A stretch of DNA of 64,000 bases from Actinomycetota bacterium (lineage in GTDB: Bacteria; Actinomycetota; UBA4738; HRBIN12), in the NCBI GenBank assembly GCA_035640355.1, contig DASQWI010000002.1, forward strand, positions 1-64,000, in the 5' to 3' direction. The position numbers and the translations under genes were made by a program. The notes beneath the pieces are model-generated. The model had not been told where the DNA came from, made no database searches, and saw only the letters and a list, made by a program, of their open reading frames with translations. Of this stretch, positions 1-64,000 are shown piece by piece; position 1 is the stretch's first letter, and every line of letters starts with the position of its first letter.

Positions 1-940
<940 letters not shown>

Positions 941-1195
941 AACCATCGTTCGGCATCCACCTGTTCGGATGGAGCCGCCCTTTGGGTTCGATGTGAGAGT
1001 CGACCTCGCCGGGTAGCACTCCCGGCTCGGCCTCCTGTGGATCCGTTGCTGTCTCCGTACGACCGTCAAAGTCTGGACGCCCAAAAAAAGACGCGTCCTT
1101 CCCTCGACGGGGAAAACGCACTGGCTTTTGGCACACTGTTCAGTTCTCAAGGTGCGCGCGGCGACTCATGGAGTGTCCAGATGGAGTCGCGCCGA
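941..1195 (-). promoter_or_regulatory. rRNA operon leader with boxA-like antitermination element
   Basis: The stretch between the 16S 5' end and the rRNA promoter holds no credible gene. On the minus strand, positions 1152-1131 read CTTGAGAACTGAACAGTGTG. This closely resembles the boxA-containing leader element that precedes 16S genes in many Actinobacteria and recruits NusB/NusE for antitermination. nusB itself is encoded at 39328-39747. The rest of the leader presumably contains processing stems; no fold was computed. Confidence 0.7.
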
Positions 1196-1201
1196 CCGAT
1201 C

Positions 1202-1230
1202 AGCCTACGAGCGGTCGCTCCATCCGTCAA
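1202..1230 (-). promoter_or_regulatory. Sigma70-type promoter of the rRNA operon
   Basis: On the minus strand a -35 hexamer TTGACG (1230-1225) and a -10 hexamer TAGGCT (1207-1202) are separated by exactly 17 bp. Transcription would start near 1195 and give a leader of about 255 nt before 16S. This is one of the best promoter matches in the window. The same -10 hexamer recurs before cspA. Between this promoter and the end of tyrS (1231-1328) nothing else was recognised. Confidence 0.75.
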
Positions 1231-1328
1231 CCGGACGCCGAATCCCGGGTTGCGCGCCGGCGTGTCGACGACGAGTCGTTCTGCTTTGAAGCAATGCTAC
1301 CAGCGCCGTAGCTGTCCCGCTCCGGCGA

Positions 1329-2633
1329 TCACGAGAAGCCGGCCACCCTGGCGAAACGGCGCCTCCCCACCTGCCACACGGACCCCTCGAGCTCGGCGAG
1401 GGCGTCCTCCGCGCGCAGGCCGGGGACGTCGACGCGAATCTCAGGATCCTTGACGACGGTCCCCCCCATTCGGACCCCGTCCTGCTCGAACAGCCGGCGC
1501 GCGGCGGACTTCGATTCCGCCAGGCCGAGCGTCGTCAGCAGCGCCGCTCGATCGAGGACGGTGACGCCGTCCTTCTTCGTCACGATGAGCGCCGAGCGGG
1601 GGACGACCACGTCGCGGACCTCGTCCGGAACCGCTCCTTCCTTGTGGACGCGGTCGAACTCCGCCTGTGCCCGGTCGCCGGCGCCCTCGCCGTGGTAGAG
1701 GTCGACGACCTCGCGCGCCAATCGCCGCTTCTCGTCCCATGGAACGCGCTCTCCCGAGGAAAGGGCCACCTCGACGCGCTGTGACTCGGCCGGGTCGCGG
1801 AAGAAGTCGAGCGTCAGTCGCCGGTACTCGGCGATGAGCTCGTCCCGCACCCGAACGAGCTTGCCGAACATCGCGTCAGGCGGCTCGGTGATCCCGACGT
1901 AGTTGCCGAGCGATTGGCTCATCTTGTGGACACCATCGGTCCCCACGAGAAGCGGCATGGTGAGCGCGACCTGCGGTTCCTGATCGAACTCGCGCTGGAG
2001 GTCTCGACCCACGAGCAGGTTGAACCGCTGGTCGTTCCCTCCGAGCTCGACGTCGGCCTCAACCGCCACGGAGTCGTACCCCTGCAGCAGCGGATAGAGG
2101 AACTCCATGATCGAGATCGGCCTACCGTCTGCGTAGCGCTTCGCGAAGTCGTCGCGCTCGAGCATGCGCGCGACGGTGTACGAGGACGTGAGGCCGAGGA
2201 TCTCTTCCATTCCGAGCGGCTCGAGCCATTCCGAGTTCGAACGGACCTCCGTTCGATCGCGGTCGAGGATGACCCAGAACTGGTCGAGCAGTCGTTCCGC
2301 GTACGCCCGCACGGTGTCCCTGCCGAGGCGCGGGCGGGTCTCCGTTCTTCCCGACGGATCGCCGAGGCGCGCGGTGAAGTCGCCGACGATCAGGACGGCG
2401 GTGTGACCGGCGTCCTGGAACTGCCGAAGCTTGCGCAGCACGACCGCCCATCCGAGCGTCACCTCGCTGGCGGTCGGATCGAGGCCGAGCTTGACGCGAA
2501 GCGGCCGGCCCAGCGCGAGCTTGACCTCGAGACCGCTCTCGGGAATGACCTCTGCTGGTCCGGCGAGGAGCGCATCGAGGTCTGATGGAGCCCTTCGAGC
2601 GGGGGGGACATTCGATTGCTCCCGTTCGCTCAC
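1329..2633 (-). CDS. tyrS: Tyrosyl-tRNA synthetase
   Basis: Class Ic aminoacyl-tRNA synthetase, 434 aa, charging tRNA-Tyr in the cytoplasm. The catalytic Rossmann domain has the GDFTARLGDPSGR segment (residues 84-96) and a KMSKS-type loop KMSQS (237-241). A C-terminal S4 RNA-binding domain follows (about 350-420). The start is GTG at 2633. Oddity: the HIGH signature is degenerate. After the conserved DPTA the sequence reads TLGW (residues 59-62) instead of H-[IL]-G-H, so both ATP-contacting histidines are missing. The rest of the protein looks intact, so I infer a functional but divergent enzyme. It is transcribed towards the rRNA operon, and its start faces the PBP gene across a 78-bp divergent gap. 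Confidence 0.93.
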   Translation of the reverse strand: MSEREQSNVPPARRAPSDLDALLAGPAEVIPESGLEVKLALGRPLRVKLGLDPTASEVTLGWAVVLRKLRQFQDAGHTAVLIVGDFTARLGDPSGRTETRPRLGRDTVRAYAERLLDQFWVILDRDRTEVRSNSEWLEPLGMEEILGLTSSYTVARMLERDDFAKRYADGRPISIMEFLYPLLQGYDSVAVEADVELGGNDQRFNLLVGRDLQREFDQEPQVALTMPLLVGTDGVHKMSQSLGNYVGITEPPDAMFGKLVRVRDELIAEYRRLTLDFFRDPAESQRVEVALSSGERVPWDEKRRLAREVVDLYHGEGAGDRAQAEFDRVHKEGAVPDEVRDVVVPRSALIVTKKDGVTVLDRAALLTTLGLAESKSAARRLFEQDGVRMGGTVVKDPEIRVDVPGLRAEDALAELEGSVWQVGRRRFARVAGFS

Positions 2634-2711
2634 TTCTTGGGCCCCCGCCCCTCCATGCGCGTGGCGATGCTAGCAGTGTGAACTTCGGCGCCGTGGGAAG
2701 ATTTCTGTCCC
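2634..2711. promoter_or_regulatory. Divergent tyrS / PBP intergenic region
   Basis: These 78 bp separate two divergent starts and must hold both promoters unless transcripts initiate elsewhere. An extended -10-like sequence, TGCTAGCAT on the minus strand and TGCTAGCAG on the plus strand, lies around 2664-2676. No convincing -35 was found in either direction. A GGGAAG ribosome-binding site precedes the PBP ATG. The part next to tyrS resembles one arm of the palindrome at 60417-60465. Confidence 0.35.
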
Positions 2712-5243
2712 ATGGCCGGTACCTTCTGGACGACCCCGTTCGGTGGGCGTCATCGGGCGCACGCCACCAAGTACAGCCGACCGTTGGGAGTGGCGTTCAC
2801 GACGCGGTTCGGCGCGACCGCGCTGTTGGTCCTACTGGTCGCCACGGCCTGCGACCTCCCGACGCTGCGAGAGGCACGCCAGGATGCGGCCGAGCTGCCA
2901 CAGACCTCGTTCGTCTATGCCTCGAACGGCCAGCTGATCACCCGGCTCCACGCCGGCGAAGACCGCGTGGTCGTGCGCGCGCGGCGCATCCCCGACGTCG
3001 TCCGCAACGCCGTCATCGCCATCGAGGACCAGCGGTTCTACGACCACGCGGGCCTCGATCTCCGTGCCCTGCTTCGGGCCGCATACATCGACGCGACGAG
3101 CGGCCGCGTCGTGGAGGGCGGGTCCACGATCACGCAGCAGCTCGTGAAGCAGGTCTATCTGAGCGACGAGACCACGTTGAACCGGAAGATCAACGAGGCG
3201 TACCTGGCCTGGCAGATGGAGCACCGATTCACGAAGGAACAGATCCTCACCAAGTATCTGAACACGATCTACTTCGGCAACGGCGCGTACGGCGTCATGG
3301 CCGCGGCGCGCACCTACTTCGACAAGGAGCCGCTGGATCTAACGCTCGGCGAATCGGCGCTCCTCGCCGGCATGATCGCTGCCCCGGTGACGTACGACCC
3401 GGTCACGCACGAGGGTCGCGCCCACAACCGGCGGAACCGCGTCCTCACGCGGATGTTCGACCTACAGATGATCGGCCCGGCCCACTACGAGCGGGCACGG
3501 CGAGCTCGCGTCGAGCTCAACATGAACGAGGACGACGGCAAGCCGTACATCGGGCCGTACTTCCTCGACTACGTCAAGGAGTGGTTCCTGTCGAACCCTC
3601 GCTTCGGCGAGACGCAGGAGGAGCGGTACAACCTGCTGTTCAAGGGAGGTCTTCGGATCGTCACGACGTTGGATCCGCATATGCAGGCGGCCGCGGAACG
3701 CGCGATCGAGTCCGTCCTGACGTCCCCGAGCGATCCGTACTCAGCGCTCACTGCGCTCGACCCGCGCACCGGCTACGTCCGCGCCATGGTTGGCGGTCGT
3801 GATTACTGGGACGCCACTGATCGGTTCTCCAGGATCAACCTCGCCACGGGAGGCAGCACCGGGCGGCAGGCGGGCTCGGCGTTCAAGCCGTTCGCTCTCG
3901 TCGCGGCGCTCGAGAGCGGCCTCACGCGGAACACGACGCTCAACGGCTCGTCGGCGAGCATCCCGCTCCACGACGGCACGTTCTGGCAGCCCAAGAACGC
4001 GGAGGGCAGCGGGTACGGAACGATCACGCTCGACAGCGCGACGCGGAACTCCGTCAACATCGCGTACGCGAACCTGCTCGCAGAGATGGGCGGCGGCAAC
4101 GCGTATGTCGGCGCGGAGCGCACCGTCGAGGCGGCCGTTCGCATGGGGATCCGGTGCTGCCCGCGGACGACCGAGCCGAATACGCCGCTCGCGCCGGTGC
4201 CGTCGGCCGTCCTCGGCGTGAACGAGGTCAGCACGCTCGAGATGGCGTCGGGGTTCGGGACCCTCGCGTATACCGGACTGCACGTGCAGCCGACGCCGGT
4301 GATCTCGATCACGACGCGCGACGGCGAGCTTCTCTACCACGCTCGGCCGAACCCGCAGGAAGCCGTCGAGCCCGCGATCGCGCAAGAGGCCGTCGACATC
4401 CTGAAGGGAACCGTGACGTCGGGGACCGGCACCGCCGCGAACATCGGAAGGCCGCAGTTCGGCAAGACGGGAACCGCGCAGAACGCGAGCGACGCCTGGT
4501 TCGTCGGCTCGGTTCCGCAACTCACCACGGCCGTGTGGATCGGGTTCCCCCAGGGGCAGATCCCGATGTGCTGCGGCAACGTGCGCATCTCGATCGTGTA
4601 CGGCGGAACGTGGCCCGCGCTGATCTGGCGCGCGTTCATGGTCGCCGCGACGGCGAACATGCCCGAACGGGAGTTCCCCATCGCGCCAGTGGTGAACTAC
4701 GTCACGTTACGTGTCGACGTCTCGCGCGGGTGTCTCGCCAACGAGTACACACCGCCGCAGGTGGTCGACACGGTGCAGTACGCGGCGGGTTCGGAGCCGG
4801 AGATGGAGGTCTGCGACGAACCGGACTCGTACCAGCAGCTCGTGATCCCATCGGTCGTCGGTCTGCAGAAAGACGCGGCGATCTCGACGTTACGCGGCTC
4901 TGGATTCAACGTCGCTGTCGAGTACACCAACGGGTCGAATCAGCCGGAGGGCGCGGTGGTCGATCAGGAGCCGGCGGGTGGCGGCCGCCTGGTCCAAACC
5001 GGAACGGTGACGATCACGGTCGCACGCGGAGATTCCCAGCCCGAGACGGTTGCGGTTCCGAACGTCGTCGGCACTCAGGAGGGCGCGGCGTCGGCCAGGC
5101 TTCGTCATGAAGGTTTCGAGGTCGCGGTGGTTCGCGAGCGATGCGACCCCGGGTGTGACACGCGCCCGGGCGTCGTCTGGGCGCAGTCGCCGACCGGCGA
5201 GGCCCCCTCGGGATCGACCGTCACGATCTACGCGAACCCCTGA
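2712..5243 (+). CDS. Class A penicillin-binding protein with two PASTA domains
   Basis: Bifunctional peptidoglycan synthase, 843 aa, acting outside the membrane. One N-terminal hydrophobic segment (about residues 32-48) anchors or exports it. The GT51 glycosyltransferase domain has the EDQRFYDH motif with catalytic Glu near residue 104. The transpeptidase domain has SxxK as SAFK (Ser near 389), SxN as SVN, and KTGTA (Lys near 584). The last 135 residues form two PASTA repeats that bind muropeptide or lipid II. The ATG at 2712 follows a GGGAAG site. The hydrophobic segment ends in VATAC, which loosely recalls a lipobox, but the -3 residue is wrong and lipidation is unlikely. Its end overlaps the convergent DNA glycosylase gene by 23 bp. 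It is one of only four plus-strand genes in the window. Confidence 0.95.
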   Translation: MAGTFWTTPFGGRHRAHATKYSRPLGVAFTTRFGATALLVLLVATACDLPTLREARQDAAELPQTSFVYASNGQLITRLHAGEDRVVVRARRIPDVVRNAVIAIEDQRFYDHAGLDLRALLRAAYIDATSGRVVEGGSTITQQLVKQVYLSDETTLNRKINEAYLAWQMEHRFTKEQILTKYLNTIYFGNGAYGVMAAARTYFDKEPLDLTLGESALLAGMIAAPVTYDPVTHEGRAHNRRNRVLTRMFDLQMIGPAHYERARRARVELNMNEDDGKPYIGPYFLDYVKEWFLSNPRFGETQEERYNLLFKGGLRIVTTLDPHMQAAAERAIESVLTSPSDPYSALTALDPRTGYVRAMVGGRDYWDATDRFSRINLATGGSTGRQAGSAFKPFALVAALESGLTRNTTLNGSSASIPLHDGTFWQPKNAEGSGYGTITLDSATRNSVNIAYANLLAEMGGGNAYVGAERTVEAAVRMGIRCCPRTTEPNTPLAPVPSAVLGVNEVSTLEMASGFGTLAYTGLHVQPTPVISITTRDGELLYHARPNPQEAVEPAIAQEAVDILKGTVTSGTGTAANIGRPQFGKTGTAQNASDAWFVGSVPQLTTAVWIGFPQGQIPMCCGNVRISIVYGGTWPALIWRAFMVAATANMPEREFPIAPVVNYVTLRVDVSRGCLANEYTPPQVVDTVQYAAGSEPEMEVCDEPDSYQQLVIPSVVGLQKDAAISTLRGSGFNVAVEYTNGSNQPEGAVVDQEPAGGGRLVQTGTVTITVARGDSQPETVAVPNVVGTQEGAASARLRHEGFEVAVVRERCDPGCDTRPGVVWAQSPTGEAPSGSTVTIYANP

Positions 5244-5853
5244 CCGCTTCCGGGACCGACAGTCGTCCGCGCGACACGAAGGCGCTTGCAGCCTCGTAGA
5301 AGCGCCACCGGCGCTCCGCACCGACGGTCACGCCGACGCGCGTGCTCCGCGCGATCGATCGAGGTGCAACGGGATCGCCCTTCCGAAGCTGCACCGAAGC
5401 ACCGCGAACGAGATCGGCGCCGTTCTCCGGCCGCGAGATGTCCATGGCCTGGGTCAGCCGTCCCGGGCCGGAGCAGAGCAACGTCGGCGCGTCGACGCCT
5501 CGGCGCTCCGCCATCGCCTCGATGCCCTCGAGCGGTTCACCGGCACGAAGAAGCACGGCGCTCCCCACACCATCGGCGCCGGTGACGACGTTCGAGCAGA
5601 AGTGCATGCCGTAGGTGAAGTACACGTACAGGTGGCCGGGCGGGCCAAACATCAGCACGTTGCGCGGGGTCGGACCGCGGAACGCGTGGCTTGCGGGGTC
5701 GTTCGGCCCGTAGGCCTCGACCTCGACCAAGCGTGCGGCGAGACGCGTGCCGTCGGGAAGGACTCGGACGAGGACCCGCCCGAGCAGGTCGGGCGCCACC
5801 TCCGTCGAGGGCCGCGCGAAGAACGATCGCGGCAATCTGCCGCCCAGCCTCAC
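5221..5853 (-). CDS. mpg: DNA-3-methyladenine glycosylase (AAG/MPG family)
   Basis: Base-excision repair glycosylase, 210 aa, removing 3-methyladenine and related alkylated or deaminated purines. It has the family hallmarks: FFARPS near the N-terminus, the VEVEAYGPNDPASHAFRG active-site region with catalytic Glu, YVYFTYGMHFCSNV, and SGPGRLTQAM near the C-terminus. The length matches bacterial MPG. The GTG at 5853 overlaps the polX stop in a GTGA sequence, indicating translational coupling. A longer in-frame extension upstream only shadows polX and was not used. The 3' end overlaps the convergent PBP gene by 23 bp. Confidence 0.94.
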   Translation of the reverse strand: MRLGGRLPRSFFARPSTEVAPDLLGRVLVRVLPDGTRLAARLVEVEAYGPNDPASHAFRGPTPRNVLMFGPPGHLYVYFTYGMHFCSNVVTGADGVGSAVLLRAGEPLEGIEAMAERRGVDAPTLLCSGPGRLTQAMDISRPENGADLVRGASVQLRKGDPVAPRSIARSTRVGVTVGAERRWRFYEAASAFVSRGRLSVPEAVRGSRRS

Positions 5854-7571
5854 CGGCCCTTCCGCAGGAACGTCCGCAACTTGCCCAGCGGCCACGCGTT
5901 GATCACGTCGTCCTTCGTCAGCCACCCGCGCTGCGCCATGGCGACGCCATACCGCATGTGGTCGAGGTGCGTGGTCGCGTGTGAGTCCGTGTCCACGGCG
6001 AACTTCACGCCGTAGCGTTTGGCCCACATGATGTGCTCGTCGTTGAGATCGAGCCGGTCGGGGTAGGCGTTCACCTCGAGGGCCGTCCCCGTCCGCGCGG
6101 CGGCCGCGAAGACCTCGTCGAAGTCGAACTCGACGGGCTGTCGCTGATTGATCTTGCGCGTGGTGGGGTGGCCGATCACGTTCACGTATGGGTTCTCCAT
6201 CGCCCGGACGATGCGCCTGGTCATCTCGTCCTTCGACTGTCCGAACATCGAGTGCACGGACGCGACTCGCACCTCGAACCCGTCGAGGAACTCGGGTCCC
6301 CAGTCGACATTGCCCTCGGGGTCGATGTTCAGCTCCGTACCGTGGAGCAGGGTCATCTTCGGGTACTTGGGCTGGAGCTTCCGCACCCGCTCCCGTTGGG
6401 CGAGCATCTTCTCGTCCGTCATCCGCTGCATGAACAGGTTCGGTGCATGATCGGTCACCGCGTAGTACGCGTACTTCATCGCCGATGCCGTCTCGAGCAT
6501 CTGCTCGAGAGACGCGAGCCCGTCGGTCAGGTTCGTGTGTGTATGGAGGTCCCCGCGAAGCTGCTTCTGCGTCACAACGTCGGGGAGGGAACCATCGAGC
6601 GCGGCCTCCACCTCGCCCCGGTCCTCGCGCATCGTCGGAGGGATCCACGGGAGGCCGAGTCGCTCGTACACCTCCTGCTCCGTCTCGGCGACGATCAGCG
6701 TGCCGGACTTCGCGTCGAAGAGCCCGTACTCGTTCAGCTTCAGGCCCTTGCGAACTGCCATCTCGCGAATGCGGATGTTGTGCGCCTTGGACCCGGTGAA
6801 GTAGATCATCGCGGCACCCCACGCCTCATCGGGGACAACGCGGAGGTCGACCTGGAGCCCCTGCCGCGTCAGCACGCTCGACTTGGCCTCGCCCTTGGCG
6901 AGGACGCGTTCGACGATGCCTATGCCGGTGAAGGCATCCATCACCGGCACCGGGTCGTCGCTCGCCACGAGGAGATCGACGTCGCCGATCGTCTCGAGCA
7001 TCCTGCGGAGTGATCCCGCGTGGTCGATCCGCTCGACGTCGACGCTTGAGCTGATGCGCTCGATGAGGTCCTCAGCGAGATCCATAGCCACGGAGACGAT
7101 GGCGCGACCGGTCTGCTGCTGGAGCCGCTCGAGGCCACGACGGATGTTCGACTCGGTCCGGGCGCCGAACCCCTTCAGCTCGGCGATCCGGCCGCTCTCG
7201 ACGGCCGCGCGAAGGTCGTCGATGTTCGCGATACCCAGGTCCTGGTACAGGATCATCGCCTTCTTTGGTCCCACGCCGGGGACGGCGATGATGTCTCGAA
7301 CGCCCGGCGGGATCTTCGCGCGGAGCCCCTCCAGTGTCTCGAATGTGCCCTCGCGCAGGAACTCCTGGATCTTCTCGGCGATCGACTTGCCGACGTTGGG
7401 GATCTTCAGGATCTCAGCGAGCTCGAGCGTCCCGATGTCGGCGTGGTACCCGCCGACGGCGCGCGCGGCCTTCTCGTACGAACGCGGTTTGAACCTGTCC
7501 TCGGAAAGGATCGCCAGCAGGTCGGCGTACTCCAGGAGCACGGCCTCGACCGCGTCGTTCGCGCGCGGCAC
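5850..7571 (-). CDS. polX: DNA polymerase/3'-5' exonuclease PolX
   Basis: Bacterial family X DNA polymerase, 573 aa, for gap filling in base-excision repair. The N-terminal half has helix-hairpin-helix segments (IPNVGKSIAEKI; VPGVGPKKA) and a nucleotidyltransferase core with GSLRRMLETIGDVDLLV, where the Asp pair binds metal. The C-terminal half is a PHP phosphoesterase/exonuclease domain with GDLHTHTNLTDG, TDHAP and the late DSHA motif. The GTG start lies 13 bp after the argF stop with a GAGG site between. It is coupled by a 4-nt overlap to the MPG glycosylase, so the pair forms a repair module. PolX is unusual among well-studied Actinobacteria but widespread in other phyla. Confidence 0.95.
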   Translation of the reverse strand: MPRANDAVEAVLLEYADLLAILSEDRFKPRSYEKAARAVGGYHADIGTLELAEILKIPNVGKSIAEKIQEFLREGTFETLEGLRAKIPPGVRDIIAVPGVGPKKAMILYQDLGIANIDDLRAAVESGRIAELKGFGARTESNIRRGLERLQQQTGRAIVSVAMDLAEDLIERISSSVDVERIDHAGSLRRMLETIGDVDLLVASDDPVPVMDAFTGIGIVERVLAKGEAKSSVLTRQGLQVDLRVVPDEAWGAAMIYFTGSKAHNIRIREMAVRKGLKLNEYGLFDAKSGTLIVAETEQEVYERLGLPWIPPTMREDRGEVEAALDGSLPDVVTQKQLRGDLHTHTNLTDGLASLEQMLETASAMKYAYYAVTDHAPNLFMQRMTDEKMLAQRERVRKLQPKYPKMTLLHGTELNIDPEGNVDWGPEFLDGFEVRVASVHSMFGQSKDEMTRRIVRAMENPYVNVIGHPTTRKINQRQPVEFDFDEVFAAAARTGTALEVNAYPDRLDLNDEHIMWAKRYGVKFAVDTDSHATTHLDHMRYGVAMAQRGWLTKDDVINAWPLGKLRTFLRKGR

Positions 7572-7584
7572 CGTCAGCCCTCGT

Positions 7585-8505
7585 TCAGGCGGCGCCGAGG
7601 AGCCAGAGCAGCAGCGCCTTCTGCGTGTGCAGACGGTTCTCGGCCTGATCCCACACCGCCGAATGCGGACCGTCGATCACCTCGGCGGTGATCTCGTGGC
7701 CGCGGTGCGCGGGAAGACAGTGCAGCACGGTGACGTCCGGTCGTCCCAGCGACACCTTCTCGGCGTCGAGCTGATACGCCTGGAACACGAGCGCCCGCTC
7801 GCTCGCCTCTGACTCCTGTCCCATGCTCGCCCACACGTCCGTGTACAGGACGTCGGCCCCCGCGCACGCCTCACGTGCCTCGTGCGTCGTGAGGACGCTC
7901 CCCCGGGTCTCCGATGCGATCTCGGTGGCGCGCTGGACGATCAACGGAATGGGCTCGAACCCGCGCGGGGTGGCGACGCGAACGTTCATCCCTGTCTTCG
8001 CCCCGCCGAGCAGCAGCGAGTGCGCGACGTTGTTGCCGTCGCCGAGGAACGTCAGCGTTCGACCCGCGAGCTCGCCCTTGACCTCGCGGATCGTGAGCAG
8101 ATCAGCCAAGCACTGGCACGGATGCTCGAAGTCCGAGAGCGCGTTGATCACGGGAACCGACGCGGCGCGCGCGAGTACCTCCAGCCGCTCCTGCTCGAAC
8201 GTGCGAAGGACGATCGCGTCGACGTAGCGCGATAGAACGCGGCCCGTGTCCTCGATCGTCTCGCCCCGCCCGAGCTGCAGCTCGGATGCCGAGAGCGTCA
8301 CGGCGTGCCCTCCGGTCGCGGCCACGGCGAGCTCGAACGACACCCGTGTCCGGGTGGACGGCTTCTCGAAGATCAGCGCGACGGAGCGGCCCTTGAGCGC
8401 GTCGCCGTAATCGCCCGGATGCGCCTTGACCTTCTGGGAGAGGTCGAGGACGCGCGTGACCTCCTCGGATGAGAGGTCATCGACGGAAAGGACGTCGCGT
8501 TGCAT
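7585..8505 (-). CDS. argF: Ornithine carbamoyltransferase
   Basis: Makes citrulline from ornithine and carbamoyl phosphate in arginine biosynthesis; cytoplasmic, 306 aa. It carries the carbamoyl-phosphate signature STRTR (residues 51-55), the HPCQ motif, and the ornithine-loop HCLPAHRGHEI near residue 260, which distinguishes OTCase from ATCase. No other arg gene lies in the window, so this copy is separated from the usual cluster. Its substrate carbamoyl phosphate is made by CarAB at 31468-35917. It starts with ATG at 8505, 43 bp downstream of pheT, and runs into polX. Confidence 0.95.
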   Translation of the reverse strand: MQRDVLSVDDLSSEEVTRVLDLSQKVKAHPGDYGDALKGRSVALIFEKPSTRTRVSFELAVAATGGHAVTLSASELQLGRGETIEDTGRVLSRYVDAIVLRTFEQERLEVLARAASVPVINALSDFEHPCQCLADLLTIREVKGELAGRTLTFLGDGNNVAHSLLLGGAKTGMNVRVATPRGFEPIPLIVQRATEIASETRGSVLTTHEAREACAGADVLYTDVWASMGQESEASERALVFQAYQLDAEKVSLGRPDVTVLHCLPAHRGHEITAEVIDGPHSAVWDQAENRLHTQKALLLWLLGAA

Positions 8506-8548
8506 CGGACAAGTCTATGCCCCGGCCGGTTTCCGCCGCTCGGACGGG

Positions 8549-10924
8549 CTACGACGAGCGCAGTTCGGCGCCGAAATCGCGCCCCAGCCGCTGGGCGATC
8601 GCGACTACGACTTCGTTGGCTTCCGCGTCGGTGAGGGTCCGATCCGAGGCCCGAAGGTCGACCGAGAAGGCCAGGCTCTTCTTGCCATCGGGCAGTGGCG
8701 GCCCCGCGTGCACGTCGAACAGGACGACCGAGTCGACGAGGTCGCCGCCCGCTTCGTCGAGCGCCGCATGCAATCGACCGGCTGGCGTCGAAGCGTCGAC
8801 GACGAACGCCATGTCGCGGCGGACCGGCGGGAAGCGTGGCACGTCGCTCACCTGAGGCATGGCCGTCGCGCGGTCGGCGATCGCATCGACGTCGAGCTCA
8901 CCAACGGCGACCCGCCCCGTGAGATCGAACACGGCCGCGACCGACGGGTGCAGCTCGCCGAACACGCCGACCGTCTTCGAGCCGACAACGACGTGCGCGG
9001 ACCTTCCCGGATGGAATGGCGCACCCGCTCGCATACCCGCTGTCCACGTGACCCCGACCGCCGCAAGGAGCTCCTCGACGACGCCTTTCGCGTCGAAGAC
9101 GTCGAACTCGCGTCGCGCGGTGTGCCATGACTCGTCGGCGCTTCCGGTCATCACGAACGCGACGCTCGGCCGTTCGTCCACCGCGCCTGAGACGAGGCGG
9201 AAGCGGGGGCTCACCTCGAAGATCGCGACCTGCCGCACCTGGCGGTACGTGTTCCGCCTGGCAGCCCGAAGCAGTCCCGGGAGGAGCTGCGTTCTCAACA
9301 GCCCGTCATCCGCCTGCAAGGGGTTGGTGATCCGAACGGCGTCTCCGTCTCCGAACAGCCGGAGTTCCTTGTCGGAGAGGAAAGGCATCGGGCGTACCTC
9401 GCGAAGCCCGGCGCTGGCCATCGCGCGGCGGATCCGATCGACGAACGCGTATCGCTCGGGAACGCCGCCCGGCTGCCTGATCGCGGGAAGCGTCGAGCCG
9501 ACGCGGTCGTACCCCTGGACGCGCACGACCTCTTCGATGAGATCGACCTCGCGTTCCAGGTCGAAGCGGTACCCGGGGGCCTCGACGCGGATCGTGTCCT
9601 CATCCGCTCGTTCGTGCGTCATCCCCAGCCGATCGAAGACGGCCTCGGCGTCGGACACGGAAACCTCGTATCCGATGATCGCCGATGAGCGGGACGCCCG
9701 CATCGAGACCCATCGCCGTCTCGGCGCGTCGCCCTCGTCGAGTGCTCCGCGGAGCACCGAGGCGTCGCACCACTCGACCATCAGCCGGCACGCACGGTCC
9801 CCTCCCATCACCACGGCCTCGGGATCGACGCCGCGCTCGAACCGCGTCGACGCCTCCGTCGAGAGCGCAAGGCGGCGTCTCGTCCGCTGGATCCCCTCAC
9901 GCTGGAACGAAGCGGCTTCGAGCAGGACGTCGGTCGTCGATGGCGAGATCTCCGCGAGCTCCCCTCCCATCACGCCTCCGACGCCGACCGGCCGCTCCGC
10001 GTCGCAGATCAACAGGTCGTCGTCGGTGAACGTCCGCTCGACACCGTCGAGGGTGATCATGCGTTCGCCCTGCCTTGCGCGACGGACCACGATGCCCGGT
10101 CCTTTCAGCAGTGACAGGTCGAACGGGTGGAGCGGCTGTCCGATCTCGAGCATGGCGTAGTTCGTCGCGTCGACGGCCGCGGAGATCGGCCGCATCCCGG
10201 ACGCGGTGAGTCGCGCCTGCGCGGCGATCGGCGCGGTGACGTGCCGGACGTCGCGCAGGATCCGCGCCCGATACCGCGGGCACCGGTCGAGGTCCTGGAT
10301 GTCGATGGTCGCCACGCCCTCGACGGTTTCGTCGGCCTCGTCGACGCGGGCGTTCGGCGCGACGAGCGGCGTACCCGTCGCCGCCGCGACCTCCCTGGCG
10401 ACCCCGATGACCGAGAGAAGGTCCCCCCGATTCGGCGTGACCTCCACGTCGAGGACCTCACCGGAGAGGCCGAACGTCGCTGCGACGTCCGCTCCCGGCT
10501 CGAGGTCCGCCGGCAGGATCAGGATTCCATCGTGTGAAGGCGAGATGGCAAGCTCGTCCGGCGCGCACAGCATTCCGTTCGACACGACGCCACGGATCTC
10601 TCGCGCCCCCAGCGGCTGAGGCAACGACGGCACCCGCGACCCCGGCGGCGCGAGCGGCACCAGATCGCCCGGCTGCATGTTCCGGACGCCCACGACGACC
10701 TCGAGCTCTCCGGAGCCTGTCTGCACGCGCGCCATGCAGAGCGTGTTGCTGTTGGGGTGATCCCGCACCTCGACGACGCGGGCGACAACCACGCCGGAGA
10801 GCCCACGCCAGGGCCGGTCGATCGATTCGACCTCGGCGCCCTTGCTGGTGAGGAGCTCCGCGAGCTCCTCGGCGTCGAGCTCCGTCGGACACAGATCGCG
10901 CAGCCACGGGACGAAGATCTTCAC
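8549..10924 (-). CDS. pheT: Phenylalanyl-tRNA synthetase beta subunit
   Basis: Beta chain, 791 aa, of the heterotetrameric PheRS. Domains in order: N-terminal start MKIFVPWLRDL; an EMAP-II-like tRNA-binding domain (about 40-150); the B3/4 editing domain that hydrolyses Tyr-tRNA-Phe; B5; a catalytic-like core; and a C-terminal ferredoxin-fold anticodon-binding domain (last about 95 residues). I chose GTG at 10924 because it overlaps the pheS stop in GTGA and matches the family N-terminus. A longer open frame upstream only shadows pheS. The length is normal for the family. Confidence 0.96.
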   Translation of the reverse strand: MKIFVPWLRDLCPTELDAEELAELLTSKGAEVESIDRPWRGLSGVVVARVVEVRDHPNSNTLCMARVQTGSGELEVVVGVRNMQPGDLVPLAPPGSRVPSLPQPLGAREIRGVVSNGMLCAPDELAISPSHDGILILPADLEPGADVAATFGLSGEVLDVEVTPNRGDLLSVIGVAREVAAATGTPLVAPNARVDEADETVEGVATIDIQDLDRCPRYRARILRDVRHVTAPIAAQARLTASGMRPISAAVDATNYAMLEIGQPLHPFDLSLLKGPGIVVRRARQGERMITLDGVERTFTDDDLLICDAERPVGVGGVMGGELAEISPSTTDVLLEAASFQREGIQRTRRRLALSTEASTRFERGVDPEAVVMGGDRACRLMVEWCDASVLRGALDEGDAPRRRWVSMRASRSSAIIGYEVSVSDAEAVFDRLGMTHERADEDTIRVEAPGYRFDLEREVDLIEEVVRVQGYDRVGSTLPAIRQPGGVPERYAFVDRIRRAMASAGLREVRPMPFLSDKELRLFGDGDAVRITNPLQADDGLLRTQLLPGLLRAARRNTYRQVRQVAIFEVSPRFRLVSGAVDERPSVAFVMTGSADESWHTARREFDVFDAKGVVEELLAAVGVTWTAGMRAGAPFHPGRSAHVVVGSKTVGVFGELHPSVAAVFDLTGRVAVGELDVDAIADRATAMPQVSDVPRFPPVRRDMAFVVDASTPAGRLHAALDEAGGDLVDSVVLFDVHAGPPLPDGKKSLAFSVDLRASDRTLTDAEANEVVVAIAQRLGRDFGAELRSS

Positions 10925-11967
10925 GCTGCGCCCTCGAACTGCTGGAGGAACCGGACGTCGCCCTCGGTGAACAGACGCAGGTCGTTCACGCCGTATAGGA
11001 GCATCGCCACGCGCTCGATCCCGATCCCGAACGCGAATCCCGTGTACCGCTCCGAGTCGTAGCCACCGTTCTCCAGGACCTTCGGATGCACCATGCCGGC
11101 GCCGAGGAGCTCGAGCCATCCGTTGCCGCAGACCGAGCACCCCGTACCTCCACACACGAAGCAGGACACCGCGAGATCGCATCCGGGCTCGACGAACGGG
11201 AAGTAGTCGGGCTTCATCCGGACGCGCACGTCCGATCCGAACATCTCCTTCGCAAATGCGTGGAGCGTCCCCTTCAGATCCGCGAAGGTGATGCCTTCGT
11301 CGACGGCAAGCCCCTCCAACTGATGGAACACCGAGCTGTGCGTCGCATCGTGCGCCTCGCGCCGGTACACGCGCCCGGGGGCCACGATGTACACCGGGGG
11401 CTCCTGCGATTGCATCGTTCGGATCTGCACCGCGCTCGTCTCGGTCCGCAGCAGCAGCGCATCGACGTCGACGTACAGCGAATCCTTCAACGTACGGGCG
11501 GGGTGATCGGCGGGGATGTTGAGGGCTTCGAAGTTGTGCCATTCGTCCTCGACCTCGGGCCCCTCCGCGACGCGGTAGCCCATCCGAGTGAAGACCTGGA
11601 CCATTCGCTGCTCGACCAGCGTGAGTGGATGGAGCGATCCGGGGCGGGGTCGTCTGCCGGGAAGCGTCACGTCGACGGCATCGGCGTCGAGGATCGCTGA
11701 GCCGGAAGCCAGCTCGAGCTCGGTTCGACGCCCGTCGTATGCGCTCCGGAGGTCGGCGAACACCTCGTTGACGCGCTTGCCGAGTTCGCCGCGCTCGTCG
11801 CGCGACACCGATCCAATTGACCTCTGAACGTCTGAGAGCCGACTCTTTCGCCCGAGAAACGAGGTCTTCGCCGCTTCGAGCTCGTCGATCGAGCCCGCCG
11901 CGGCGAACGAGCGGAGGCCGCGCTCGAGCTCGGCGTCGGCGATCGAACGTGCCTCGTTCGGGTCCAT
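10921..11967 (-). CDS. pheS: Phenylalanyl-tRNA synthetase alpha subunit
   Basis: Catalytic alpha chain, 348 aa, class II synthetase. An N-terminal coiled coil (about 1-90) binds tRNA. The class II core has HPLT at the start of the domain, motif 2 around RTMQSQEPP and FHQLEGLAVD, and motif 3 near the C-terminus (GFAFGIGIERVAML). It forms an alpha2-beta2 enzyme with PheT, to which it is coupled by a 4-nt overlap. It starts with ATG at 11967, 12 bp after the SpoU/kinase fusion gene, so pheST belongs to the infC ribosomal operon. Confidence 0.96.
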   Translation of the reverse strand: MDPNEARSIADAELERGLRSFAAAGSIDELEAAKTSFLGRKSRLSDVQRSIGSVSRDERGELGKRVNEVFADLRSAYDGRRTELELASGSAILDADAVDVTLPGRRPRPGSLHPLTLVEQRMVQVFTRMGYRVAEGPEVEDEWHNFEALNIPADHPARTLKDSLYVDVDALLLRTETSAVQIRTMQSQEPPVYIVAPGRVYRREAHDATHSSVFHQLEGLAVDEGITFADLKGTLHAFAKEMFGSDVRVRMKPDYFPFVEPGCDLAVSCFVCGGTGCSVCGNGWLELLGAGMVHPKVLENGGYDSERYTGFAFGIGIERVAMLLYGVNDLRLFTEGDVRFLQQFEGAA

Positions 11968-11979
11968 GGTCCGGCGAGT

Positions 11980-13434
11980 CTAGCCGTCGCTTCGGTCCGA
12001 GAACCCCTGTATCGCGACCGGCACGTCGAGGATGAACGACAGACGATCGTCCACCCGGACCTCCGCGGTTCCTCCTTGCGCCTCGGCGATGCCGAGCGCG
12101 ACGAACAACCCGATCTTGCTCCCGGTGCCGGCGCCCGGCGCCCGCGGCCGAAAGAGCCGCTCCGCCTCGTCCTGCCGGAGGTCGGTCCCTCCCCGCGACA
12201 CGGTGAGGACGAGCCGGCCGTCACGCTTGGCGGCCTCGACGAACACGGGACCGTCGTTGGTCCACCACACGACCGACTCGATGAACGCCTCGAGCACCAG
12301 CCGCAGCCGATCGCCGTCGACGAATGCCTCAACCTCGCCGTGCTTCCACTCGATCGGTGGGTGCTCCGGGTCACGCCCGAGCGACTCCGCGACCTGCTGC
12401 ACGAGCCGGCCCAGGTCCGTTCGCTCCGGATACAGCTCGAGCGAACCGGCCGCCAGGCGCGCGGCGTCGACGAGCTGGCGGAGGATCGCGTTCAGCCGGT
12501 CGGTGTCGTAGACGATCCCCGTCAGCATCAATGTGCGGTCCTCTTCGGTCATTTGATCCCATCGCGTCGCGAGCGCGTGACCGAACCCCTTCATCGCGGT
12601 GAGCGGCGAGCGGATGTCGTGCGCGGCGGCCGCGACGATCGTCTCCAGGACGGCGCGACGACCCTCTCGCAGGTGTCTCGCCCACTCGAACAGGCAGATC
12701 GTCGCCGCGGCGGCCAGATTCAGCGACTCGGCGCGTCCGGCGATCGGAACGCGAACGGTCGCGTCCGCGAGCTCGGCGATCTCCATCGGGAGTCCCCACG
12801 CCTCGTTCCCGAACACGAACGCCACTGGATCGGTCAGGTCGAGCTCGTACAGGTCGGTGTCCCCGGACGCGTCCATGGCCAGGACCCGCATGCCGCGATC
12901 GCGCAGAAGTGCGATCGCGGCATCCGTCTCAACGCCTCGAACGATCGGCAGGTGGAACAGCGACCCCGCGGTCGCCCGCACCGTCTTGGGGTTGTACACA
13001 TCGACGGATTCCGACGTGAACACGATGCCCCCTGCGCCGGCTGCGTCGGCGGAGCGCACCACGGTCCCCGCGTTGCCGGGATCTCGGACAGCGTGCAGCA
13101 CGGCGACGCACCGTTCCGGCTCGCCGATCGACGCGAGCTCGAGATCCACGAACGGCGCGATGCCGACGAGCGCCTGGGGTGTCACCGTCGACGTCAGGCG
13201 CTCCACGATCGTCTCACTCACGTGCACGAGCTCGACGCCGGACCGATGAGCGCGTTCGACGAGCGGGTGGTCGGGGTCGGAGTGGTACAGCCTGATGATG
13301 CCGGGTCGGTTCGAGAGCGCCTCGCCGATGGCCTGCGCGCCCTCGACCAGGAAGCACCGTTCGCGTTCGCGGAAGGCCCGCTTCTTCAGGCGGAGCGCGG
13401 CGGCGACCCGCTCGTTTCGGATCGAGGTGATCAC
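11980..13434 (-). CDS. SpoU/TrmH-type rRNA methyltransferase fused to degenerate histidine-kinase module
   Basis: 484-aa protein with two parts. Residues 1-255 form a SPOUT 2'-O-methyltransferase of the TsnR/RlmB type: an N-terminal substrate-binding domain, motif 1 RDPGNAGTVVRSADAAG (117-133), motif 2 FVFGNEAWGL (207-216) and motif 3 around SLNLAAAATICLFEWAR. Residues 262-470 look like HisKA plus HATPase_c: an H-box HDIRSPLTAMKGFG with His272, then a G2-like GTGSKIGL (436-443). The N-box position reads FIESVV, with Ser for the Mg-binding Asn. The G1 box reads SRGG, with Arg for the adenine-binding Asp. ATP binding is therefore doubtful. The start is GTG at 13434 with a GGGGAA site upstream. 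The operon context is rplT-this gene-pheS. From memory, Streptomyces has separate SpoU and sensor-kinase genes at this locus. Confidence 0.85.
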   Translation of the reverse strand: MITSIRNERVAAALRLKKRAFRERERCFLVEGAQAIGEALSNRPGIIRLYHSDPDHPLVERAHRSGVELVHVSETIVERLTSTVTPQALVGIAPFVDLELASIGEPERCVAVLHAVRDPGNAGTVVRSADAAGAGGIVFTSESVDVYNPKTVRATAGSLFHLPIVRGVETDAAIALLRDRGMRVLAMDASGDTDLYELDLTDPVAFVFGNEAWGLPMEIAELADATVRVPIAGRAESLNLAAAATICLFEWARHLREGRRAVLETIVAAAAHDIRSPLTAMKGFGHALATRWDQMTEEDRTLMLTGIVYDTDRLNAILRQLVDAARLAAGSLELYPERTDLGRLVQQVAESLGRDPEHPPIEWKHGEVEAFVDGDRLRLVLEAFIESVVWWTNDGPVFVEAAKRDGRLVLTVSRGGTDLRQDEAERLFRPRAPGAGTGSKIGLFVALGIAEAQGGTAEVRVDDRLSFILDVPVAIQGFSDRSDG

Positions 13435-13531
13435 GCGTTCCCCAGGGCCGAACCGCTGTCGACGGGGAATCCTAACGGGCCGCCCGCGCGCGACCGGCAG
13501 CGGTCGCCACGTTCCCGGGACTCGGTCGAGC

Positions 13532-13891
13532 TCAGGCGGCGAGCGCGTCCCTAGCCGTCTGAACGAGCTGCGCAAACGCCGCCGGGTCGTGGACGGCGAG
13601 GTCGGCGAGCGCCTTGCGATCCAGCTCGACACCGGCGCGCTGCAGCCCGTGGATCAGCTGCGAGTACGAGAGCCCGTTCTGGCGCGCGCCCGCACCGATC
13701 CGGGCGATCCATAGCCTGCGGAATTGGCCCTTGCGGTCACGGCGGTCGCGATACGCGTACTGCCCGGAATGCAGCAGCTGCTCCTTGGCCATCCGGTACC
13801 GCCGCGAACGGGAGCCGAAGTAGCCCTTGGCCTTGCGAAGCACCTCGCGGCGCTTCTTCTTGGCGTGGACCGAACGCTTGACGCGTGCCAT
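13532..13891 (-). CDS. rplT: 50S ribosomal protein L20
   Basis: Ribosomal protein L20, 119 aa, an early-binding 23S rRNA assembly protein. The start [18 protein letters not shown] and the segment [30 protein letters not shown] are typical. It lies 7 bp after rpmI, in the canonical infC-rpmI-rplT order. In Firmicutes and Proteobacteria L20 represses this operon post-transcriptionally; whether it does so here is unknown. A gap of about 97 bp separates it from the downstream SpoU fusion gene. Confidence 0.98.
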
Positions 13892-13898
13892 CCGTCCC

Positions 13899-14087
13899 CT
13901 ACTTCCCGAGCAGCCGGCGGATGTTCGTGCGCTCTGCCGTCACCGAGGCCATCCCCTCGACGCGGCGTCGCCGGTTGCTTCGCTTCTTCGTCAGCATGTG
14001 GTTGCCGGTCGCCTTGCGGTGAAGGATCTTGCCCGTCCGCGTGATGCGGAACCGCTTGGCAGCAGCCCGATGCGTCTTCTGTTTCAT
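13899..14087 (-). CDS. rpmI: 50S ribosomal protein L35
   Basis: Small basic ribosomal protein, 62 aa. The sequence [19 protein letters not shown] followed by [14 protein letters not shown] is typical of L35. It lies between infC (16 bp upstream) and rplT (7 bp downstream), the order conserved in nearly all bacteria. Confidence 0.97.
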
Positions 14088-14103
14088 GTTCGTTCCCTCT
14101 GGA

Positions 14104-14670
14104 TCATTCGACGGGCGCCGGTGCGGCCGCGGGTCTCGCGGCGCTTCGTTGCTCGGCGTGCTTCTTCGTCGGCGCGATCACCATCACCATGTTGCGTCCG
14201 TCCTGCTTCGGTGTTGCCTCCACCGTGGCCATGTCGCCCAGGTCGCCGACCAACCTGTCCAGGATCCGTCGGCCGAGCTCCGTGTGGGCCATCTCTCGCC
14301 CGCGGAACATGATCGTCACCTTGACCCGCGCGCCCGCGTTCAGGAACCGGACGACGTGACCCTTCTTAGTCTCGTAGTCGTGTGGGTCGATCTTCGGCCG
14401 GAACTTGATCTCCTTGACCTCGACCCTGGCCTGCTTCTTGCGCGCCTCCTTGAGGCGGATGTCGCGCTCGTACTTGAACTTGCCGTAATCCATGATCCTC
14501 GCGACGGGCGGGTTCGCCTGCGGCGCGACCTCGACGAGGTCGAGATCGAGCTCCTGGGCCTGCCGCAGCGCCTCCTGCGTGGAGACGATGCCGATCTGGG
14601 CTCCGTCCGGACCCACCAGACGCACCTGCGCCGATCGGATCCGGTCGTTTATCCGTGGATCAGCCGAGAC
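14104..14670 (-). CDS. infC: Translation initiation factor IF-3 (non-canonical start)
   Basis: IF-3 binds the 30S subunit and rejects non-initiator tRNA and non-standard start codons. The protein has the N-domain RINDRIRSAQVRLVGPDG, the MDYGKFKYE linker region and the C-domain IMFRGREM and KQDGRNMVMV. The conserved N-terminus begins before the first ATG/GTG/TTG in frame (GTG at 14625), and an in-frame TGA lies at 14679-14677. The codon aligned with the AUC start of homologues (I-S-T-E-P-R-I-N) is GTC at 14670, giving V-S-A-D-P-R-I-N. It lies 9 nt after a GGGAGG site (14685-14680). An ATA at 14652 is the alternative. Third-position start variants are known for infC (AUU, AUC) and allow IF-3 autoregulation; GUC would be new. 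The exact start is uncertain. Confidence 0.93.
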   Translation of the reverse strand, partial: VSADPRINDRIRSAQVRLVGPDGAQIGIVSTQEALRQAQELDLDLVEVAPQANPPVARIMDYGKFKYERDIRLKEARKKQARVEVKEIKFRPKIDPHDYETKKGHVVRFLNAGARVKVTIMFRGREMAHTELGRRILDRLVGDLGDMATVEATPKQDGRNMVMVIAPTKKHAEQRSAARPAAAPAPVE

Positions 14671-14711
14671 CCCGCATCACCTCCCGTCCGATGAAAAGGC
14701 ACCGGGCGCAT
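14649..14711 (-). CDS. Putative 20-codon leader ORF of the infC operon
   Basis: A short ORF (ATG at 14711, TAA at 14651-14649) has a strong GGAGG site (14723-14719) with 7-nt spacing. Its ATG lies in the loop of the attenuator hairpin. It runs through the U-tract and the infC Shine-Dalgarno, and its stop overlaps a possible infC ATA codon in an ATAA sequence. It may be a regulatory leader peptide whose translation opens the hairpin. There is no homology support; the evidence is position and ribosome-binding site only. Confidence 0.35.
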   Translation of the reverse strand: MRPVPFHRTGGDAGSRLIHG

Positions 14712-14720
14712 CCCGGTGCC
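14694..14720 (-). terminator. Attenuator hairpin in the infC leader
   Basis: On the minus strand GGCACCGGG pairs perfectly with CCCGGTGCC around an ATGCG loop (14720-14698) and is followed by TTTT (14697-14694). It is an intrinsic-terminator-like element inside the leader, about 30 nt before the infC start, so premature termination (attenuation) is likely. infC-rpmI-rplT operons are attenuated in other phyla through L20; the trigger here is unknown. Confidence 0.7.
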
Positions 14721-14751
14721 TCCGGTGGAACACGGCGAACCGCTGCGGAAA

Positions 14752-14781
14752 AGTATAGGTGCGGGTCCGTGGGGGTGTCGA
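14752..14781 (-). promoter_or_regulatory. Promoter of the infC-rpmI-rplT operon
   Basis: Minus-strand -35 TCGACA (14781-14776) and -10 TATACT (14757-14752) with 18-bp spacing. Predicted transcripts start near 14745 and enter the attenuator hairpin within about 25 nt. The promoter lies in the 138-bp gap between cspA and infC. Confidence 0.65.
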
Positions 14782-14808
14782 GGTTCGGAGCCGCCGCGCG
14801 TACCGAAT

Positions 14809-15012
14809 CTAGACGGGCCGAACGTTGGCGGCCTGCTTGCCCTTGGGGCCGTCGACGACGTCGAACTCGACCGCCTGACCCTCGGTGAGCGAGCGGTATC
14901 CCTCGCCCTGGATCGCGGAGAAGTGAACGAACACGTCGTCCTGACCTTCACGCGAGATGAAGCCGAAGCCCTTCTCGTTGCTGAACCACTTGACGGTGCC
15001 CTGCTCTGCCAA
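14809..15012 (-). CDS. cspA: Cold shock protein, CspA family
   Basis: Single OB-fold RNA chaperone, 67 aa, with the RNP1-type motif KGFGFI and RNP2-type VFVHFSAI. It binds single-stranded RNA or DNA and melts mRNA structure. I chose TTG at 15012 because AGGAGG lies 6 nt upstream and the protein then begins [10 protein letters not shown], as in the family. Further upstream the frame is not Csp-like. It is monocistronic, with its own promoter at 15072-15100 and an untranslated leader of about 50 nt, much shorter than the long cold-responsive leader of E. coli cspA. Confidence 0.95.
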
Positions 15013-15071
15013 CCGATGCCTCCTGTTGCGTGCCTCGCGTCGCGCGCTGCCCGAGCGCGTCGGCGGCGCGG

Positions 15072-15100
15072 AGCCTAGCACGGCCTTTCCACGCGCTCAA
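15072..15100 (-). promoter_or_regulatory. Promoter of cspA
   Basis: Minus-strand -35 TTGAGC (15100-15095), 17-bp spacer and -10 TAGGCT (15077-15072), preceded by TGC as in an extended -10. The -10 is identical to that of the rRNA promoter. Confidence 0.7.
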
Positions 15101-15150
15101 TCCGTTCAGCGGCCAGAGGAACGGAGGAATTCACGGCTCACCCGACGCCA

Positions 15151-15501
15151 TCACCAGTCCGGTTGGAGGGAGCGTCCGTAGTCATCCTCGAGGCGGAGCG
15201 TGTCGTCCTCGGTCGTGTACCCGTACGCGATCTCGAGCACGCGCCCACGAGCGTCACCATGGTTGGTGATGCGGTGCGTCGTCTCGGCGGAGACCATGAA
15301 CTCCTCGCCGGGCGTCGCCTCGACGACCTTATTTCCGATCTGAACGGTCAATCCCGGGTCGAGCACGATCCACATCTCGTCGCGCATCTGATGGTAGTGA
15401 ACGCTCGTCTCTTGTCCGGACTCGACCGTGATCACACGCACGGAGCTCGGCTGGTTGAGCGCGTAGGTGACGACCTTGCCCCACGGCTTGTCGACGATCA
15501 T
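15151..15501 (-). CDS. Cupin, phosphomannose-isomerase type II-like
   Basis: Single-domain cupin, 116 aa, resembling the C-terminal cupin of type II mannose-6-phosphate isomerases: KPWG start, HYHQMRDEMWIVLDPG (cupin motif 1 with metal ligands), THRITN (motif 2), and a late EDDTLRLEDDYGR. The ATG at 15501 overlaps the ribH stop in ATGA, so it is the last, translationally coupled gene of the riboflavin operon. The guanylyltransferase domain of bifunctional enzymes is absent. Isomerase activity is possible but its role beside riboflavin genes is unclear; it could equally be a metal-dependent sugar-binding or isomerising cupin of other specificity. Confidence 0.75.
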   Translation of the reverse strand: MIVDKPWGKVVTYALNQPSSVRVITVESGQETSVHYHQMRDEMWIVLDPGLTVQIGNKVVEATPGEEFMVSAETTHRITNHGDARGRVLEIAYGYTTEDDTLRLEDDYGRSLQPDW

Positions 15502-15974
15502 CCGTCCGCTTCCTTCGGGAACTGCTCCAGCACGGATGCCGTCTCCATGGCCGCCATCGCCGCGTCCCAGCCTTTGTTCCCGTGCTTTCCGCCCGAGCGG
15601 TCCATCGCCTGCTCGAACGTATCGGTCGTCAGGACGCCGAAGATGACCGGCACCCCGGTCTCGTCGGCGGCGGCTCGGATGCCGTTTGCCGCCTGCCCGG
15701 CGACGTGCTCGAAATGCGCAGTCTCGCCGCGGATCACGGCGCCGAGACAGATCACGGCGTCGTACCCGGACGCCGCCGCACGCCGAGCCGCAATCGGCAG
15801 CTCGAAGGCGCCGGGAACCCACGCGACGACCAGGTCATCTTCGTCGACGCCGTGCGCGCGGAGACATTCGGTCGCGCCGGAGAGCAGCTTGCCGGTGACG
15901 ATCTCGTTGAACCTGGAGACGACGAGCGCGAACCGCCGACCACGGGCCAGGAACTCGCCGCGGATCTCCCTCAC
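15498..15974 (-). CDS. ribH: 6,7-dimethyl-8-ribityllumazine synthase
   Basis: Lumazine synthase, 158 aa; condenses 5-amino-6-ribitylaminouracil with dihydroxybutanone phosphate, the penultimate riboflavin step. Family features: SRFNEIVTGKLL near the N-terminus, VPGAFELPIAA, GAVIRGETAHFEHV with the catalytic His, and PVIFGVLTTD. The GTG at 15974 overlaps the ribBA stop in GTGA. It usually forms icosahedral or pentameric shells. Confidence 0.97.
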   Translation of the reverse strand: MREIRGEFLARGRRFALVVSRFNEIVTGKLLSGATECLRAHGVDEDDLVVAWVPGAFELPIAARRAAASGYDAVICLGAVIRGETAHFEHVAGQAANGIRAAADETGVPVIFGVLTTDTFEQAMDRSGGKHGNKGWDAAMAAMETASVLEQFPKEADG

Positions 15975-17284
15975 CTGACCTCCTCGGCGCCCAGGGCCTC
16001 GAGCCCGTCGAGCAGGTGACCGAGCTTCTCGCGCTTCGTCCGCAGATACTCGATGTTGCGCGCGTTCGGGTGCGTCTCCAGCGGAACGCGCTCGACGATC
16101 GACAGCCCGTATCCCTCCAGGCCCGCGCGCTTGGAGGGATTGTTCGTGAGGAGTCGCATGCTTCGAACGCCGAGGTCGACGAGGATCTGCGCGCCGATGC
16201 CGTAATCGCGCGGATCGGCAGGGAACCCAAGCTCCACGTTCGCTTCGACGGTGTCGCGGCCTCGCTCCTGGAGCTGGTACGCCCGGAGCTTGTGGGTGAG
16301 GCCGATCGCGCGGCCCTCGTGGCCTCGTATGTACAGAACGACGCCGCGACCGTCCTCACCGATCTGCTCGACCGCGGAGCGGAGCTGTTCGCCGCAGTCG
16401 CATCGGAGCGACGCGAACACATCACCGGTGAGGCATTCCGAGTGGACGCGGACGAGGATCCGCTCACCGTCCCCCACCTCGCCGAGAACGAGCGCGACGT
16501 GAACGCGCCCGTCGACGAGGCTCTCGTACGTGTACGCCGTGAACTCGCCGTGCTCCGTGGGGATGACCGCTTCGGCAGTGCGATCCACGAGCTGCTCCCG
16601 ACGCCGCCGGTACTCGATCAGGTCGGCGATCGAGATGATCTTGAGGTCGTGGTCGTTCGCGACGCGAACGAGCTCCGGCAGCCGCGCCATCGTGCCGTCG
16701 GTGTGCAGCACCTCGCACAACGCTCCCGCCGGGTACAGCCCGGCGAGCCGCGCGAGATCCACGGCCGCCTCGGTGTGACCGGCACGCCGAAGCACGCCGC
16801 CCTCCTGCGCCATCAGTGGGAACACGTGGCCGGGCATGCGAACGTCGTCGGATCTCAGGTTGGGTTCGGTGACCGAACGAACCGTCTCGGCCCGGTCGAA
16901 CGCGCTCGTGCCCGTCGTCGTTCTTCCTCGGATGTCGATCGAGACGGCGAACGCGGTGCCGTGGCTCTCGTTGTTCTTCGAAACCATCAACGGGATCCGG
17001 AGCTCCTCCAGCCGCTGCTGGGTCACCGGCATGCAGACGATCCCCCGGCCGTGCGTGACCATGAAGTTGATCGCTTCCGGCGTGACCTTCTCGGCGGCCA
17101 TCACGAAGTCGCCCTCGTTCTCGCGATCGGCGTCGTCGACGACGATCACGATCTTCCCCTGCCGGATGTCGTCCAGGGCTTCCGGGATGGTCGAGAACGC
17201 GTCGGTGCCCTGTCCCGAGGTTCCGACAACGTTCGCCTCCGTCACCGTGCGCGCCGGATCCACCCGGTCGGGCTTCTCTGTCAT
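15971..17284 (-). CDS. ribBA: Bifunctional DHBP synthase / GTP cyclohydrolase II
   Basis: 437 aa. The N-terminal half (about 25-225) is 3,4-dihydroxy-2-butanone-4-phosphate synthase (VDDADRENEGDFVMAAE; HTEAAVDLARLAG). The C-terminal half (about 230-430) is GTP cyclohydrolase II with the Zn site C-x10-C-x-C in RVHSECLTGDVFASLRCDCG and RGHEGRAIGL. It supplies both branches of riboflavin synthesis. The ATG at 17284 overlaps the ribE stop in ATGA, and the end overlaps ribH in GTGA. Confidence 0.97.
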   Translation of the reverse strand: MTEKPDRVDPARTVTEANVVGTSGQGTDAFSTIPEALDDIRQGKIVIVVDDADRENEGDFVMAAEKVTPEAINFMVTHGRGIVCMPVTQQRLEELRIPLMVSKNNESHGTAFAVSIDIRGRTTTGTSAFDRAETVRSVTEPNLRSDDVRMPGHVFPLMAQEGGVLRRAGHTEAAVDLARLAGLYPAGALCEVLHTDGTMARLPELVRVANDHDLKIISIADLIEYRRRREQLVDRTAEAVIPTEHGEFTAYTYESLVDGRVHVALVLGEVGDGERILVRVHSECLTGDVFASLRCDCGEQLRSAVEQIGEDGRGVVLYIRGHEGRAIGLTHKLRAYQLQERGRDTVEANVELGFPADPRDYGIGAQILVDLGVRSMRLLTNNPSKRAGLEGYGLSIVERVPLETHPNARNIEYLRTKREKLGHLLDGLEALGAEEVR

Positions 17285-17913
17285 GCGGTCCTCCCCCCTC
17301 GCGCCGACCGCACGACGCTCGCTTGGCTCGCCGTCCTATCCGCGAGCAGCGCCTCGACGTACTTGGCGATCACGTCCACCTCCAGGTTCACAAGGTCGCC
17401 GGCTCGCGCGGACCCAAGTGTCGTCACAGCAAGCGTGTACGGGATCAGGGCCACCGAGAAGGCGGTCGTGTCGAGGGCGGCGACGGTGAGACTCACGCCG
17501 TCGACGCACACCGACCCCTTCTCGACGACGAACCGACGCAGCTCCGCCGGCGTTTGCACCGTGAGCCACACGCCGCCCTCTGCATCGGGCTCGACCCCCC
17601 AGATTTCCCCGACGCCGTCGACATGGCCCTGGACGAGATGACCGCCCAGCCGCCCGGCGAATCGCAGCGGACGCTCGAGGTTGACGCCGTCGCCGTCTCG
17701 GAGGCGTGACAGGCTGGTTCGCCGGAGCGTCTCTTCGGAGAGGTCGAATGCGAGGTGCGCGTCCGAGCGCTCGACGGCCGTCAGGCACACGCCGTTCACG
17801 GCGACGGACGACCCCACCTCCGAGTCGGCGGTCACCGTTCGGCAGCCGATGGTCATTCGTGCACCGTCGATGTGGCGCACCGCGCCGAGCTCCTCAACGA
17901 TCCCGGTGAACAT
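17281..17913 (-). CDS. ribE: Riboflavin synthase alpha chain
   Basis: Riboflavin synthase, 210 aa, dismutating two lumazines to riboflavin. It consists of two internally homologous lumazine-binding barrels beginning MFTGIVEELG and GGHLVQGHVDGVG; VAVNGVCLTAV and VCVDGVSLTVA are the paired substrate-binding segments. Its 5' end overlaps ribD by 20 nt and its stop overlaps ribBA by 4 nt. The last about 15 residues are poorly conserved. Confidence 0.96.
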   Translation of the reverse strand: MFTGIVEELGAVRHIDGARMTIGCRTVTADSEVGSSVAVNGVCLTAVERSDAHLAFDLSEETLRRTSLSRLRDGDGVNLERPLRFAGRLGGHLVQGHVDGVGEIWGVEPDAEGGVWLTVQTPAELRRFVVEKGSVCVDGVSLTVAALDTTAFSVALIPYTLAVTTLGSARAGDLVNLEVDVIAKYVEALLADRTASQASVVRSARGGRTA

Positions 17914-18994
17914 CCGCCTCCACCTTGAGGTCCTCGCCGATCGGATCGAACGAGCGAACGCGCAGACGCGCGGCGCTCGAGATCGGCGCGAACCCTCGCC
18001 CGCCGAGCACCGTCGGCGCGTCCACTCCGCCGATCAGCTTCGGCGCCAGGTACACGACGACCTTGTCGACCACGCCCTCCTCGATGGCGGCGAACGCCAG
18101 CGTCGGTCCACCTTCGAGCAGCACGCCCTGCAGATCACGCTTGCCGAGAAGGGAGACGAGCTCGCCGATCGGCACTCGATCGCCCTCCGCCGCGAGGACG
18201 ACCACCTCCGCGCCGGAGTCTTCCCACTCGTCACGCCGTTCCCGCGGCGCGAGGTCCGTCGTCGCGACGAGCGTCGGGGCTGCGTCGTCGAATAGGTCTC
18301 CCGTCGCGGGAACCCGCCCTCGCCCGTCGACCAAGACGCGCAGCGGTGGCCGACCCCGATACCCGGGCTCCCGAACGGTGAGCGACGGGTCGTCGACCAG
18401 CGCCGTTCCGGCGCCGACGACGATCGCGTCCGACCACGCCCGCAGCCGGTGCACGTCGGCGCGCGCCGACTCGCCGGTGATCCACCGGGAGGAGCCGTCC
18501 CGCGCCGCCACTTTGCCGTCGAGCGACGCGGCCATCTTCCACGTGACGAACGGGAGGCCGGTCCGAACGTGCTTCACGAACGCTTCGTTCTGCCGAGCCG
18601 CCTCATCTGCCAGGACGCCGTGTCGAACCTCGACCCCGTTCCGCTCGAGCTCTGCGAATCCGCGGCCGTCGACGATCGGGTTCGGATCGCGCATCGCCGA
18701 GACGACCCGCGCCACACCGGCGGCGACGATCGCCTCGACGCACGGCGGCGTCCGGCCCGTGTGAACACACGGCTCGAGCGAGGTGTACAGCGTGGAGCCG
18801 CGAGCGGCCTCCCCCGCTTCGCGGAGCGCGACGACCTCCGCGTGTGCGGTTCCGGGGCCTTCGTGCCAGCCCTCGCCGGCGAGGGTCCCCGAGGCCGAGA
18901 CGACGGCGGCGCCAACGATCGGGTTGGGGGACACCAGACCGCGTCCCCGTTCGGCGAGCGCCAACGCTCGTCCCATGTACGCCTCGTCGGACAA
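17894..18994 (-). CDS. ribD: Riboflavin biosynthesis deaminase/reductase RibD
   Basis: 366-aa bifunctional enzyme. The N-terminal cytidine-deaminase-like domain has zinc ligands in HAEVVAL and EPCVHTGRTPPC. The C-terminal reductase domain (about 150-360; FVTWKMAASLDGKVA) uses NADPH. It converts the GTP cyclohydrolase II product to 5-amino-6-ribitylamino-uracil phosphate. The start is TTG at 18994, with GGAG 6 nt upstream. That ribosome-binding site lies in a helix formed with the FMN riboswitch tail. It is the first gene of the rib operon. Confidence 0.95.
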   Translation of the reverse strand: MSDEAYMGRALALAERGRGLVSPNPIVGAAVVSASGTLAGEGWHEGPGTAHAEVVALREAGEAARGSTLYTSLEPCVHTGRTPPCVEAIVAAGVARVVSAMRDPNPIVDGRGFAELERNGVEVRHGVLADEAARQNEAFVKHVRTGLPFVTWKMAASLDGKVAARDGSSRWITGESARADVHRLRAWSDAIVVGAGTALVDDPSLTVREPGYRGRPPLRVLVDGRGRVPATGDLFDDAAPTLVATTDLAPRERRDEWEDSGAEVVVLAAEGDRVPIGELVSLLGKRDLQGVLLEGGPTLAFAAIEEGVVDKVVVYLAPKLIGGVDAPTVLGGRGFAPISSAARLRVRSFDPIGEDLKVEADVHRDR

Positions 18995-18999
18995 CGTTC

Positions 19000-19035
19000 A
19001 CTCCATTCCCGAGGCGGATGCGCGGGGAAAGGAGT
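19000..19035 (-). promoter_or_regulatory. SD-sequestering helix of the rib leader
   Basis: On the minus strand ACTCCTTTCC (19035-19026) is complementary to GGAATGGAGT (19009-19000) with one mismatch. The second segment contains the ribD Shine-Dalgarno GGAG. The helix can hide the ribosome-binding site and is the likely expression platform of the FMN riboswitch just upstream, pointing to translational control. Confidence 0.6.
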
Positions 19036-19067
19036 CGCGCGGCGGCGGTCACGCGCCGAAGGCGACA

Positions 19068-19195
19068 CCCGTCCTCTCCCATCCCGACTCTCACGGTCGG
19101 TTCCGGAATCTCACCGGATCAACCCCCGAGTGGCTCCCGGGAGGTCGCGGACTCTCACCGCCGGTGGGGACTTGCACCCCGCCCCGAAGACGAGC
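19068..19195 (-). promoter_or_regulatory. FMN riboswitch (RFN element)
   Basis: The minus-strand RNA shows the conserved RFN core: GGGGTGCAAGTCCCCACCGG, then CGGTGAGAGTCCGCGAC, GTTGATCCGGTGAGATTCCG, AACCGACCGTGAGAGTCGGG and ATGGGAGAGGA. Each junction segment of the six-stem aptamer is recognisable. It lies upstream of ribD, where FMN binding should repress riboflavin synthesis. The stretch 18995-19253 contains no protein gene. Confidence 0.95.
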
Positions 19196-19253
19196 TCTTC
19201 GTCGCAAGTATAGGTCCGCGTTCGGCGGGTCGCAGCCCGCCCCACGTCGCCGT

Positions 19254-20186
19254 CTAGTCGATCTTGCGGCGGTCGATCGCGTACCACGAGCGCGGCTCGC
19301 GCTTGGCGAACTGCTTCATCTCCGTGGCGACCGCGACCGCCTCGCCGTAGTGCTCGAACTTGCGGACCTCGGTCGTCGCGATGCCCACCGAGACTCCCGC
19401 GAGGGGGAGCTTCTGCATCTCGCCCTTGCGGTCCTCGACCTCGATGTATCCGCGCTTGATGTCCTCGCGCTCGTAGAACTCGTGGATGTCACCGTCGAAG
19501 CGTTCGACGATTCGCTTGGCGATGTCCTCCGCGCTCTCAGGCGGCACGACGGCCACGAAGTCGTCGCCCCCGACGTGGCCGACGAACCCATCGGTCCCAG
19601 CGAACTCGACGACCGCGTCCTGGATGATCCGCGCCGTCGCCTGGATCAACCGGTCGCCGCGGACGAACCCCTTCTCGTCGTTGTACGCCTTGAAGTTGTC
19701 GAGGTCGCAGTACAGAACCGCGAACGGGCGGTCGTCTCGGACGTTGCGCTCGATCTCCTCCTGGATCCGGATGTTGCCTGGAAGTCCCGTGAGGGGTGAG
19801 AGGTTCCGCATCTCCTTGGCCCGCCGGAGGGTGCCCTTGACCCGGGCGAGGAGCTCGATCGGGTCGAACGGCTTGATGATGTAGTCGTCGGCGCCGGCGG
19901 TGAGCCCCAATACCTTGTCCGTGGAGAGCGCCTTCGCCGTGAGCATGATGATCGAGGTGCTGGCGGTCTGCGGGTTCCGTCGGAGACGCTGGGCGACCTC
20001 GAACCCGTCGATCCGCGGCATCATCACGTCGAGCAGAACGAGGTCCGGACGGAGCGCAGCGGCCTTCTCGAGCGCCTGCTCCCCGTCCGACGCGACCGAG
20101 ACGTCGTATCCCGCGCTCCGCAGGTTGACCTCGACGAATCGCGCAATGTCTGGGTCGTCGTCGACGACCAGGATGGTCTCGGGCAT
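19254..20186 (-). CDS. Response regulator with GGDEF (diguanylate cyclase-like) domain
   Basis: 310 aa. The N-terminal receiver (1-120) has the acidic pair DDD, phospho-acceptor Asp in LVLLDVMMPRIDG, TA in MLTAKAL, and Lys in IIKPFDP. The GGDEF domain (135-300) begins LSPLTGLPGN and has VGGDDF in place of GGDEF. The Arg of the RxxD inhibitory site is missing. Subfamilies with a TGLPGN start and GGDDF exist, so it may make c-di-GMP, but activity is uncertain. No kinase gene is adjacent. It sits between rsmB and ribD, where many Actinobacteria carry rpe. The ATG at 20186 follows a short ORF after 3 bp. Confidence 0.88.
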   Translation of the reverse strand: MPETILVVDDDPDIARFVEVNLRSAGYDVSVASDGEQALEKAAALRPDLVLLDVMMPRIDGFEVAQRLRRNPQTASTSIIMLTAKALSTDKVLGLTAGADDYIIKPFDPIELLARVKGTLRRAKEMRNLSPLTGLPGNIRIQEEIERNVRDDRPFAVLYCDLDNFKAYNDEKGFVRGDRLIQATARIIQDAVVEFAGTDGFVGHVGGDDFVAVVPPESAEDIAKRIVERFDGDIHEFYEREDIKRGYIEVEDRKGEMQKLPLAGVSVGIATTEVRKFEHYGEAVAVATEMKQFAKREPRSWYAIDRRKID

Positions 20187-20189
20187 CTC

Positions 20190-20315
20190 TCAGTCGCTCC
20201 GCGAGGGGTAGACGTCGACCTCGGCGAGGGCGACATAGATGGAGTCGGCACACGGCGGTGCGTGCTTAACGTCTGCGCCGGCTTCGTGCCTCCTCGGGGC
20301 AGCCTCGGTGCGCAT
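20190..20315 (-). CDS. Possible 41-aa small ORF before the response regulator
   Basis: A small ORF (ATG at 20315) starts 11 bp after the rsmB stop and ends 3 bp before the response-regulator ATG, a spacing that fits an operon. It has no recognisable domain and no strong ribosome-binding site. It may simply be leader sequence providing translational coupling. I do not recognise it. Confidence 0.25.
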   Translation of the reverse strand: MRTEAAPRRHEAGADVKHAPPCADSIYVALAEVDVYPSRSD

Positions 20316-20326
20316 CGGGGCGGATT

Positions 20327-21718
20327 CTAGTGGGGCGTCATTCGGCGACGAAACCCCGCGACGAACATCGCATCGCAGCCGTCCCGATGCGGCCACAGCC
20401 GGATCCGGGCCGCGGGGCCGTTGGGTCCCCTGAGCTCGAGCGGCTCGAGATCGGGCCGGTGCCGGAGGATCGCGTCGCAGGCCGCGTCGGTCTCGGCCCG
20501 GGGAAACGTGCACACGCTGTAGACGATCCGCCCGCCTCCGCGGACCACGTCGGCGACGCCCGCCACGATGGCCACCTGCAATCGTGCCAGCGACGACAGC
20601 TCGTCCTTCTCAGGGCGCCACAGGAGCTCGGGCCGGCGCCTCGCGGAGCCAAGTCCTGAACAGGGTGCGTCGACGAGAACGGCATCGAACGTCGCCGCGA
20701 GGGCCGGCCGTCGCGCGTCCTGGACGAGAACGCGTCCCTCCACGCGGAGGCGTTGGAGCGTGGAGGCGACGAGACGTGCACGCGACGCGTTGGCGTCCGC
20801 GGCGACGAGTTCGCCACGTGGTTGCACAAGGCACGCGGCGTGAGCGGCCTTGCCGCCCGGGCCGGCACACGCGTCGAGGACGCGTTCCCCCTGTGTCGGG
20901 TCGAGCGCACCAACGACGAACGACGACGCTTGATCCTGGACGGCGAACGATCCCTCTTCGAATCCGGGGAGCGAGGCCGGCGCCCCCGAGGAGATCACCA
21001 GGGAATCAGGATGAACGGTGCCGCGCTCGACGCCGATGCCCACGTCCCGGAGGATGCGCTCGAGCTCGTCGGTCGTCGTTCGGCATGTGTTCGTCCGGAT
21101 CGTCGTCCGCGCCGACGTGGCGAGCGCCGTCGCGGCCGCCTCGGTCTCGTCGTCCAGCTGCCGCCGGAGCTCTCGAACGGCCCACGAGGCGAGGCCTGTT
21201 CGAACCGCGATCGCGTCGTCGTCGTCGCCGTTCGGCCAGCGCACGCCATCGCTCGACAGGCGTCGGAGGACGGCGTTGACGAACCCTCGGTGACGCGCGT
21301 CCGCGAGCTCCACAGTTGCGGACACGGCGGCATGTGTGGGGATGCGCGTGAACAGCAGTTGATACGCGCCGAGCCGTACAAGCGACCGCGCGGCCTTCGG
21401 CGCGGTCTCGATGGGACGATCGAGGAGCGGGCCGAGCGCGTGGTCGAGCGAGATCTTCCGCCGGATCGTCCCGTACGCGAGCTCCGACGCGAGCGTCGCG
21501 TCTCGCCGGTCGAGCCCCGCCCGCTCGATCGTCCGTGCGAGCGCGAGGTTCGAATACGCGCCCTCCTCGATCACGCGGGTGATGACATCGAGCGCGACGT
21601 ATCTCGCGGTCGGCGAGTGCGGAGTGGCCGCGCGCGCCGCGGCCACCGGCGGCTTCCCGCGTGAGGCGTTCGATCCGCGCGCCGGGCGTCGCGCGCCGCG
21701 ACCTCCGCGTCCGGTCAT
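20327..21718 (-). CDS. rsmB: 16S rRNA m5C967 methyltransferase (Sun family)
   Basis: 463 aa. An N-terminal NusB-like RNA-binding domain (about 35-165) is followed by a SAM-dependent methyltransferase with the SAM loop DACAGPGGKAAHAA, DAPCSGLGSARRRPEL containing one catalytic Cys, and SVCTFPRAETDA containing the second. It methylates C967 of 16S rRNA. The ATG at 21718 overlaps the fmt stop in ATGA. The order def-fmt-rsmB is widely conserved. Confidence 0.95.
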   Translation of the reverse strand: MTGRGGRGARRPARGSNASRGKPPVAAARAATPHSPTARYVALDVITRVIEEGAYSNLALARTIERAGLDRRDATLASELAYGTIRRKISLDHALGPLLDRPIETAPKAARSLVRLGAYQLLFTRIPTHAAVSATVELADARHRGFVNAVLRRLSSDGVRWPNGDDDDAIAVRTGLASWAVRELRRQLDDETEAAATALATSARTTIRTNTCRTTTDELERILRDVGIGVERGTVHPDSLVISSGAPASLPGFEEGSFAVQDQASSFVVGALDPTQGERVLDACAGPGGKAAHAACLVQPRGELVAADANASRARLVASTLQRLRVEGRVLVQDARRPALAATFDAVLVDAPCSGLGSARRRPELLWRPEKDELSSLARLQVAIVAGVADVVRGGGRIVYSVCTFPRAETDAACDAILRHRPDLEPLELRGPNGPAARIRLWPHRDGCDAMFVAGFRRRMTPH

Positions 21719-22650
21719 CCCAGACGCTCGCCCACCCGCGGACGAAACCCGTTGACGAAGTCGGAACCGCTCATGCGCTTCCGGCCCTCCGGTGCGACGT
21801 CGAGCACACGGAACCCACCAGTTCCCGTTGCGACGACCGGTCCCTCCTGCGTCACGGCGACGATCGCGCCCGGCGCGCCGGTCTCGTGAACGGTGTCTCC
21901 CCGATACACCTTGAGCGTCCTCTCGCGGAACGTCGTCGTCGCGGCGGGCTCCGGCGACAGCGCGCGGCATCGATCCACCAGGTCGGCCGCTGCGTCCGTC
22001 CAGACGAGGACCCGATCCTCGGCTTTGAGCTTCGGCGCGGACGTCGCCTTCGAGTCGTCCTGCGGCGTGGGCGTGATCGATTTCGTCACGAGGGCGTCGA
22101 TCGTCTCGACCAGAACCCCCGCGCCGGTCGCGGCAAGCCGAGCGCCGAGCGTTCCGGCGTCGTCCGAGGGCACGATGCGCTGCTCACGCTGGAGAAGGAC
22201 CGGTCCCGTGTCGAGCCCCTCGTCCATGACCATCGTCGTCACGCCGGTTCGTTCCAGGCCGAGCAGCAGTGCGTGTTGCACCGGGCTCGCTCCACGGAGC
22301 TCGGGCAGCAACGAGAAGTGCAGGTTCACCGGAGCGATCGCGGGGACGTTCAAGACGGCGGCGGGCAGGATCTCGCCGTAGGCGACGACCACCAGGACAT
22401 CGGGCGAGGCCGACACCAGGTGTTCGAATCCGGTTCCCGCCCTCGCAGTCTCGACCTCGGCCAAGGGGAGGTCGAGGTCGCGGGCCGCCGCCGCGACCAC
22501 GGTCGGTCTCGGCCGCGAGCCGCGCCCGGCCGGTTTGGCCGCGGCAGTGACGACGAGCGCGATCTCATGACGGGACGCGGCCAGCGCCTCCAGTGACGGA
22601 ACCGACCAGGCGTCGTTGCCGAGGAACGCGACGCGCGCGGATGCCTGCAC
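21715..22650 (-). CDS. fmt: Methionyl-tRNA formyltransferase
   Basis: 311 aa; formylates initiator Met-tRNA with 10-formyl-THF. The N-terminal Rossmann domain has NLHFSLLPELRGASPVQHA (the SLLP motif, with catalytic Asn-His) and DTGPVLLQ. The C-terminal domain (about 205-305) is the tRNA-binding OB-like fold. It lies 9 bp downstream of def, so the formylation and deformylation genes are co-expressed, and is coupled to rsmB. Confidence 0.96.
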   Translation of the reverse strand: MQASARVAFLGNDAWSVPSLEALAASRHEIALVVTAAAKPAGRGSRPRPTVVAAAARDLDLPLAEVETARAGTGFEHLVSASPDVLVVVAYGEILPAAVLNVPAIAPVNLHFSLLPELRGASPVQHALLLGLERTGVTTMVMDEGLDTGPVLLQREQRIVPSDDAGTLGARLAATGAGVLVETIDALVTKSITPTPQDDSKATSAPKLKAEDRVLVWTDAAADLVDRCRALSPEPAATTTFRERTLKVYRGDTVHETGAPGAIVAVTQEGPVVATGTGGFRVLDVAPEGRKRMSGSDFVNGFRPRVGERLG

Positions 22651-22659
22651 GACGGTGCG

Positions 22660-23208
22660 CTACTCGAGCGCGCGCTCCCGATGGGCGACGGTGCGGGTCG
22701 CTCCGCCGCCGCTCGCCCGCTCGAGCTCCAGCTGGCGCAGCTGCCGCATCACGTCGCGCCGGCCCTCGTCGTCCAGGCGGTCGATGTACAGGCCCCCGAG
22801 CAGGTGGTCGGTCTCATGTTGGAAGATCCGTGCGAGCAAACCCTCGGCGCGGATGTCTCGTTCGTTGCCGTCGAGGTCGCGTCCCCGGAGCCGGACCCGC
22901 AGCGCTCGCGCCGTCGGGTGATACGGCCCCGGGATCGACAGACACCCCTCGTCCTCGAGCTGCTCACCGTCGAGCTCGGACAGCACGGGGTTTGCGACGA
23001 ACCCCTTGTGCTCCTCGTGGTCGTCGTAGACGAAGCACGCGATCTGGAGCCCGACCTGGTTCGCGGCAAGGCCGACGCCGGGTGCGTCGTACATCGTCTC
23101 GAACAGGTCGTCCGCCAGTCGGCGGAGCGCCTCGTCGAAGTCGGTCACCTCACGCGCGGGCTGGCGCAGGACGGGGTCGCCCAGCGTGCGGATCGGGATG
23201 ACGGTCAC
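22660..23208 (-). CDS. def: Peptide deformylase
   Basis: 182-aa metallopeptidase removing the N-formyl group from nascent proteins. All three motifs are present: GVGLAANQVG (motif 1), EGCLSIPG (motif 2, Cys ligand) and QHETDHLLGG (motif 3, HExxH ligands). The GTG start at 23208 lies 30 bp after priA. It begins MTVIPIRTLGDPVLRQPA as expected. Confidence 0.97.
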   Translation of the reverse strand: MTVIPIRTLGDPVLRQPAREVTDFDEALRRLADDLFETMYDAPGVGLAANQVGLQIACFVYDDHEEHKGFVANPVLSELDGEQLEDEGCLSIPGPYHPTARALRVRLRGRDLDGNERDIRAEGLLARIFQHETDHLLGGLYIDRLDDEGRRDVMRQLRQLELERASGGGATRTVAHRERALE

Positions 23209-23238
23209 GACGACGCTCCTTCTCGACGAGGCCGCCGC

Positions 23239-25137
23239 CTACAGGTGCGGCTCGGCCTCGACCCTCGAGACGATCCCGCGTTCGGCAAGCCGACGGATTC
23301 CGTCGCCGAACGCACGCAGATCGTTCGGATCGAGCGCGACCAAGCATAACGTGTGCTCTCCGTCGCTCGAGACGAGCATCGTTCGGTGCGATAGAGCGCC
23401 GAGCTCCGCCTCGAGCTCCACGCCGCCGACGATTCGAAAGACGGGAGCGCCGACCGGGAAACCGGCCCCCTCGCGGCGCGTGCGCTCCGACCTGGCGAAC
23501 CGATCTGGTTTGCCGACGACGAGCGCCTGAACGGCGGGGTCGTTCGGGTGCGTCGTCTGCACGATCACTCGACCGTTGGGCGCGGCCCACGCCGCGACCT
23601 CCGCCCACGTCGAGAGTGCACGCTCCCGCGCCGCGATGCCCGGACGGCGGAGCGACGCGTCCGCGTTCAGGATGCCGACGAGGTCGAGCGCCAGCGCGCC
23701 GAAGTCCTTCACCGCATCGATACCGCCGACCACGACCTCCCCGTCGCCCGGGGACCTACTCGTGTCGCCAGGCGCGAGATGAATCACCGGAACCGGCGCG
23801 ACGCCGCGTGCCCATTCCTCGACGCGCTCGGCGCCTCCCCGCGCGATGCCGAAGTTCGACGAGTCGCAGTTCGGGCAGCGCGCGTCGGCTCCGCATACCA
23901 CGCATCGCATCGCTCCCCTCTCCGAGCGGAGCGCGCCGCCGCACGCGGCGCACGCCGCGGGCTCGCCGCACGCACGACACACGCGCGCGACGCCGTACCC
24001 TCGCAGCGGCTCGTACAGGAACGCGCGCATCGCGGAGCGCAACGACGCCACCAACCGAGGAGCGCGCCCTTCGAGTCCCGGCTTCACCACTTCCACGGGC
24101 GGCCACGTCCTCTCTCTCGGCTCGATGTCGACGTGGTCGAGTGCCAACGCCTCGAGCGACGGCATCACGGAGAGCAATACGCACGTCGCCGGGTGAATCC
24201 GCGCCCGAGCCGCCGCGACCTCCCGGACGTGAAAGTACGGCGAGCGCTCCTCGCGGTGCAGCTCGTGATGCTCGCGGGAGACGATCACCACACCGAGATC
24301 GCGCAGCGGCGCGAACACTGCCGAGCGCGTCCCGACGACGATCGGATACCGCCCGTGCGCGATGTCGAGCCACATCCGATAGCGCGACCGCTTGTCGCCA
24401 CCGAAGAAACGGGCGACGCCGTCGCCGAACGCATCGAGGACGGCCGCAACCGTCGCTGGCACCGGGTCGACCTCCGGCACGATGAGGATCGCGGTCTTGC
24501 CCGCCGCGCGTGCGCCGGCGATGCAGTCGACGGCGATCTCAGCTTCCTCGCCGGGCGCGTTCCGCACGACGAACGTCCCGGTGCCGCCCGCGAGTCCCGC
24601 CGCGAGCGCGTCACCGTTTGCGTAGCCGGCGAGGACATCCGATCGAACGTCGACGTGCGGCGTGTCGTAGGCGACGCCGGGTCGAGCGTCCTCCGACGCA
24701 ATCCTCGGCGGGTGCGACCTCACGATGACCGACGCCAGCGGCGCGACGTAGCGCCCGCTCACCCAACGACAGAGCTCGAGCATCGAGGCGTCGAACTGCC
24801 GAACGGGCGAGACGACGCGTCGCACGGGCAGCATGCGTTCGGGCACGTCGTCGGTCCCGCCGAGCACCCACCCCGTGACGAGCCTGCCGTGGAACGGCAC
24901 CTGGACGAGCGACCCCACGCCTCCTCCGAGGTCACCATCGAGCTCGTACGTGAACGGTCGGTCGAGTGATAGCACAGGCCGGTCCACGCAGATCGCGACC
25001 GGACCCGAGAGGATCTCGACGGAACGTTCGGGCGTGGCGGGTGCGGGGAGCCGCGGAAGCGAGCCCGAAGGGAGAGCGTTCGGCCCCCCGGGTGGACTGG
25101 GGACGACCGTGTTACTCGAGCGCGCGGCGGAGTTCAT
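23239..25137 (-). CDS. priA: PriA-like replication restart protein, helicase-inactive
   Basis: 632 aa, homologous to primosomal protein N'. The N-terminal DNA-binding region (about 45-150), a RecA-like region and a zinc-binding cluster ([15 protein letters not shown] and [13 protein letters not shown]) are recognisable. Walker A is replaced by [12 protein letters not shown], and the DEEH box by [11 protein letters not shown], so ATPase/helicase activity is not expected. Loss of these motifs is known for actinobacterial PriA. The only plausible start is ATG at 25137, overlapping the metK end by 26 nt; no other standard start precedes the conserved N-terminus. Confidence 0.9.
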
Positions 25138-26314
25138 CCGCGCGATCGGTCGACTCCCACGCGAACTCCTTCCGCCCGAAATGGCCGTACGCCGCCGTTT
25201 CGCGATAGATCGGTCGACGAAGATCGAGGTCGCGAATGATGGCCCCCGGCCGGAAGTCGAACGCCTCGCGAACGACGTCGACGATGCGAACGGGGTCTAC
25301 CTGCTCGGTCCCGAAGGTGTCGATCGCGAACGACACGGGATGTGCCGTGCCGATCGCGTACGCGACCTGGATCTGGAGGCGGTCGGCGAGTCCCGCCGCG
25401 ACGAGGTTCTTGGCGACGAACCTCGCCATGTACGCCGCCGAGCGGTCGACCTTCGTCGGGTCCTTGCCCGAGAAGCAGCCGCCACCGTGCGGCGCCATCC
25501 CTCCGTAGCTGTCGACGATGATCTTCCGGCCGGTGAGACCGGTGTCGGCCTTGGGTCCGCCGATCTCAAATCGTCCCGTCGGGTTCACCAGGACGCGCAC
25601 ATCCTCGGCGTCGATCTCGTGCTCGCGCAGGACCGGATCGATCACCTCAGCCTTCATATCGGGGGCGAGGAGCGTCTCGACGTCCACCTCCTCGCGGTGC
25701 TGGGCACTGACGAGGACGGTGTCGACCCGTGTGGGCACACCGCCCTGGTACTCGATCGAGACCTGAGTCTTCCCGTCGGGCCGAAGGTACGGCACAACCC
25801 CAGCCTTGCGGACGTCGGCGAGGCGCTTGGCCAGGCGATGCGCCAAGGCGATCGGCAACGGCATCAGCTCGTCGGTCTCGCGGCACGCGAATCCGAACAT
25901 CATCCCCTGGTCACCGGCTCCGAGCGTGTCCAGCTCGTCGGCGGAGTGCCCCTCGCGATGCTCGAGCGCATCGTTCACACCGCGGGCGATGTCCGGCGAC
26001 TGCTCCTGGATCGATGTGACGACCCCGCAGGTGTGCCCGTCGATGCCGAAGTTCGCGTCCGTATACCCGATATCGGTGATCGTGTCGCGGACGACCTGCG
26101 GGATGTCGACGTACTCGGACGTCGTGATCTCGCCGGCGACCATGACGAGACCGGTCGTGACGAGCGTCTCGCAGGCGACGCGGCCGTCGGCATCCACCGA
26201 CATGATGGCGTCGAGTACCGCGTCGGAGATCTGATCGGCGAGCTTGTCGGGATGTCCCTCGGTCACGGACTCCGAGGAAAAGAGGTAGCGCCCGCCCATG
26301 ACTCGGCGGAGCAT
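25112..26314 (-). CDS. metK: S-adenosylmethionine synthetase
   Basis: Makes SAM from methionine and ATP; 400 aa with the three MAT domains. Signatures include [33 protein letters not shown] and the P-loop-like [20 protein letters not shown] chose ATG at 26314 (MLRRVMGG) because GAGG lies 8 nt upstream; GTG at 26323 and ATG at 26299 are alternatives. It is first in a metK-priA-def-fmt-rsmB run. It supplies SAM for RsmB, the SpoU methyltransferase and others. Confidence 0.96.
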
Positions 26315-26380
26315 AGCAGTCACCTCAGACGCGCCCGGTCCTCCAACGAACGTCGTGCTGACGGACGGAAGGATCTCCCG

Positions 26381-27604
26381 TCATCGCGCGAGGAGCTTCA
26401 CGAGCCGGTCGCAGATCGCGGCGGCGAGCTCGCGCTTGGACCACTCGCGAAGCGGTTCGTCCTCGCCGATACGCGAGAAGATCGCGGCGCGGTTCGTCTC
26501 CGAGCCGAACCCCGTTCCCTCCCGACCGACCTGGTTCGCGACGAGCAGGTCGACGCCCTTGCGTGCGAGCTTGTCTCTGCCACCCGCTTCGACGTCATCC
26601 GTCTCGGCGGCGAATCCGACCAGGACGCGTTCGCCCGCCTGTTGCGACAGCTCGCCGAGGATGTCAGGTGTGGGGACCAGCCGTAGATCCGGCGTCCCGT
26701 CCTCTTTCTTGATCTTGGATCCCGCGGTCCGCTCGGGACGGAAGTCGGCGACGGCGGCAGCCATGACGACCGCGTCGGCTCCCTCGGCCTCTTCGAACAC
26801 GGCGTGACGCATCTCGTCGGCGGTGGTGACCCGAACGACGCGCGGTCCCTCGGGCGGCTCGATCGTTCCCGGACCGACGACGAGCGTGACGTCGGCGCCC
26901 CGTCCGTGTGCCTCCGCGGCCACGGCGAACCCCATGCGCCCGGTCGAACGGTTCCCCACGAACCGAACGGGATCGATCGGCTCCCACGTCGGACCGGCCG
27001 AGACGACGACGCGACGACCGGCGAGGTCCTTGCCCCGCGAGAGCGCATCCTCGATGACAGCGAGGATCTCGTCCGGTTCGCTCATCCGTCCGACACCCTC
27101 GTCGCCCGCCGCGAGCGATCCGCGTGCCGGTCCGACGATCCGGATGCCTCGTTCGACGAGCGCCGCCACATTGGCCTGCGTCGCCTCGTGCTCCCACATG
27201 CCGGCGTGCATCGCCGGAGCGACGACGAACGGGCATCGCGCCTCGAGCAACGTCGACGTGAGCAGGTCGTCGGCGATCCCGAACGCCAGCTTGGCGATCA
27301 CGTTCGCCGTGGCCGGCGCGACGACGACGATGTCTGCCTCATGCGCCAGTCGAACGTGCAAGACGTGCCCGGGATCGTCATCGAACAGATCGGTGTAGAC
27401 GCGGTGATCGGTGAGCGCAGCGAACGTCGCCGGACCGACGAACCGTTCCGCGGTGCGCGTCATCACGACCCGCACCGAGGCGCCGCGCAGCCGGAGCAGC
27501 CGGGTGAGGACGCATGCCTTGTACGCAGCAATGCCGCCCGTGACGCCGAGCAGGAGCCGCCGACTCTTCAGGACGGAACGGCCGCTCGGTTCCACGGTAT
27601 CCAT
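26381..27604 (-). CDS. coaBC: Bifunctional phosphopantothenoylcysteine decarboxylase/synthase
   Basis: 407-aa coenzyme A biosynthetic enzyme (Dfp). The N-terminal CoaC flavoprotein (about 1-190) begins LLLGVTGGIAAYKA, with APAMHAGMWEH around the active-site His and Cys region. The C-terminal CoaB synthase has SAGPTWEPIDPVRFVGNRST, AAVADFRPE and the substrate Lys in SKIKKEDG. The start is ATG at 27604. It lies 68 bp after rpoZ, with a palindromic repeat in between. Confidence 0.95.
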   Translation of the reverse strand: MDTVEPSGRSVLKSRRLLLGVTGGIAAYKACVLTRLLRLRGASVRVVMTRTAERFVGPATFAALTDHRVYTDLFDDDPGHVLHVRLAHEADIVVVAPATANVIAKLAFGIADDLLTSTLLEARCPFVVAPAMHAGMWEHEATQANVAALVERGIRIVGPARGSLAAGDEGVGRMSEPDEILAVIEDALSRGKDLAGRRVVVSAGPTWEPIDPVRFVGNRSTGRMGFAVAAEAHGRGADVTLVVGPGTIEPPEGPRVVRVTTADEMRHAVFEEAEGADAVVMAAAVADFRPERTAGSKIKKEDGTPDLRLVPTPDILGELSQQAGERVLVGFAAETDDVEAGGRDKLARKGVDLLVANQVGREGTGFGSETNRAAIFSRIGEDEPLREWSKRELAAAICDRLVKLLAR

Positions 27605-27610
27605 CTTCTC

Positions 27611-27648
27611 GCGGGGTGTTCGAACAACGCTCGCTCCGCTACCCCCGC
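27611..27648. repeat. GC-rich imperfect palindrome, copy A
   Basis: GCGGGGT and its partner ACCCCCGC flank a centre containing ACAACGCTCGCTCCGCT, in the 68-bp rpoZ-coaBC gap. The centre matches copy B at 39756-39797 in 15 of 17 positions. It could form a hairpin in the transcript of either strand. There is no U-tract, so it is not a classical terminator. Confidence 0.5.
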
Positions 27649-27672
27649 GCCCACCCTCCTCGGGGAGGCGGC

Positions 27673-27918
27673 CTACTTGACGACGGATTCCTCCGGGCGC
27701 TCCGCGGAGATGTCGCCGTCGGCGATCTCCTCGAGCGCGATCGAGAGCGGCTTGTTCTTCAGCCCGGTCTCGACGAGCGGCGGGATGAACTCCGCGCGGC
27801 CCTCGCCGAGCTGGTTGTAGTACGAGTTGATCTCTCGCGCGCGTTTGGCGGCGAGGATGACCAGCGTGTACTTGGAGTCGACCTGTGCGAGCAGGTCGTC
27901 GATCTTGGGATCGATCAC
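27673..27918 (-). CDS. rpoZ: RNA polymerase omega subunit
   Basis: 81-aa omega subunit, aiding beta' folding and, in some bacteria, ppGpp sensing. It starts [20 protein letters not shown], followed by the conserved [18 protein letters not shown]. The GTG start at 27918 overlaps the gmk stop in GTGA. The order mihF-gmk-rpoZ-coaBC is canonical for Actinobacteria. The Rel enzyme that makes (p)ppGpp is at 58111-60357. Confidence 0.96.
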
Positions 27919-28514
27919 GAATCCTCCAGCGATGAGTTGTCCCGCGGTGTCCGGGACGCTTCGATGATAGCAGCGACCCGCTTCGCCGCTCGTTCGACGT
28001 CGTCATTCACGACGACGTGGTCGAACCAATCCCGTTGCTGGAGCTCTGAGCTCGCCTTCTGGAGTCGGCGGGCGAGACGGGCATCGTCCTCGGTACCCCG
28101 CGAGCGGAGTCTGCGTTCGAGCTCCTCGAGGGACGGCGGCTCGAGGAACACGAGGACGGCGTTCGGCATGGCGTCTCTGATCTGGCGCGCGCCCTGCACG
28201 TCGATCTCGAGGAGAGCATCCCCGCCGAGCCCCAGGATCTCCCTGATCGGCGCGGCCGGCGTCCCGTACCGGGAGCCGAAAACGTCGGCCCACTCGAGCA
28301 GCTCGCCCTCGGTGATCATCCGGTCGAACTCCGCCGCGTCGACGAAGTAGTAGTGCACGCCGTCCCGCTCCCCCAGCGACTCGCGCGGCGCTCGCGTCGT
28401 GACGGAGATCGATACCGTCAGATCCGGAACGAGCTCGCGCACCCGCCGAACGACGGTGCCCTTGCCGACGCCGGAAGGCCCGGCGATGACGTAGAGGATG
28501 CCGCGACGTTCGAT
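27915..28514 (-). CDS. gmk: Guanylate kinase (apparent AUC start)
   Basis: Phosphorylates GMP to GDP; about 199 aa. It contains the P-loop [17 protein letters not shown], the GMP-binding [13 protein letters not shown] and [17 protein letters not shown], and VQGARQIR. No ATG, GTG, TTG or CTG occurs in frame upstream of the P-loop; the first GTG (28442) falls inside the domain. ATC at 28514 gives I-E-R-R-G-I-L-Y-V, aligning exactly with the M-K-E-R-G-L-L start of homologues. A second ATC is at 28499. No clear Shine-Dalgarno is visible; mihF ends 7 nt upstream. Either a genuine AUC start or a sequence error is possible. The 3' end is coupled to rpoZ. Confidence 0.9.
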
Positions 28515-28521
28515 CGCGGCG

Positions 28522-28836
28522 CTACTTCTTGGCGAACTCGCCGAGGAGCGAATCGCGCTGCTTCGCGCCCAGTCCGCGAACGCGACGACTCGCGGATATG
28601 TCGAGGCGCTCCATGATCTTCCGCGCCCGGACCTTCCCCACGCCCGGGAGCGACTCCAGAACCGTGGATACCTTCATCTTGCCGACGGTGTCGTCGCCCT
28701 CGCGGGACAGCACGTCGGTGAGCGTGAGCTTCCCCGACTTGAGCTGGCCCTTGAGCTCTGCCCGCTTCCTTCGCGCCTCGGCGGCCTTCTCGAGAGCCTG
28801 CTTGCGCTGTTCCTCCGTCAGGACGGGAAGCGGCAT
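28522..28836 (-). CDS. mihF: Integration host factor, actinobacterial type (mIHF)
   Basis: 104-aa nucleoid-associated DNA-binding protein specific to Actinobacteria, unrelated to the proteobacterial IHF heterodimer. It begins MPLPVLTEEQRKQALEKAAE, with a basic N-terminal helix (RRKRAELKGQLKSG) and a helix-two-turn-helix region containing LPGVGKVRARKIME and VRGLGAKQRDSLL. ATG at 28836 is chosen for its GGAG site 6 nt upstream; a longer in-frame extension was rejected. It has its own promoter at 28894-28923 and heads mihF-gmk-rpoZ-coaBC. Confidence 0.95.
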   Translation of the reverse strand: MPLPVLTEEQRKQALEKAAEARRKRAELKGQLKSGKLTLTDVLSREGDDTVGKMKVSTVLESLPGVGKVRARKIMERLDISASRRVRGLGAKQRDSLLGEFAKK

Positions 28837-28893
28837 ACGCAACTCCTTTTCTCGGATCTTGGCGATCTTGGCATCGGGGCCGGAAACCCGGCG

Positions 28894-28923
28894 AGTATAG
28901 ACACGGCCGTTCGGGGCCAGCAA
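28894..28923 (-). promoter_or_regulatory. Promoter of mihF
   Basis: Minus-strand -35 TTGCTG (28923-28918) and -10 TATACT (28899-28894), 18 bp apart, in the 123-bp pyrF-mihF gap. The predicted leader is about 50 nt. The -10 equals that of infC. Confidence 0.6.
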
Positions 28924-28959
28924 CGCGACGCATGCACGTTCACCTGCGGTTTTCGTTCG

Positions 28960-29643
28960 TCAGCGGATCGAGCCGAGGATGGCTCGCGCAGCGCCGGCCG
29001 GATCACTCGACGACGTGATCGGTCGACCGACGACGATGTAGTCGGCTCCGGCTTCGATCGCCTCCTCTGGCGTCTGAATCCGAATCTGGTCGTGGCCGTT
29101 CGATCCTGCCGGCCGGATGCCCGGGACGACGAGACAGAATTCCTCGCCCGTCACCTCCCGGACGACTGAGACGTCCTCACCGGATACGACGACGCCGTCC
29201 GCGCCGGCTGCCTTGGCCTCGAACGCGAGCGATGCCGGCGAGGCGAGTCCTTCCCCGGCGATGCTCGAAAGGACCGTGACCGCCGCGACGAGCGGCCGCT
29301 CGAACCCCGCGTCGCGCGCCCCGTCCGCCGACCCGCGCACGGCTGCGGCGACCATCGCTTCACCGCCCAGCGCGTGAACCGTGAGCATCTCGACGCCCAT
29401 TCGACCCGCATTGAACGCCGCGCGTTCGACGGTGTTCGGGATGTCGTGAAGCTTCAGATCGAGCAAGACCGGGCGGATTTCTCGAACCGTCGCGACCGCG
29501 GCGGCGCCGCCCGAGGTGAACAGCTCGAGGCCCACCTTGAGCAGCGCGACTTCCGACCCGAGCCGCCGGGCCAGTGCCTCGGCCCCCGCGACGTCCGACG
29601 TGTCGAGCGCCACGACGAGCGGATTGACCGGTCGCGGGATCAC
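28960..29643 (-). CDS. pyrF: Orotidine 5'-phosphate decarboxylase
   Basis: Last enzyme of UMP synthesis, 227 aa TIM barrel. It shows VALDTSD at the start, KVGLELFTSGG, the catalytic LLDLKLHDIPNTV (Asp-x-Lys-x-x-Asp), and VVPGIRP and YIVVGRPI for phosphate binding. The GTG at 29643 overlaps the pyrD stop in GTGA. It ends the pyr operon; mihF follows with its own promoter. Confidence 0.96.
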   Translation of the reverse strand: MIPRPVNPLVVALDTSDVAGAEALARRLGSEVALLKVGLELFTSGGAAAVATVREIRPVLLDLKLHDIPNTVERAAFNAGRMGVEMLTVHALGGEAMVAAAVRGSADGARDAGFERPLVAAVTVLSSIAGEGLASPASLAFEAKAAGADGVVVSGEDVSVVREVTGEEFCLVVPGIRPAGSNGHDQIRIQTPEEAIEAGADYIVVGRPITSSSDPAGAARAILGSIR

Positions 29644-30602
29644 GAGGCTCCGTCCCCGGCCGGTTCCCCTCGTACGCGGAGCCTGCCCCTGAGATCCGCC
29701 GGCGAGGAGATCCCCTTCTCTTTGAGGTAGGACGCGATGCCCTGTGCGATCTCGACCGGGGCAGACGGGTTCACCAGCATCGCGGTCCCGACCTGAACGG
29801 CCCACGCGCCGGCGAGCAGGAACTCGACGGCGTCGGCCGCCGTTGACACGCCGCCCACACCCATGATCGGGACCCGCGGCATCACCTGGGCCACTCGATA
29901 CACGGCCGCGAGCGCGATCGGCTTGATGGCCGGTCCGGACAGTCCTCCGATCGGCGCGGCGAGCCTGGATTGGAGCCGATCGGCATCGACGGCAAGCCCG
30001 GGCACGGCGTCGATCAGCGTGAGTCCCGAGGCCCCGGCGCGGATGCACACGCGGGCCGTCTCCACGAGTTGCGGAAGCATGGGCGGAAGCTTCACGAACA
30101 CCGGCAGTCGCGACATCCGCGCGACGGCGCCGACGATTTCGTTCAGCCGCTCGGGCCTCGCGTGGAACGGCTCGCCGGCGAACTCCTCGTCCGAGGTCGA
30201 CACGTACACCTCGAGCGCGACGATGCCCGGGCGGCGATCGAGCGCGGTGGTGAGGCGCACGTACTCGTCGAGTCGCGTTCCCGCGATCGAGGCGATCACC
30301 GGAACCTTCGCCTGAACCAGCCGTGGAAGGTCCTTGGCCAGGAACTCGTCGACGCCGGGATTCTGCAGGCCGACGTGCGAGAGCAATCCCGATGCCGTCT
30401 CGGCCGCACGAGGCACCACCGAACCTCTCGACGGTGCGACCGTGATGCTCCTCGTCACCACCCCAGCGAGGCGACGCAGGTCGACGACGCTCGGAACGTC
30501 GCGACCCGTCGACAAGCAACCAGAGGCCGCCAGGACGGGGTGGGAGAAGGCCAGGCCGTTCAGGTCGACCGCGCTCGTCTGTCCAATCGCGCTCGACGTC
30601 AT
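29640..30602 (-). CDS. pyrD: Dihydroorotate dehydrogenase, class 1B catalytic subunit (divergent)
   Basis: 320-aa FMN TIM-barrel protein oxidising dihydroorotate. It has GLQNPGVDEF, VFVKLPPML, GLSGPAIKPIAL and a typical FMN-phosphate site (IMGVGGVSTAADAVEFLLAGAWAVQVGTA). Two normally conserved spots differ. The catalytic-loop motif N-x-S-[CS]-P-N reads Y-V-S-T-S-D (residues 133-138). The early Thr-Lys reads Thr-Arg (R51). Thr136 sits where the Cys/Ser base should be. The coupled pyrK argues for genuine class 1B function. The ATG at 30602 overlaps the pyrK stop. Confidence 0.88.
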   Translation of the reverse strand: MTSSAIGQTSAVDLNGLAFSHPVLAASGCLSTGRDVPSVVDLRRLAGVVTRSITVAPSRGSVVPRAAETASGLLSHVGLQNPGVDEFLAKDLPRLVQAKVPVIASIAGTRLDEYVRLTTALDRRPGIVALEVYVSTSDEEFAGEPFHARPERLNEIVGAVARMSRLPVFVKLPPMLPQLVETARVCIRAGASGLTLIDAVPGLAVDADRLQSRLAAPIGGLSGPAIKPIALAAVYRVAQVMPRVPIMGVGGVSTAADAVEFLLAGAWAVQVGTAMLVNPSAPVEIAQGIASYLKEKGISSPADLRGRLRVRGEPAGDGAS

Positions 30603-31467
30603 CCGGGCCACGTGCGGACCTTCGCGAATCCCTCGGGAGGAGTCGGCGCCGATCCGGATGCGTCACCGATCCACCGGTCCCACAGGATGCGTGCCGGGTT
30701 GAACACGGGACCTTCCGCGCACGCGCGAAGGTTGTCGTATCCCCGGCCGTCCTTGCGTATCACCGGGATCGCGCACGTGTAGCAGAGGCCGGTGCCGCAC
30801 GGCATCTCGTCCTCGATCGCGATCTGCGAGGGGATCTCGCGTTCGAGGCACATCTCGGCGATCGCCCGGAGGGTCGGCCGTGGCGCAGCGGCGTAGACCA
30901 CCTCGGCGCCCGTGGTCTCGAGCATCCCGGGGAGCGCGTCGAGCACGGTCCCGCGTTCGCCGAGGCTGCCGTCGGCGGTAACGATCGAGAACGTCTGCGA
31001 CAGCCGCTTGCCCTCGATCGGCTTGAAGACGTGCTCGTGCGTCTCGGCGCCCACGATCATGTCGACGCGTTTGCCGCGCGCTCGGAGCTCCTGCGCGAGG
31101 AAGTACATCGGCGCCGACGCGTGACCCTCAGAGACGAGGAGGCACGCGTTCAGCTTCGCCGGATAGGCAAACGCTGTGCCGAGCGGGCCGATCACATCGA
31201 GGAACTCATGGACCCGCACGCCTGCCAGCCAGCTGGTTCCCGGACCGTGACGATCGAAGACGAACTCGAGCGTGCCGGCCCAGCCCCCGCGGCGCGACGC
31301 CTCGTGGATGGAGAACTGACGCCGAAAGATGAACGAACGCCCCTCTGGCATCCCGATCGAGAGGAACTGGCCGGGTCGGGCACGCTCCGCCACTTCCGGC
31401 GCCACCACCGTGATCGAGTGATACACGCCGAACCGCCGCGCGTTCAGGACCTCGGCGCGGGCGCGCT

Positions 31468-31471
<4 letters not shown>
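30599..31471 (-). CDS. pyrK: Dihydroorotate dehydrogenase electron-transfer subunit
   Basis: 290-aa flavoprotein passing electrons from the PyrD FMN to NAD+. An FAD-binding domain ([16 protein letters not shown]) and NAD-binding domain are followed by a [2Fe-2S] site, [15 protein letters not shown] plus a later Cys in RACAEGPVF. Together with PyrD it makes a class 1B enzyme. The GTG at 31471 overlaps the carB stop; the stop overlaps the pyrD ATG. The middle of the NAD domain is weakly conserved ([11 protein letters not shown] replaces the usual glycine-rich motif). Confidence 0.9.
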
Positions 31472-34735
<3,264 letters not shown>

Positions 34736-34743
<8 letters not shown>

Positions 34744-35917
34744 GTGCCATCAATCGCCTGAACTCCCCGAACAGGTGGCCGGCGTCGTGCGGCCCCGGGG
34801 CGGCCTCGGGGTGGTACTGCACCGACATCGCCGGGACGTCCAGGCAGCGAAGTCCCTCGAGCGTGCCGTCGTTCAGGTTCCAGTGCGTGAGCTCGGCGCT
34901 GCCGAACGCGGTCTCCACGACGCGTGGGCCACGGTCGCGGTGCTCGCTTCGCGAACCCACCATGCCCCCCGCCTCGCCGGCCTTGCGTCTCCAGCCGTCC
35001 GGATCGACGGCGAACCCGTGGTTGTGGCTGGTGACCTCGACGCGGCCGGTCCGCGTATCCCTCACCGGCTGGTTCGCGCCGCGGTGGCCGAAGGGCATCT
35101 TGTAGGTGCGCCCGCCGAGCGCGAGCGCGAGCAATTGATGCCCGAGGCAGATCCCGAACACGGGAACGCGTCCGAGCACGCCCTTCGCGGCGGCGATGCC
35201 GTAGCGCGTCGCGGCGGGATCGCCGGGACCGTTCGACAGGAACACGCCTTCCACCTCTCCGATCTCGCTCGCCGCGGTGCCGGCCGGAACGACCGTCGCC
35301 TCGATCCCTTCCTCGGCCAGCCGGCGAAGGATGGTGCGCTTCAGGCCGAAGTCGTACGCGACGACGCGAAACACGGGTCCCTTGGCCGAGGACGCCGGGC
35401 CGACCAGGTCGCGTGCCTCGTAGCGCTCCGTCGTCGACACGCCCGTGGCGAGATCGGCCCCCTCCATGCCGGGCGCCGCGCGGACCCGTTCGACGAGGGA
35501 GTCGGGGTCGCCGTCCTCGGTGGAGACGGCGCAACGCATCGCGCCGCGCTCGCGGAGCCGGAGCGTGAGCCGCCGGGTGTCGACCTCGTCGATCCCGACG
35601 ACGCCCGCATCCACCAGCTCGTCGTGGAGCGTTCCCGTGGCGCGCCAGCTCGACGCTCGCCTGGACGCCTCTCGAACGACGAACCCCGCGACGTGGACTC
35701 GCGCCGCCTCGGGGTCCTCCGCGTTGGTCCCGCAGTTGCCTTGATGCGGCGAGGTCATCGTCACGATCTGACCGGCGTACGACGGGTCGGTGAGCACCTC
35801 CTGGTAACCCGACATCGCGGTGTTGAACACCGCCTCACCGAACGCCTCGCCCGGCGCGCCGAACGACCGGCCCCGGAGCACCGTCCCGTCTTCGAGCGCC
35901 AGAAGCGCTTCGGTCAC
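34736..35917 (-). CDS. carA: Carbamoyl-phosphate synthase small subunit
   Basis: 393-aa glutaminase subunit. It consists of an N-terminal CPSase domain ([18 protein letters not shown]) and a class I glutamine amidotransferase domain with the nucleophile in [17 protein letters not shown] and the His/Glu pair in [16 protein letters not shown] at 35917 is chosen for the GGGAG upstream and the family N-terminus; a longer extension reaching pyrC is spurious. It lies 46 bp after pyrC and is coupled to carB. Confidence 0.96.
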
Positions 35918-35963
35918 GCCACTCCCGCCGCCGCGTATCGCTTCTCGTGAGGCGGCGGCGTCG

Positions 35964-37252
35964 TCACCGCTGCGCCTTCCCGTCGGCCACGACCAGTTCG
36001 CCACGATAGATCGTGTGCACCATTCGCCCGCGGAGCGTTCTACCGAGGAACGCGCTGTTCCGGCTCTTGGACGCGAACGGCGGCTCGACGACCCATTCGG
36101 CGGCCGGATCGAACGCGATCACGTTTGCCGGCGCTCCCGGCTCGAGGGGCATCCCGTGATCGTCGGTACCCAGGATCCGAGCCGGCCGGGTCGACATGGC
36201 CTCGAGGGCACCGGTCAGCGTCATCGCTCCGCTCCCGACGACGAACGTGAGCACCGCGGCGAGTGCCGTCTCGAGTCCGGTCGTCCCGAACGAGGCTTGG
36301 TCGAACTCCGTCTCCTTCTCCTCGACCGCGTGCGGCGCGTGATCGGTCGCCACGGCATCGACGGTTCCGTCGGCCAGCCCCTCGATAAGCGCGTCGCGGT
36401 CCTCCGCCGTTCGAAGCGGTGGGTTCACTTTGAAATTCGAGTCGTACGTCCGAAGGTCCTCGTCGGTGAACACGAGGTGGTGGGGCGTCACCTCCGCGGT
36501 GACGCGGAGTCCCTCTGCCTTCGCCCGTCGGACGAGGCTCACCGATCCGGCCGAGGAGAGGTGACACAGGTGCAGGCGCCCACCCGTCAGCCGAGCCAGA
36601 GCGAGGTCTCGCGCGACGACGATCTCTTCCGCCTCACGGGGCTGCCCGGCGAGGCCGAGTGAGGACGAGTGGTATCCCTCGTGCATCTGTCCGCCCTCCG
36701 AGAGGGACGGGTCCTCGCAGTGCTCGGCGATGACGGCGCCATCGAACGCGCGCGCATAGGTGAGCGCGTTGCGCAGGACGCGCGCGCTCGGGACGCATCG
36801 TCCGTCGTCGCTGAAGATCCGAACCCCGGCGTTGATCATCTCCCCTAGCTCCGCCATCTTCTCGCCGGCCAGGCCCCGTGTGATCGCGCCGACCGGGAAC
36901 ACGTCGCACATGCAGGCCCGCTGGGCGAGGTCTCGAACCTCGTGGACCACCGCGGCGTTGTCGGCGACCGGGTCGGTGTTCGCCATCGCCGAGACGGCGG
37001 TGTATCCCCCCAGCGCGGCCGCGCGACAGCCGGTCTCGATCGTCTCCTTGTCCTCACGTCCCGGCTCCCGAAGATGCGAGTGCAGGTCGACGAGGCCGGG
37101 CGCGACGACGAGACCATCGGCGTCCACGACGGTCGCACCCGAGGTGGGGCCGTCCGGCTCCGCGATCCGTCCGCCTTCGATGAAAAGATCGGCCACCTCG
37201 TCGCGTCCACCGGCTGGGTCGACAACGCGCGCGCCCTTCACGACGATCCGCG

Positions 37253-37256
<4 letters not shown>
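35964..37256 (-). CDS. pyrC: Dihydroorotase
   Basis: 430-aa type I dihydroorotase, a zinc amidohydrolase. It starts [14 protein letters not shown] and has the metal site [10 protein letters not shown], an AEHCED segment, [10 protein letters not shown], and the catalytic Asp in ATDHAPH. It cyclises carbamoyl aspartate. The GTG at 37256 overlaps the pyrB stop in GTGA. In many bacteria this type binds PyrB directly, which the fused-looking arrangement would favour. Confidence 0.96.
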
Positions 37257-39285
<2,029 letters not shown>

Positions 39286-39327
39286 TCACCATGCGTCTGG
39301 CCGCCGAATGAGGCGTGCGGTAGGTCG

Positions 39328-39747
39328 TTACTCGGATTCGGCTGGGTCCTCGACCGCGAACTCGCGCGCGAACTTGCCCAGGATGCCGTTCACGAAGCGG
39401 CTCGAGTCCTCTGTTGACAGGCGCTTTGCGATCTCGACGGCCTCGCTGATCGCAACGCTCGACGGGGTTTCGGGACGGTGGAGAAGCTCAAACACGGCAA
39501 CGCGCAGGATGTTGCGATCGAGTGTCGCCATTCGTTCCAATGACCAGTTCTCCACGTGCGACAGGAGGATCGAGTCGATCTCGGCACGATTGGCCGCGAC
39601 GCCGTCGACGAGCTCTTCGGCGAACGGGTCGATCTCCCGACCTGCGGAGCGCCACTCGCCGAGGACGATTCGCGGATCCTTCTCCGTGACGTCGGCCTGG
39701 TAGAGGACGTCGATCGCTTGGCGGCGCGCCTCGCGCCGCGACGTCAT
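39328..39747 (-). CDS. nusB: Transcription antitermination factor NusB
   Basis: 139-aa all-helical protein binding boxA of rRNA leaders with NusE. It starts MTSRREARRQAIDVLYQADV and contains ENWSLERMATLDRNILRVAVFELL and the conserved AISEAVEIAKRLSTEDSSRFVNGILG. It lies downstream of efp (60-bp gap with palindrome copy B). Its likely target, a boxA-like element, is seen at 1131-1152. Confidence 0.96.
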   Translation of the reverse strand: MTSRREARRQAIDVLYQADVTEKDPRIVLGEWRSAGREIDPFAEELVDGVAANRAEIDSILLSHVENWSLERMATLDRNILRVAVFELLHRPETPSSVAISEAVEIAKRLSTEDSSRFVNGILGKFAREFAVEDPAESE

Positions 39748-39755
39748 CCGTTCTC

Positions 39756-39797
39756 TGGGGTCCGCACAACGTTCGCTTCGCTCACTGTGCTACCCCA
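39756..39797. repeat. GC-rich imperfect palindrome, copy B
   Basis: TGGGGT...GCACA and TGTGC...ACCCCA flank a centre with ACAACGTTCGCTTCGCT, in the 60-bp efp-nusB gap. The stem has about 10 pairs. It is related to copy A (27611-27648) and more loosely to copy C (60417-60465). Confidence 0.5.
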
Positions 39798-39807
39798 GCC
39801 CCGGCCC

Positions 39808-40371
39808 TCACTTCACCCGCTCGATGTATTGGCCCGAGCGCGTGTCAACCTTGATCCGCTCCCCTTCCCCCACGAACAGCGGGACCTGGACCACGTGGCC
39901 GGTCTCGACCGTGGCGGGCTTCATGGCGTTGGTTCGCGTGTCGCCCTTCACCGCGGGCTGGGTCTGGGTGACCGTGAGCGGCACGGACGCCGGAAGCTCG
40001 ACGGCGATCGGCGTGCCCTGGTGGACCGCGACCTGCGCGTTGGTGCCCTCGGCCATGTAGTGCGCGGAGTCGCTGACCACGCTCGCCGGCACGGGCAACT
40101 GCTCGTAACTCTCCATGTCCATGAAGGTGTAGTGGTCGCCGTCGCGATACAGGTACTGCATCTCCTTGCGTTCGACGATGGCGAGGCCGACCTTCACTCC
40201 GGCATTGAACGTGCGCTCGACCACGGCGCCGGTCCGGACGTTGCGGAGCTTCGTGCGCACGAACGCGCCACCCTTCCCCGGCTTTACGTGTTGGAACTCC
40301 ACGATCTGGAACAGCGTGCCGTCGAGGTCGAGCGTCATCCCGTTCTTCAGGTCGTTCGTCGAGACGCTCAC
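39808..40371 (-). CDS. efp: Elongation factor P
   Basis: 187-aa three-domain protein that relieves ribosome stalling at polyproline. Domain I has the modifiable loop HVKPGKGGAFVR with Lys at the tip. The C-terminal signature GERIKVDTRSGQYIERVK is complete. No modification genes (epmA-like, earP) are in the window. The GTG start at 40371 overlaps the pepP stop in GTGA. SecF, with its Pro-rich tail, would be a plausible client. Confidence 0.97.
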   Translation of the reverse strand: MSVSTNDLKNGMTLDLDGTLFQIVEFQHVKPGKGGAFVRTKLRNVRTGAVVERTFNAGVKVGLAIVERKEMQYLYRDGDHYTFMDMESYEQLPVPASVVSDSAHYMAEGTNAQVAVHQGTPIAVELPASVPLTVTQTQPAVKGDTRTNAMKPATVETGHVVQVPLFVGEGERIKVDTRSGQYIERVK

Positions 40372-41450
40372 AGGACCACCATCTCTCTCGTCGAACGCGC
40401 CATCGCGCGGCAGCCGTCCGATGTCACCTCCACCATGTCCTCGATCCGGACGCCGCCGAGGCCCGGAACGTACACGCCGGGTTCGATCGTGACCACGGCA
40501 CCCTCCGCAAGCTCACCGTCCGCGTCCCATCGGAGGCGGGGATCCTCGTGGATCTCTAGGCCGACGCCGTGGCCGAGGCCGTGTGGGAAGCTGTCGCCGA
40601 AGCCCGCGTCGTCGATCGCCCCGCGCGCGGCGCGATCGACGACCGCAAGCCCCGCACCGGCTCGAACGGTCTCCATCGCCCGGCGCTGCGCCACCGCGAC
40701 GAGATCGTGCATCGTGCGCAGCTCAGGCCTCGGTTCGCCCAACGCGACGGTTCTCGTCATGTCGGAGTGGTAACCGTCGACGATGGCGCCGAAGTCGAGC
40801 TTCACGACGTCGCCGGGTGCGAGAGGACGGTCCGTCGGAGAGTGATGTGGCTCGGCCGCCTGCTCGCCGAACGCCACGATCGGGTCGAACGCCAGGTCGT
40901 CGGCGCCCGCATCACGCATCGCCTCCTCTAGCGAGCGAGCAAGCCCGCGTTCCGTGACGCCTTCACGAACCCCGCCGCCGAGGACGACGCGATCGAACGC
41001 CTCGTCGGCGCACGCCTGCGCCCGGGCGATCGCCTCGATCTCCGACCGTTCCTTGGCTACGCGAAGGCGCTCCACCTCTCCGTCGGTCGAAACGAGGTCG
41101 AACGCGCCCGCCACCCGGTCGCGCAGATCGCTCCAAACCTTGTACGTGAGACCCGCCGCCTCGAAGCCGATGCGCGTCACGCCCGCGGCTCCGCCCCACG
41201 CGGCGGCCCGTTCCGCGAACGTCTCGGAGTAGATCTCGCGGCGGACGTCGGGAACCTCCCTCGACGACTGATGCTCGTAGCGGCCGTCGGTGAAGAGCAC
41301 GGATCCGTTCGGCCCGACGACGAGCTGGCCGTTCGATCCGGTGAAGCCGGTGAGGTACCGGACGTTGGGGAGACGCGTGACGAGGAGCGCATCCACGCCG
41401 AGCTCGCGTAGTCGCTCCTCGAGGCGCTCGCGCCTCAGCGCGTGATCCAA
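40368..41450 (-). CDS. pepP: Xaa-Pro aminopeptidase / M24 family peptidase
   Basis: 360-aa pita-bread metallopeptidase releasing N-terminal residues before proline. An N-terminal creatinase-like domain (1-125; RLPNVRYLTGFTGSNG) precedes the M24 catalytic domain with metal ligands in LDFGAIVDGYHSDMTRTVAL, HGLGHGVGLEIHE, VVTIEPGVYVPG and GGVRIEDMV. I chose TTG at 41450, 7 nt after GAGG and overlapping aroQ by 16 nt. The aroQ-pepP-efp-nusB order is common in Gram-positives. Confidence 0.94.
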   Translation of the reverse strand: MDHALRRERLEERLRELGVDALLVTRLPNVRYLTGFTGSNGQLVVGPNGSVLFTDGRYEHQSSREVPDVRREIYSETFAERAAAWGGAAGVTRIGFEAAGLTYKVWSDLRDRVAGAFDLVSTDGEVERLRVAKERSEIEAIARAQACADEAFDRVVLGGGVREGVTERGLARSLEEAMRDAGADDLAFDPIVAFGEQAAEPHHSPTDRPLAPGDVVKLDFGAIVDGYHSDMTRTVALGEPRPELRTMHDLVAVAQRRAMETVRAGAGLAVVDRAARGAIDDAGFGDSFPHGLGHGVGLEIHEDPRLRWDADGELAEGAVVTIEPGVYVPGLGGVRIEDMVEVTSDGCRAMARSTREMVVL

Positions 41451-41869
41451 GGAACCGCCTCGAGCGCCAGGTGATATCCGCCGGCACCAGCGCCGGTGAT
41501 GGTCGCGCGACAGACGGGCGAGATCACGGACTCCCGCCGGAACTCCTCGCGAGCGTAGATGTTGGTCATGTGGACCTCGATCGCCGGAACGCCCGACGCC
41601 TCGATGGCGTCGCGGATCGTGTACGAGTAGTGGGTTAGTGCGCCGGGATTCACCACGAGGACGTCGAACCCGTCGCCGCGCGCACCGAGTAACCAGCCGA
41701 CGAGCTCGCCCTCGTGATCGGATTGCCGCCACTGTGTCTCGTGGCCGAGCGCATCGGCGCGTTCCGTCACCTCGTGCATGATCTCCTGGAGCGTCTGCGT
41801 GCCGTACCGCTCGGGCTCTCGCGTTCCGAGGGCGCCGAGGCTCGGACCGAACAGGAACAGGACCCGCAC
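41435..41869 (-). CDS. aroQ: 3-dehydroquinate dehydratase, type II
   Basis: 144-aa dodecameric dehydroquinase, third step of the shikimate pathway. It has catalytic Tyr in EPERYGTQTLQ, the NPGALTHYSYTIRDAI segment, the EVHMTNIYAREEFRRES motif with catalytic His, and an Arg in the flexible lid. The GTG start is 1 nt after aroB. The start MRVLFLFGPSLGALG departs slightly from the family NGPNLN motif: FGPSLG lacks the second Asn. Confidence 0.95.
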   Translation of the reverse strand: MRVLFLFGPSLGALGTREPERYGTQTLQEIMHEVTERADALGHETQWRQSDHEGELVGWLLGARGDGFDVLVVNPGALTHYSYTIRDAIEASGVPAIEVHMTNIYAREEFRRESVISPVCRATITGAGAGGYHLALEAVPWITR

Positions 41870-41870
41870 G

Positions 41871-42962
41871 CTAGCTCCCAGACCCTCCGCGGGTCCTCAT
41901 CTGTTCCAGGATGCGGCGCAGCGGTTCCTCGTCGATGGGATCGACCACGATCGGGCGGCCCACGTCCTCGAGCAACACGAACCGCATGCCCCCGCGGTAC
42001 TTCTTGTCCATCCGCATCGCGGCGAGGACCTCGTCCGCTGGTGGCAGCGAACCGAGCGCGTCGAGGCCGAGCGCAGTGAACAACCGCGCGTGCCGCGCGG
42101 CGAGACCGGACGTTGTGATGCCGAGCTCCTCGGCCAGTCGCGCGGCGAACGTCATCCCGATCGAGATCGCCTCGCCGTGTGAGCGTCCGGCGAACGAATC
42201 GAGACGCTCCAACGCATGGCCGAGCGTGTGACCGTAGTTCAGGACGAGGCGCCGTCCCGCGTCGCGTTCATCCTCGCCGACGACGGCGGCCTTGGCCCGG
42301 ATGCACCGCGCGACCAGCGGCTCGAGCACCGGCAGCCGGCGTTCCAATACCGCTGCGGGATCGCGCTCGAGCATCTCGAGCAGCTCGACGTCGAGCGTCA
42401 GCGCGTACTTCGCCACCTCGGCAAGGCCGGAGCCGTACTCGCGATCCCCGAGCGTCGAGAGCGTAGCGACGTCAGCGAGCACGGCGACGGGCTGGTGGAA
42501 CGCGCCGACGAGGTTCTTCCCCTCCGGCAGATTGACCGCGGTCTTGCCCCCCACCGCCGCGTCGACCTGTGCGGTGAGCGACGTCGGCACCTGGAGGAAG
42601 GGAACCCCCCGCATGTACGTCGCCGCGACGAAGCCCGCAAGGTCGCCGACGGAACCGCCGCCGAGCGCGACGACGAGGTCGTCGCGGTGTGCCTCCTGCG
42701 TCGCGAGCTGACGATGGAGCACCGTCGCCATCGGGAGCGTCTTGGCGTCCTCGCCCTCCGGAACCACCAGGTGCACTCGCGCCCAGCCGCGCTCTGCCAG
42801 CCCTCGTCCGAGCGGCTCCAGGTAGCGCTCGGCAACGTTTGTGTCGGCCACGACGAACGCGCGCTCGACGCCGGCGAGCTCGGGCAGGTGCGCGCCCGCC
42901 TCGTCGAGGATCCCCGACGCGACCGTCACGTCGTACGATCGGCTCGGGACGACGACGGTCAC
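41871..42962 (-). CDS. aroB: 3-dehydroquinate synthase
   Basis: 363-aa NAD- and metal-dependent enzyme converting DAHP to dehydroquinate. It has the NAD-binding GGGSVGDLAGFVAATYMRG, QVPTSLTAQVDAAVGGKTAVN with the metal-site Asp and Lys region, and LNYGHTLGHALE and HGEAISIGM with His ligands. The GTG at 42962 overlaps the aroK stop in GTGA. It sits in the aroC-aroK-aroB-aroQ run. Confidence 0.97.
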   Translation of the reverse strand: MTVVVPSRSYDVTVASGILDEAGAHLPELAGVERAFVVADTNVAERYLEPLGRGLAERGWARVHLVVPEGEDAKTLPMATVLHRQLATQEAHRDDLVVALGGGSVGDLAGFVAATYMRGVPFLQVPTSLTAQVDAAVGGKTAVNLPEGKNLVGAFHQPVAVLADVATLSTLGDREYGSGLAEVAKYALTLDVELLEMLERDPAAVLERRLPVLEPLVARCIRAKAAVVGEDERDAGRRLVLNYGHTLGHALERLDSFAGRSHGEAISIGMTFAARLAEELGITTSGLAARHARLFTALGLDALGSLPPADEVLAAMRMDKKYRGGMRFVLLEDVGRPIVVDPIDEEPLRRILEQMRTRGGSGS

Positions 42963-43459
42963 GCGCTCCACTGGAGCAGCTCCTTGTGGATCGCTGCGGC
43001 CACCTCTTCGACAGGGCCGCTCGCATCGACGACATGCACCGCGAACTCGCGATACAGCGGCTCGCGTTCCTTGAACAATCGCTCCAGATCGCCTTCCTCC
43101 CGGATGAGCGGTCGGTCGGACGCCGGACGGACGCGCTCGCGAAGGACGCGGAGCGGAACGGAGAGGAACACGACCTCGCCCGTCGCGCGCAGCGTCACCC
43201 GGTTCGCCGGCTCGAGAACCACGCCGCCCCCGCACGAGACGACCGACGGGTCGCGCCGAGCGACCTCGACGAGCGCCGCCGCCTCCAGCTCGCGGAACCG
43301 CGCCTCGCCGTCGCGGTCGAAGATGTCGCGCACCGACGCGCCGCCGGAGCTCTCGACCTCCGCGTCGAGCTCGACGAACGGAACGCCCAACCGAGCGGCG
43401 AGCACCGGACCGACGATTGACTTGCCCGAGCCGGGCATGCCGACGAGGTAAACGATCAC
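42959..43459 (-). CDS. aroK: Shikimate kinase
   Basis: 166-aa P-loop kinase phosphorylating shikimate. It has Walker A GMPGSGKS, the shikimate-binding Asp/Arg (ELDAEVE; REGE-type FRELEA), Walker B-like SCGGGVVLEPANR, and the lid RPLIREEGDLERLFKEREPLY. The GTG at 43459 overlaps the aroC stop; the end is coupled to aroB. Confidence 0.95.
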   Translation of the reverse strand: MIVYLVGMPGSGKSIVGPVLAARLGVPFVELDAEVESSGGASVRDIFDRDGEARFRELEAAALVEVARRDPSVVSCGGGVVLEPANRVTLRATGEVVFLSVPLRVLRERVRPASDRPLIREEGDLERLFKEREPLYREFAVHVVDASGPVEEVAAAIHKELLQWSA

Positions 43460-44625
43460 GACCGCCCCGGCGAGATCCCGAGCCCGGCCATGTACCCGTC
43501 GAGGTTGCGTCGAGTCTCCACGAGCGAGTCGCCGCCGAACTTCTCGAGCACCGCGCCGGCCAGAACGAACGCCACCACGCTCTCGCCGACGACCCCGCCG
43601 GCCGGTACGGCGCACACATCGGTTCGCTGCGCGATCGCCACATCGCCCTTTCCCGTTCGAAGGTCGATCGTCGACAGCGCCCTCGGTACCGTCGAGAACG
43701 GCTTCATCGCGGCTCGAACGCGGATCGGCTCCCCGGTGCTCATCCCCCCCTCGATCCCCCCCGCGCGCGCGGTCGTTCGCCGAAACCCCTCCGCGATCTC
43801 GTCGTGGGCCTCGGACCCCGGACGCGAGGCCGTGGCGAACCCGTCGCCGATCTCGACGCCCTTTACCGACTGGATGCTCATCAGGGCGAGCGCGAGGCGA
43901 GCGTCGAGCTTGCGGTCGTACTGCACGTGCGATCCGAGCCCCGGCGGGCATCCGTAGGCGAGGACCTCGAACACCCCGCCGACTGTGTCGCGGTCCTTCC
44001 GGATCCGGTCGATCTCCTCGACCATCCTCGTGCCCGCCTCATCGTCGAAGCACCGCACGGGCGACGAATCGACCACCTCGAGGTCCTCCGGGCCGGGCAT
44101 GTCGGAACCACCAACCGCCACGGAGCCGATGCGGACGACGTGCGAGACGACGTCGATGCCGAGCTCGGTCAGGAACGCCTTGCAGAACACGCCGAGCGCA
44201 ACCCTCATCGCCGTTTCGCGCGCGCTCGCTCGCTCCAGAACGTTGCGAACGTCGTCGAAGCCGTACTTCTGCACGCCGGCCAGGTCGGCGTGCCCGGGCC
44301 TGGGACGCGTGAGCTTCTCGTCGGGATCGGCGTCACCTTCGACGCTCATCAGCTCCCGGTACCTCTGCTGCCACTCGGCGTTGTCGATCGTGACGGCGAT
44401 GGGGCTACCGAGCGTCCGCCCGTGGCGCACGCCTGACTGGATCTCGAAGCGATCCGTCTCCAGCTTCTGCCTGCCGCTGCGGCCGTGTCCGTGCCGACGG
44501 CGCGCGAGCTCCCCTGCGATCTCCTTCGGCGAGATCGGTACTCCGGCCGGAAGACCCTCGAGCACGCCGACGAGGCCCTTGCCATGCGATTCACCCGCCG
44601 TGAGCAGCCGCAGCATCGGTGGCAC
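43456..44625 (-). CDS. aroC: Chorismate synthase
   Basis: 389-aa FMN-dependent lyase making chorismate from EPSP. The signatures GESHGKGLVGVLEGLPAGV, RRRHGHGRSGRQKLETD and RASARETAMRVALG are present, as is the late PIRVRAAMKPFSTVP. GTG at 44625 is used; ATG at 44616 (MLRLLTAGESHG) is equally plausible. It heads the aroCKBQ run. aroA and the DAHP synthase gene are absent here; aroE is 2 kb upstream. Confidence 0.96.
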   Translation of the reverse strand: MPPMLRLLTAGESHGKGLVGVLEGLPAGVPISPKEIAGELARRRHGHGRSGRQKLETDRFEIQSGVRHGRTLGSPIAVTIDNAEWQQRYRELMSVEGDADPDEKLTRPRPGHADLAGVQKYGFDDVRNVLERASARETAMRVALGVFCKAFLTELGIDVVSHVVRIGSVAVGGSDMPGPEDLEVVDSSPVRCFDDEAGTRMVEEIDRIRKDRDTVGGVFEVLAYGCPPGLGSHVQYDRKLDARLALALMSIQSVKGVEIGDGFATASRPGSEAHDEIAEGFRRTTARAGGIEGGMSTGEPIRVRAAMKPFSTVPRALSTIDLRTGKGDVAIAQRTDVCAVPAGGVVGESVVAFVLAGAVLEKFGGDSLVETRRNLDGYMAGLGISPGRS

Positions 44626-44675
44626 TCATCATAGAGACGGGTAGTCGGCGCCCCGGGAACCCCGACATGGGTGGT

Positions 44676-44704
44676 GGGGGGCGGTCCCTATCGGAACCGC
44701 CCCC
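44676..44704. repeat. Stem-loop between prepilin peptidase and aroC
   Basis: An inverted repeat pairs GGGGGCGGTTCC with GGGACCGCCCCC around GATA when read on the minus strand. No U-tract follows on either strand. It could be an operon-internal processing or weak termination signal between the prepilin peptidase gene and aroC. Apart from it and a doubtful 44-codon ORF, the 255-bp gap 44626-44880 shows nothing recognisable. Confidence 0.45.
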
Positions 44705-44822
44705 TTCCGACCGGCGACCGCTCCCCCCGAGCGCGCCGCCGGCAGCCCATCGCCTCGGTTCCCGCGGCTCGATGCGCCTCGATATCCCTGATGACTTCCT
44801 TCGGCACGGTTGGCCGAATCAT
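44688..44822 (-). CDS. Doubtful 44-aa ORF upstream of aroC
   Basis: An ATG at 44822 with AAAGGA upstream opens a 44-codon frame beginning MIRPTVPKEVIRDIEAHRAA and turning Arg-rich. Its 3' end lies in the inverted repeat. No family is recognised. The gap sequence could be non-coding, and the composition of the second half argues against a real protein. Confidence 0.15.
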   Translation of the reverse strand: MIRPTVPKEVIRDIEAHRAAGTEAMGCRRRARGERSPVGRGRFR

Positions 44823-44880
44823 GAGACGTCCTTTGCAGGAAGTCGTACGAACCTTTCGACGCGTCGACGCCGAGCCTGCG

Positions 44881-45654
44881 CTACGAGATCAGACTCAGGT
44901 ATGCGTCAGCGATCTGCCCGCCGACGAACGTCGCCACGACCGCGCCCGCCGCCAGGTACGGCCCGAACGGGATCGGCGTCTTCCGACCGGCGCCGGCAAC
45001 GAGAGCGACGATCGCCCCAACTCCTCCGAACAGGATCCCCAGACCCGCCGCGACGGCGACGTGATCCAGGCCGAGCGAGCCGAGAACGAGCCCGACCAAC
45101 GCGGCGAGCTTCACGTCGCCCATGCCCATCCCCCTGGGCGAGATGAGCGCGACGATGAGAAGCCCGACGCCGTACGCGAGGAACCCGATCCCCGCCGACG
45201 GGGCGGAGAGCTCGGAACCGGCGAGATCGGCAACGAGGACCCACGCTGACGACAGCAGGATGGCGGGATAGACGAGGCGGTTGGGGATCTTGTGATGGCG
45301 GATGTCGATAACGGAAAGCGCAAACAGCAGGCCGAGGAAGGGCGCGAGCAACGCCGTGGCCCAGAGGTCTTCGAACACCAGCGCGGTGGTGACGAACAAC
45401 GCTCCCGTTGCCAGCTCCGTGAGAGGGTACGCCACAGAGATCCGCGCACCGCACGTACGACACCGGCCGCGGAGCGCGACCCAGGAAACGATCGGAACGG
45501 TGTCCACCGCGCGGACGTTCGTTCCGCAGGAAGGGCACCTCGAGCGCGGTCGCACGACCGACTCGCCCGCAGGGACTCGGTGGATGGCGATGGTCAGAAA
45601 GCTCCCGAACGCCAGTCCGAGCGGCAAGGCAACGAGCACCCGGACCCAGGTCAT
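44881..45654 (-). CDS. pilD: Type IV prepilin peptidase (A24 family)
   Basis: 257-aa polytopic membrane aspartyl protease that cleaves and may methylate prepilins. An N-terminal methyltransferase-type region has two CxxC pairs (CPSCGTN, CRTCGA) between helices. Catalytic aspartates are in SVIDIRHHKIPN and GMGMGDVKLAALVG. About seven to eight transmembrane helices are expected. It stands between aroE and aroC, a position seen in other Actinobacteria. No pilin or secretion ATPase genes are in the window. Confidence 0.93.
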   Translation of the reverse strand: MTWVRVLVALPLGLAFGSFLTIAIHRVPAGESVVRPRSRCPSCGTNVRAVDTVPIVSWVALRGRCRTCGARISVAYPLTELATGALFVTTALVFEDLWATALLAPFLGLLFALSVIDIRHHKIPNRLVYPAILLSSAWVLVADLAGSELSAPSAGIGFLAYGVGLLIVALISPRGMGMGDVKLAALVGLVLGSLGLDHVAVAAGLGILFGGVGAIVALVAGAGRKTPIPFGPYLAAGAVVATFVGGQIADAYLSLIS

Positions 45655-45699
45655 CGGGGCGCGAGGCTAGCGTGCGACATGGCGGGTCATCCGAACATC

Positions 45700-45735
45700 G
45701 GGCCGCGGCGCCGCGCCCTTGAGGTGCCGCGGCCC
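45700..45735. repeat. Strong GC stem-loop between aroE and prepilin peptidase
   Basis: GGGCCGCGGCGCC (45700-45712) pairs with GGTGCCGCGGCCC (45723-45735), 13 pairs with one wobble and a 10-nt loop. It lies in the 101-bp gap between the prepilin peptidase start and the aroE stop. There is no U-tract, so it is terminator-like only by its stem. Confidence 0.5.
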
Positions 45736-45755
45736 CCGGATCGGCACCGCGGGGA

Positions 45756-46643
45756 TCAGCCTTCCGGCGTTTCCCCTCTCCCCGGGGCGGCGAGCTCGGT
45801 CATCGCGGCGGCGGACATGACGTCGAGAGGCGCCGGCCGACCGGTCCACAGCTCGAACGCGAGCCCGGCCTGATGAAGCAGCAGGCCGAGACCGCCGTAC
45901 GAGCTCGCACCGGCGTCGCGCGCTGCGGCAAGGAGCGGGGTCTGGTGCGGCCGGTAGAGGAGGTCGACGACGAGCACTTCCGGACCGAGCACCGGGATCG
46001 GTAGGGATTCGTCGTGGGCGCCGAGCGGGGTGGCGTTCACTACGAGGTCCGCCGTCACGGTAGGGGCTTCCTCGAACGTCACCGCCGTGACCTTGGTGCC
46101 GATGTCATCGACTGCATCGCTGACCGACTGCACACGCGATGGATCACGCAGCGCGACGACGAGCTCGCGAAGACCCGCGCGGGCAAGCGCGACCGCGCAC
46201 GCCCGCGCCGCTCCCCCGGCGCCGAATACAAGCGCAATCCTGTCGGCCGCATCGAACCCCGCGTCGCGCGTGATGAACCGGTCGAACCCGGGACAGTCGG
46301 TGTTGTGTCCGACGATGCCGTCCGTCGTGACCACGAGCGTGTTCACCGACCTGAGGAGCCGAGCGTCGTCGGTGAGCTCGTCGGCGAGCGCGGTGATCTC
46401 GGTCTTGTGAGGCATCGTCACGTTCGCGCCGGCGAATCCGAGCGCCCGCAATCCCCTAAGGGCCTCGAGCACGTTCCCGGGGGGGACCGGCAACGGCACG
46501 TATGCCCAGTTCATGTCGAGCGCAGCGAAGGCGGCGTTGTGGATCAGGGGTGAGAGGCTGTGCGAGACCGGCCATCCGATGACGCCGACGATCCGGGTGT
46601 CGCCTCCGATCCACGGTGCTGCGGCGGCCGCCGCGTCACTCAC
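45756..46643 (-). CDS. aroE: Shikimate dehydrogenase
   Basis: 295 aa; reduces dehydroshikimate with NADPH. It has the shikimate-binding WPVSHSLSPLIHNAAF, NVTMPHKTEI with catalytic Lys, NTDCPGFD with catalytic Asp, and the dinucleotide motif VFGAGGAARACAVAL. The GTG at 46643 overlaps the mltG end by 8 nt. An N-terminal Ala-rich stretch of about 15 residues precedes the domain. Confidence 0.95.
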   Translation of the reverse strand: MSDAAAAAAPWIGGDTRIVGVIGWPVSHSLSPLIHNAAFAALDMNWAYVPLPVPPGNVLEALRGLRALGFAGANVTMPHKTEITALADELTDDARLLRSVNTLVVTTDGIVGHNTDCPGFDRFITRDAGFDAADRIALVFGAGGAARACAVALARAGLRELVVALRDPSRVQSVSDAVDDIGTKVTAVTFEEAPTVTADLVVNATPLGAHDESLPIPVLGPEVLVVDLLYRPHQTPLLAAARDAGASSYGGLGLLLHQAGLAFELWTGRPAPLDVMSAAAMTELAAPGRGETPEG

Positions 46644-47709
46644 CGCAACGGGCCCGGTTCTGCTCGTGCTCCGCATTCGTAACGGCGAACTCGTGGTGTC
46701 CGTCCTCGCCGCAGAGCACATAGAAGAAGAACTCCGTCTCAGCGGGCTCGAGCGCTGCCCGCAAGGAGGCCAGTCCGGGACTCGAGATCGGGGTGGGGGG
46801 CAAACCGCCGTTAAGCCTCGTGTTGTACGGGCTGTCGTAATTGAGATCCGAGAAGGACAGCTGTCCATCAGGCGTGGGGTCGTCGTACAGCAGTGTGGCG
46901 TCGATGCCGAGCGTCATGCCGGACTCCAGCCGGTTGTAGATGACGCCGGCGATGACGGGTCGCTCCTCGGCGACCCTCGCCTCCTCCTCGATCATCGAGG
47001 CGATCGTGACCACTTCGTACGGCATGACGCCGAGCGCCTCCGCGTTGTCCCACGGCAGGTCCTCGGCCACCGCGCCGAACTGATCGATCAGTCGAGCGAT
47101 GACGTCGTCGGCCGTCGTACCTTCCGCGCGAAACTCATACGTCTCGGGGAACAGGAACCCTTCGACGCTCTCGGCGTCGTCGGGAAGGTACGGCGGTAGG
47201 GACCAGTCACCCTTTGCGATCGCGCGGTTGAATTGCTCCGACGAGATCCTCAGTTCCTCCCTCACTCGTTGGGCGATCTGCGTGAGGCGGTACCCCTCTG
47301 GGATCGTCAACCGCACCGTCGGTACTTGTTCCGGCGGAGTGGTTAGGACGACGAGCACCTGGTCGAGCTTCATGTTGGTCGTGAGCTCGAACGAGCCACT
47401 CCGTAGCTCGTCCTCTAGACTTCTGCGGCGGAGCTCCCACCTCGACACGAGTGCGCACCGCAGGACGCCGCGGTCGTGAAGACCGTCAACGATCTCGGAG
47501 CCGCTCGTGCCCCGTTCCACCTCGAACGTGACCGGCTCGCGCGGGCCCGAAGCTCCCCGGCACCAGTCGTAGTACCGCGCGGCGGCGACGCCCCCTGCGG
47601 CGATCAGCAGGACGACCAGGAGGAGGATGGAAAGGCCCCACCGCCGGCGCCTCACCGATCGGTGTCGGCCGGCGGGTACGTCCGTCCCCTGAGGAGCGGT
47701 GCCCTGCAT
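46636..47709 (-). CDS. mltG: Endolytic murein transglycosylase MltG
   Basis: 357-aa membrane-anchored lytic transglycosylase (YceG family) that cuts nascent glycan strands. A basic cytosolic N-terminus is followed by one transmembrane helix (LSILLLVVLLIAAGGVAAA, about 26-44), a LysM-like region, and the catalytic domain with ASMIEEEA (catalytic Glu), YNRLESGMTLGIDATLLY, and SPYNTRLNGGLPPTPISSPG. The ruvX-mltG-aroE order is typical for Actinobacteria. It is coupled to aroE by an 8-nt overlap. The 132-bp gap to ruvX shows no gene. Confidence 0.95.
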   Translation of the reverse strand: MQGTAPQGTDVPAGRHRSVRRRRWGLSILLLVVLLIAAGGVAAARYYDWCRGASGPREPVTFEVERGTSGSEIVDGLHDRGVLRCALVSRWELRRRSLEDELRSGSFELTTNMKLDQVLVVLTTPPEQVPTVRLTIPEGYRLTQIAQRVREELRISSEQFNRAIAKGDWSLPPYLPDDAESVEGFLFPETYEFRAEGTTADDVIARLIDQFGAVAEDLPWDNAEALGVMPYEVVTIASMIEEEARVAEERPVIAGVIYNRLESGMTLGIDATLLYDDPTPDGQLSFSDLNYDSPYNTRLNGGLPPTPISSPGLASLRAALEPAETEFFFYVLCGEDGHHEFAVTNAEHEQNRARCGE

Positions 47710-47841
47710 CGGCCGGGGAGCATACCCAGCTGCTGGCTACGCAAGCGCTGTCAGAGTTGCTGCCAGGTTGCGGACCCGCTTCGGATCGTTCCAATCGAAG
47801 AGTGTCCAACTCGATGTCGCCTGCGCGGCACGACACGCGCT

Positions 47842-48264
47842 TCACCGCCGGCGCGCGTCGAGCCACGACTGGAGGATCACCGTCGCGGCGGACCGGTCGA
47901 TCGAACGGCGGCGTTGCGGCCCGCCGGCTCCGGACTCGCGGAGCGCCCGATCGGCCTGTACCGATGAGAGCCGCTCGTCATGGAGCACCACGGGGATCTG
48001 CAGGAACCCGGTGAGCGCATTGGCGAAGCGCTCGGCGTGATGGGCGCGCTCACCCGCTTCTCCGGACATGTTGAGGGGATGTCCGACCACGAGGAGCGTC
48101 ACGTCGTTTTCTCGGACGAGCTCGGCGATCGCCTTCACGTCCGAAGGCGCGCCCGTCCTGACCGTTCCAAGCGGGACGGCGAGGCGGCGGTCGTCGTCGG
48201 AGATGGCAACGCCGATCCGCGCATCTCCCAGATCGAGACCGAGAACTCGGCCCCGCTCAGTCAC
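47842..48264 (-). CDS. ruvX: Holliday junction resolvase-like / pre-16S rRNA nuclease YqgF
   Basis: 140-aa RNase H-fold nuclease implicated in 16S 5'-end maturation. It has the first acidic motif LGLDLGDARIGVAIS, VVGHPLNMSGEAGERA, and HDERLSSVQADRAL with the catalytic Glu, followed by a late IDRSAATVILQSWLD motif. The GTG at 48264 overlaps the alaS end by 8 nt. Confidence 0.94.
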   Translation of the reverse strand: MTERGRVLGLDLGDARIGVAISDDDRRLAVPLGTVRTGAPSDVKAIAELVRENDVTLLVVGHPLNMSGEAGERAHHAERFANALTGFLQIPVVLHDERLSSVQADRALRESGAGGPQRRRSIDRSAATVILQSWLDARRR

Positions 48265-50875
48265 GTTGGGCGAGGAGCTCCTTCAGCCGCGGCTCGATGG
48301 CTTCCAGCGCCTCGTTGTAGGCGTCGCCCCTCGGGCCGCCCGAGAAGGCGAGGTTCGGCTTGCCGCCGGCGCTCCCGCCGACGATCGTCCCGGCCGGCTC
48401 GAGGAGCGCAGGCGCCGTGACCCCTCGCGAGACCAGGTTGCTCGATGCCGCCCCCACGAGCAGCGCCTTTCCTCCGCGGCCGGTGCCGAGTATGACCGCC
48501 GCGCCGCCCTCGTTCTCCAGACGGTTCGCCACGTCTTGCGCGAGCGCTCGCAGCGCGTCGGCCTCGGCGTCCTCGATCGCGACGACGAGCTTGGCCCCGC
48601 CGACCTCGCGCGCCGATGCCGCGATGTCGGACGCGCGCTCCCGACGGCGCTCGCGATCCTCCTTCCCCCGCGCGCTCTCGAGTTGCTTCACGCGCTCGAC
48701 GAGCTGACGGGCGCGCTCGGCGGCGTTCGTGGGGTCGGTGCCGAGCGCCTGGGCGACACCCTGGAGCCACTCGCGCTCCATGTTGATCTCGCGGAGCGCA
48801 TCGGGGCCGACGACCGCTTCGACGCGGCGCATCCCTGCGCCGATCGAGCCCTCACCGAGGAGCCTGATCGTCCCCACGTGACCGGTGTGATGGACGTGGG
48901 TGCCGCCGCAGAGCTCGACCGAGTAGTCGCCGACCTCCACGACGCGGACGAAATCGCCGTATTTCTCGCCGAACAGTGCGATCGCGCCCTGGTTCTTCGC
49001 TTCGTCGAACGTCGTCTCGTAGATCGTGACCTGGTCGTCATCCACGGTTTTGCTATTCGCGAGCTCCTCGGCCTGCTCGAGCACGTCCCGCGGCACCGAC
49101 GAGTGGTGCGGGAAGTCGAACCGCAACCGGCCGGGCGCGACCAGCGAACCCGCCTGCCGCGCGTGTTCTCCCAGGATGTGCCGGAGGGTCCAGTGGACGA
49201 TGTGCGTGGCGGTATGCGATCGCGCTGTCGCCTCGCGACGACCGACGTCGACCTCGCCGTGGATCTCGTCGCCCTGGTGGATCTCGCCGGCATCGACGAC
49301 GCCGGTGTGCACGATCACCTCGCCCGGTCCGAACTGCGCATCGGTCACGCGGATCACGCCGCCGGGCGCTCGAACGATCCCCTGATCCCCGATCTGTCCG
49401 CCGGACTCCGCGTAGAACGGCGTGCGGTCCACAACGAACCGGACCTCCTGTCCCTCGTGGACGTCCGATGTCCGGCCGCCGTCCGACAGGAGCGCGACCA
49501 GACGTCCGTCGCTCTCGAGACGCTCGTACCCCACGAACTCCGTCTTGCCGGTCTCCGCCGCCACCTCGGCGAGCTGCTCCTCGGCGCGCCCACGTTTCGC
49601 CGCCCGCTTCGCCCGCTCGCGCTGCTCGGCCATGAGTTCCTCGAAGCGTGACTCGTCGATCTCGAGCCCGGCGTCCTCGGCGAGCTCGCGCGTCAGCTCC
49701 TTGGGGAAGCCGTAGGTGTCGTGGAGTTTGAACACGACGTCGCCCTCGATGCTTCCCTCCGCCCGGCCGACTTCGCCCTCGAACAGCGCCATCCCTTGCC
49801 GAAGCGTCGACGCAAAGCGTTCCTCCTCGGACGTCGCCACCCGTTCGATATACGCGCGGTTCTCGATGAGCTCGGGGTAGGCGTCGCCGAACAGATCGAC
49901 GACGCGTGACACGATCGGCTGCATCACCGGACGGTCGACGTCGAGCCGACGGGCATGGCTGACGACCCGCCGGAGCATCCGACGGAGGATGTAGCCCCGA
50001 CCTTCGTTCGAGGGTTGCACACCGTCGGCGATGAGGAACGCCGTGGCGCGCCCGTGCTCGGCGATCACCTTGAGCGATACATCGGTCTTTTCGTCGACGC
50101 CGTGCGAATGACCCGACACCGACTCGGCTTCGACCAGCAGCGGTCGGATCAGATCCGTCTCGAAGATGTTGTCGACGTCCTGGAGGACCATCGCCACCCG
50201 CTCGAGGCTCGAGCCCGTGTCGATGTTCTTGGCCGGCAGTTCCTGCACGATCGACATCGCGTCGTCGACCTCGTCCTGCATGAACACGTGGTTCCAGATC
50301 TCGACGTACCGCTCCTCGTCAACGGCGGGTCCCCCTTCGGGGCCGTACCGCTCGCCGCGGTCGACGTAGATCTCTGAGCACGGGCCCGCCGGACCGGCCG
50401 CGTGCGTCCACCAGTAGTTGTCCGCCACGCCCCGGTGCACGATCCGATCGCGTGGGATGCCGATGTCCAGCCAGACGTCGACCGTCTCGTCGTCGGTCTC
50501 GAACACCGTCACCCAGATCCGGTCTCGGTCGATGCCCCACACCTGCGTGACGAGCTCGAGCCCCCAGGCGCACGACTCCTTCTTGAAGTAGTCGCCGAAC
50601 GAGAAGTTCCCCAGCATCTCGAACAGGGTCAGATGCCGCGCGGTGTGACCGACGTTGTCGATGTCGAGCGCCCGGAACACCTTCTGCGCGGTGACGGCGC
50701 GCGGGAACGGCGCCTGAGTGTGCCCGAGGAAGTACGGGATGAACTGGTTCATCCCAGCGTTGGTGAGCAGCAGCCCCGATTCGGGGGGCGGGATCAGCGA
50801 CGACGAGGGGACGCGCTTGTGCCCGCGCTCCTCGAAGAAACGCAGGAACGACTCGCGGATCTCACGACCTTCCAT
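48257..50875 (-). CDS. alaS: Alanyl-tRNA synthetase
   Basis: 872-aa class II synthetase. The N-terminal catalytic domain has SSSLIPP and LLLTNAGMNQF, followed by the tRNA-recognition region, an editing domain with HTATHIVHWTL and CGGTHVHHTGHVG zinc ligands, a coiled coil (about 700-760) and the C-Ala domain (GGSAGGKPNLAFSGG). It starts with ATG at 50875, 82 bp after the small membrane protein gene. Upstream sequence shows no T-box. Confidence 0.97.
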   Translation of the reverse strand: MEGREIRESFLRFFEERGHKRVPSSSLIPPPESGLLLTNAGMNQFIPYFLGHTQAPFPRAVTAQKVFRALDIDNVGHTARHLTLFEMLGNFSFGDYFKKESCAWGLELVTQVWGIDRDRIWVTVFETDDETVDVWLDIGIPRDRIVHRGVADNYWWTHAAGPAGPCSEIYVDRGERYGPEGGPAVDEERYVEIWNHVFMQDEVDDAMSIVQELPAKNIDTGSSLERVAMVLQDVDNIFETDLIRPLLVEAESVSGHSHGVDEKTDVSLKVIAEHGRATAFLIADGVQPSNEGRGYILRRMLRRVVSHARRLDVDRPVMQPIVSRVVDLFGDAYPELIENRAYIERVATSEEERFASTLRQGMALFEGEVGRAEGSIEGDVVFKLHDTYGFPKELTRELAEDAGLEIDESRFEELMAEQRERAKRAAKRGRAEEQLAEVAAETGKTEFVGYERLESDGRLVALLSDGGRTSDVHEGQEVRFVVDRTPFYAESGGQIGDQGIVRAPGGVIRVTDAQFGPGEVIVHTGVVDAGEIHQGDEIHGEVDVGRREATARSHTATHIVHWTLRHILGEHARQAGSLVAPGRLRFDFPHHSSVPRDVLEQAEELANSKTVDDDQVTIYETTFDEAKNQGAIALFGEKYGDFVRVVEVGDYSVELCGGTHVHHTGHVGTIRLLGEGSIGAGMRRVEAVVGPDALREINMEREWLQGVAQALGTDPTNAAERARQLVERVKQLESARGKEDRERRRERASDIAASAREVGGAKLVVAIEDAEADALRALAQDVANRLENEGGAAVILGTGRGGKALLVGAASSNLVSRGVTAPALLEPAGTIVGGSAGGKPNLAFSGGPRGDAYNEALEAIEPRLKELLAQRD

Positions 50876-50957
50876 CCAAAAATGAGTCTACGAGGGGTCC
50901 GGGCGGCACAAGCAGCAAGCCGGTGAGCGCGAGCGTTCGTCCCCGCCGCCGGCCGGT

Positions 50958-51182
50958 TCAGTCGCGGCTGAGCTCGTCCTCTGTCTCGCGCATCGCGGCC
51001 TTCCCCTCCTCGATCGCCTCGGAGAACAGCTTGGCGATGTCCATGATCCCGCCGCGCGCCTCCCGGGCGAGCGTGGCCGGAGCGACCTTGCGGGCCTGGC
51101 GACGGGCGAATCGCATCGTCACGATCGCGCCGGCGGCGCCCGCGCCGATGCCCAGCGCGATCCAGAACGCCCGTCTCAGCAC
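50958..51182 (-). CDS. Small membrane protein (DUF6167-like)
   Basis: 74 aa: one N-terminal transmembrane helix (LRRAFWIALGIGAGAAGAIV) followed by a basic segment and an acidic amphipathic C-terminus. The position between a DUF948 gene and alaS matches a small conserved protein of unknown function in other Actinobacteria. It starts with ATG at 51182, 14 bp after the DUF948 stop. Function unknown. Confidence 0.75.
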   Translation of the reverse strand: MLRRAFWIALGIGAGAAGAIVTMRFARRQARKVAPATLAREARGGIMDIAKLFSEAIEEGKAAMRETEDELSRD

Positions 51183-51196
51183 GGTGGACTACGCCC

Positions 51197-51574
51197 TCAC
51201 GGTCGGGGCTTCCTGCCGCCGAATCGGCTGGCGGCGCGCCGGACCCCGGCGCCGACGGAGATGATCCGGACGAGCGGCCCGGTCGCCGCCCGCTCAACGA
51301 GCCCACTCAGCCGCGACAAGCGCTGCACGATCTCTCCGGCGCTGATCAGCAGGCCGTCGACCCGGTCGAGCTCACGATTGGTGCGCTCAACGGAGCCGCG
51401 GACCTCTGTCAACAGCGGCACGGTCTCCTCGCGGATCCCGTCGATCAGCAGCTTGGTGCTCTCGAGCACGCGGAATGTGTTCAGCAGGACGACGCACAGG
51501 AACAGCACGAGCAGTCCCCAGAACGCGGAAAGGACGATGAGTGCGACGTCGCCTCCGTCGAGCGCAGCGATCAT
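51197..51574 (-). CDS. DUF948 domain membrane protein
   Basis: 125 aa. An N-terminal transmembrane helix (ALIVLSAFWGLLVLFLCVVLL) is followed by a long amphipathic helix (LESTKLLIDGIREETVPLLTEVRGSVERTNRELDRVDGLL) typical of DUF948, and a basic tail. Probably a membrane-tethered coiled-coil protein of unknown role. ATG at 51574. The rarA-DUF948-small protein-alaS order is conserved in Actinobacteria. Confidence 0.85.
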   Translation of the reverse strand: MIAALDGGDVALIVLSAFWGLLVLFLCVVLLNTFRVLESTKLLIDGIREETVPLLTEVRGSVERTNRELDRVDGLLISAGEIVQRLSRLSGLVERAATGPLVRIISVGAGVRRAASRFGGRKPRP

Positions 51575-51643
51575 GGCATCTCCTCGGTGAAGGTCGGGGC
51601 ATCATATCCAGCGACGCGGTTGCGAACGTTCGTGCCAGCGCGA

Positions 51644-52867
51644 CTAGGTTTCCTCTCCCTCACCCGAGGGCTCGTAATAGCGGTTGCCCTCGAAGCGAGT
51701 GGGGCGGTATTGCTGCTCGACCCGCCGTCCCGGGTACTCGTGCGGGTACTTGTACCCCTTCCCGTGACCGAGCCGCTTGGCGGCCGGGTAGTGCGCGTCC
51801 CGCAAGTGGAGCGGGACCGGGTCGTTCGACGCAGCGTCCTCCTGCGCCTTCCCCAGGCTGACGATCACGCTGTTCGACTTCGGTGCCCGCGCGAGGTAGA
51901 TCGCCGCCTCTGCGAGGTTCAGTCGGGCCTCGGGGAGACCGACGTACTCGACCGCTTGCGCGGCGGCGACCGCGATCTGCAGCGCGCGTGGGTCGGCCAG
52001 GCCGATGTCCTCGCTGGCGTGCACGACCATTCGCCGCGCGATGTAGCGCGCGTCCTCCCCCGCCTCCAGCATGCGCGCGAGCCAGAACAGCGTCGCGTCC
52101 GGATCCGAGCCCCGGATGCTCTTGATGAACGCGGAGATCACGTCGTAGTGCGCGTCGCCCTGCCGGTCGTAGACGATCGCCTTCTTCTGGATCGCGTCCG
52201 CGGCCAGGTCGAGCGTTACGGTGTCCTCTCCCGCGGCGCGAGCGGCCAGAACGGACGCTTCCAGTCCCGTCAGCGCGATGCGAGCGTCGCCGCCCGCCAC
52301 CTCGATCAGGTGCGAGAGCGCCTCGTCGGCGATCTCGACGCCCATCTTGCCGAGGCCTTGGTCCTCGTCGGTTAGGGCCCGCTTCAGCAGCGTCCTCACG
52401 TCCTCGTCGCCGAGCGGCTCGAGCCGCAATAGGATCGAGCGCGACAGCAGCGGCGTGACGAGCGAGAAGTACGGGTTCTCCGTCGTTGCGCCGATCAGCG
52501 TGATCGTTCCCTCCTCGACGGCGGGAAGCAGGACGTCCTGCTGCGCTTTCGACCAGCGGTGCACCTCGTCGACGAAGAGCACCGTTCGGAACATGCCGCC
52601 CTTGGCTCGTTCGATCACCTTGCGAGCGTCGGCCACACCGGACGACACGGCCGATAGTTGCACGAGCTCGGCGCCGACGGCATCCGCGAGTAGGTACGCG
52701 AGCGTCGTCTTTCCCGTGCCTGCTGGACCCCACAGCACGACCGACGGCAGGTGCCCGCCCTCGATGAGCTGGGTCAGCGCCTTCCCCGGCCCGATGAGGT
52801 GCGTTTGACCCACGAACTCGTCGAACGTCCGCGGGCGGATGCGCGCGGCGAGGGGAACGTCGCTCAC
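51644..52867 (-). CDS. rarA: Replication-associated recombination protein A (AAA+)
   Basis: 407-aa MgsA/WRNIP1-type clamp-loader-like ATPase acting at stalled forks. It shows RPRTFDEFVGQTHLIG, Walker A WGPAGTGKTTLA, Walker B VLFVDEVHRWSK, sensor 1 LIGATTENPYFSL, and the C-terminal MgsA domain (SAFIKSIRGSDPDATLFWLA). GTG at 52867 is chosen because it lies 4 nt after the upstream stop and directly precedes the conserved start; further in-frame sequence upstream shadows the neighbour. Confidence 0.96.
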   Translation of the reverse strand: MSDVPLAARIRPRTFDEFVGQTHLIGPGKALTQLIEGGHLPSVVLWGPAGTGKTTLAYLLADAVGAELVQLSAVSSGVADARKVIERAKGGMFRTVLFVDEVHRWSKAQQDVLLPAVEEGTITLIGATTENPYFSLVTPLLSRSILLRLEPLGDEDVRTLLKRALTDEDQGLGKMGVEIADEALSHLIEVAGGDARIALTGLEASVLAARAAGEDTVTLDLAADAIQKKAIVYDRQGDAHYDVISAFIKSIRGSDPDATLFWLARMLEAGEDARYIARRMVVHASEDIGLADPRALQIAVAAAQAVEYVGLPEARLNLAEAAIYLARAPKSNSVIVSLGKAQEDAASNDPVPLHLRDAHYPAAKRLGHGKGYKYPHEYPGRRVEQQYRPTRFEGNRYYEPSGEGEET

Positions 52868-52871
52868 GGCG

Positions 52872-53267
52872 TCAGGTCTTGTAACGGATGACGCGGTCGG
52901 GGCGGATCGTGAGGATCTCGCGGACCTGGCCCGGCGTGAAGGAATACCCATGGCCGTCGTAGCGGTGGCTCAGCGTGTCGATGTGGCGTTCGGCCTTGTC
53001 GCCGGTCTGGATGTCGATGACGGTACCGATGACCGAGATCCAGTCGTACGCATCACCGTCGGGCAGCACCGCGACGGCAACACGTGGGTTCGCGCGGACG
53101 TTCCTGTCCTTCACCCTGCCCTGCGCGGTGTTGATCAACACGTTTCCATCGGCTGCGTCTACCCACGTGATCGTGGCGTGCGGTGATCCGTCGGAGTTCA
53201 TCGTCACGAACGTCCCATAGTTCGGCCCGGTGAGGATCTCGAGGTCGCGCGCGTTGAGCTCGTCCAT
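52872..53267 (-). CDS. PPOX-class F420/FMN-dependent protein
   Basis: 131-aa split-barrel flavin-binding protein. It begins MDELNARDLEILTGPNYG, then THATITWVD-like strand (SPHATITWVDAADG), VLINTAQGRVKDRNVRANP and VAVAVLPDGDAYDWISVIG, the pattern of PPOX-class F420-dependent enzymes common in Actinobacteria. Substrate unknown. The ATG at 53267 overlaps the aspS stop in TGATG, so it is coupled to the synthetase. No F420 biosynthesis genes are in the window. Confidence 0.85.
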   Translation of the reverse strand: MDELNARDLEILTGPNYGTFVTMNSDGSPHATITWVDAADGNVLINTAQGRVKDRNVRANPRVAVAVLPDGDAYDWISVIGTVIDIQTGDKAERHIDTLSHRYDGHGYSFTPGQVREILTIRPDRVIRYKT

Positions 53268-55051
53268 CAGTCTTCCTCGGGTTGTTCGATGACGGCGATG
53301 CCGAGCTCTCGCAGCTGATCCTCCGAGACCGGCGACGGCGCGCCGGTGAGCGGATCGGCTCCGGACTGGGATTTCGGAAAGGCGGTAACGTCTCGGAGCG
53401 TCTCCTTCCCCGCCATCAGCATCGCCAGGCGATCGATCCCCATGGCGATCCCGCCGTGCGGCGGCGCGCCGTAGCGGAACGCGGTCAGCATGTGGCCGAA
53501 CTTCTCCTCGATCTCCTCGTCGGACAGACCGAGCACCTCGAACACTTTGTGCTGTACCTCCGGGCGATGGATGCGGATGCTCCCGCCGCCGAGCTCGAAC
53601 CCGTTCAACACGAGGTCGTACCCCCGGGAGGTAGCCGTGTGCGGATCGAGGTCGTCGCTCGCCGGCGCGGTGAACGGATGGTGCACCGAGACCCACTTCC
53701 CCTCATCTTCTCCCCATTCGAACAGCGGCGGCTCCACCATCCACACGAACGTCCACTCACCTTCGCGCGCGAGGTCGAACCGCGCCGCCATCTGGCGGCG
53801 GAGGCCGTCGAGCGCAGAGTTCACCCGGCTCGGCTTGTCGGCGACGAGAAACACGACGTCGCCCAGCGACGCCTCGGTCTTCTTGACGATCGCTGCCTGC
53901 TCGTCCGGAGCGAGGAACTTGGCGATCGGTCCGTCGAGGCCGTTCGCGCCGGTCACCCGGAACCACGCCAGGCCGGCGGCGCCGCGGCCGCGGACGAACG
54001 TCTCGAGCTCGCGCATGTCGCCGCGCGACGGCTCGCCGTCCCAAGGAGTCGCGAAACCGTGGATCGCGCCGTCCTGGGCGAGCGCCTTGGCGAAGGCGTT
54101 GAATCCCGTACCGGCGAAGTCCTCCGAAAGGTCGGCGATCAGCATCCGGTCGCCGTAGCGCAGGTCCGGCTTGTCGGTTCCGTAGCGCGAGATCATCTCG
54201 GCGTACGTCATCCGCGGAAACGGCGTCGGAACCTCGACGCCATGGACGTCGCGAACGATGCGCGCGTACACCGGTTCGATCACCGCGATGACGTCCTCTT
54301 CGGAGACGAAGGACATCTCCATGTCGAGCTGAGTGAACTCGAAGCTCCGATCGGCGCGCGTCTGCTCGTCGCGCAGGCACCGCACGATCTGGTAGTAGCG
54401 GTCCTGCCCGCCGACCATCAGCAGTTGCTTCAGCTGTTGCGGCGACTGTGGCAGGGCGTAGAAGGATCCGGGCCACAGCCGCGACGGCACGAGGAAGTCC
54501 CGCGCGCCCTCCGGCGTGCTCCGCGTGAGCAGCGGTGTCTCGACGTCGACGAACCCACGCGCGTCCATCTCCTCGCGGATGATCCGAACGATCCGGTGCC
54601 GTAGCCTCAGCACCCGCGTCATCTCCGGCCGCCGCAGGTCGAGGTAGCGGTATCGGAGACGAAGCTCCTCGGACGCTTCGGTTCGGTCCTCGATTGGGAA
54701 CGGCGGAGTCTCCGCGACGGCGAGCACCTCGACGTCGCGTACCGAGACCTCGACCTCGCCCGTCGGCAGGCCGCGGTTCACGGTGCCCTCCGGCCGCATC
54801 CGCACCTCGCCGGTGATCCGAACGACGGACTCCGACTTGAACGACTGCGCGGTGGCGTGTGCCTCCGGAGCCTCCTGTGGGTGGACCACGAGCTGCACGA
54901 GCCCGGCGGCGTCGCGAAGGTCGACGAACGCCACGCCTCCGTGGTCGCGCTGACGCCACACCCAGCCGCACAGCGTCACCTCAACTCCGGCGTCGGACCC
55001 GCGGAGATCGCCGCACGCGTGCGTTCGCATCGACGTGGCGAACCCGCTCAT
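53267..55051 (-). CDS. aspS: Aspartyl-tRNA synthetase
   Basis: 594-aa bacterial-type AspRS. The N-terminal OB anticodon domain (1-110) is followed by the catalytic core with motif 2 RCLRDEQTRADRSFEFTQLD, the bacteria-specific GAD insertion (about 280-420) and motif 3 GGIAMGIDRLAMLM. The motif 2 loop differs slightly from the usual RADRQPEFTQ. Whether it is discriminating or also makes Asp-tRNA-Asn cannot be told here. The ATG at 55051 overlaps the hisS stop in ATGA. Confidence 0.96.
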   Translation of the reverse strand: MSGFATSMRTHACGDLRGSDAGVEVTLCGWVWRQRDHGGVAFVDLRDAAGLVQLVVHPQEAPEAHATAQSFKSESVVRITGEVRMRPEGTVNRGLPTGEVEVSVRDVEVLAVAETPPFPIEDRTEASEELRLRYRYLDLRRPEMTRVLRLRHRIVRIIREEMDARGFVDVETPLLTRSTPEGARDFLVPSRLWPGSFYALPQSPQQLKQLLMVGGQDRYYQIVRCLRDEQTRADRSFEFTQLDMEMSFVSEEDVIAVIEPVYARIVRDVHGVEVPTPFPRMTYAEMISRYGTDKPDLRYGDRMLIADLSEDFAGTGFNAFAKALAQDGAIHGFATPWDGEPSRGDMRELETFVRGRGAAGLAWFRVTGANGLDGPIAKFLAPDEQAAIVKKTEASLGDVVFLVADKPSRVNSALDGLRRQMAARFDLAREGEWTFVWMVEPPLFEWGEDEGKWVSVHHPFTAPASDDLDPHTATSRGYDLVLNGFELGGGSIRIHRPEVQHKVFEVLGLSDEEIEEKFGHMLTAFRYGAPPHGGIAMGIDRLAMLMAGKETLRDVTAFPKSQSGADPLTGAPSPVSEDQLRELGIAVIEQPEED

Positions 55052-56319
55052 CGGTGCTCGGTCCCGTCGTTGCGCATGAGCCAGTTGACCACATCGGCCC
55101 GAGCGACCTCTTCCTGCGTGCCGTCGTCGAGCTTTCGGAGCGTCACGACGCCGGCCTCGGTCTCACGTTCCCCCAGGATCGCCGCGTAGCGGGCGCCAAC
55201 CCGATCGGCCATCCGCAGCTGTGCGCCGAGTGGGCGGTCCTCGAGCGCGCGCTCGGTGGAGATTCCGGCCGCTCGCAGGTCGCCCACGAGCTCGAGTCCG
55301 GCACGCCGGGCGCCGGCGATCGCAACCACGAAGCAGCGCGGCGCTCTCGGCGGCGGGAGCTCAACTCCTTCGGTCTCCATGGCGATCAGTGCGCGGTCGA
55401 TGCCCATGCCGAACCCGACGCCGGGCACGTCCGAGCCGCCGAGCACCGTGGCCAGCCCGTCGTAGCGACCGCCCCCGCAGATCGTCGATTGCTGGCCGCC
55501 GATGGCGTTCGACACGAACTCGAACGCCGTCCGCGTGTAGTAGTCGAGCCCCCGAACGATGTGCGGGTCGTGCTCGAACGCCACGCCCACTCCCTCGAGA
55601 CCCCGCCGAACCGCGGCGAAGTGCGCGGCGCACGCCTCGTCGAGGTTGTCGGAGATGAGTGGGGCCGCGAGGACGAAGTCCTTCTTCCCGTCGACCTTGC
55701 AGTCGAGTATCCGCATGGGGTTCGTGTGGAGGCGCTTCCGGCAGTCCTCGTCGAGCTCGTCGACGTGTGGTTCGAGGTACGCGATCAGCTTTTTCCGGTA
55801 CGGGGGACGGCATACCTCGTCGCCGACGGAGTTCAGGTGGAGGACGACGTCGCGCAACCCCCGCGCGCGAAGGAACGTGTCGGCGAGCTCGACGACCTCG
55901 ACATCCGCGTCGGGCGCAGCCGTTCCGAGTACCTCGATGCCGAACACACGGAACTCGCGGAGCCGCGCGGCCTGCGGTCGACCGTGCCGGTAGTTCGGAT
56001 GCACGTAGTACGCCTTGAACGGCGTCGGCAGCTTCTGGGCGTTGGCCAGGAAGGCGCGAACGACCGACGCGGTGCTCTCCGGTCGCAGCGTCATCGATCG
56101 CCCACCCTTGTCCTCGAAGGTGAACATCTCCTTCGACACGACGTCCGACGTATCGCCCGATGTGCGTGCGAACAGCTCGGTCTGCTCGAACGTCGGCGTC
56201 TCGACGTACCGGTAGCCAAAACGACGCGCGAGCTCGTGCGCCTCGTCGTAGAGGGACAGGATCGCGTCCGAACGTGGCGGCAGCAGATCCGCCGTTCCCC
56301 GCGGCGGCTGGAGCTCCAC
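55048..56319 (-). CDS. hisS: Histidyl-tRNA synthetase
   Basis: 423-aa class II synthetase. It begins MELQPPRGTADLLP and shows motif 2 region TLRPESTASVVRA with YVHPNYRHGRPQAARLREF, the histidine motifs RGLDYYTRTAFEF and CGGGRYDGL, motif 3 GFGMGIDRAL and a C-terminal anticodon-binding domain. The GTG at 56319 overlaps the metallo-hydrolase stop by 1 nt (TAGTG). A longer extension upstream shadows that neighbour and was rejected. Confidence 0.96.
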   Translation of the reverse strand: MELQPPRGTADLLPPRSDAILSLYDEAHELARRFGYRYVETPTFEQTELFARTSGDTSDVVSKEMFTFEDKGGRSMTLRPESTASVVRAFLANAQKLPTPFKAYYVHPNYRHGRPQAARLREFRVFGIEVLGTAAPDADVEVVELADTFLRARGLRDVVLHLNSVGDEVCRPPYRKKLIAYLEPHVDELDEDCRKRLHTNPMRILDCKVDGKKDFVLAAPLISDNLDEACAAHFAAVRRGLEGVGVAFEHDPHIVRGLDYYTRTAFEFVSNAIGGQQSTICGGGRYDGLATVLGGSDVPGVGFGMGIDRALIAMETEGVELPPPRAPRCFVVAIAGARRAGLELVGDLRAAGISTERALEDRPLGAQLRMADRVGARYAAILGERETEAGVVTLRKLDDGTQEEVARADVVNWLMRNDGTEHR

Positions 56320-56945
56320 TAGAGGTCTCGCAGGAACGGGTTGCTCGCGCGCTCGCGGCCCACCGTGGTTCGAGGTCCGTGTCCCGGGTAGATCGCTGTC
56401 GGGTCGGAAAGCTCGAGGAAGCGGCGGAGGCTTCGCTCGATGTCGAGCGGAGAAGAGTTCGGGAAGTCGCTGCGCCCGATCGTCCCGGCGAAGACCAGAT
56501 CGCCCGAAAGCGCCCAGCCGTCCGTGCGATAGACGACGCTGCCGGGCGTGTGCCCCGGCGTGTGGAGCACCTCGATGCGGAACCCGGCGAACGTCAGCAC
56601 GTCGCCGTCGGCGACCGTCCGGACGTCCTTGACGGGGACCGGAGAGATGGGGCGTCCGGACGTAAGTCCGCCCCACGCGGCGTACTCCGACAGCGCGAGC
56701 ACGTCCGCCTCGTGGATGTAGAACGGGATGTCGTCGCCGCAGAAGTCGGCGGCCGCACCGATGTGGTCGAAATGCCCGTGCGTCGCGAGGACCGCAACCG
56801 GGCGCCGCCCCTCCAGCTCGAGCAGGCGACGGACGGCGTCCGGCGAGAACCCCGGGTCGACGACCACGGCATCGTCCGTCCCGTCCGCCCCGATCAACCA
56901 GCAGTTCGTCTCGAACGAGTTGTCCGAGTACACGTCCAGGTACAT
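56319..56945 (-). CDS. Metallo-beta-lactamase fold hydrolase (glyoxalase II-like)
   Basis: 208-aa protein with the binuclear zinc motif THGHFDHIG, later ligand His in HTPGHTPGSVVY, Asp in LSGDLVFAG and the final YPGHGPRTTVG. It resembles small GloB/YcbL hydrolases that sit before hisS in many Actinobacteria; probably a thioester hydrolase. ATG at 56945 gives the expected MYLDVYSDNSFETNCWLIG start. It is divergent from the DUF393 gene with 37 bp between starts. Confidence 0.9.
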   Translation of the reverse strand: MYLDVYSDNSFETNCWLIGADGTDDAVVVDPGFSPDAVRRLLELEGRRPVAVLATHGHFDHIGAAADFCGDDIPFYIHEADVLALSEYAAWGGLTSGRPISPVPVKDVRTVADGDVLTFAGFRIEVLHTPGHTPGSVVYRTDGWALSGDLVFAGTIGRSDFPNSSPLDIERSLRRFLELSDPTAIYPGHGPRTTVGRERASNPFLRDL

Positions 56946-56982
56946 CGGGCGGCAATCGTAACGAACGCCGTACGCTGAGAAC

Positions 56983-57372
56983 GTGGACCGCGCGACGCTC
57001 CTGTACGACGACGACTGCGGGTTCTGCCGCTGGATCACGGCGAAGATCCTGAGGTGGGATCGTCGCGGCTCGATACGTGCCCTGCCGATTCAGGGGCCCG
57101 ATGCCGAGGAGTCGCTCGCGGGCATGGAGCCGGCTCGGCGAATGGCCTCGTGGCACCTCGCGACGACCGACGGCGAGGTTCGCTCCGGCGCGGCCGCCGT
57201 GGCGCCACTCGCGCGGATGCTCCCGGGCGGTCGACCGATCGCGTACGTCGCCGAGCTGTTCCCCGGTCTCACGGAGCTCGCGTACGGACTGGTGGTGCGA
57301 CACCGCGGAGCGCTCGGCCGACTGATCGGTGCGAAGGCGTGCTCGGTCGACCCGTCCCGGATCGCGACGTGA
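56983..57372 (+). CDS. DCC-family thiol-disulfide oxidoreductase (DUF393)
   Basis: 129 aa beginning MDRATLLYDDDCGFCRW, with the DxDCxxC signature of the DUF393/DCC family and a late IGAKACSVDPSR. These are thioredoxin-like proteins presumed to act on thiols; partners are unknown. The start is GTG at 56983. It is one of the few plus-strand genes and shares a short divergent promoter region with the metallo-hydrolase. Confidence 0.85.
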   Translation: MDRATLLYDDDCGFCRWITAKILRWDRRGSIRALPIQGPDAEESLAGMEPARRMASWHLATTDGEVRSGAAAVAPLARMLPGGRPIAYVAELFPGLTELAYGLVVRHRGALGRLIGAKACSVDPSRIAT

Positions 57373-57407
57373 ATCGGGGTCGGGTTCTGGTTGCTTACCA
57401 TGTCCGC

Positions 57408-57635
57408 ATGACCGATGGATCCGACGCCGACCGCGACATCGTCCGGGAGCTTCACGGGGACCAGCGCTGGAGCACGTGGACGAACTCGATCGAGCGCTGG
57501 CGACGCCGGCAGAACCTCAAGGGCTCGCTGAGGCGCGACCCCGGTATCGGGACGTTCATGTTGGCGGCTCTGATCGTCGTCGGCGTCGTCGTCGGAGTGA
57601 TCGCCTTCGTCGTGTTCGTGTTCACGCTCGGCTAG
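57408..57635 (+). CDS. Small C-tail-anchored membrane protein, unknown function
   Basis: 75 aa: a charged N-terminal half (MTDGSDADRDIVRELHGDQR; Trp/Arg-rich middle) and one C-terminal transmembrane helix (residues about 52-73, IVVGVVVGVIAFVVFVFTLG). The ATG at 57408 lies 36 bp after the DUF393 stop, so the two may be cotranscribed. I do not recognise the family. Confidence 0.55.
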   Translation: MTDGSDADRDIVRELHGDQRWSTWTNSIERWRRRQNLKGSLRRDPGIGTFMLAALIVVGVVVGVIAFVVFVFTLG

Positions 57636-57664
57636 CCGGCGCGGCCCGATCCGTCGAGCCATGA

Positions 57665-58111
57665 CTACAGCGCCTCCGAGTCGATCCACAAGGTGACGGG
57701 TCCGTCGTTCACCAGCTCGACCTCCATGTGCTCGCGGAACGCACCGCGCTTCACCGTCGCGCCTCGAGCCTCGAGCGCCTGAGCGAACTCCTCGACGCGA
57801 TCCTCGGCGGTCTCGGGCGGCGCGGCTGCGTCCCACGACGGCCGCCGCCCTTTTCGGACGTCGCCGAACAGCGTGAACTGCGGCACGACCAGGATCTCGC
57901 CGCCCACGTCGGAGAGCGAACGGTTCATCTTGCCCAGCTCGTCCTCGAACACTCGAAGGTGGAACACCTTGTCCGCGAGCCGGTCGTAGTCGACGGAGTC
58001 GTCGTCCTTGCCGATGCCCACGAGCAGCAGGAACCCCGTTCCGATCTGGGCGACCGGCGTTCCGCGCACGGTGACGGACGCGCGCCGGACCCGTTGAAGC
58101 AGGAGACGCAC
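57665..58111 (-). CDS. dtd: D-aminoacyl-tRNA deacylase
   Basis: 148-aa chiral proofreading enzyme hydrolysing D-amino acids from tRNA. It starts MRLLLQRVRRASVTV, with the active-site SQFTLFG-type motif as VPQFTLFGDVRKGRRPS and the Gly-Pro motif in LVNDGPVTLWIDS. The GTG at 58111 overlaps the rel stop by 1 nt (TAGTG), an arrangement common in Gram-positives. It converges with the small membrane protein gene. Confidence 0.96.
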   Translation of the reverse strand: MRLLLQRVRRASVTVRGTPVAQIGTGFLLLVGIGKDDDSVDYDRLADKVFHLRVFEDELGKMNRSLSDVGGEILVVPQFTLFGDVRKGRRPSWDAAAPPETAEDRVEEFAQALEARGATVKRGAFREHMEVELVNDGPVTLWIDSEAL

Positions 58112-60357
58112 TAGCGCGGTACGACGCGGAACGCGTCGTACACGTTCTCCACCTTCTTTACTGCCGTGAGGATGCCGGCCAGGTGCGTGATGTCGGCGAG
58201 CTCGAACGTGAACCGCAGGATCGTCGTCCGGTCTCGTGCCACGGCGGACGTCGCCGACAGGATGTTCACGTGGTGATCGGACAAAGCGGTCGCCACGTCC
58301 GACAGCAGCCGCGTGCGGTCGAGCGCCTCCACCTGGATCGCCACGACGAACGACGTCGACTTCCCGGCGCGCCACGACACGTCGATGAGCCGTTCGGACT
58401 GCGACGAGAGCGCCTTCGCGTTCGGACACTCGAGGCGGTGGACGCTCACCCCCTGCCCCTTGGTGATGAACCCCATGATGTCGTCCCCCGGTACCGGCGT
58501 GCAGCACCTCGCCAGCCGCACCCACACGTCCGCCGATCCCGGAACGACCACACCCGACGTCACGTCCTGCTCGATCCGCACCGGTCGCGCCAGCGGGACC
58601 TCGCTGACATCTTCGTCCGTCGTCTCCTGCACCAGGCGCGTGAGTCGCGCCACGATCGACTGCGGCGAGACGTGTCCCTGACCGACGGCGAGGAACAGCG
58701 AATCGAGATTCGGGAACTTCATCTCGTCAGCGAGCTCCTGGAGCGCTTCGTCGGTCGCCAGTCGCTTGAAGGGGACGTTTTGCCGGCGCATCAAGCGCTG
58801 AAGCGCATCTCGCCCCTCTTCGAGCGCGTCCTCCCGACGCTCGCGGCTGAACCACTGACGGATCTTCGAGCGGGCCCTCGGCGACTTGACGAACCGCAGC
58901 CAGTCCTGCGACGGACCCTCTCCCTGCGCCTTGGACGTCAGGATCTCCACGGTGTCCCCGGTCCGGAGCTCGTAGTCGAGCGGCACGAGCTTGCCGTTCA
59001 CCTTGGCGCCGATCGTGCGGTGACCAACTTCCGTGTGGATCGCGTACGCGAAGTCGACCGGCGTCCCGCCCGCCACGAGGTTCACCACGTCGCCCTTCGG
59101 CGTGAAGCAGAAGACCTGGCCGCCGTAGAGATCGATCCGCAGTCCTTCCATGAACTCGCGCGGGTCGGCCATGTCCTTCAGCCACTCGAGCATCTGCCCG
59201 AGCCAGGCGAGCTCGGCGGAGTCCCGCGTCTTCTTTCCATCGCGGGTCTCCTTGTAACGCCAGTGCGCGGCGATGCCGTACTCCGCGGTCCGGTGCATCT
59301 CCTTCGTCCTGATCTGCACCTCGATCGGACGCCCCTGCGGCCCGACAACCGTCGTGTGCAGTGACTGGTACATGTTCGCCTTGGGCATCGCGACGTAGTC
59401 CTTGAACCGACCCGGGACCGGCTTCCACAACGAGTGGACGGCGCCGAGCGCGCCGTAGCAATCACGAAGGTTGTCGACCAAGACGCGGAGTCCCGCAAGG
59501 TCGTAGATCTCGTTGAACTCCTTGCCGCCGATCACCATCTTCTCGTAGATGGAGTACAGGTGCTTCGTGCGCCCATCGACATCCGACTTGATGCCGGCCT
59601 CACGCAGCCGCGAACGCGCCGCCTCCAATACTCCGTCGATGTACTGCTGGCGTTCGCTCCGGCGCCTCTCGACGAGGCTCGCGATCTCTCGGTACGGGCC
59701 GGGGTGAAGCGTCTTGAACGACAGGTCCTCGAGCTCCCACTTGATCTGCTGCACGCCGAGCCGGTGGGCCAGCGGGGCGTAGATGTCGAGTGTCTCCGTC
59801 GAGATCCTGCGCTGCTTGTCGATCTGGAGGGGTGAGAGCGTTCGCATGTTGTGCAGTCGGTCGGCGAGCTTTATGAGCAACACGCGGATGTCACCCGCCA
59901 TCGCCACGACCATCTTCCGGACGTTCTCGGCCTGTTCCTGCTCCCGGCTGCGGAAGCTGATCGATTCGAGCTTGGTCAGCCCGTCCACGATCCGGGCGAC
60001 CTCGTTCCCGAACTCATCCTCCAACTGGCCCAGCGTGACGTCGGTGTCTTCGACCACGTCGTGAAGGAGCGCGGCCGCCAGCGTCGTGGTGTCCAGACCG
60101 AGATCAGCAAGGATGCGAGCGACCGACAGGGGGTGCTCGATGAAGTCCTCGCCGGACAGCCGGGTCTGACCGGCGTGGTGCTCGTCGGCGAAGCGGTAGG
60201 CGCGCGCGATCTCCTTGAGATCTGCCTTGGGGTTGTAAGACTTGACCGTACGAAGAAGCGCCTCGATGCCACTTGGAGGCGTTTCCGGCTCGCCCGGACG
60301 AAGGCGCGAGAGCAACCGGCTCCGACGTTCCGTCCTGACCTGCTCCGTGCCCTCCAC
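58111..60357 (-). CDS. rel: Bifunctional (p)ppGpp synthetase/hydrolase Rel
   Basis: 748-aa stringent-response enzyme. The N-terminal HD hydrolase domain is intact (HHAGQTRLSGEDFIEHP; LLHDVVEDTDV; KLADRLHNM). The synthetase domain has YDLAGLRVLVDN and GRFKDYVAMPKANMYQSLHTTV. The regulatory half has TGS (VNLVAGGTPVDFAYAIHTEVG), the zinc-finger-like RCCTPVPGDDIMGFI, and a C-terminal ACT domain. Both activities are predicted. The GTG start at 60357 follows an AGGAGG site at long spacing. apt lies upstream across a 122-bp gap. Confidence 0.96.
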   Translation of the reverse strand: MEGTEQVRTERRSRLLSRLRPGEPETPPSGIEALLRTVKSYNPKADLKEIARAYRFADEHHAGQTRLSGEDFIEHPLSVARILADLGLDTTTLAAALLHDVVEDTDVTLGQLEDEFGNEVARIVDGLTKLESISFRSREQEQAENVRKMVVAMAGDIRVLLIKLADRLHNMRTLSPLQIDKQRRISTETLDIYAPLAHRLGVQQIKWELEDLSFKTLHPGPYREIASLVERRRSERQQYIDGVLEAARSRLREAGIKSDVDGRTKHLYSIYEKMVIGGKEFNEIYDLAGLRVLVDNLRDCYGALGAVHSLWKPVPGRFKDYVAMPKANMYQSLHTTVVGPQGRPIEVQIRTKEMHRTAEYGIAAHWRYKETRDGKKTRDSAELAWLGQMLEWLKDMADPREFMEGLRIDLYGGQVFCFTPKGDVVNLVAGGTPVDFAYAIHTEVGHRTIGAKVNGKLVPLDYELRTGDTVEILTSKAQGEGPSQDWLRFVKSPRARSKIRQWFSRERREDALEEGRDALQRLMRRQNVPFKRLATDEALQELADEMKFPNLDSLFLAVGQGHVSPQSIVARLTRLVQETTDEDVSEVPLARPVRIEQDVTSGVVVPGSADVWVRLARCCTPVPGDDIMGFITKGQGVSVHRLECPNAKALSSQSERLIDVSWRAGKSTSFVVAIQVEALDRTRLLSDVATALSDHHVNILSATSAVARDRTTILRFTFELADITHLAGILTAVKKVENVYDAFRVVPR

Positions 60358-60416
60358 GACGCGCGCCGCCTCCTTCCATCTCAGTGTAAGCCCGGAGGTC
60401 CGCGCGTCTGGGGGGT

Positions 60417-60465
60417 GCGGGGGCTCAAGAAGTGAGCGAGCTCCCGAGCGAACGTAGCCCCCCGC
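60417..60465. repeat. GC-rich imperfect palindrome, copy C
   Basis: GCGGGGGCT and AGCCCCCCGC flank an inner AAGTGAGCGAGCTCCCGAGCG, within the 122-bp apt-rel gap (60358-60479). The plus-strand string GCGGGGGCTCAAGAAGTGAG recurs with one mismatch on the minus strand across the tyrS start (2634-2658). It may act as an apt terminator stem or rel leader structure. A possible -10 (TACACT, minus strand) lies between it and rel. Nothing else was seen in the gap. Confidence 0.45.
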
Positions 60466-60479
60466 AGAGCGAGCGGGAG

Positions 60480-61001
60480 CTAGTAGGTGATCAACGAGAA
60501 GAGGTCGTGGCCCTCCAGCTTGTCGCGGCCGTTCAGGAACCCAAGCTCGATGAGGCAGGCGATCCCGATCACCTTTCCGCCGATCCGCTCGACGAGCTGC
60601 GCCGTCGCCGCGGCCGTGCCGCCCGTGGCGAGCACGTCGTCAACGATCAGGACCCGCTCCCCCGGCGTGACCGCGTCGCGGTGGACTTCCAGTGTCGCCG
60701 TGCCGTACTCGAGCGCGTAGTCGGCCGACTCGGTCTCCCAGGGGAGCTTGTCCTTCTTCCTCACCGGCACGAACCCAGCGCCGAAGTGGTACGCCACCGG
60801 CGACGCCAGGATGAAGCCGCGCGCCTCGATTCCCACCACCTTGTCGACGTTGCCACGACCGAAGTGCACGACGATGAGGTCGATGACGGTCGAGAACGCG
60901 ATGGGATCGGCGAGCAGCGGCGTGATGTCCTTGAAGACGATGCCTTCCTGCGGGAAGTCGGGCACGTCGCGCACGAGCGCTTTCACCCGTTCCAGGTCCA
61001 T
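60480..61001 (-). CDS. apt: Adenine phosphoribosyltransferase
   Basis: 173-aa purine-salvage enzyme. It has FPQEGIVFKDITPLLADP, GIEARGFILASPVAYHFG, the KLPWET loop and the PRPP motif VLIVDDVLATGGTAAA. It makes AMP from adenine. It starts with ATG at 61001, 2 nt after the secF stop; the secDF-apt-rel order is conserved in Actinobacteria. Confidence 0.97.
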   Translation of the reverse strand: MDLERVKALVRDVPDFPQEGIVFKDITPLLADPIAFSTVIDLIVVHFGRGNVDKVVGIEARGFILASPVAYHFGAGFVPVRKKDKLPWETESADYALEYGTATLEVHRDAVTPGERVLIVDDVLATGGTAAATAQLVERIGGKVIGIACLIELGFLNGRDKLEGHDLFSLITY

Positions 61002-61003
61002 GG

Positions 61004-62113
61004 CTATCTTCGCCTCCGTTTGGCCGGGGGCTTCCGCCGGGTCTTCGGGCGCGGGCGGACCGGCGTCGTGCGGGTCGGGGCGCCGACCGCGGCGGGTTCG
61101 GTGGAAGGCTCCTCCGGCGGGGGCGCCTCGAGCGCCCGCAACGGCCGTTCGCCGGTCCGTCGCTCCAGTCGGGCACGGTGCTGCCGATAACGGGGCTCTC
61201 GCTCCTTGAGGATCACCAGAATGGGAACCGCCACGAAGATCGACGAGTACGCGCCGGTGATCACGCCCACCAGCATGGCGAACGCGAAGTCCTTCAGCGT
61301 CTCGCCGCCGAACAGCAGCAGCGAAAGGATCGGCAGCACGACCACGAGGGACGTGTTGACCGAACGCATCAGCACCTGGTTCATCGACAGGTTCGCCACG
61401 CCCTCGTACGTGTCCTTGGCCAGATACCCGGGCGACTCTGTGTTCTCCTTCACCTTGTCGTAGATCACGACGGAGTCATAGAGCGAGAACCCGAGGATCG
61501 TGAGGATGGCGATGACGGTGGGCGGCGACACCTGCCGCCCGGTCAACGCATACACGCCGGCCGTGATCACGACATCGTGGACCATGGCGGCGATCGCGGC
61601 GAGCGCCATCTTCCACTCGAACCGAAGCGACACGTAGATGCTGATCGCCACGAGGACGACGGCGAGGCCGATCACCGCCTGACGAGTGATCTGCGCTCCC
61701 CACGTCGGACCGACCACCTGGATGCTGACGTCCTCGGGCGCGACGGCCGCCTGCTCGGCGAGCGCCTCGGTCAGCTGGGTACGCTCCTCCGCGGACAGGT
61801 CGGTGAGCGCCGTCGTCCGGATCGACACACGGTTGCCTCCGACGACCTGGATCTCGGCGTCCCCCCGATCGAACGGCTCTTGCGCCAGGAGGTCGCGGAT
61901 CTCCTCGACGGTCACGCCGGACTCGGTAGGGAACTGGATGATGCTGCCGCCGGTGAAGTCGATCGAGTAGTTGAGTCCACGGGCGAACAGGCCGACGAGC
62001 GCGAGCGCCACCACAGCTCCCGAGAACAGGAACCACGTCCGCCGTCGCTGGACGATCCGGAAGTTCGGGGTTCGCTGCCCGCGGAAGGCCTGGAAGGTGG
62101 CGGCGAGGCTCAT
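61004..62113 (-). CDS. secF: Protein translocase subunit SecF
   Basis: 369-aa RND-family membrane protein driving late steps of Sec export with proton motive force. An N-terminal helix, extracytoplasmic P4 domain with LNYSIDFTGGSIIQF, and five further helices (FSLYDSVVIYDKVKEN; SVNTSLVVVLPIL) are present. A cytosolic tail of about 65 residues is Pro/Arg/Glu-rich and ends in KRRRR. The ATG at 62113 overlaps the secD stop in ATGA. Confidence 0.96.
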   Translation of the reverse strand: MSLAATFQAFRGQRTPNFRIVQRRRTWFLFSGAVVALALVGLFARGLNYSIDFTGGSIIQFPTESGVTVEEIRDLLAQEPFDRGDAEIQVVGGNRVSIRTTALTDLSAEERTQLTEALAEQAAVAPEDVSIQVVGPTWGAQITRQAVIGLAVVLVAISIYVSLRFEWKMALAAIAAMVHDVVITAGVYALTGRQVSPPTVIAILTILGFSLYDSVVIYDKVKENTESPGYLAKDTYEGVANLSMNQVLMRSVNTSLVVVLPILSLLLFGGETLKDFAFAMLVGVITGAYSSIFVAVPILVILKEREPRYRQHRARLERRTGERPLRALEAPPPEEPSTEPAAVGAPTRTTPVRPRPKTRRKPPAKRRRR

Positions 62114-64000
62114 CGCGCTGCCGCTCCCGCCAGCTCGGGCGTCGGCTCGGACTCCGCGACGAGGCCGCTTCGCACGCCGATCCAGCGCATGCGGACCAGG
62201 CGGTCGCTCCGCGCGAGCAAGAACACCGCCGGCCGCTTGAACAAGTAGACGACGAACAGGTCGAGCAGGACGGACACGCCGAGCGTGAGTGCAAACCCGC
62301 GGACCGAGCTGATCGCGGTGAGGTACAGGACGATGGCGGCAAGCGCCGTCACGATGTCGGCGGCGATGATCGTTCGGAACGCTTTCTTGAAAGCGGGCTG
62401 CACTGCCGAGCGCGGAGACTTGCCAGCGTGCACCTCGTCCTTGAAGCGCTCGAAGAACACGATGTACGAGTCGGCCGTCACGCCCAGCGAGATGACCAAT
62501 CCCGCCACTCCGGCGAGCGTGAGTGCGTAGCCGACCGTTCGTCCGGCGAACGCGATCAACGCGAGCGCGAGGATCGCCCAGATCGTCATGCCGACCCACG
62601 CTACGACGGCCAGGATCCGGTAATAGAACAACAAGTACAGCGCGAGCAGGATGAGGCCCGCGACGCCGGCCACGATTCCCTGCTGAAGCGACTCCTCGCC
62701 GAGCGTCGGGCTGACGGTGAGGACCTGCTCCGTCGTGAGCTCCACAGGGAGCGCGCCCGCGTTCAATTGCGTGGCGAGGTCCTTCGCCCGGTTCTCGGTG
62801 AAGTTGCCACTGATGATCCCGGACCCGCCCGTGATCGGTTCGTCGACGGTCGGCGCCGAGATGACCTCGCGGTCTACCACGATGGCCAACTGATCGTTGC
62901 TCGCGGACAGTCGCGTGGTTGCGTCGGCGAACGCACCGCGCCCCTCCGGCGTGAGTGTGAAGTCGATCGTCCACCCCTGCCCTACCGCGCCGGTGGAGTT
63001 GAACACGGCGTCCGCGCTGTCGATCGCGTCACCTGTCAGCTCGACCGGTCCGAGCCGGTACTTCGCTCGTTCGGCGGGGTCCTCGAACACGACCTCCGCG
63101 TCGCGCAGCGCCTCGAACGAGCACTCGGCGCTCTCTCGCTCCTCGGGCGTCGCGCAGTCGACTGGTGTCGCGTCGAACTCGGGCGTCCCGAGCGGGATCT
63201 CCGCGATCACCTCCCGGAACTCCAGACGCGCCGTCTGGCCGATGACCTGCAACAGGCGCTCCTGGCCCGTCTCCTGGAGGCGCGCCTCGGCATCCTCTCG
63301 CGACAGGAAGCAACCGAGCTGCTGCCCGGCCGAGCTGACCACGCAGAACCGCGTGTTAACGTCGCCAACCGTGAGGCTTGCGAGCGAGTCCGTAGCAGCC
63401 TCCTCGGTGGAGTAGCACGCCGGACCGAGGTCGTAGCGGAGCGGCTCGTCACCGCGGCCCTGAAGGCAGAACGTCTGGGAAACGTCGACGGCGATGGTGT
63501 CGAGCGCCGCGGTGGCGCCTTCGCGTGACCCGAAGCACGGCTCGTCGGCAAGCCCCGTGTCCGTGAGGCAGAAACGGTCCTCGCGCTTGCGCACCGACAT
63601 TGCCTCGATCGCGTCATCGGCCTCCTGTTCGGACCCGAAGCACGGCGAGTCGCCCTCGGCGAACACATCGCCGGTGAGGCAGGCCGACGCCACCACCGGT
63701 TCCACGCTGGCGGCCTCAAGTTGCGCCTCGGCGTCGGCACGTTCGACGAAGCACCCGAAGCTCACGTCATCTGGATCGAGCAAACACGATCGCGGGCGCC
63801 GTTCCTCCTCGATCGTGCCGCGGGCGAGACCGGGGATCTGAACCTCGATCGTCGTGCCGGTGACGAACAGCAGCGGCTCGGCCGTTCCGAACGCGTCGAT
63901 CCGGTTCCGGATGTTCTCCAGGGCCCTGTCCATCACGTCGGTCGGGGTGCCCTCGGGCGCGGACAGGATCACCGACACGCCGCCCTGCAGGTCGAGCCCG
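62110..64000 (-). CDS. secD: Protein translocase subunit SecD, N-terminus missing, with Cys-repeat insertion
   Basis: The last about 630 residues of SecD; the gene runs past the right window edge, and the visible sequence starts at GLDLQGGVSV. The P1 domain, TAEPLLFV...VQIPGLA and GQTARLEF, is split by an insertion of about 184 residues (63247-63798) holding five repeats, each with a Cys pair. The rest is standard: VGQGWTIDFTLTPEGRGAF, the substrate-binding IISGNFTENRAKDLATQLNAGALPV, and six C-terminal helices with GVTADSYIVFFERFKDEV. The insertion lies outside the membrane. The gene is coupled to secF by ATGA. Confidence 0.95.
   Translation of the reverse strand, partial: GLDLQGGVSVILSAPEGTPTDVMDRALENIRNRIDAFGTAEPLLFVTGTTIEVQIPGLARGTIEEERRPRSCLLDPDDVSFGCFVERADAEAQLEAASVEPVVASACLTGDVFAEGDSPCFGSEQEADDAIEAMSVRKREDRFCLTDTGLADEPCFGSREGATAALDTIAVDVSQTFCLQGRGDEPLRYDLGPACYSTEEAATDSLASLTVGDVNTRFCVVSSAGQQLGCFLSREDAEARLQETGQERLLQVIGQTARLEFREVIAEIPLGTPEFDATPVDCATPEERESAECSFEALRDAEVVFEDPAERAKYRLGPVELTGDAIDSADAVFNSTGAVGQGWTIDFTLTPEGRGAFADATTRLSASNDQLAIVVDREVISAPTVDEPITGGSGIISGNFTENRAKDLATQLNAGALPVELTTEQVLTVSPTLGEESLQQGIVAGVAGLILLALYLLFYYRILAVVAWVGMTIWAILALALIAFAGRTVGYALTLAGVAGLVISLGVTADSYIVFFERFKDEVHAGKSPRSAVQPAFKKAFRTIIAADIVTALAAIVLYLTAISSVRGFALTLGVSVLLDLFVVYLFKRPAVFLLARSDRLVRMRWIGVRSGLVAESEPTPELAGAAAR
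63247..63798 (-). repeat. Five tandem Cys-pair repeats within SecD
   Basis: Counting the GTG at 63978 as residue 1, cysteine pairs are at 65/76, 100/113, 137/148, 171/188 and 212/223. Each second Cys is followed by Phe or Tyr and an acidic helix-like stretch such as GSREGATAALDTIAV, STEEAATDSLASLTV or LSREDAEARLQETGQ. Unit length is 34-41 residues. Similar units suggest internal duplication. The repeats probably form disulfide-stabilised small folds on the extracytoplasmic face. Confidence 0.85.

Follow-up and report, generated by a model that had tools for sequence, protein, structure and literature searches.

Gene content and domain layout of the locus

The window, i.e., the whole 64,000-nucleotide stretch of an Actinomycetota contig that was analyzed, contained a gene cluster in the order infC-rplT-X-pheS-pheT. 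Gene X, located between rplT and pheS, was a fusion gene.

10921..11967, minus strand: pheS, with its ATG 12 nt past the fusion stop codon (Pfam)
11980..13434, minus strand: whole fusion gene, predicted SPOUT/SpoU 2'-O-methyltransferase plus OhkA-type DHp and degenerate CA domain, 484 amino acids
13438..13443, minus strand: Shine-Dalgarno-like GGGGAA, 4 nt upstream of the fusion GTG (sequence)
13532..13891, minus strand: rplT (L20), the neighbor upstream of the fusion gene (Pfam)
14104..14625, minus strand: infC (IF-3), upstream of the fusion gene (Pfam)

The reading frame began with a GTG (13434-13432) and ended with a stop codon at 11982-11980. GC3 was 0.87 and 0.88 for the two halves of the gene, in line with its neighbors. 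Pfam annotated the window protein with MRM3-like_sub_bind (PF22435; 3e-12, residues 7-91), SpoU_methylase (3e-38, residues 110-249), HisKA (4e-9, residues 264-330), and HATPase_c (1e-4, residues 373-472), the last just under the cut-off. Rfam returned nothing at gathering score over 8-18 kb of the window. A sub-threshold match to the cspA thermoregulator (14806-15044, minus strand; 32.6 bits against a gathering score of 78) lay over a cold-shock protein gene and probably reflects the cold-shock coding sequence.

AlphaFold2 gave a confident fold for the window protein (mean pLDDT 93.6). Foldseek matched residues ~1-260 to the SPOUT methyltransferases RlmR, AviRb, and YsgA, and the rest of the protein to HK853-type kinase cores and the DivL core (4q20). 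The best structures were 9h1k (TM 0.88) and YsgA 7qiu (TM 0.89; target-normalized). Together, the open reading frame (13434-11980), Pfam, and AlphaFold2/Foldseek bore out the original prediction of a SPOUT methyltransferase fused in a single frame to HisKA and HATPase_c regions. The two parts were joined by a short linker.

12640..12666, minus strand: linker, residues 257-265 (predicted models, alignment)

As modeled for the window protein, an unbroken helix (residues 240-294) crossed the linker; for a relative (L046) the modeled helix was broken, and linker length differed by single residues among relatives. The idea that a stiff helix couples SPOUT to DHp, as the window protein model predicts, was dropped, and mechanical coupling is doubtful because the joining helix is not conserved. 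Given the break in L046, any coupling between the two parts would not have to be rigid.

Distribution of the fusion

The class of the window corresponded to its order among the genomes sampled and comprised 27 genomes of uncultured soil and groundwater actinobacteria in four families. The fusion was found in 24 of the 27. In G011 a contig end cut the locus, with the kinase C-terminus still adjoining pheS, and the search of G023 (73% complete) gave no match to the fusion. In G021 (L032, 1401-1700) the methylase stopped shortly before the likely pheS start; the kinase module was absent and the response regulator OrrA (see below) was kept. Methylase phylogeny placed G021 together with the fused proteins in one clade (97/89), the loss in G021 being nested inside it, so that a single fusion followed by a single loss is enough to explain the pattern.

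A frameshift or misassembly had been named at the outset as grounds for refutation. The window comes from a draft genome in 29 contigs, but an artefact of assembly or reading frame has next to no probability: the same fusion recurred with an open frame in 24 of the 27 genomes, each assembled separately, on different contigs and in divergent sequence, which rules it out. Fusion-bearing assemblies included ones of four and seven contigs. The fusion of a SPOUT methylase with an OhkA pseudo-kinase is real and conserved. When the literature was searched for a protein combining SpoU with a histidine kinase, the terms matched only in a review of modified ribonucleosides.

SpoU, PAS, HisKA, and HATPase parts also occurred in a single apparent frame in an Acidimicrobiaceae MAG (L101, 4809-6881). 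We did not count this candidate as an independent second fusion, since a stop codon may be hidden at the ambiguous residue (X) that separates its parts. The canonical kinase residues were present in its kinase part.

Origin from two neighboring genes

Outside the class, the methylase gene was followed by a separate, adjacent kinase gene in the same operon, usually encoding PAS-HisKA-HATPase, and the ATP-site residues of these kinases were intact. In family f5 (L170, L172, L175) the kinase, ~236 amino acids long in the shorter cases, appeared without a PAS domain, and its ORF overlapped the methylase ORF. This architecture is a plausible intermediate in which PAS was lost first and in-frame joining came later. 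The adjacency outside the class and the overlapping ORFs support, at the sequence level, the earlier proposal that two genes found side by side elsewhere have fused.

The Streptomyces gene at this locus is OhkA (SCO1596), as placed by the S. coelicolor gene order. The kinase part of the fusion had the place expected of an OhkA orthologue, between the SpoU methylase and pheS, and OrrA occurred in the same genome. When a second, canonical OhkA copy was looked for elsewhere in the class genomes, none stood out.

Methylase half

12667..13434, minus strand: residues 1-256, L30-like substrate-binding domain and SPOUT catalytic domain (Pfam, motif columns, RlmR active site in PMC12123411)

SPOUT motif I (N121 and R127), motif II (GNE; G209-N210-E211), and motif III (SLN, with S237 and N239) were present, and motif columns placed all four catalytic residues (N121, R127, S237, N239) intact. 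These residues correspond to N122, R128, S236, and N238 of RlmR, in which variants N122A, R128A, and N238A were among those hit hardest (PMC12123411); Glu236 of the fusion stands where RlmR has Asp235. The methylase half is thus, by sequence and structure matches, assigned to the MRM3/RlmP/RlmR-type SpoU/TrmH SPOUT 2'-O-methyltransferases. Its nearest characterized relatives act on U2552 or G2553 of the 23S A-loop and, by homology only, A-loop nucleotide 2552 or 2553 would be the target of the fusion.

Kinase half

12439..12663, minus strand: HisKA/DHp domain, residues 258-332, H-box AAAAHDIRSPLTAMKGF (Pfam, alignment)
12619..12621, minus strand: His272 codon, invariant in 23/23 fused proteins (alignment)
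12010..12417, minus strand: HATPase_c-like CA domain, residues 340-475, without catalytic residues (Pfam, alignment)
12262..12303, minus strand: N-box equivalent, residues 378-391, with Asn replaced by Ser387 and Lys/Arg by invariant Trp390 (alignment)
12193..12195, minus strand: Arg414 codon, replacing the G1 Asp, invariant in 23/23 fused proteins (alignment)
12106..12123, minus strand: G2 equivalent GSKIGL, residues 438-443; position 440 is Lys/Arg in all fused and Gly in all unfused proteins (alignment)

Kinase parts from 14 class sequences, searched alone against Pfam, gave HisKA in 14/14 and HATPase_c in 12. The ATP site was compared between 23 fused proteins and 16 unfused canonical kinases. 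Position 387 was S/A/G/T in the 23 fused proteins and N in 16/16 unfused kinases; position 390 was W in all 23 and K/R in the unfused set; position 414 was R in all 23 and D in 16/16; and position 440, the middle Gly of G2 (Lys440 in the window protein), was K/R in the 23 and G in 16/16. The four canonical residues had zero occurrences in the fused set (n = 23). His272 was H in both sets alike, and H272, R275, and P277 were invariant (HDxRxP). Set against an active HisKA kinase, the module therefore retained the H-box phospho-acceptor His and lacked the N-box Asn, the G1 Asp, and the G2 GxGxG (S387, R414, and GSKIG).

The numbering of His272, Ser387, and Arg414 in the original prediction was correct, and the loss of Mg-ATP residues that it described extended to the whole class (23/23 fused proteins). 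Two more losses were added, the N-box Lys/Arg (Trp390) and the middle G2 Gly (Lys440). Alignment to canonical kinases was unambiguous; misaligned motifs were ruled out by flanking anchors on both sides, which aligned to the 16 canonical orthologues. Homologues with intact residues, suggested beforehand as a sign of a wrong alignment, were found only among unfused proteins and therefore confirm the alignment instead of upsetting it. Given the known roles of these residues, canonical ATP binding has probably been lost and, because the residues for it are gone, autokinase activity of the fusion is very unlikely.

The H+4 (phosphatase) position was Ser in the fused proteins, with Thr or Leu in two members, and Ser also in unfused OhkA; the usual residue at this position is Thr or Asn. 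Identity to unfused OhkA was higher for DHp (36-39%) than for the CA domain (23%). In close pairs of fused proteins dN/dS was 0.12-0.24 for CA and 0.01-0.26 for DHp, values far below 1 that rule out a decaying pseudo-domain and indicate a module under selection.

OrrA, the reported OhkA partner

OrrA (SCO3008) is the reported partner of OhkA in Streptomyces coelicolor and acts on wblA (PMC9739842). Reviews describe OhkA/OrrA as a control on antibiotic production and development in Streptomyces. The OhkA-OrrA link is reported only for S. coelicolor, and the review passages on the system name no molecular signal for OhkA/OrrA. OrrA was assigned by gene order in a large-genome, Streptomyces-like actinobacterium (G047), where the order was mtrA-mtrB-lpqB-comF-hpf-RR-secA. 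SCO3009 is HPF (PMC7157823), consistent with SCO3008 being the gene that follows.

An OrrA orthologue was present in 26 of the 27 class genomes, the exception being G025 (61% complete). That of the window genome (G000:C29:6443-7105) had 72% identity. The phospho-Asp and switch residues of OrrA were retained in the class, and receiver identity was 0.73 between the class and others, against 0.74 among the others. OrrA adjoined hpf, encoding the ribosome hibernation factor, in the six class loci read. OrrA-type regulators next to hpf and upstream of secA were seen in Streptomyces-like and class genomes (L218; L192, 5941-6666; L187, 5272-6207).

Across 297 Actinomycetota, with kinship ignored and with an OhkA score threshold picked after the scores were seen, OhkA and OrrA co-occurred: both were present in 79 genomes, they were discordant in 7 and 5, and both were absent from 206. 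Outside the class, again ignoring kinship, the corresponding numbers were 55, 6 and 3, and 206. Families f5, f12, and f47 contained joint presences and joint absences of the pair within the same family. Four genomes of one genus (G122, G141, G180, and G258; family f45, genus g99) had an OhkA-like kinase and no OrrA at the cut-off used, a pattern in which a partner switch or a diverged OrrA is possible.

Proposed mechanism and alternatives

The fusion could be an rRNA methylase carrying an ATP-independent OrrA-docking module that is coupled to the methylase, a reading with about an even chance of being right. In the fusion, a predicted 23S rRNA 2'-O-methyltransferase is covalently linked to the OhkA histidine kinase normally encoded beside it. 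The kinase module keeps its fold, phospho-acceptor His, and H-box, and would dock OrrA without ATP, its most likely form being an OrrA~P phosphatase or a phosphate sink. Module activity would be set by the dimer state of the methylase, free or bound to maturing 50S, and ribosome assembly would thereby be reported to OrrA. The sequences establish the fusion and its conservation, the lost residues, selection on the module, and the retention of OrrA, next to hpf in the six class loci; that OrrA docks, that the module acts as a phosphatase or sink, and which way the signal runs are steps that we infer. ATP-independent action on OrrA is favored because His272 with its surrounding HDxRxP and OrrA itself have been kept. 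The Ser at H+4 counts against a phosphatase. The main caution is G021, in which OrrA persists without the module; OrrA is thus not strictly dependent on it and could be supplied by other kinases or by small phospho-donors.

The main rival to a phosphatase or sink is reversed signalling as in DivL, with the dead kinase core sensing OrrA~P and altering how active the tethered methylase is or how it binds the ribosome. In Caulobacter a kinase core has been turned to sensing a phospho-regulator, which sets a precedent (PMC4211667). The DivL core was among the Foldseek matches, the methylase is the sole other effector on the chain, and the OrrA receiver is conserved. DivL has lost its His, however, whereas His272 is invariant here, a residue that a module used for docking alone could do without, and reversed signalling is rated unlikely. 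If true, phosphosignalling would control rRNA methylation.

Like DHp domains, SPOUT enzymes are typically dimeric, and the module might serve only dimerization, stability, or ribosome docking, with no signalling; the loss of the ATP site and the ability of G021 to manage without the module fit such an add-on. It is nonetheless improbable, since the strictness of His272 and the H-box, purifying selection on CA about equal to that on the methylase, and the new invariant Trp390 and Arg414 exceed the needs of a scaffold. A signalling role is favored over a purely structural one because His272 is invariant and OrrA is retained. Alternatively, Arg414 and Lys440 of the rebuilt pocket might hold some other anionic ligand, such as an alarmone or an Mg-free nucleotide, and the pocket would thereby gate methylation. 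Invariant Arg and Lys/Arg in place of acidic and small pocket residues (23/23) would suit this role, but Trp390 may merely fill the pocket and the G1 region is otherwise variable (identity 0.33 among fused proteins), and a ligand-gated methylase is very improbable.

Fusion of the methylase to a kinase whose ATP pocket has been rebuilt uniformly across the class hints at a tie between ribosome maturation and the conserved OhkA/OrrA signalling pathway. It is a serious possibility, if somewhat short of an even one, that an rRNA methylase covalently ties ribosome maturation to two-component signalling, either reporting 50S assembly to hpf-linked OrrA by ATP-independent dephosphorylation or being switched by OrrA~P. 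Such a covalent link, if true, suggests that Streptomyces OhkA would take input from the neighboring rRNA methylase. As a Rosetta-stone clue, the fusion indicates the adjacent rRNA methyltransferase as the partner of OhkA/OrrA, and the conserved position of OrrA next to hpf likewise points to translation. With its phospho-acceptor intact and its ATP site rewritten consistently throughout the class, this natural pseudo-histidine kinase is also useful for studying DHp function without ATP.

Comparison with known systems

The fusion shares with OhkA, the orphan histidine kinase of S. coelicolor (SCO1596), the locus between a SpoU methylase gene and pheS and the same DHp-CA domain, and OrrA is conserved in both groups. 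OhkA-type kinases are separate proteins, usually with PAS and with intact N, G1, and G2 boxes, whereas the kinase of the fusion is PAS-less, joined to the methylase, and without the ATP residues. The layout of L30-like and SPOUT domains is common to the fusion and the A-loop SPOUT 2'-O-methyltransferases RlmR, RlmP, and MRM3; the structures of that group are without a kinase module, while the fusion carries one. In the Caulobacter pseudo-histidine kinase DivL, a core without kinase activity is kept as a regulator-binding module (PMC4211667), to which the fusion is likened by its sequence losses alone. DivL has Tyr for His and possesses PAS, whereas the fusion keeps the His, has its ATP residues replaced, and bears an RNA methylase in the sensor position.

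Follow-up and report, generated by a model that had tools for sequence, protein, structure and literature searches.

The gene infC, which encodes the initiation factor IF3, starts at AUU in E. coli and at AUC in Streptomyces, and is subject to autoregulation by IF3 (PMC5472188 and references therein). In the case of the Streptomyces gene sigR, a GUC start codon and its repression by IF3 have been proven experimentally (PMC5472188). Translational coupling without a Shine-Dalgarno sequence has been established in E. coli (PMC9955659), where it is described for the coat and lysis genes of the RNA phage GA (PMC9955659; review PMC12548453). Replacement of AUG by AUA fails in the E. coli coupling: total downstream reading reached 2.2% of upstream reading with UAAUA, compared to 25.5% with UAAUG (PMC9955659). 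No report on the start of gmk was found in the literature searches. This gene encodes guanylate kinase, an essential enzyme. The gmk gene described here is that of an uncultured actinobacterium and is located in the window, the 64,000-nt stretch of DNA that was analyzed (contig DASQWI010000002.1 of assembly GCA_035640355.1, positions 1 to 64,000).

The gmk gene and its junction with mihF

The gmk gene is located on the minus strand at positions 27915..28514 and comprises 199 codons, counted from the ATC at 28514, and a TGA stop codon. Its translation matches TIGR03263 with 225.4 bits (curated cut-off 160.45), contains the P-loop GPSGVGKG and has matches in the PDB; the alignment with solved Gmk structures begins at residue 3 (2j41, E 5e-47). 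It is the single gmk found in the genome (2.79 Mb, 97% complete). The gmk frame is open from a TGA at 28676 down to its own stop at 27915. The first standard start codon of this frame is the GTG at 28440..28442 on the minus strand, which is unusable for the production of active Gmk because it lies beyond the P-loop. No ATG, GTG, TTG or CTG is present in the frame between the TGA at 28676 and this GTG. The codon aligned with the N-termini of the homologous proteins is an ATC (28512..28514, minus strand), which is proposed to be the start codon; the Gly5 codon follows at 28500..28502.

On the same strand, gmk is preceded by mihF (28522..28836), which encodes the actinobacterial integration host factor (NF041260, 137 bits, cut-off 60), has an ATG start codon behind AAAAGGAG and ends with a TAG at 28524–28522. 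The mihF stop codon and the proposed gmk start are separated by the 7 nt CGCCGCG (28515..28521), and there is no Shine-Dalgarno sequence ahead of ATC28514. In the window's family, the distance from the mihF stop to the aligned position is 2–13 nt. The lack of start codons before the P-loop, the position of ATC28514 at the start of the homologues and the end of mihF 7 nt upstream had all been described in an earlier sequence-only reading of this DNA, and they hold on reexamination. The gene downstream of gmk, rpoZ (27673..27918, minus strand; TIGR00690), has a normal GTG start codon which overlaps the gmk TGA and is preceded by GGAGG.

Folding energies point to a possible hairpin enclosing the gmk start codon, GCCGCGAT CGAAC GTCGCGGC (28500..28520, minus strand). 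A hairpin at this place is also predicted in several related genera, and in the family the energies are better than those obtained with shuffled 5′ arms (combined P about 8e-5). Pair counts and RNAalifold give no covariation support for it in the family.

The genus has one further member in the genome collection, G001, a separate MAG of a second species (CALGFI010000171), the DNA of which is 97.7% identical to the window over mihF and gmk. Over these 919 nt it differs from the window by 21 substitutions, yet the mihF–gmk junction is identical letter for letter, including the ATC. An assembly error is therefore unlikely. Taken with the comparison across the class given below, the missing standard start of gmk is a real lineage-wide feature, for which neither chance nor sequencing or assembly error is a likely source.

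Start codons of gmk within and outside the class

The window belongs to a small actinomycetote class, identical with its order, which is represented by 27 genomes in the collection. The mihF–gmk junction is readable in 21 of them, and none of these 21 has ATG as the gmk start. ATG, GTG and TTG are all missing from 13 of the 20 scored gmk genes (14 of 20 if the frame-broken gene of G008 is counted). As a control, 15 other gene families from the same neighborhoods were scored alike; their starts were anchored on references, in place of an all-against-all comparison of open reading frames, which was polluted by GC-rich shadow frames. Only 2 of the 211 control genes lack a standard start (Fisher P about 1e-14, shared ancestry ignored). 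ATG is the start of 119 of the 211 control genes and of gmk in 0 of 17 genera (P about 2e-6, shared ancestry again ignored). The class genomes are interrelated, so that the gmk statistics overstate independence.

The proposed start codon of gmk is ATC in G000, G001 and G015, CTG in G010, G004, G012, G009 and G021, ACG in G005, TTG in G006 and G002, and GTG in G003, G013 and G016, which form one genus, in G022 and probably in G008. The gene of G008 (BPGL01000001; L011/L127) has a GTG in frame upstream and an apparent extra G in the run before the P-loop, which breaks the frame and is probably a sequencing indel. The start is doubtful or missing in the sister genera G017 (only ACG), G018, G019 (ATT inside mihF, or GTA), G020 and G024; the stretch from the mihF stop to Gly5 offers no convincing near-cognate in any of them. 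In G018, G020 and G024, MAGs of 81–89% completeness of which G020 has a second gmk-like match, the mihF stop lies 4–9 nt from the Gly5 codon, and this space holds no plausible near-cognate of AUG; the incompleteness of these MAGs and the second match in G020 call for caution. The sequence-only reading had named relatives with ATG or GTG at this place as evidence against an unusual start. Such evidence turned up only in part: no relative in the class has ATG here and the closest one has the same ATC, but GTG or TTG occurs in a minority of them, either at the aligned codon or next to it. That reading was concerned with a single gene, but the feature extends throughout the class. Gene-finding programs look for ATG, GTG or TTG starts. 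In this class, gmk is therefore expected to be annotated as truncated past the P-loop or to be missed.

Within the window's family, scored with the G008 genus left out, all ten genera have a near-cognate that differs from AUG in a single base, is in frame with gmk and lies no more than one codon from the aligned ATC. These codons, at positions −1 to +1, are ATC (two genera), CTG (four), ACG (one), TTG (two) and GTG (one). Shuffling of the local sequence gave a mean of 3.0 out of 10 genera with a near-cognate, and 0 of 20,000 shuffles reached 10; in the other two frames, 0 and 1 genera have such a codon. Since the near-cognate recurs in frame at one place in every scored genus, this place seems to be under selection as a start, whose codon drifts among AUC, CUG, ACG, UUG and GUG. 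The position of AUC28514, the sister species and the family-wide near-cognates all support the earlier proposal that AUC is the start codon of gmk. In genera of sister families, for example G018, G020 and G024, the conserved near-cognate was not found. Gly5 is retained in every readable member of the class, including the startless cases, which makes an inner start of gmk unlikely.

Among the mihF-adjacent gmk genes outside the class (Actinomycetota and other sampled outgroups), 7 of 98 have no ATG, GTG or TTG nearby and 5 of 98 are wholly startless. All 28 gmk genes without mihF found upstream have one of these codons nearby (Fisher P 0.02, counting the class as well). The five wholly startless genes have ATC in G111, CTG in G065 and in Gordonia sp. 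ABSL1-1, and no near-cognate in G032 and G046, two genera of one outgroup family. In G111 (L193), the apparent ATC start is located behind the Shine-Dalgarno-like AGAGGAG and is a separate AUC case. The Gordonia record (L071, NZ_JASXSH010000003) is not labelled as a MAG; its gmk has only CTG, and no ATG, GTG or TTG, near the N-terminus.

Other unusual starts were observed in the window. In infC (position 14670, minus strand; loci L139–L162), GGGAGGTGAT is followed at Shine-Dalgarno distance by GTC TCG GCT GAT CCA CGG. The corresponding codon is GTC in most members of the class, and GTA in G012, G009 and G005; G022 alone has ATG. The apparent start of IF3 itself in the class is therefore GUC or GUA, compared to AUC in Streptomyces. 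The priA gene (25137–25011, minus strand; metK–priA, loci L221–L242) lacks a standard start at the conserved N-terminal LSGPV. It keeps a fixed frame relative to metK: in 19 of 20 measured genomes, its spacing from the metK stop, which ranges from 1 to 100 nt, is 1 modulo 3. In the 3′ end of metK, the homologous codon reads ATG in G000, G008, G015 and G011, and most other genomes have ACG. This suggests that priA starts at an overlapping ATG or ACG inside metK. Because of this frame lock, priA was dropped as a candidate second startless gene. Loose start usage throughout the genome was likewise rejected. A gene finder based on a codon model, too coarse to detect infC or priA, flagged 21 of 338 genes in about 378 kb of the window's genome; on inspection these were mostly boundary errors or shadow frames, and gmk was the clearest case.

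Initiation of gmk translation

We propose that gmk is translated by weak near-cognate initiation at AUC28514, carried out by ribosomes that have just completed mihF. Judged from sequence comparison, this is the best explanation and probably the correct one. AUC28514, which is one base away from AUG, would be read by the normal initiator tRNA. Ribosomes terminating at the mihF UAG, 7 nt upstream, would restart on gmk through termination-reinitiation or coupling; as gmk has no Shine-Dalgarno sequence, the ribosomes that translate it are most likely those terminating at this UAG. The gmk start would be kept weak in the lineage, so that Gmk would be made as a small fraction of MihF, and it would potentially be sensitive to IF3. 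Initiation at AUC itself, the coupling, the low output and the IF3 sensitivity are what we infer. Initiator tRNA genes with a CAU anticodon and the usual GGGCTCATAACCC anticodon arm are present in 21 of the 27 class genomes, the IF3 gene in 25 and the gene of the recycling factor RRF in 22. The earlier reading had regarded reinitiation after mihF as another route to gmk. The lack of a Shine-Dalgarno sequence favors reinitiation as such, and so does the fact that almost all relatives start gmk near the stop codon of mihF; as a separate route it is less convincing and is better joined with AUC in one mechanism.

In view of the failure of AUA in the E. coli coupling (PMC9955659), the output of Gmk is expected to be low. 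Low output may be the point, as the class never uses AUG at the gmk site, and control of gmk by IF3, a link raised in the earlier reading, is plausible from the known cases of infC and sigR. For an essential enzyme, a low expected output would be an argument against AUC-coupled initiation, which also leaves G017, G018, G019, G020 and G024, the genomes without a convincing near-cognate, unexplained. In G018, G020 and G024, codons less related to AUG may serve (GUC in G020), or else the restart may need no start codon.

The latter possibility can be extended to the window: the ribosomes leaving mihF would resume within a few codons, at any codon. The short spacing between the mihF stop and Gly5 in the three genomes just named, the retention of Gly5 in all startless cases and the similar appearance of the outgroup genera G032 and G046 are in line with this explanation, as is the observation that E. 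coli ribosomes deprived of active RRF read past a stop codon without an initiation codon (PMC9955659). We regard it as unlikely, since the near-cognate found at the same in-frame place in every scored genus of the family would be needless and RRF genes were detected in most class genomes. The broader claim, that gmk needs no start codon in the class, and also in a few further Actinomycetota, despite a normal recycling factor gene, its translation being coupled to mihF and largely independent of the codon, is held to be a little less likely still.

It is rather improbable that gmk starts at the near-cognate ATT28553 inside mihF or at the inner ATC28499, even though both are in the gmk frame in the window. 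ATT28553 is seen in this genus only, and a start inside mihF is impossible in the relatives that have gmk in the mihF frame. A start at ATC28499 would lose the Gly5 that all class members retain. The same relatives (G010, G020, G021, G024 and others) lend some appeal to recoding at the mihF stop, as readthrough would fuse the two proteins there. The offset of the gmk frame to mihF is 0, +1 or +2 and differs among the genomes, so that neither frameshifting nor readthrough can be conserved; a slippery site or structure common to the genomes was not found. A programmed MihF–Gmk fusion was consequently rejected: neither a fixed frame relation nor a shared recoding signal was found, and recoding of any kind is very improbable. 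Assembly error or decay of gmk in the window's MAG is hardly credible, for although the sequences are MAGs and the G008 gene has a probable homopolymer indel in the P-loop region, the junction is unchanged in the sister MAG amid 21 substitutions, the conserved 199-aa frame is intact in the genome's only gmk, and the same anomaly recurs in many genera.

Implications and comparison with known systems

If initiation at AUC, CUG or ACG is confirmed, an essential nucleotide enzyme joins the few bacterial genes with non-canonical starts, and the supply of guanine nucleotides would be tied to the translation of mihF and perhaps to IF3 as well. Whether coupled reinitiation needs any start codon can be asked directly in the sister genera that lack a near-cognate. 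If codon-independent restart were true instead, a core essential enzyme would be made without a start codon in cells with a normal recycling factor gene.

With respect to coupled gene pairs, gmk shows the short distance between stop and start on the same strand. Like the coupled genes of phage GA, it has its start near the upstream stop and no Shine-Dalgarno sequence of its own. The described cases differ in using standard start codons, and AUA proved ineffective as a substitute in E. coli. With respect to genes with non-canonical starts, gmk has no ATG, GTG or TTG at its conserved N-terminus and a near-cognate conserved throughout the scored genera of the family. It resembles infC as an essential gene whose start is not AUG, GUG or UUG; the infC start in Streptomyces is the same AUC, and discrimination by IF3 is possible in principle. 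It differs from infC, which is repressed by its own product IF3 and in the class carries a strong Shine-Dalgarno sequence; gmk lacks such a sequence and directly follows mihF. The likeness to sigR lies in an actinobacterial, non-canonical start that is missed by annotation programs and a weak start that limits output. For the regulatory gene sigR the proof is experimental; gmk, in contrast, is metabolic, its codon varies by genus and its start trails the stop codon of another gene.

Follow-up and report, generated by a model that had tools for sequence, protein, structure and literature searches.

SecD is an old and widespread component of protein export, and its P1 region is believed to handle chains as they exit the channel. 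P1 alternates between forms during the proton-driven cycle, and translocation depends critically on the P1 head (PMC9508474); recruitment of the chaperone SurA has been proposed for the periplasmic domains of SecDF (PMC9987972). Standard SecD, as defined by TIGR01129 and by the Pfam families PF21760, PF22599 and PF02355, shares the P1 core, the membrane part and the secD-secF gene order with the protein analyzed here, which is encoded in a 64,000-nucleotide stretch of actinobacterial DNA (assembly GCA_035640355.1, contig DASQWI010000002.1), referred to as the window. The window's SecD carries a five-unit insert in P1, and this insert is a lineage trait of the window's family, part of an uncultured actinobacterial branch.

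The gene is a genuine secD. Its product of 663 amino acids, encoded on the minus strand (G000:C2:62113-64101), scores 306.7 bits against TIGR01129 in an NCBIfam profile search (curated cut-off 244.4), and Pfam recognizes the P1 N-terminal family SecD_1st (PF21760; 44.1 bits, cut-off 27), SecDF_P1_head (PF22599; 92.7 bits, cut-off 27) and the SecD/SecF membrane domain (PF02355; 40.4 bits, cut-off 20.5). By its homology and the pairing of its gene with secF, the protein would stimulate protein export together with SecF. SecD residues 57-92 align to positions 1-37 of the 60 in SecD_1st, and from the match ending there the insert is seen to interrupt the P1 N-terminal (base) subdomain. Positions of the features are given in Table 1.

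Just past the window edge, between a yajC-like frame and secD, lies a gene (L004:9099-9842, minus strand; G000:C2:64098-64841) whose product of 247 aa contains an HD motif. The HD profile scores 18.5 bits on this protein, below the cut-off of 22. The motif LHD[VI]GN is found upstream of secD in 16 of 20 loci of the class, two of the four misses having fewer than 600 bases upstream. The gene product reads as phosphohydrolase-like, and it may form part of the export operon.

Table 1 Features of the window, with positions counted from its first nucleotide
Feature	Position	Strand	Remarks
16S rRNA gene	1-939	-	truncated by contig end
FMN riboswitch	19067-19195	-	
secF, 369 aa	61004-62113	-	without cysteine; start overlaps secD stop
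secD, residues 35-663	62113-63999	-	window part; gene extends 34 codons past the window to C2:64101
Extra C-x10-C pair, Cys316/Cys327	63121-63156	-	P1, downstream of the insert; from sequence
Unit 5, residues 250-285, Cys253/Cys264	63247-63354	-	unit-profile E 2.9e-15; likely founder
Unit 4, residues 209-249, Cys212/Cys229	63355-63477	-	unit-profile E 1.2e-7
Unit 3, residues 175-208, Cys178/Cys189	63478-63579	-	unit-profile E 7.8e-11
Unit 2, residues 138-174, Cys141/Cys154	63580-63690	-	unit-profile E 8.6e-7
Unit 1, residues 103-137, Cys106/Cys117	63691-63795	-	unit-profile match 63694-63792, E 1.1e-11

Architecture of the P1 insert

The conserved segments QIPGLA and GQTARLEF start at residues 88 and 288 of the window's SecD, with 194 residues separating them. 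Counted from PG to the next G, the distance is 196 residues compared to 11 in 9 of the 11 outgroup SecDs, in which both motifs were located by script; the two others (L028, L031) were judged alike by eye. The excess length of P1 is thus about 185 residues, in agreement with the roughly 184 extra residues read from the DNA at initial annotation; the 15-20 residues given there as the normal gap is too high a figure. The insert is built of five units, each 34-41 residues long, in which a C-x10-16-C-[FY] element precedes a helix. The spacings between the cysteines are x10, x12, x10, x16 and x10 from unit 1 to unit 5, with F or Y after each second cysteine, exactly as the ten cysteines in five pairs had been described. 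The general pattern can be written as [strand]-C-loop-C-[FY]-helix, the helix having a near-constant Ala. Among 44 aligned units, drawn from 79 in total, the two cysteines alone are invariant and the helix Ala is conserved to at least 90%.

Kinship of the units above chance is evident from profile comparisons and alignment scores, while raw identity does not reveal it. In hhalign, all 15 pairs formed by unit positions 1-5 and the lone unit present in two sister families (see below) give E values from 3.5e-17 to 3e-5; the weakest pair is unit 4 with unit 5, at a probability of 73%, the unit-4 profile having been built from 5 short-loop sequences alone. Across 69 of the 79 units (ten long-loop unit 4s were excluded), alignment scores between unit positions are 25-38 versus 13 for shuffled units, and mean raw identity is 0.29-0.33 versus 0.32. 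The lone sister-family unit is nearest to unit 5 (E 3.5e-17), followed by unit 3 (E 8.1e-13), and it occupies the same place in the protein as unit 5, which adjoins GQTARLEF. The nearest profile and the shared place together suggest unit 5 as the likely founder, with units 1-4 as its copies. Codon usage in the insert resembles that in the rest of the gene (GC3 0.84, compared to 0.88-0.95 elsewhere in secD).

The unit is a candidate for a new domain family with respect to the profile libraries searched. The whole insert matches no Pfam family at E ≤ 10, no SPOR domain being named among the Pfam matches of the units either, and its best NCBIfam match (E 0.049) lies under the cut-offs. Taken singly, the 44 units give best E values of 0.017 with PHROGs and 0.016 with Pfam, each for one unit of the 44, and the unit profile run against PDB sequences finds 1ufb (E 0.064) and 1o3u (E 0.21) as best matches, with 16 of the 35 profile positions covered. 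The profile search for a known domain, proposed at initial annotation, hence returned none from Pfam, NCBIfam, PHROG or PDB sequences. A described SecD or SecDF domain like the insert was not met in the open-licence literature searched.

Distribution and history of the unit

In the genome collection examined, the class comprises one order with four families (f1 to f4, the window's family being f1) and 27 genomes, 20 of which provided a SecD with readable insert site. No usable SecD was available from G001, G010, G020, G022, G023, G024 and G026; that of G024 is a 60-residue N-terminal fragment without the insert site and was excluded from the counts. One SecD included (L035) is partial, ending at the contig end. 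Five units with ten insert cysteines are present in all 15 SecDs of f1, which come from 15 of its 17 genomes. A single unit is found in f2 (one SecD, one genome) and in f4 (three SecDs, eight genomes), at loci L020, L022, L023 and L035. The unit is absent from the one SecD of f3 (one genome), and the insert is absent from all 11 outgroup SecDs.

A maximum likelihood tree of the 20 class and 11 outgroup SecDs, calculated with the insert removed, places the sequences in a ladder of outgroup, f3, f2, f4 and f1. Support (bootstrap/SH-aLRT) is 100/100 for the class, 99/93 for f1+f2+f4, 99/92 for f1+f4 and 100/99 for f1. The ladder orders the unit states as 0, 1 and 5. The simplest history suggested by these sequences, with f2 and f3 represented by one SecD each, is one gain after the split of f3 and a rise to five before f1 diversified; as read from the sequences, the number of units is constant at five since the f1 ancestor. 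The earlier proposal that tandem multiplication created a new extracytoplasmic domain of P1 is supported by the 0, 1, 5 order on the SecD-core tree and by the lack of a matching library family.

TIGR01129 has matches in 356 of 396 Actinomycetota genomes, and in this sample the unit profile finds no SecD beyond the class among the candidates scored, at most 19 per genome, so that weak or crowded cases may be missed. As to whether the insertion might be common and already characterized in actinobacterial SecD, it is confined to the class among these candidates, and no paper on it was met in the literature covered. Eight matches of the unit profile at E ≤ 1 occur in the genome of the window: the SecD units, all five at E ≤ 8.6e-7, and three others with E values of 0.28-0.44. 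The sole non-SecD match at E ≤ 0.01 in the 27 class genomes is a 132-aa frame (G004:C42, E 3.9e-4) that reads like a HEPN-type protein. The 369 phylum genomes outside the class contain four matches at E ≤ 1e-3, none of them in SecD on inspection of the frames. Concerning a mobile source, a tblastn search with the insert as query gave no match in 50,697 phage records, and of the 89 plasmid records that match SecD, none does so across more than 80% of it.

A 67-aa frame from another class of the phylum (L084:1833-1916; G201:C31:3332-3415) contains a near-perfect single unit, WCVISHRTGKNLGCYPTEKEAKERL, with a unit-profile E value of 2.9e-6 and a match to phrog_3684 at E 8.9e-5. By sequence, a phage-type protein may here carry a unit that is related to the one in SecD or else resembles it by chance.

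Selection on the insert bears on the idea that the units are a lineage ornament, that is, a near-neutral insertion fixed by drift, tolerated in an exposed loop and folded by its staples. From five within-genus pairs, dN/dS is 0.09-0.25 for the units and 0.06-0.11 for the core, indicating an insert under purifying selection, yet faster-evolving than the core. The faster evolution, the variable linkers and the finding of no such unit in SecD outside the class (at most 19 candidates scored per genome) are what an ornament would lead one to expect, but dN/dS values in this range, together with the retention of 150 of 150 insert cysteines and of the number five in the 15 SecDs, make it a quite unlikely explanation.

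Cysteines and predicted fold

Every f1 SecD (15/15) has exactly 12 cysteines, the ten of the units plus one pair in P1 downstream of the insert, spaced C-x10-C in 14 proteins and C-x11-C in L019. Elsewhere in the class, the totals are two in f4 (both in the unit), six in f2 and none in f3. The total is even in all 20 class SecDs (L035 being partial); outgroup totals are 0, 1, 2 or 4. In f4, the only two cysteines seen belong to the unit and can, within one chain, pair just with each other. The even totals, the fixed pairs within units and the absence of CxxC, the thioredoxin-type redox motif, from all 20 class SecDs favour structural disulfides formed within units over redox catalysis.

The contrasting possibility is a thiol-disulfide function, in which the cysteine pairs would enter into exchange with chains just exported or serve as a reserve of oxidizing power. 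All twelve cysteines of an f1 SecD are extracytoplasmic by position and at least one of VKOR, DsbB, DSBA and Thioredoxin_4 is matched in 14 of the 17 f1 genomes, as would suit such chemistry. However, besides the missing CxxC, both cysteines are kept in all units at a spacing suited to a hairpin staple, and the window's genome has no match to the four families. We therefore consider the function highly improbable, and the disulfide chemistry on exported chains suggested at initial annotation is not supported by this evidence. The oxidant search covered these four families only and several of the genomes are incomplete; among the 27 class genomes, profile matches were obtained for VKOR in 5, DsbB in 4, Thioredoxin_4 in 8 and DSBA in 11. 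G007 and G012, searched as whole genomes like that of the window (G000), also lack a match to any of the four: all three have six conserved cysteine pairs in SecD, yet none of these disulfide families.

An AlphaFold model of the insert alone, made from a two-row alignment, has a mean pLDDT of 85.5 and a pTM of 0.66 (mean pLDDT 82.8-85.5 across five models). Its strands and helices track the units defined by sequence, with both cysteines of every unit in or beside strands; each unit is predicted to fold as strands plus a helix, the two cysteines lying on neighbouring strands. The whole-P1 model, with a mean pLDDT of 62.2 and a pTM of 0.39, is poor in the parts other than the insert, pLDDT being below 50 for residues 246-265 and most of the head; its insert segment (model residues 61-220) has 72-91 per ten residues. 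Two Neomarinimicrobiota SecDs were kept out of folding, as their rows were misplaced in the insert of a four-row P1 alignment. Solved SecDF is among the best matches of the whole-P1 model, with Z 6.0 and rmsd 15.5 for 5yhf and Z 5.8 and rmsd 14.9 for 3aqo_C, the rmsd values implying a fit in parts only. Prediction, suggested earlier as a check, thus returned the five strand-helix units with their cysteines in or beside strands, but not a sound model of P1 around them. The helix of unit 5 is predicted for residues 268-289, reaching the P1 core helix, with pLDDT below 50 from residue 283 on; given this low value at the end of the insert model and the poor P1 model, a rigid helical joint from unit 5 to P1 is weakly supported.

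When the insert model is compared to the PDB with Foldseek, a single match is found below E 0.001, namely 7b5h_AD (E 3.2e-5, probability 1.00), which covers most of the insert. The chain is from the baseplate of a contractile injection system of Anabaena PCC 7120, which acts inside the cell on a phage-tail machine. The aligned part, chain residues 620-1114, fits the extension of Cis12, which is described as residues 610-1,100 and as forming the wide connector to the thylakoid membrane (PMC8894136); chain AD is probably Cis12. By the second aligner (VIA), 7b5h_AD has Z 2.6 (104 aligned, rmsd 5.5), tied with unrelated rows, so that the Foldseek match is not supported.

A likeness to a membrane connector would suit a passive spacer, the units forming a stiff rod that binds nothing itself and sets how high P1 stands over the membrane, or how far it is from SecY or the wall, five being a matter of length. 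The location of the match in the range of the Cis12 connector (PMC8894136) speaks for a spacer, as do the fixed unit number (15/15) and a sequence that changes faster than the core. The TM-score of 0.24 and rmsd of 12.8 from Foldseek and the Z of 2.6 from the second aligner weaken the first of these points, and flexible segments would spoil a fixed length: a stretch rich in Pro, Ser, Thr and Ala follows unit 2 in 13 of the 15 family SecDs (by eye), and a segment of the same type, 44-70 residues long, lies between the cysteines in the hairpin loop of unit 4 in 10 of the 15. The window's SecD has neither stretch. A spacer is a possibility to keep in mind, though on balance a doubtful one.

In the f2 protein (L023), the P1 cysteine pair after GRTARLEF encloses a long loop rich in Pro, Ser and Thr, showing that low-complexity loops inside cysteine pairs recur in the class. 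O-mannosylation of Ser/Thr/Pro linkers was considered from PF02366, which has matches in 23 of the 27 class genomes, the window's included; the E. coli and B. subtilis controls match too, so the profile proves little.

Other structural and sequence likenesses are slight. The insert sequence finds nothing better than E 1.1 among PDB chains, and that with a protein other than 7b5h_AD; the insert model has no match below E 0.001 among viral structure models. XkdF-type phage proteins match one unit at 36-40% identity over 35-41 columns (E 1.5-1.6), possibly by chance. Like the L084 frame, they have a single unit and are non-exported, unlike the SecD array. The repeat protein YegP (UPF0339/DUF1508) appears in the list of the second aligner as 2k8e with Z 2.3, far too low for kinship to be claimed. 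YegP is cytoplasmic and is not known to have a cysteine staple.

Proposed role and comparison with known SecD

The anatomy of the insert is well supported, and its function we infer. Within a single class of uncultured Actinomycetota, one unit, consisting of a disulfide-closed beta-hairpin and a helix, would have originated in the loop directly ahead of the second helix of the P1 base subdomain and been multiplied to five in the f1 ancestor. On the outer side of the membrane, the five units may make up an arm or platform that is rigid through its staples, the structural disulfides keeping it stable outside the cell; a compact cluster or a closed ring is conceivable too. Joined to P1 via the helix of unit 5, the arm could move with the proton-driven P1 cycle and provide the export motor with a site where emerging chains might dock, or else an exported partner concerned with folding or the envelope. 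Since a stapled module on the P1 base would be near emerging chains and move with P1, we take docking, be it of substrates or of a partner that is exported, as the most likely role, at about even chances of being right. Against docking, the faster evolution of the units and the long low-complexity loop of unit 4 (10/15) fit a spacer or relaxed constraint equally.

A bolder extension, which we regard as speculative and rather unlikely, would make the insert a dedicated receiving device that a whole class of bacteria has added to its Sec motor. This module of five units, locked by disulfides and perhaps closed to a five-fold ring, would catch or shelter the chains that P1 pulls out. The idea of a closed ring, as in the pentein fold with its five beta-beta-alpha-beta modules, was prompted by the order of strands and helices and by the unvarying number of units, and a ring whose ends meet would fit into one loop; no pentein was recognized among the structural matches listed. 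If true, the module would take on in cis a task that elsewhere falls to periplasmic chaperones acting in trans.

Lastly, living intermediates with zero and one unit show the stepwise gain of an exported part by a core machine, and the five-unit SecD is a handle on the contacts that P1 makes beyond the membrane in bacteria without outer membrane. Nor are such bacteria known to have the chaperones described from E. coli. Compared to standard SecD, the window's protein is distinguished by about 185 extra residues: after the third strand of P1 and ahead of its second helix, it has five units with paired cysteines. At this site, a unit of like kind occurs once in the SecDs of f2 and f4 and five times in the window's SecD, and the f4 proteins differ from the latter also in having no cysteine seen beyond the unit. 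The window's protein is thus a SecD with an inserted repeat domain of a kind not met in the literature covered.
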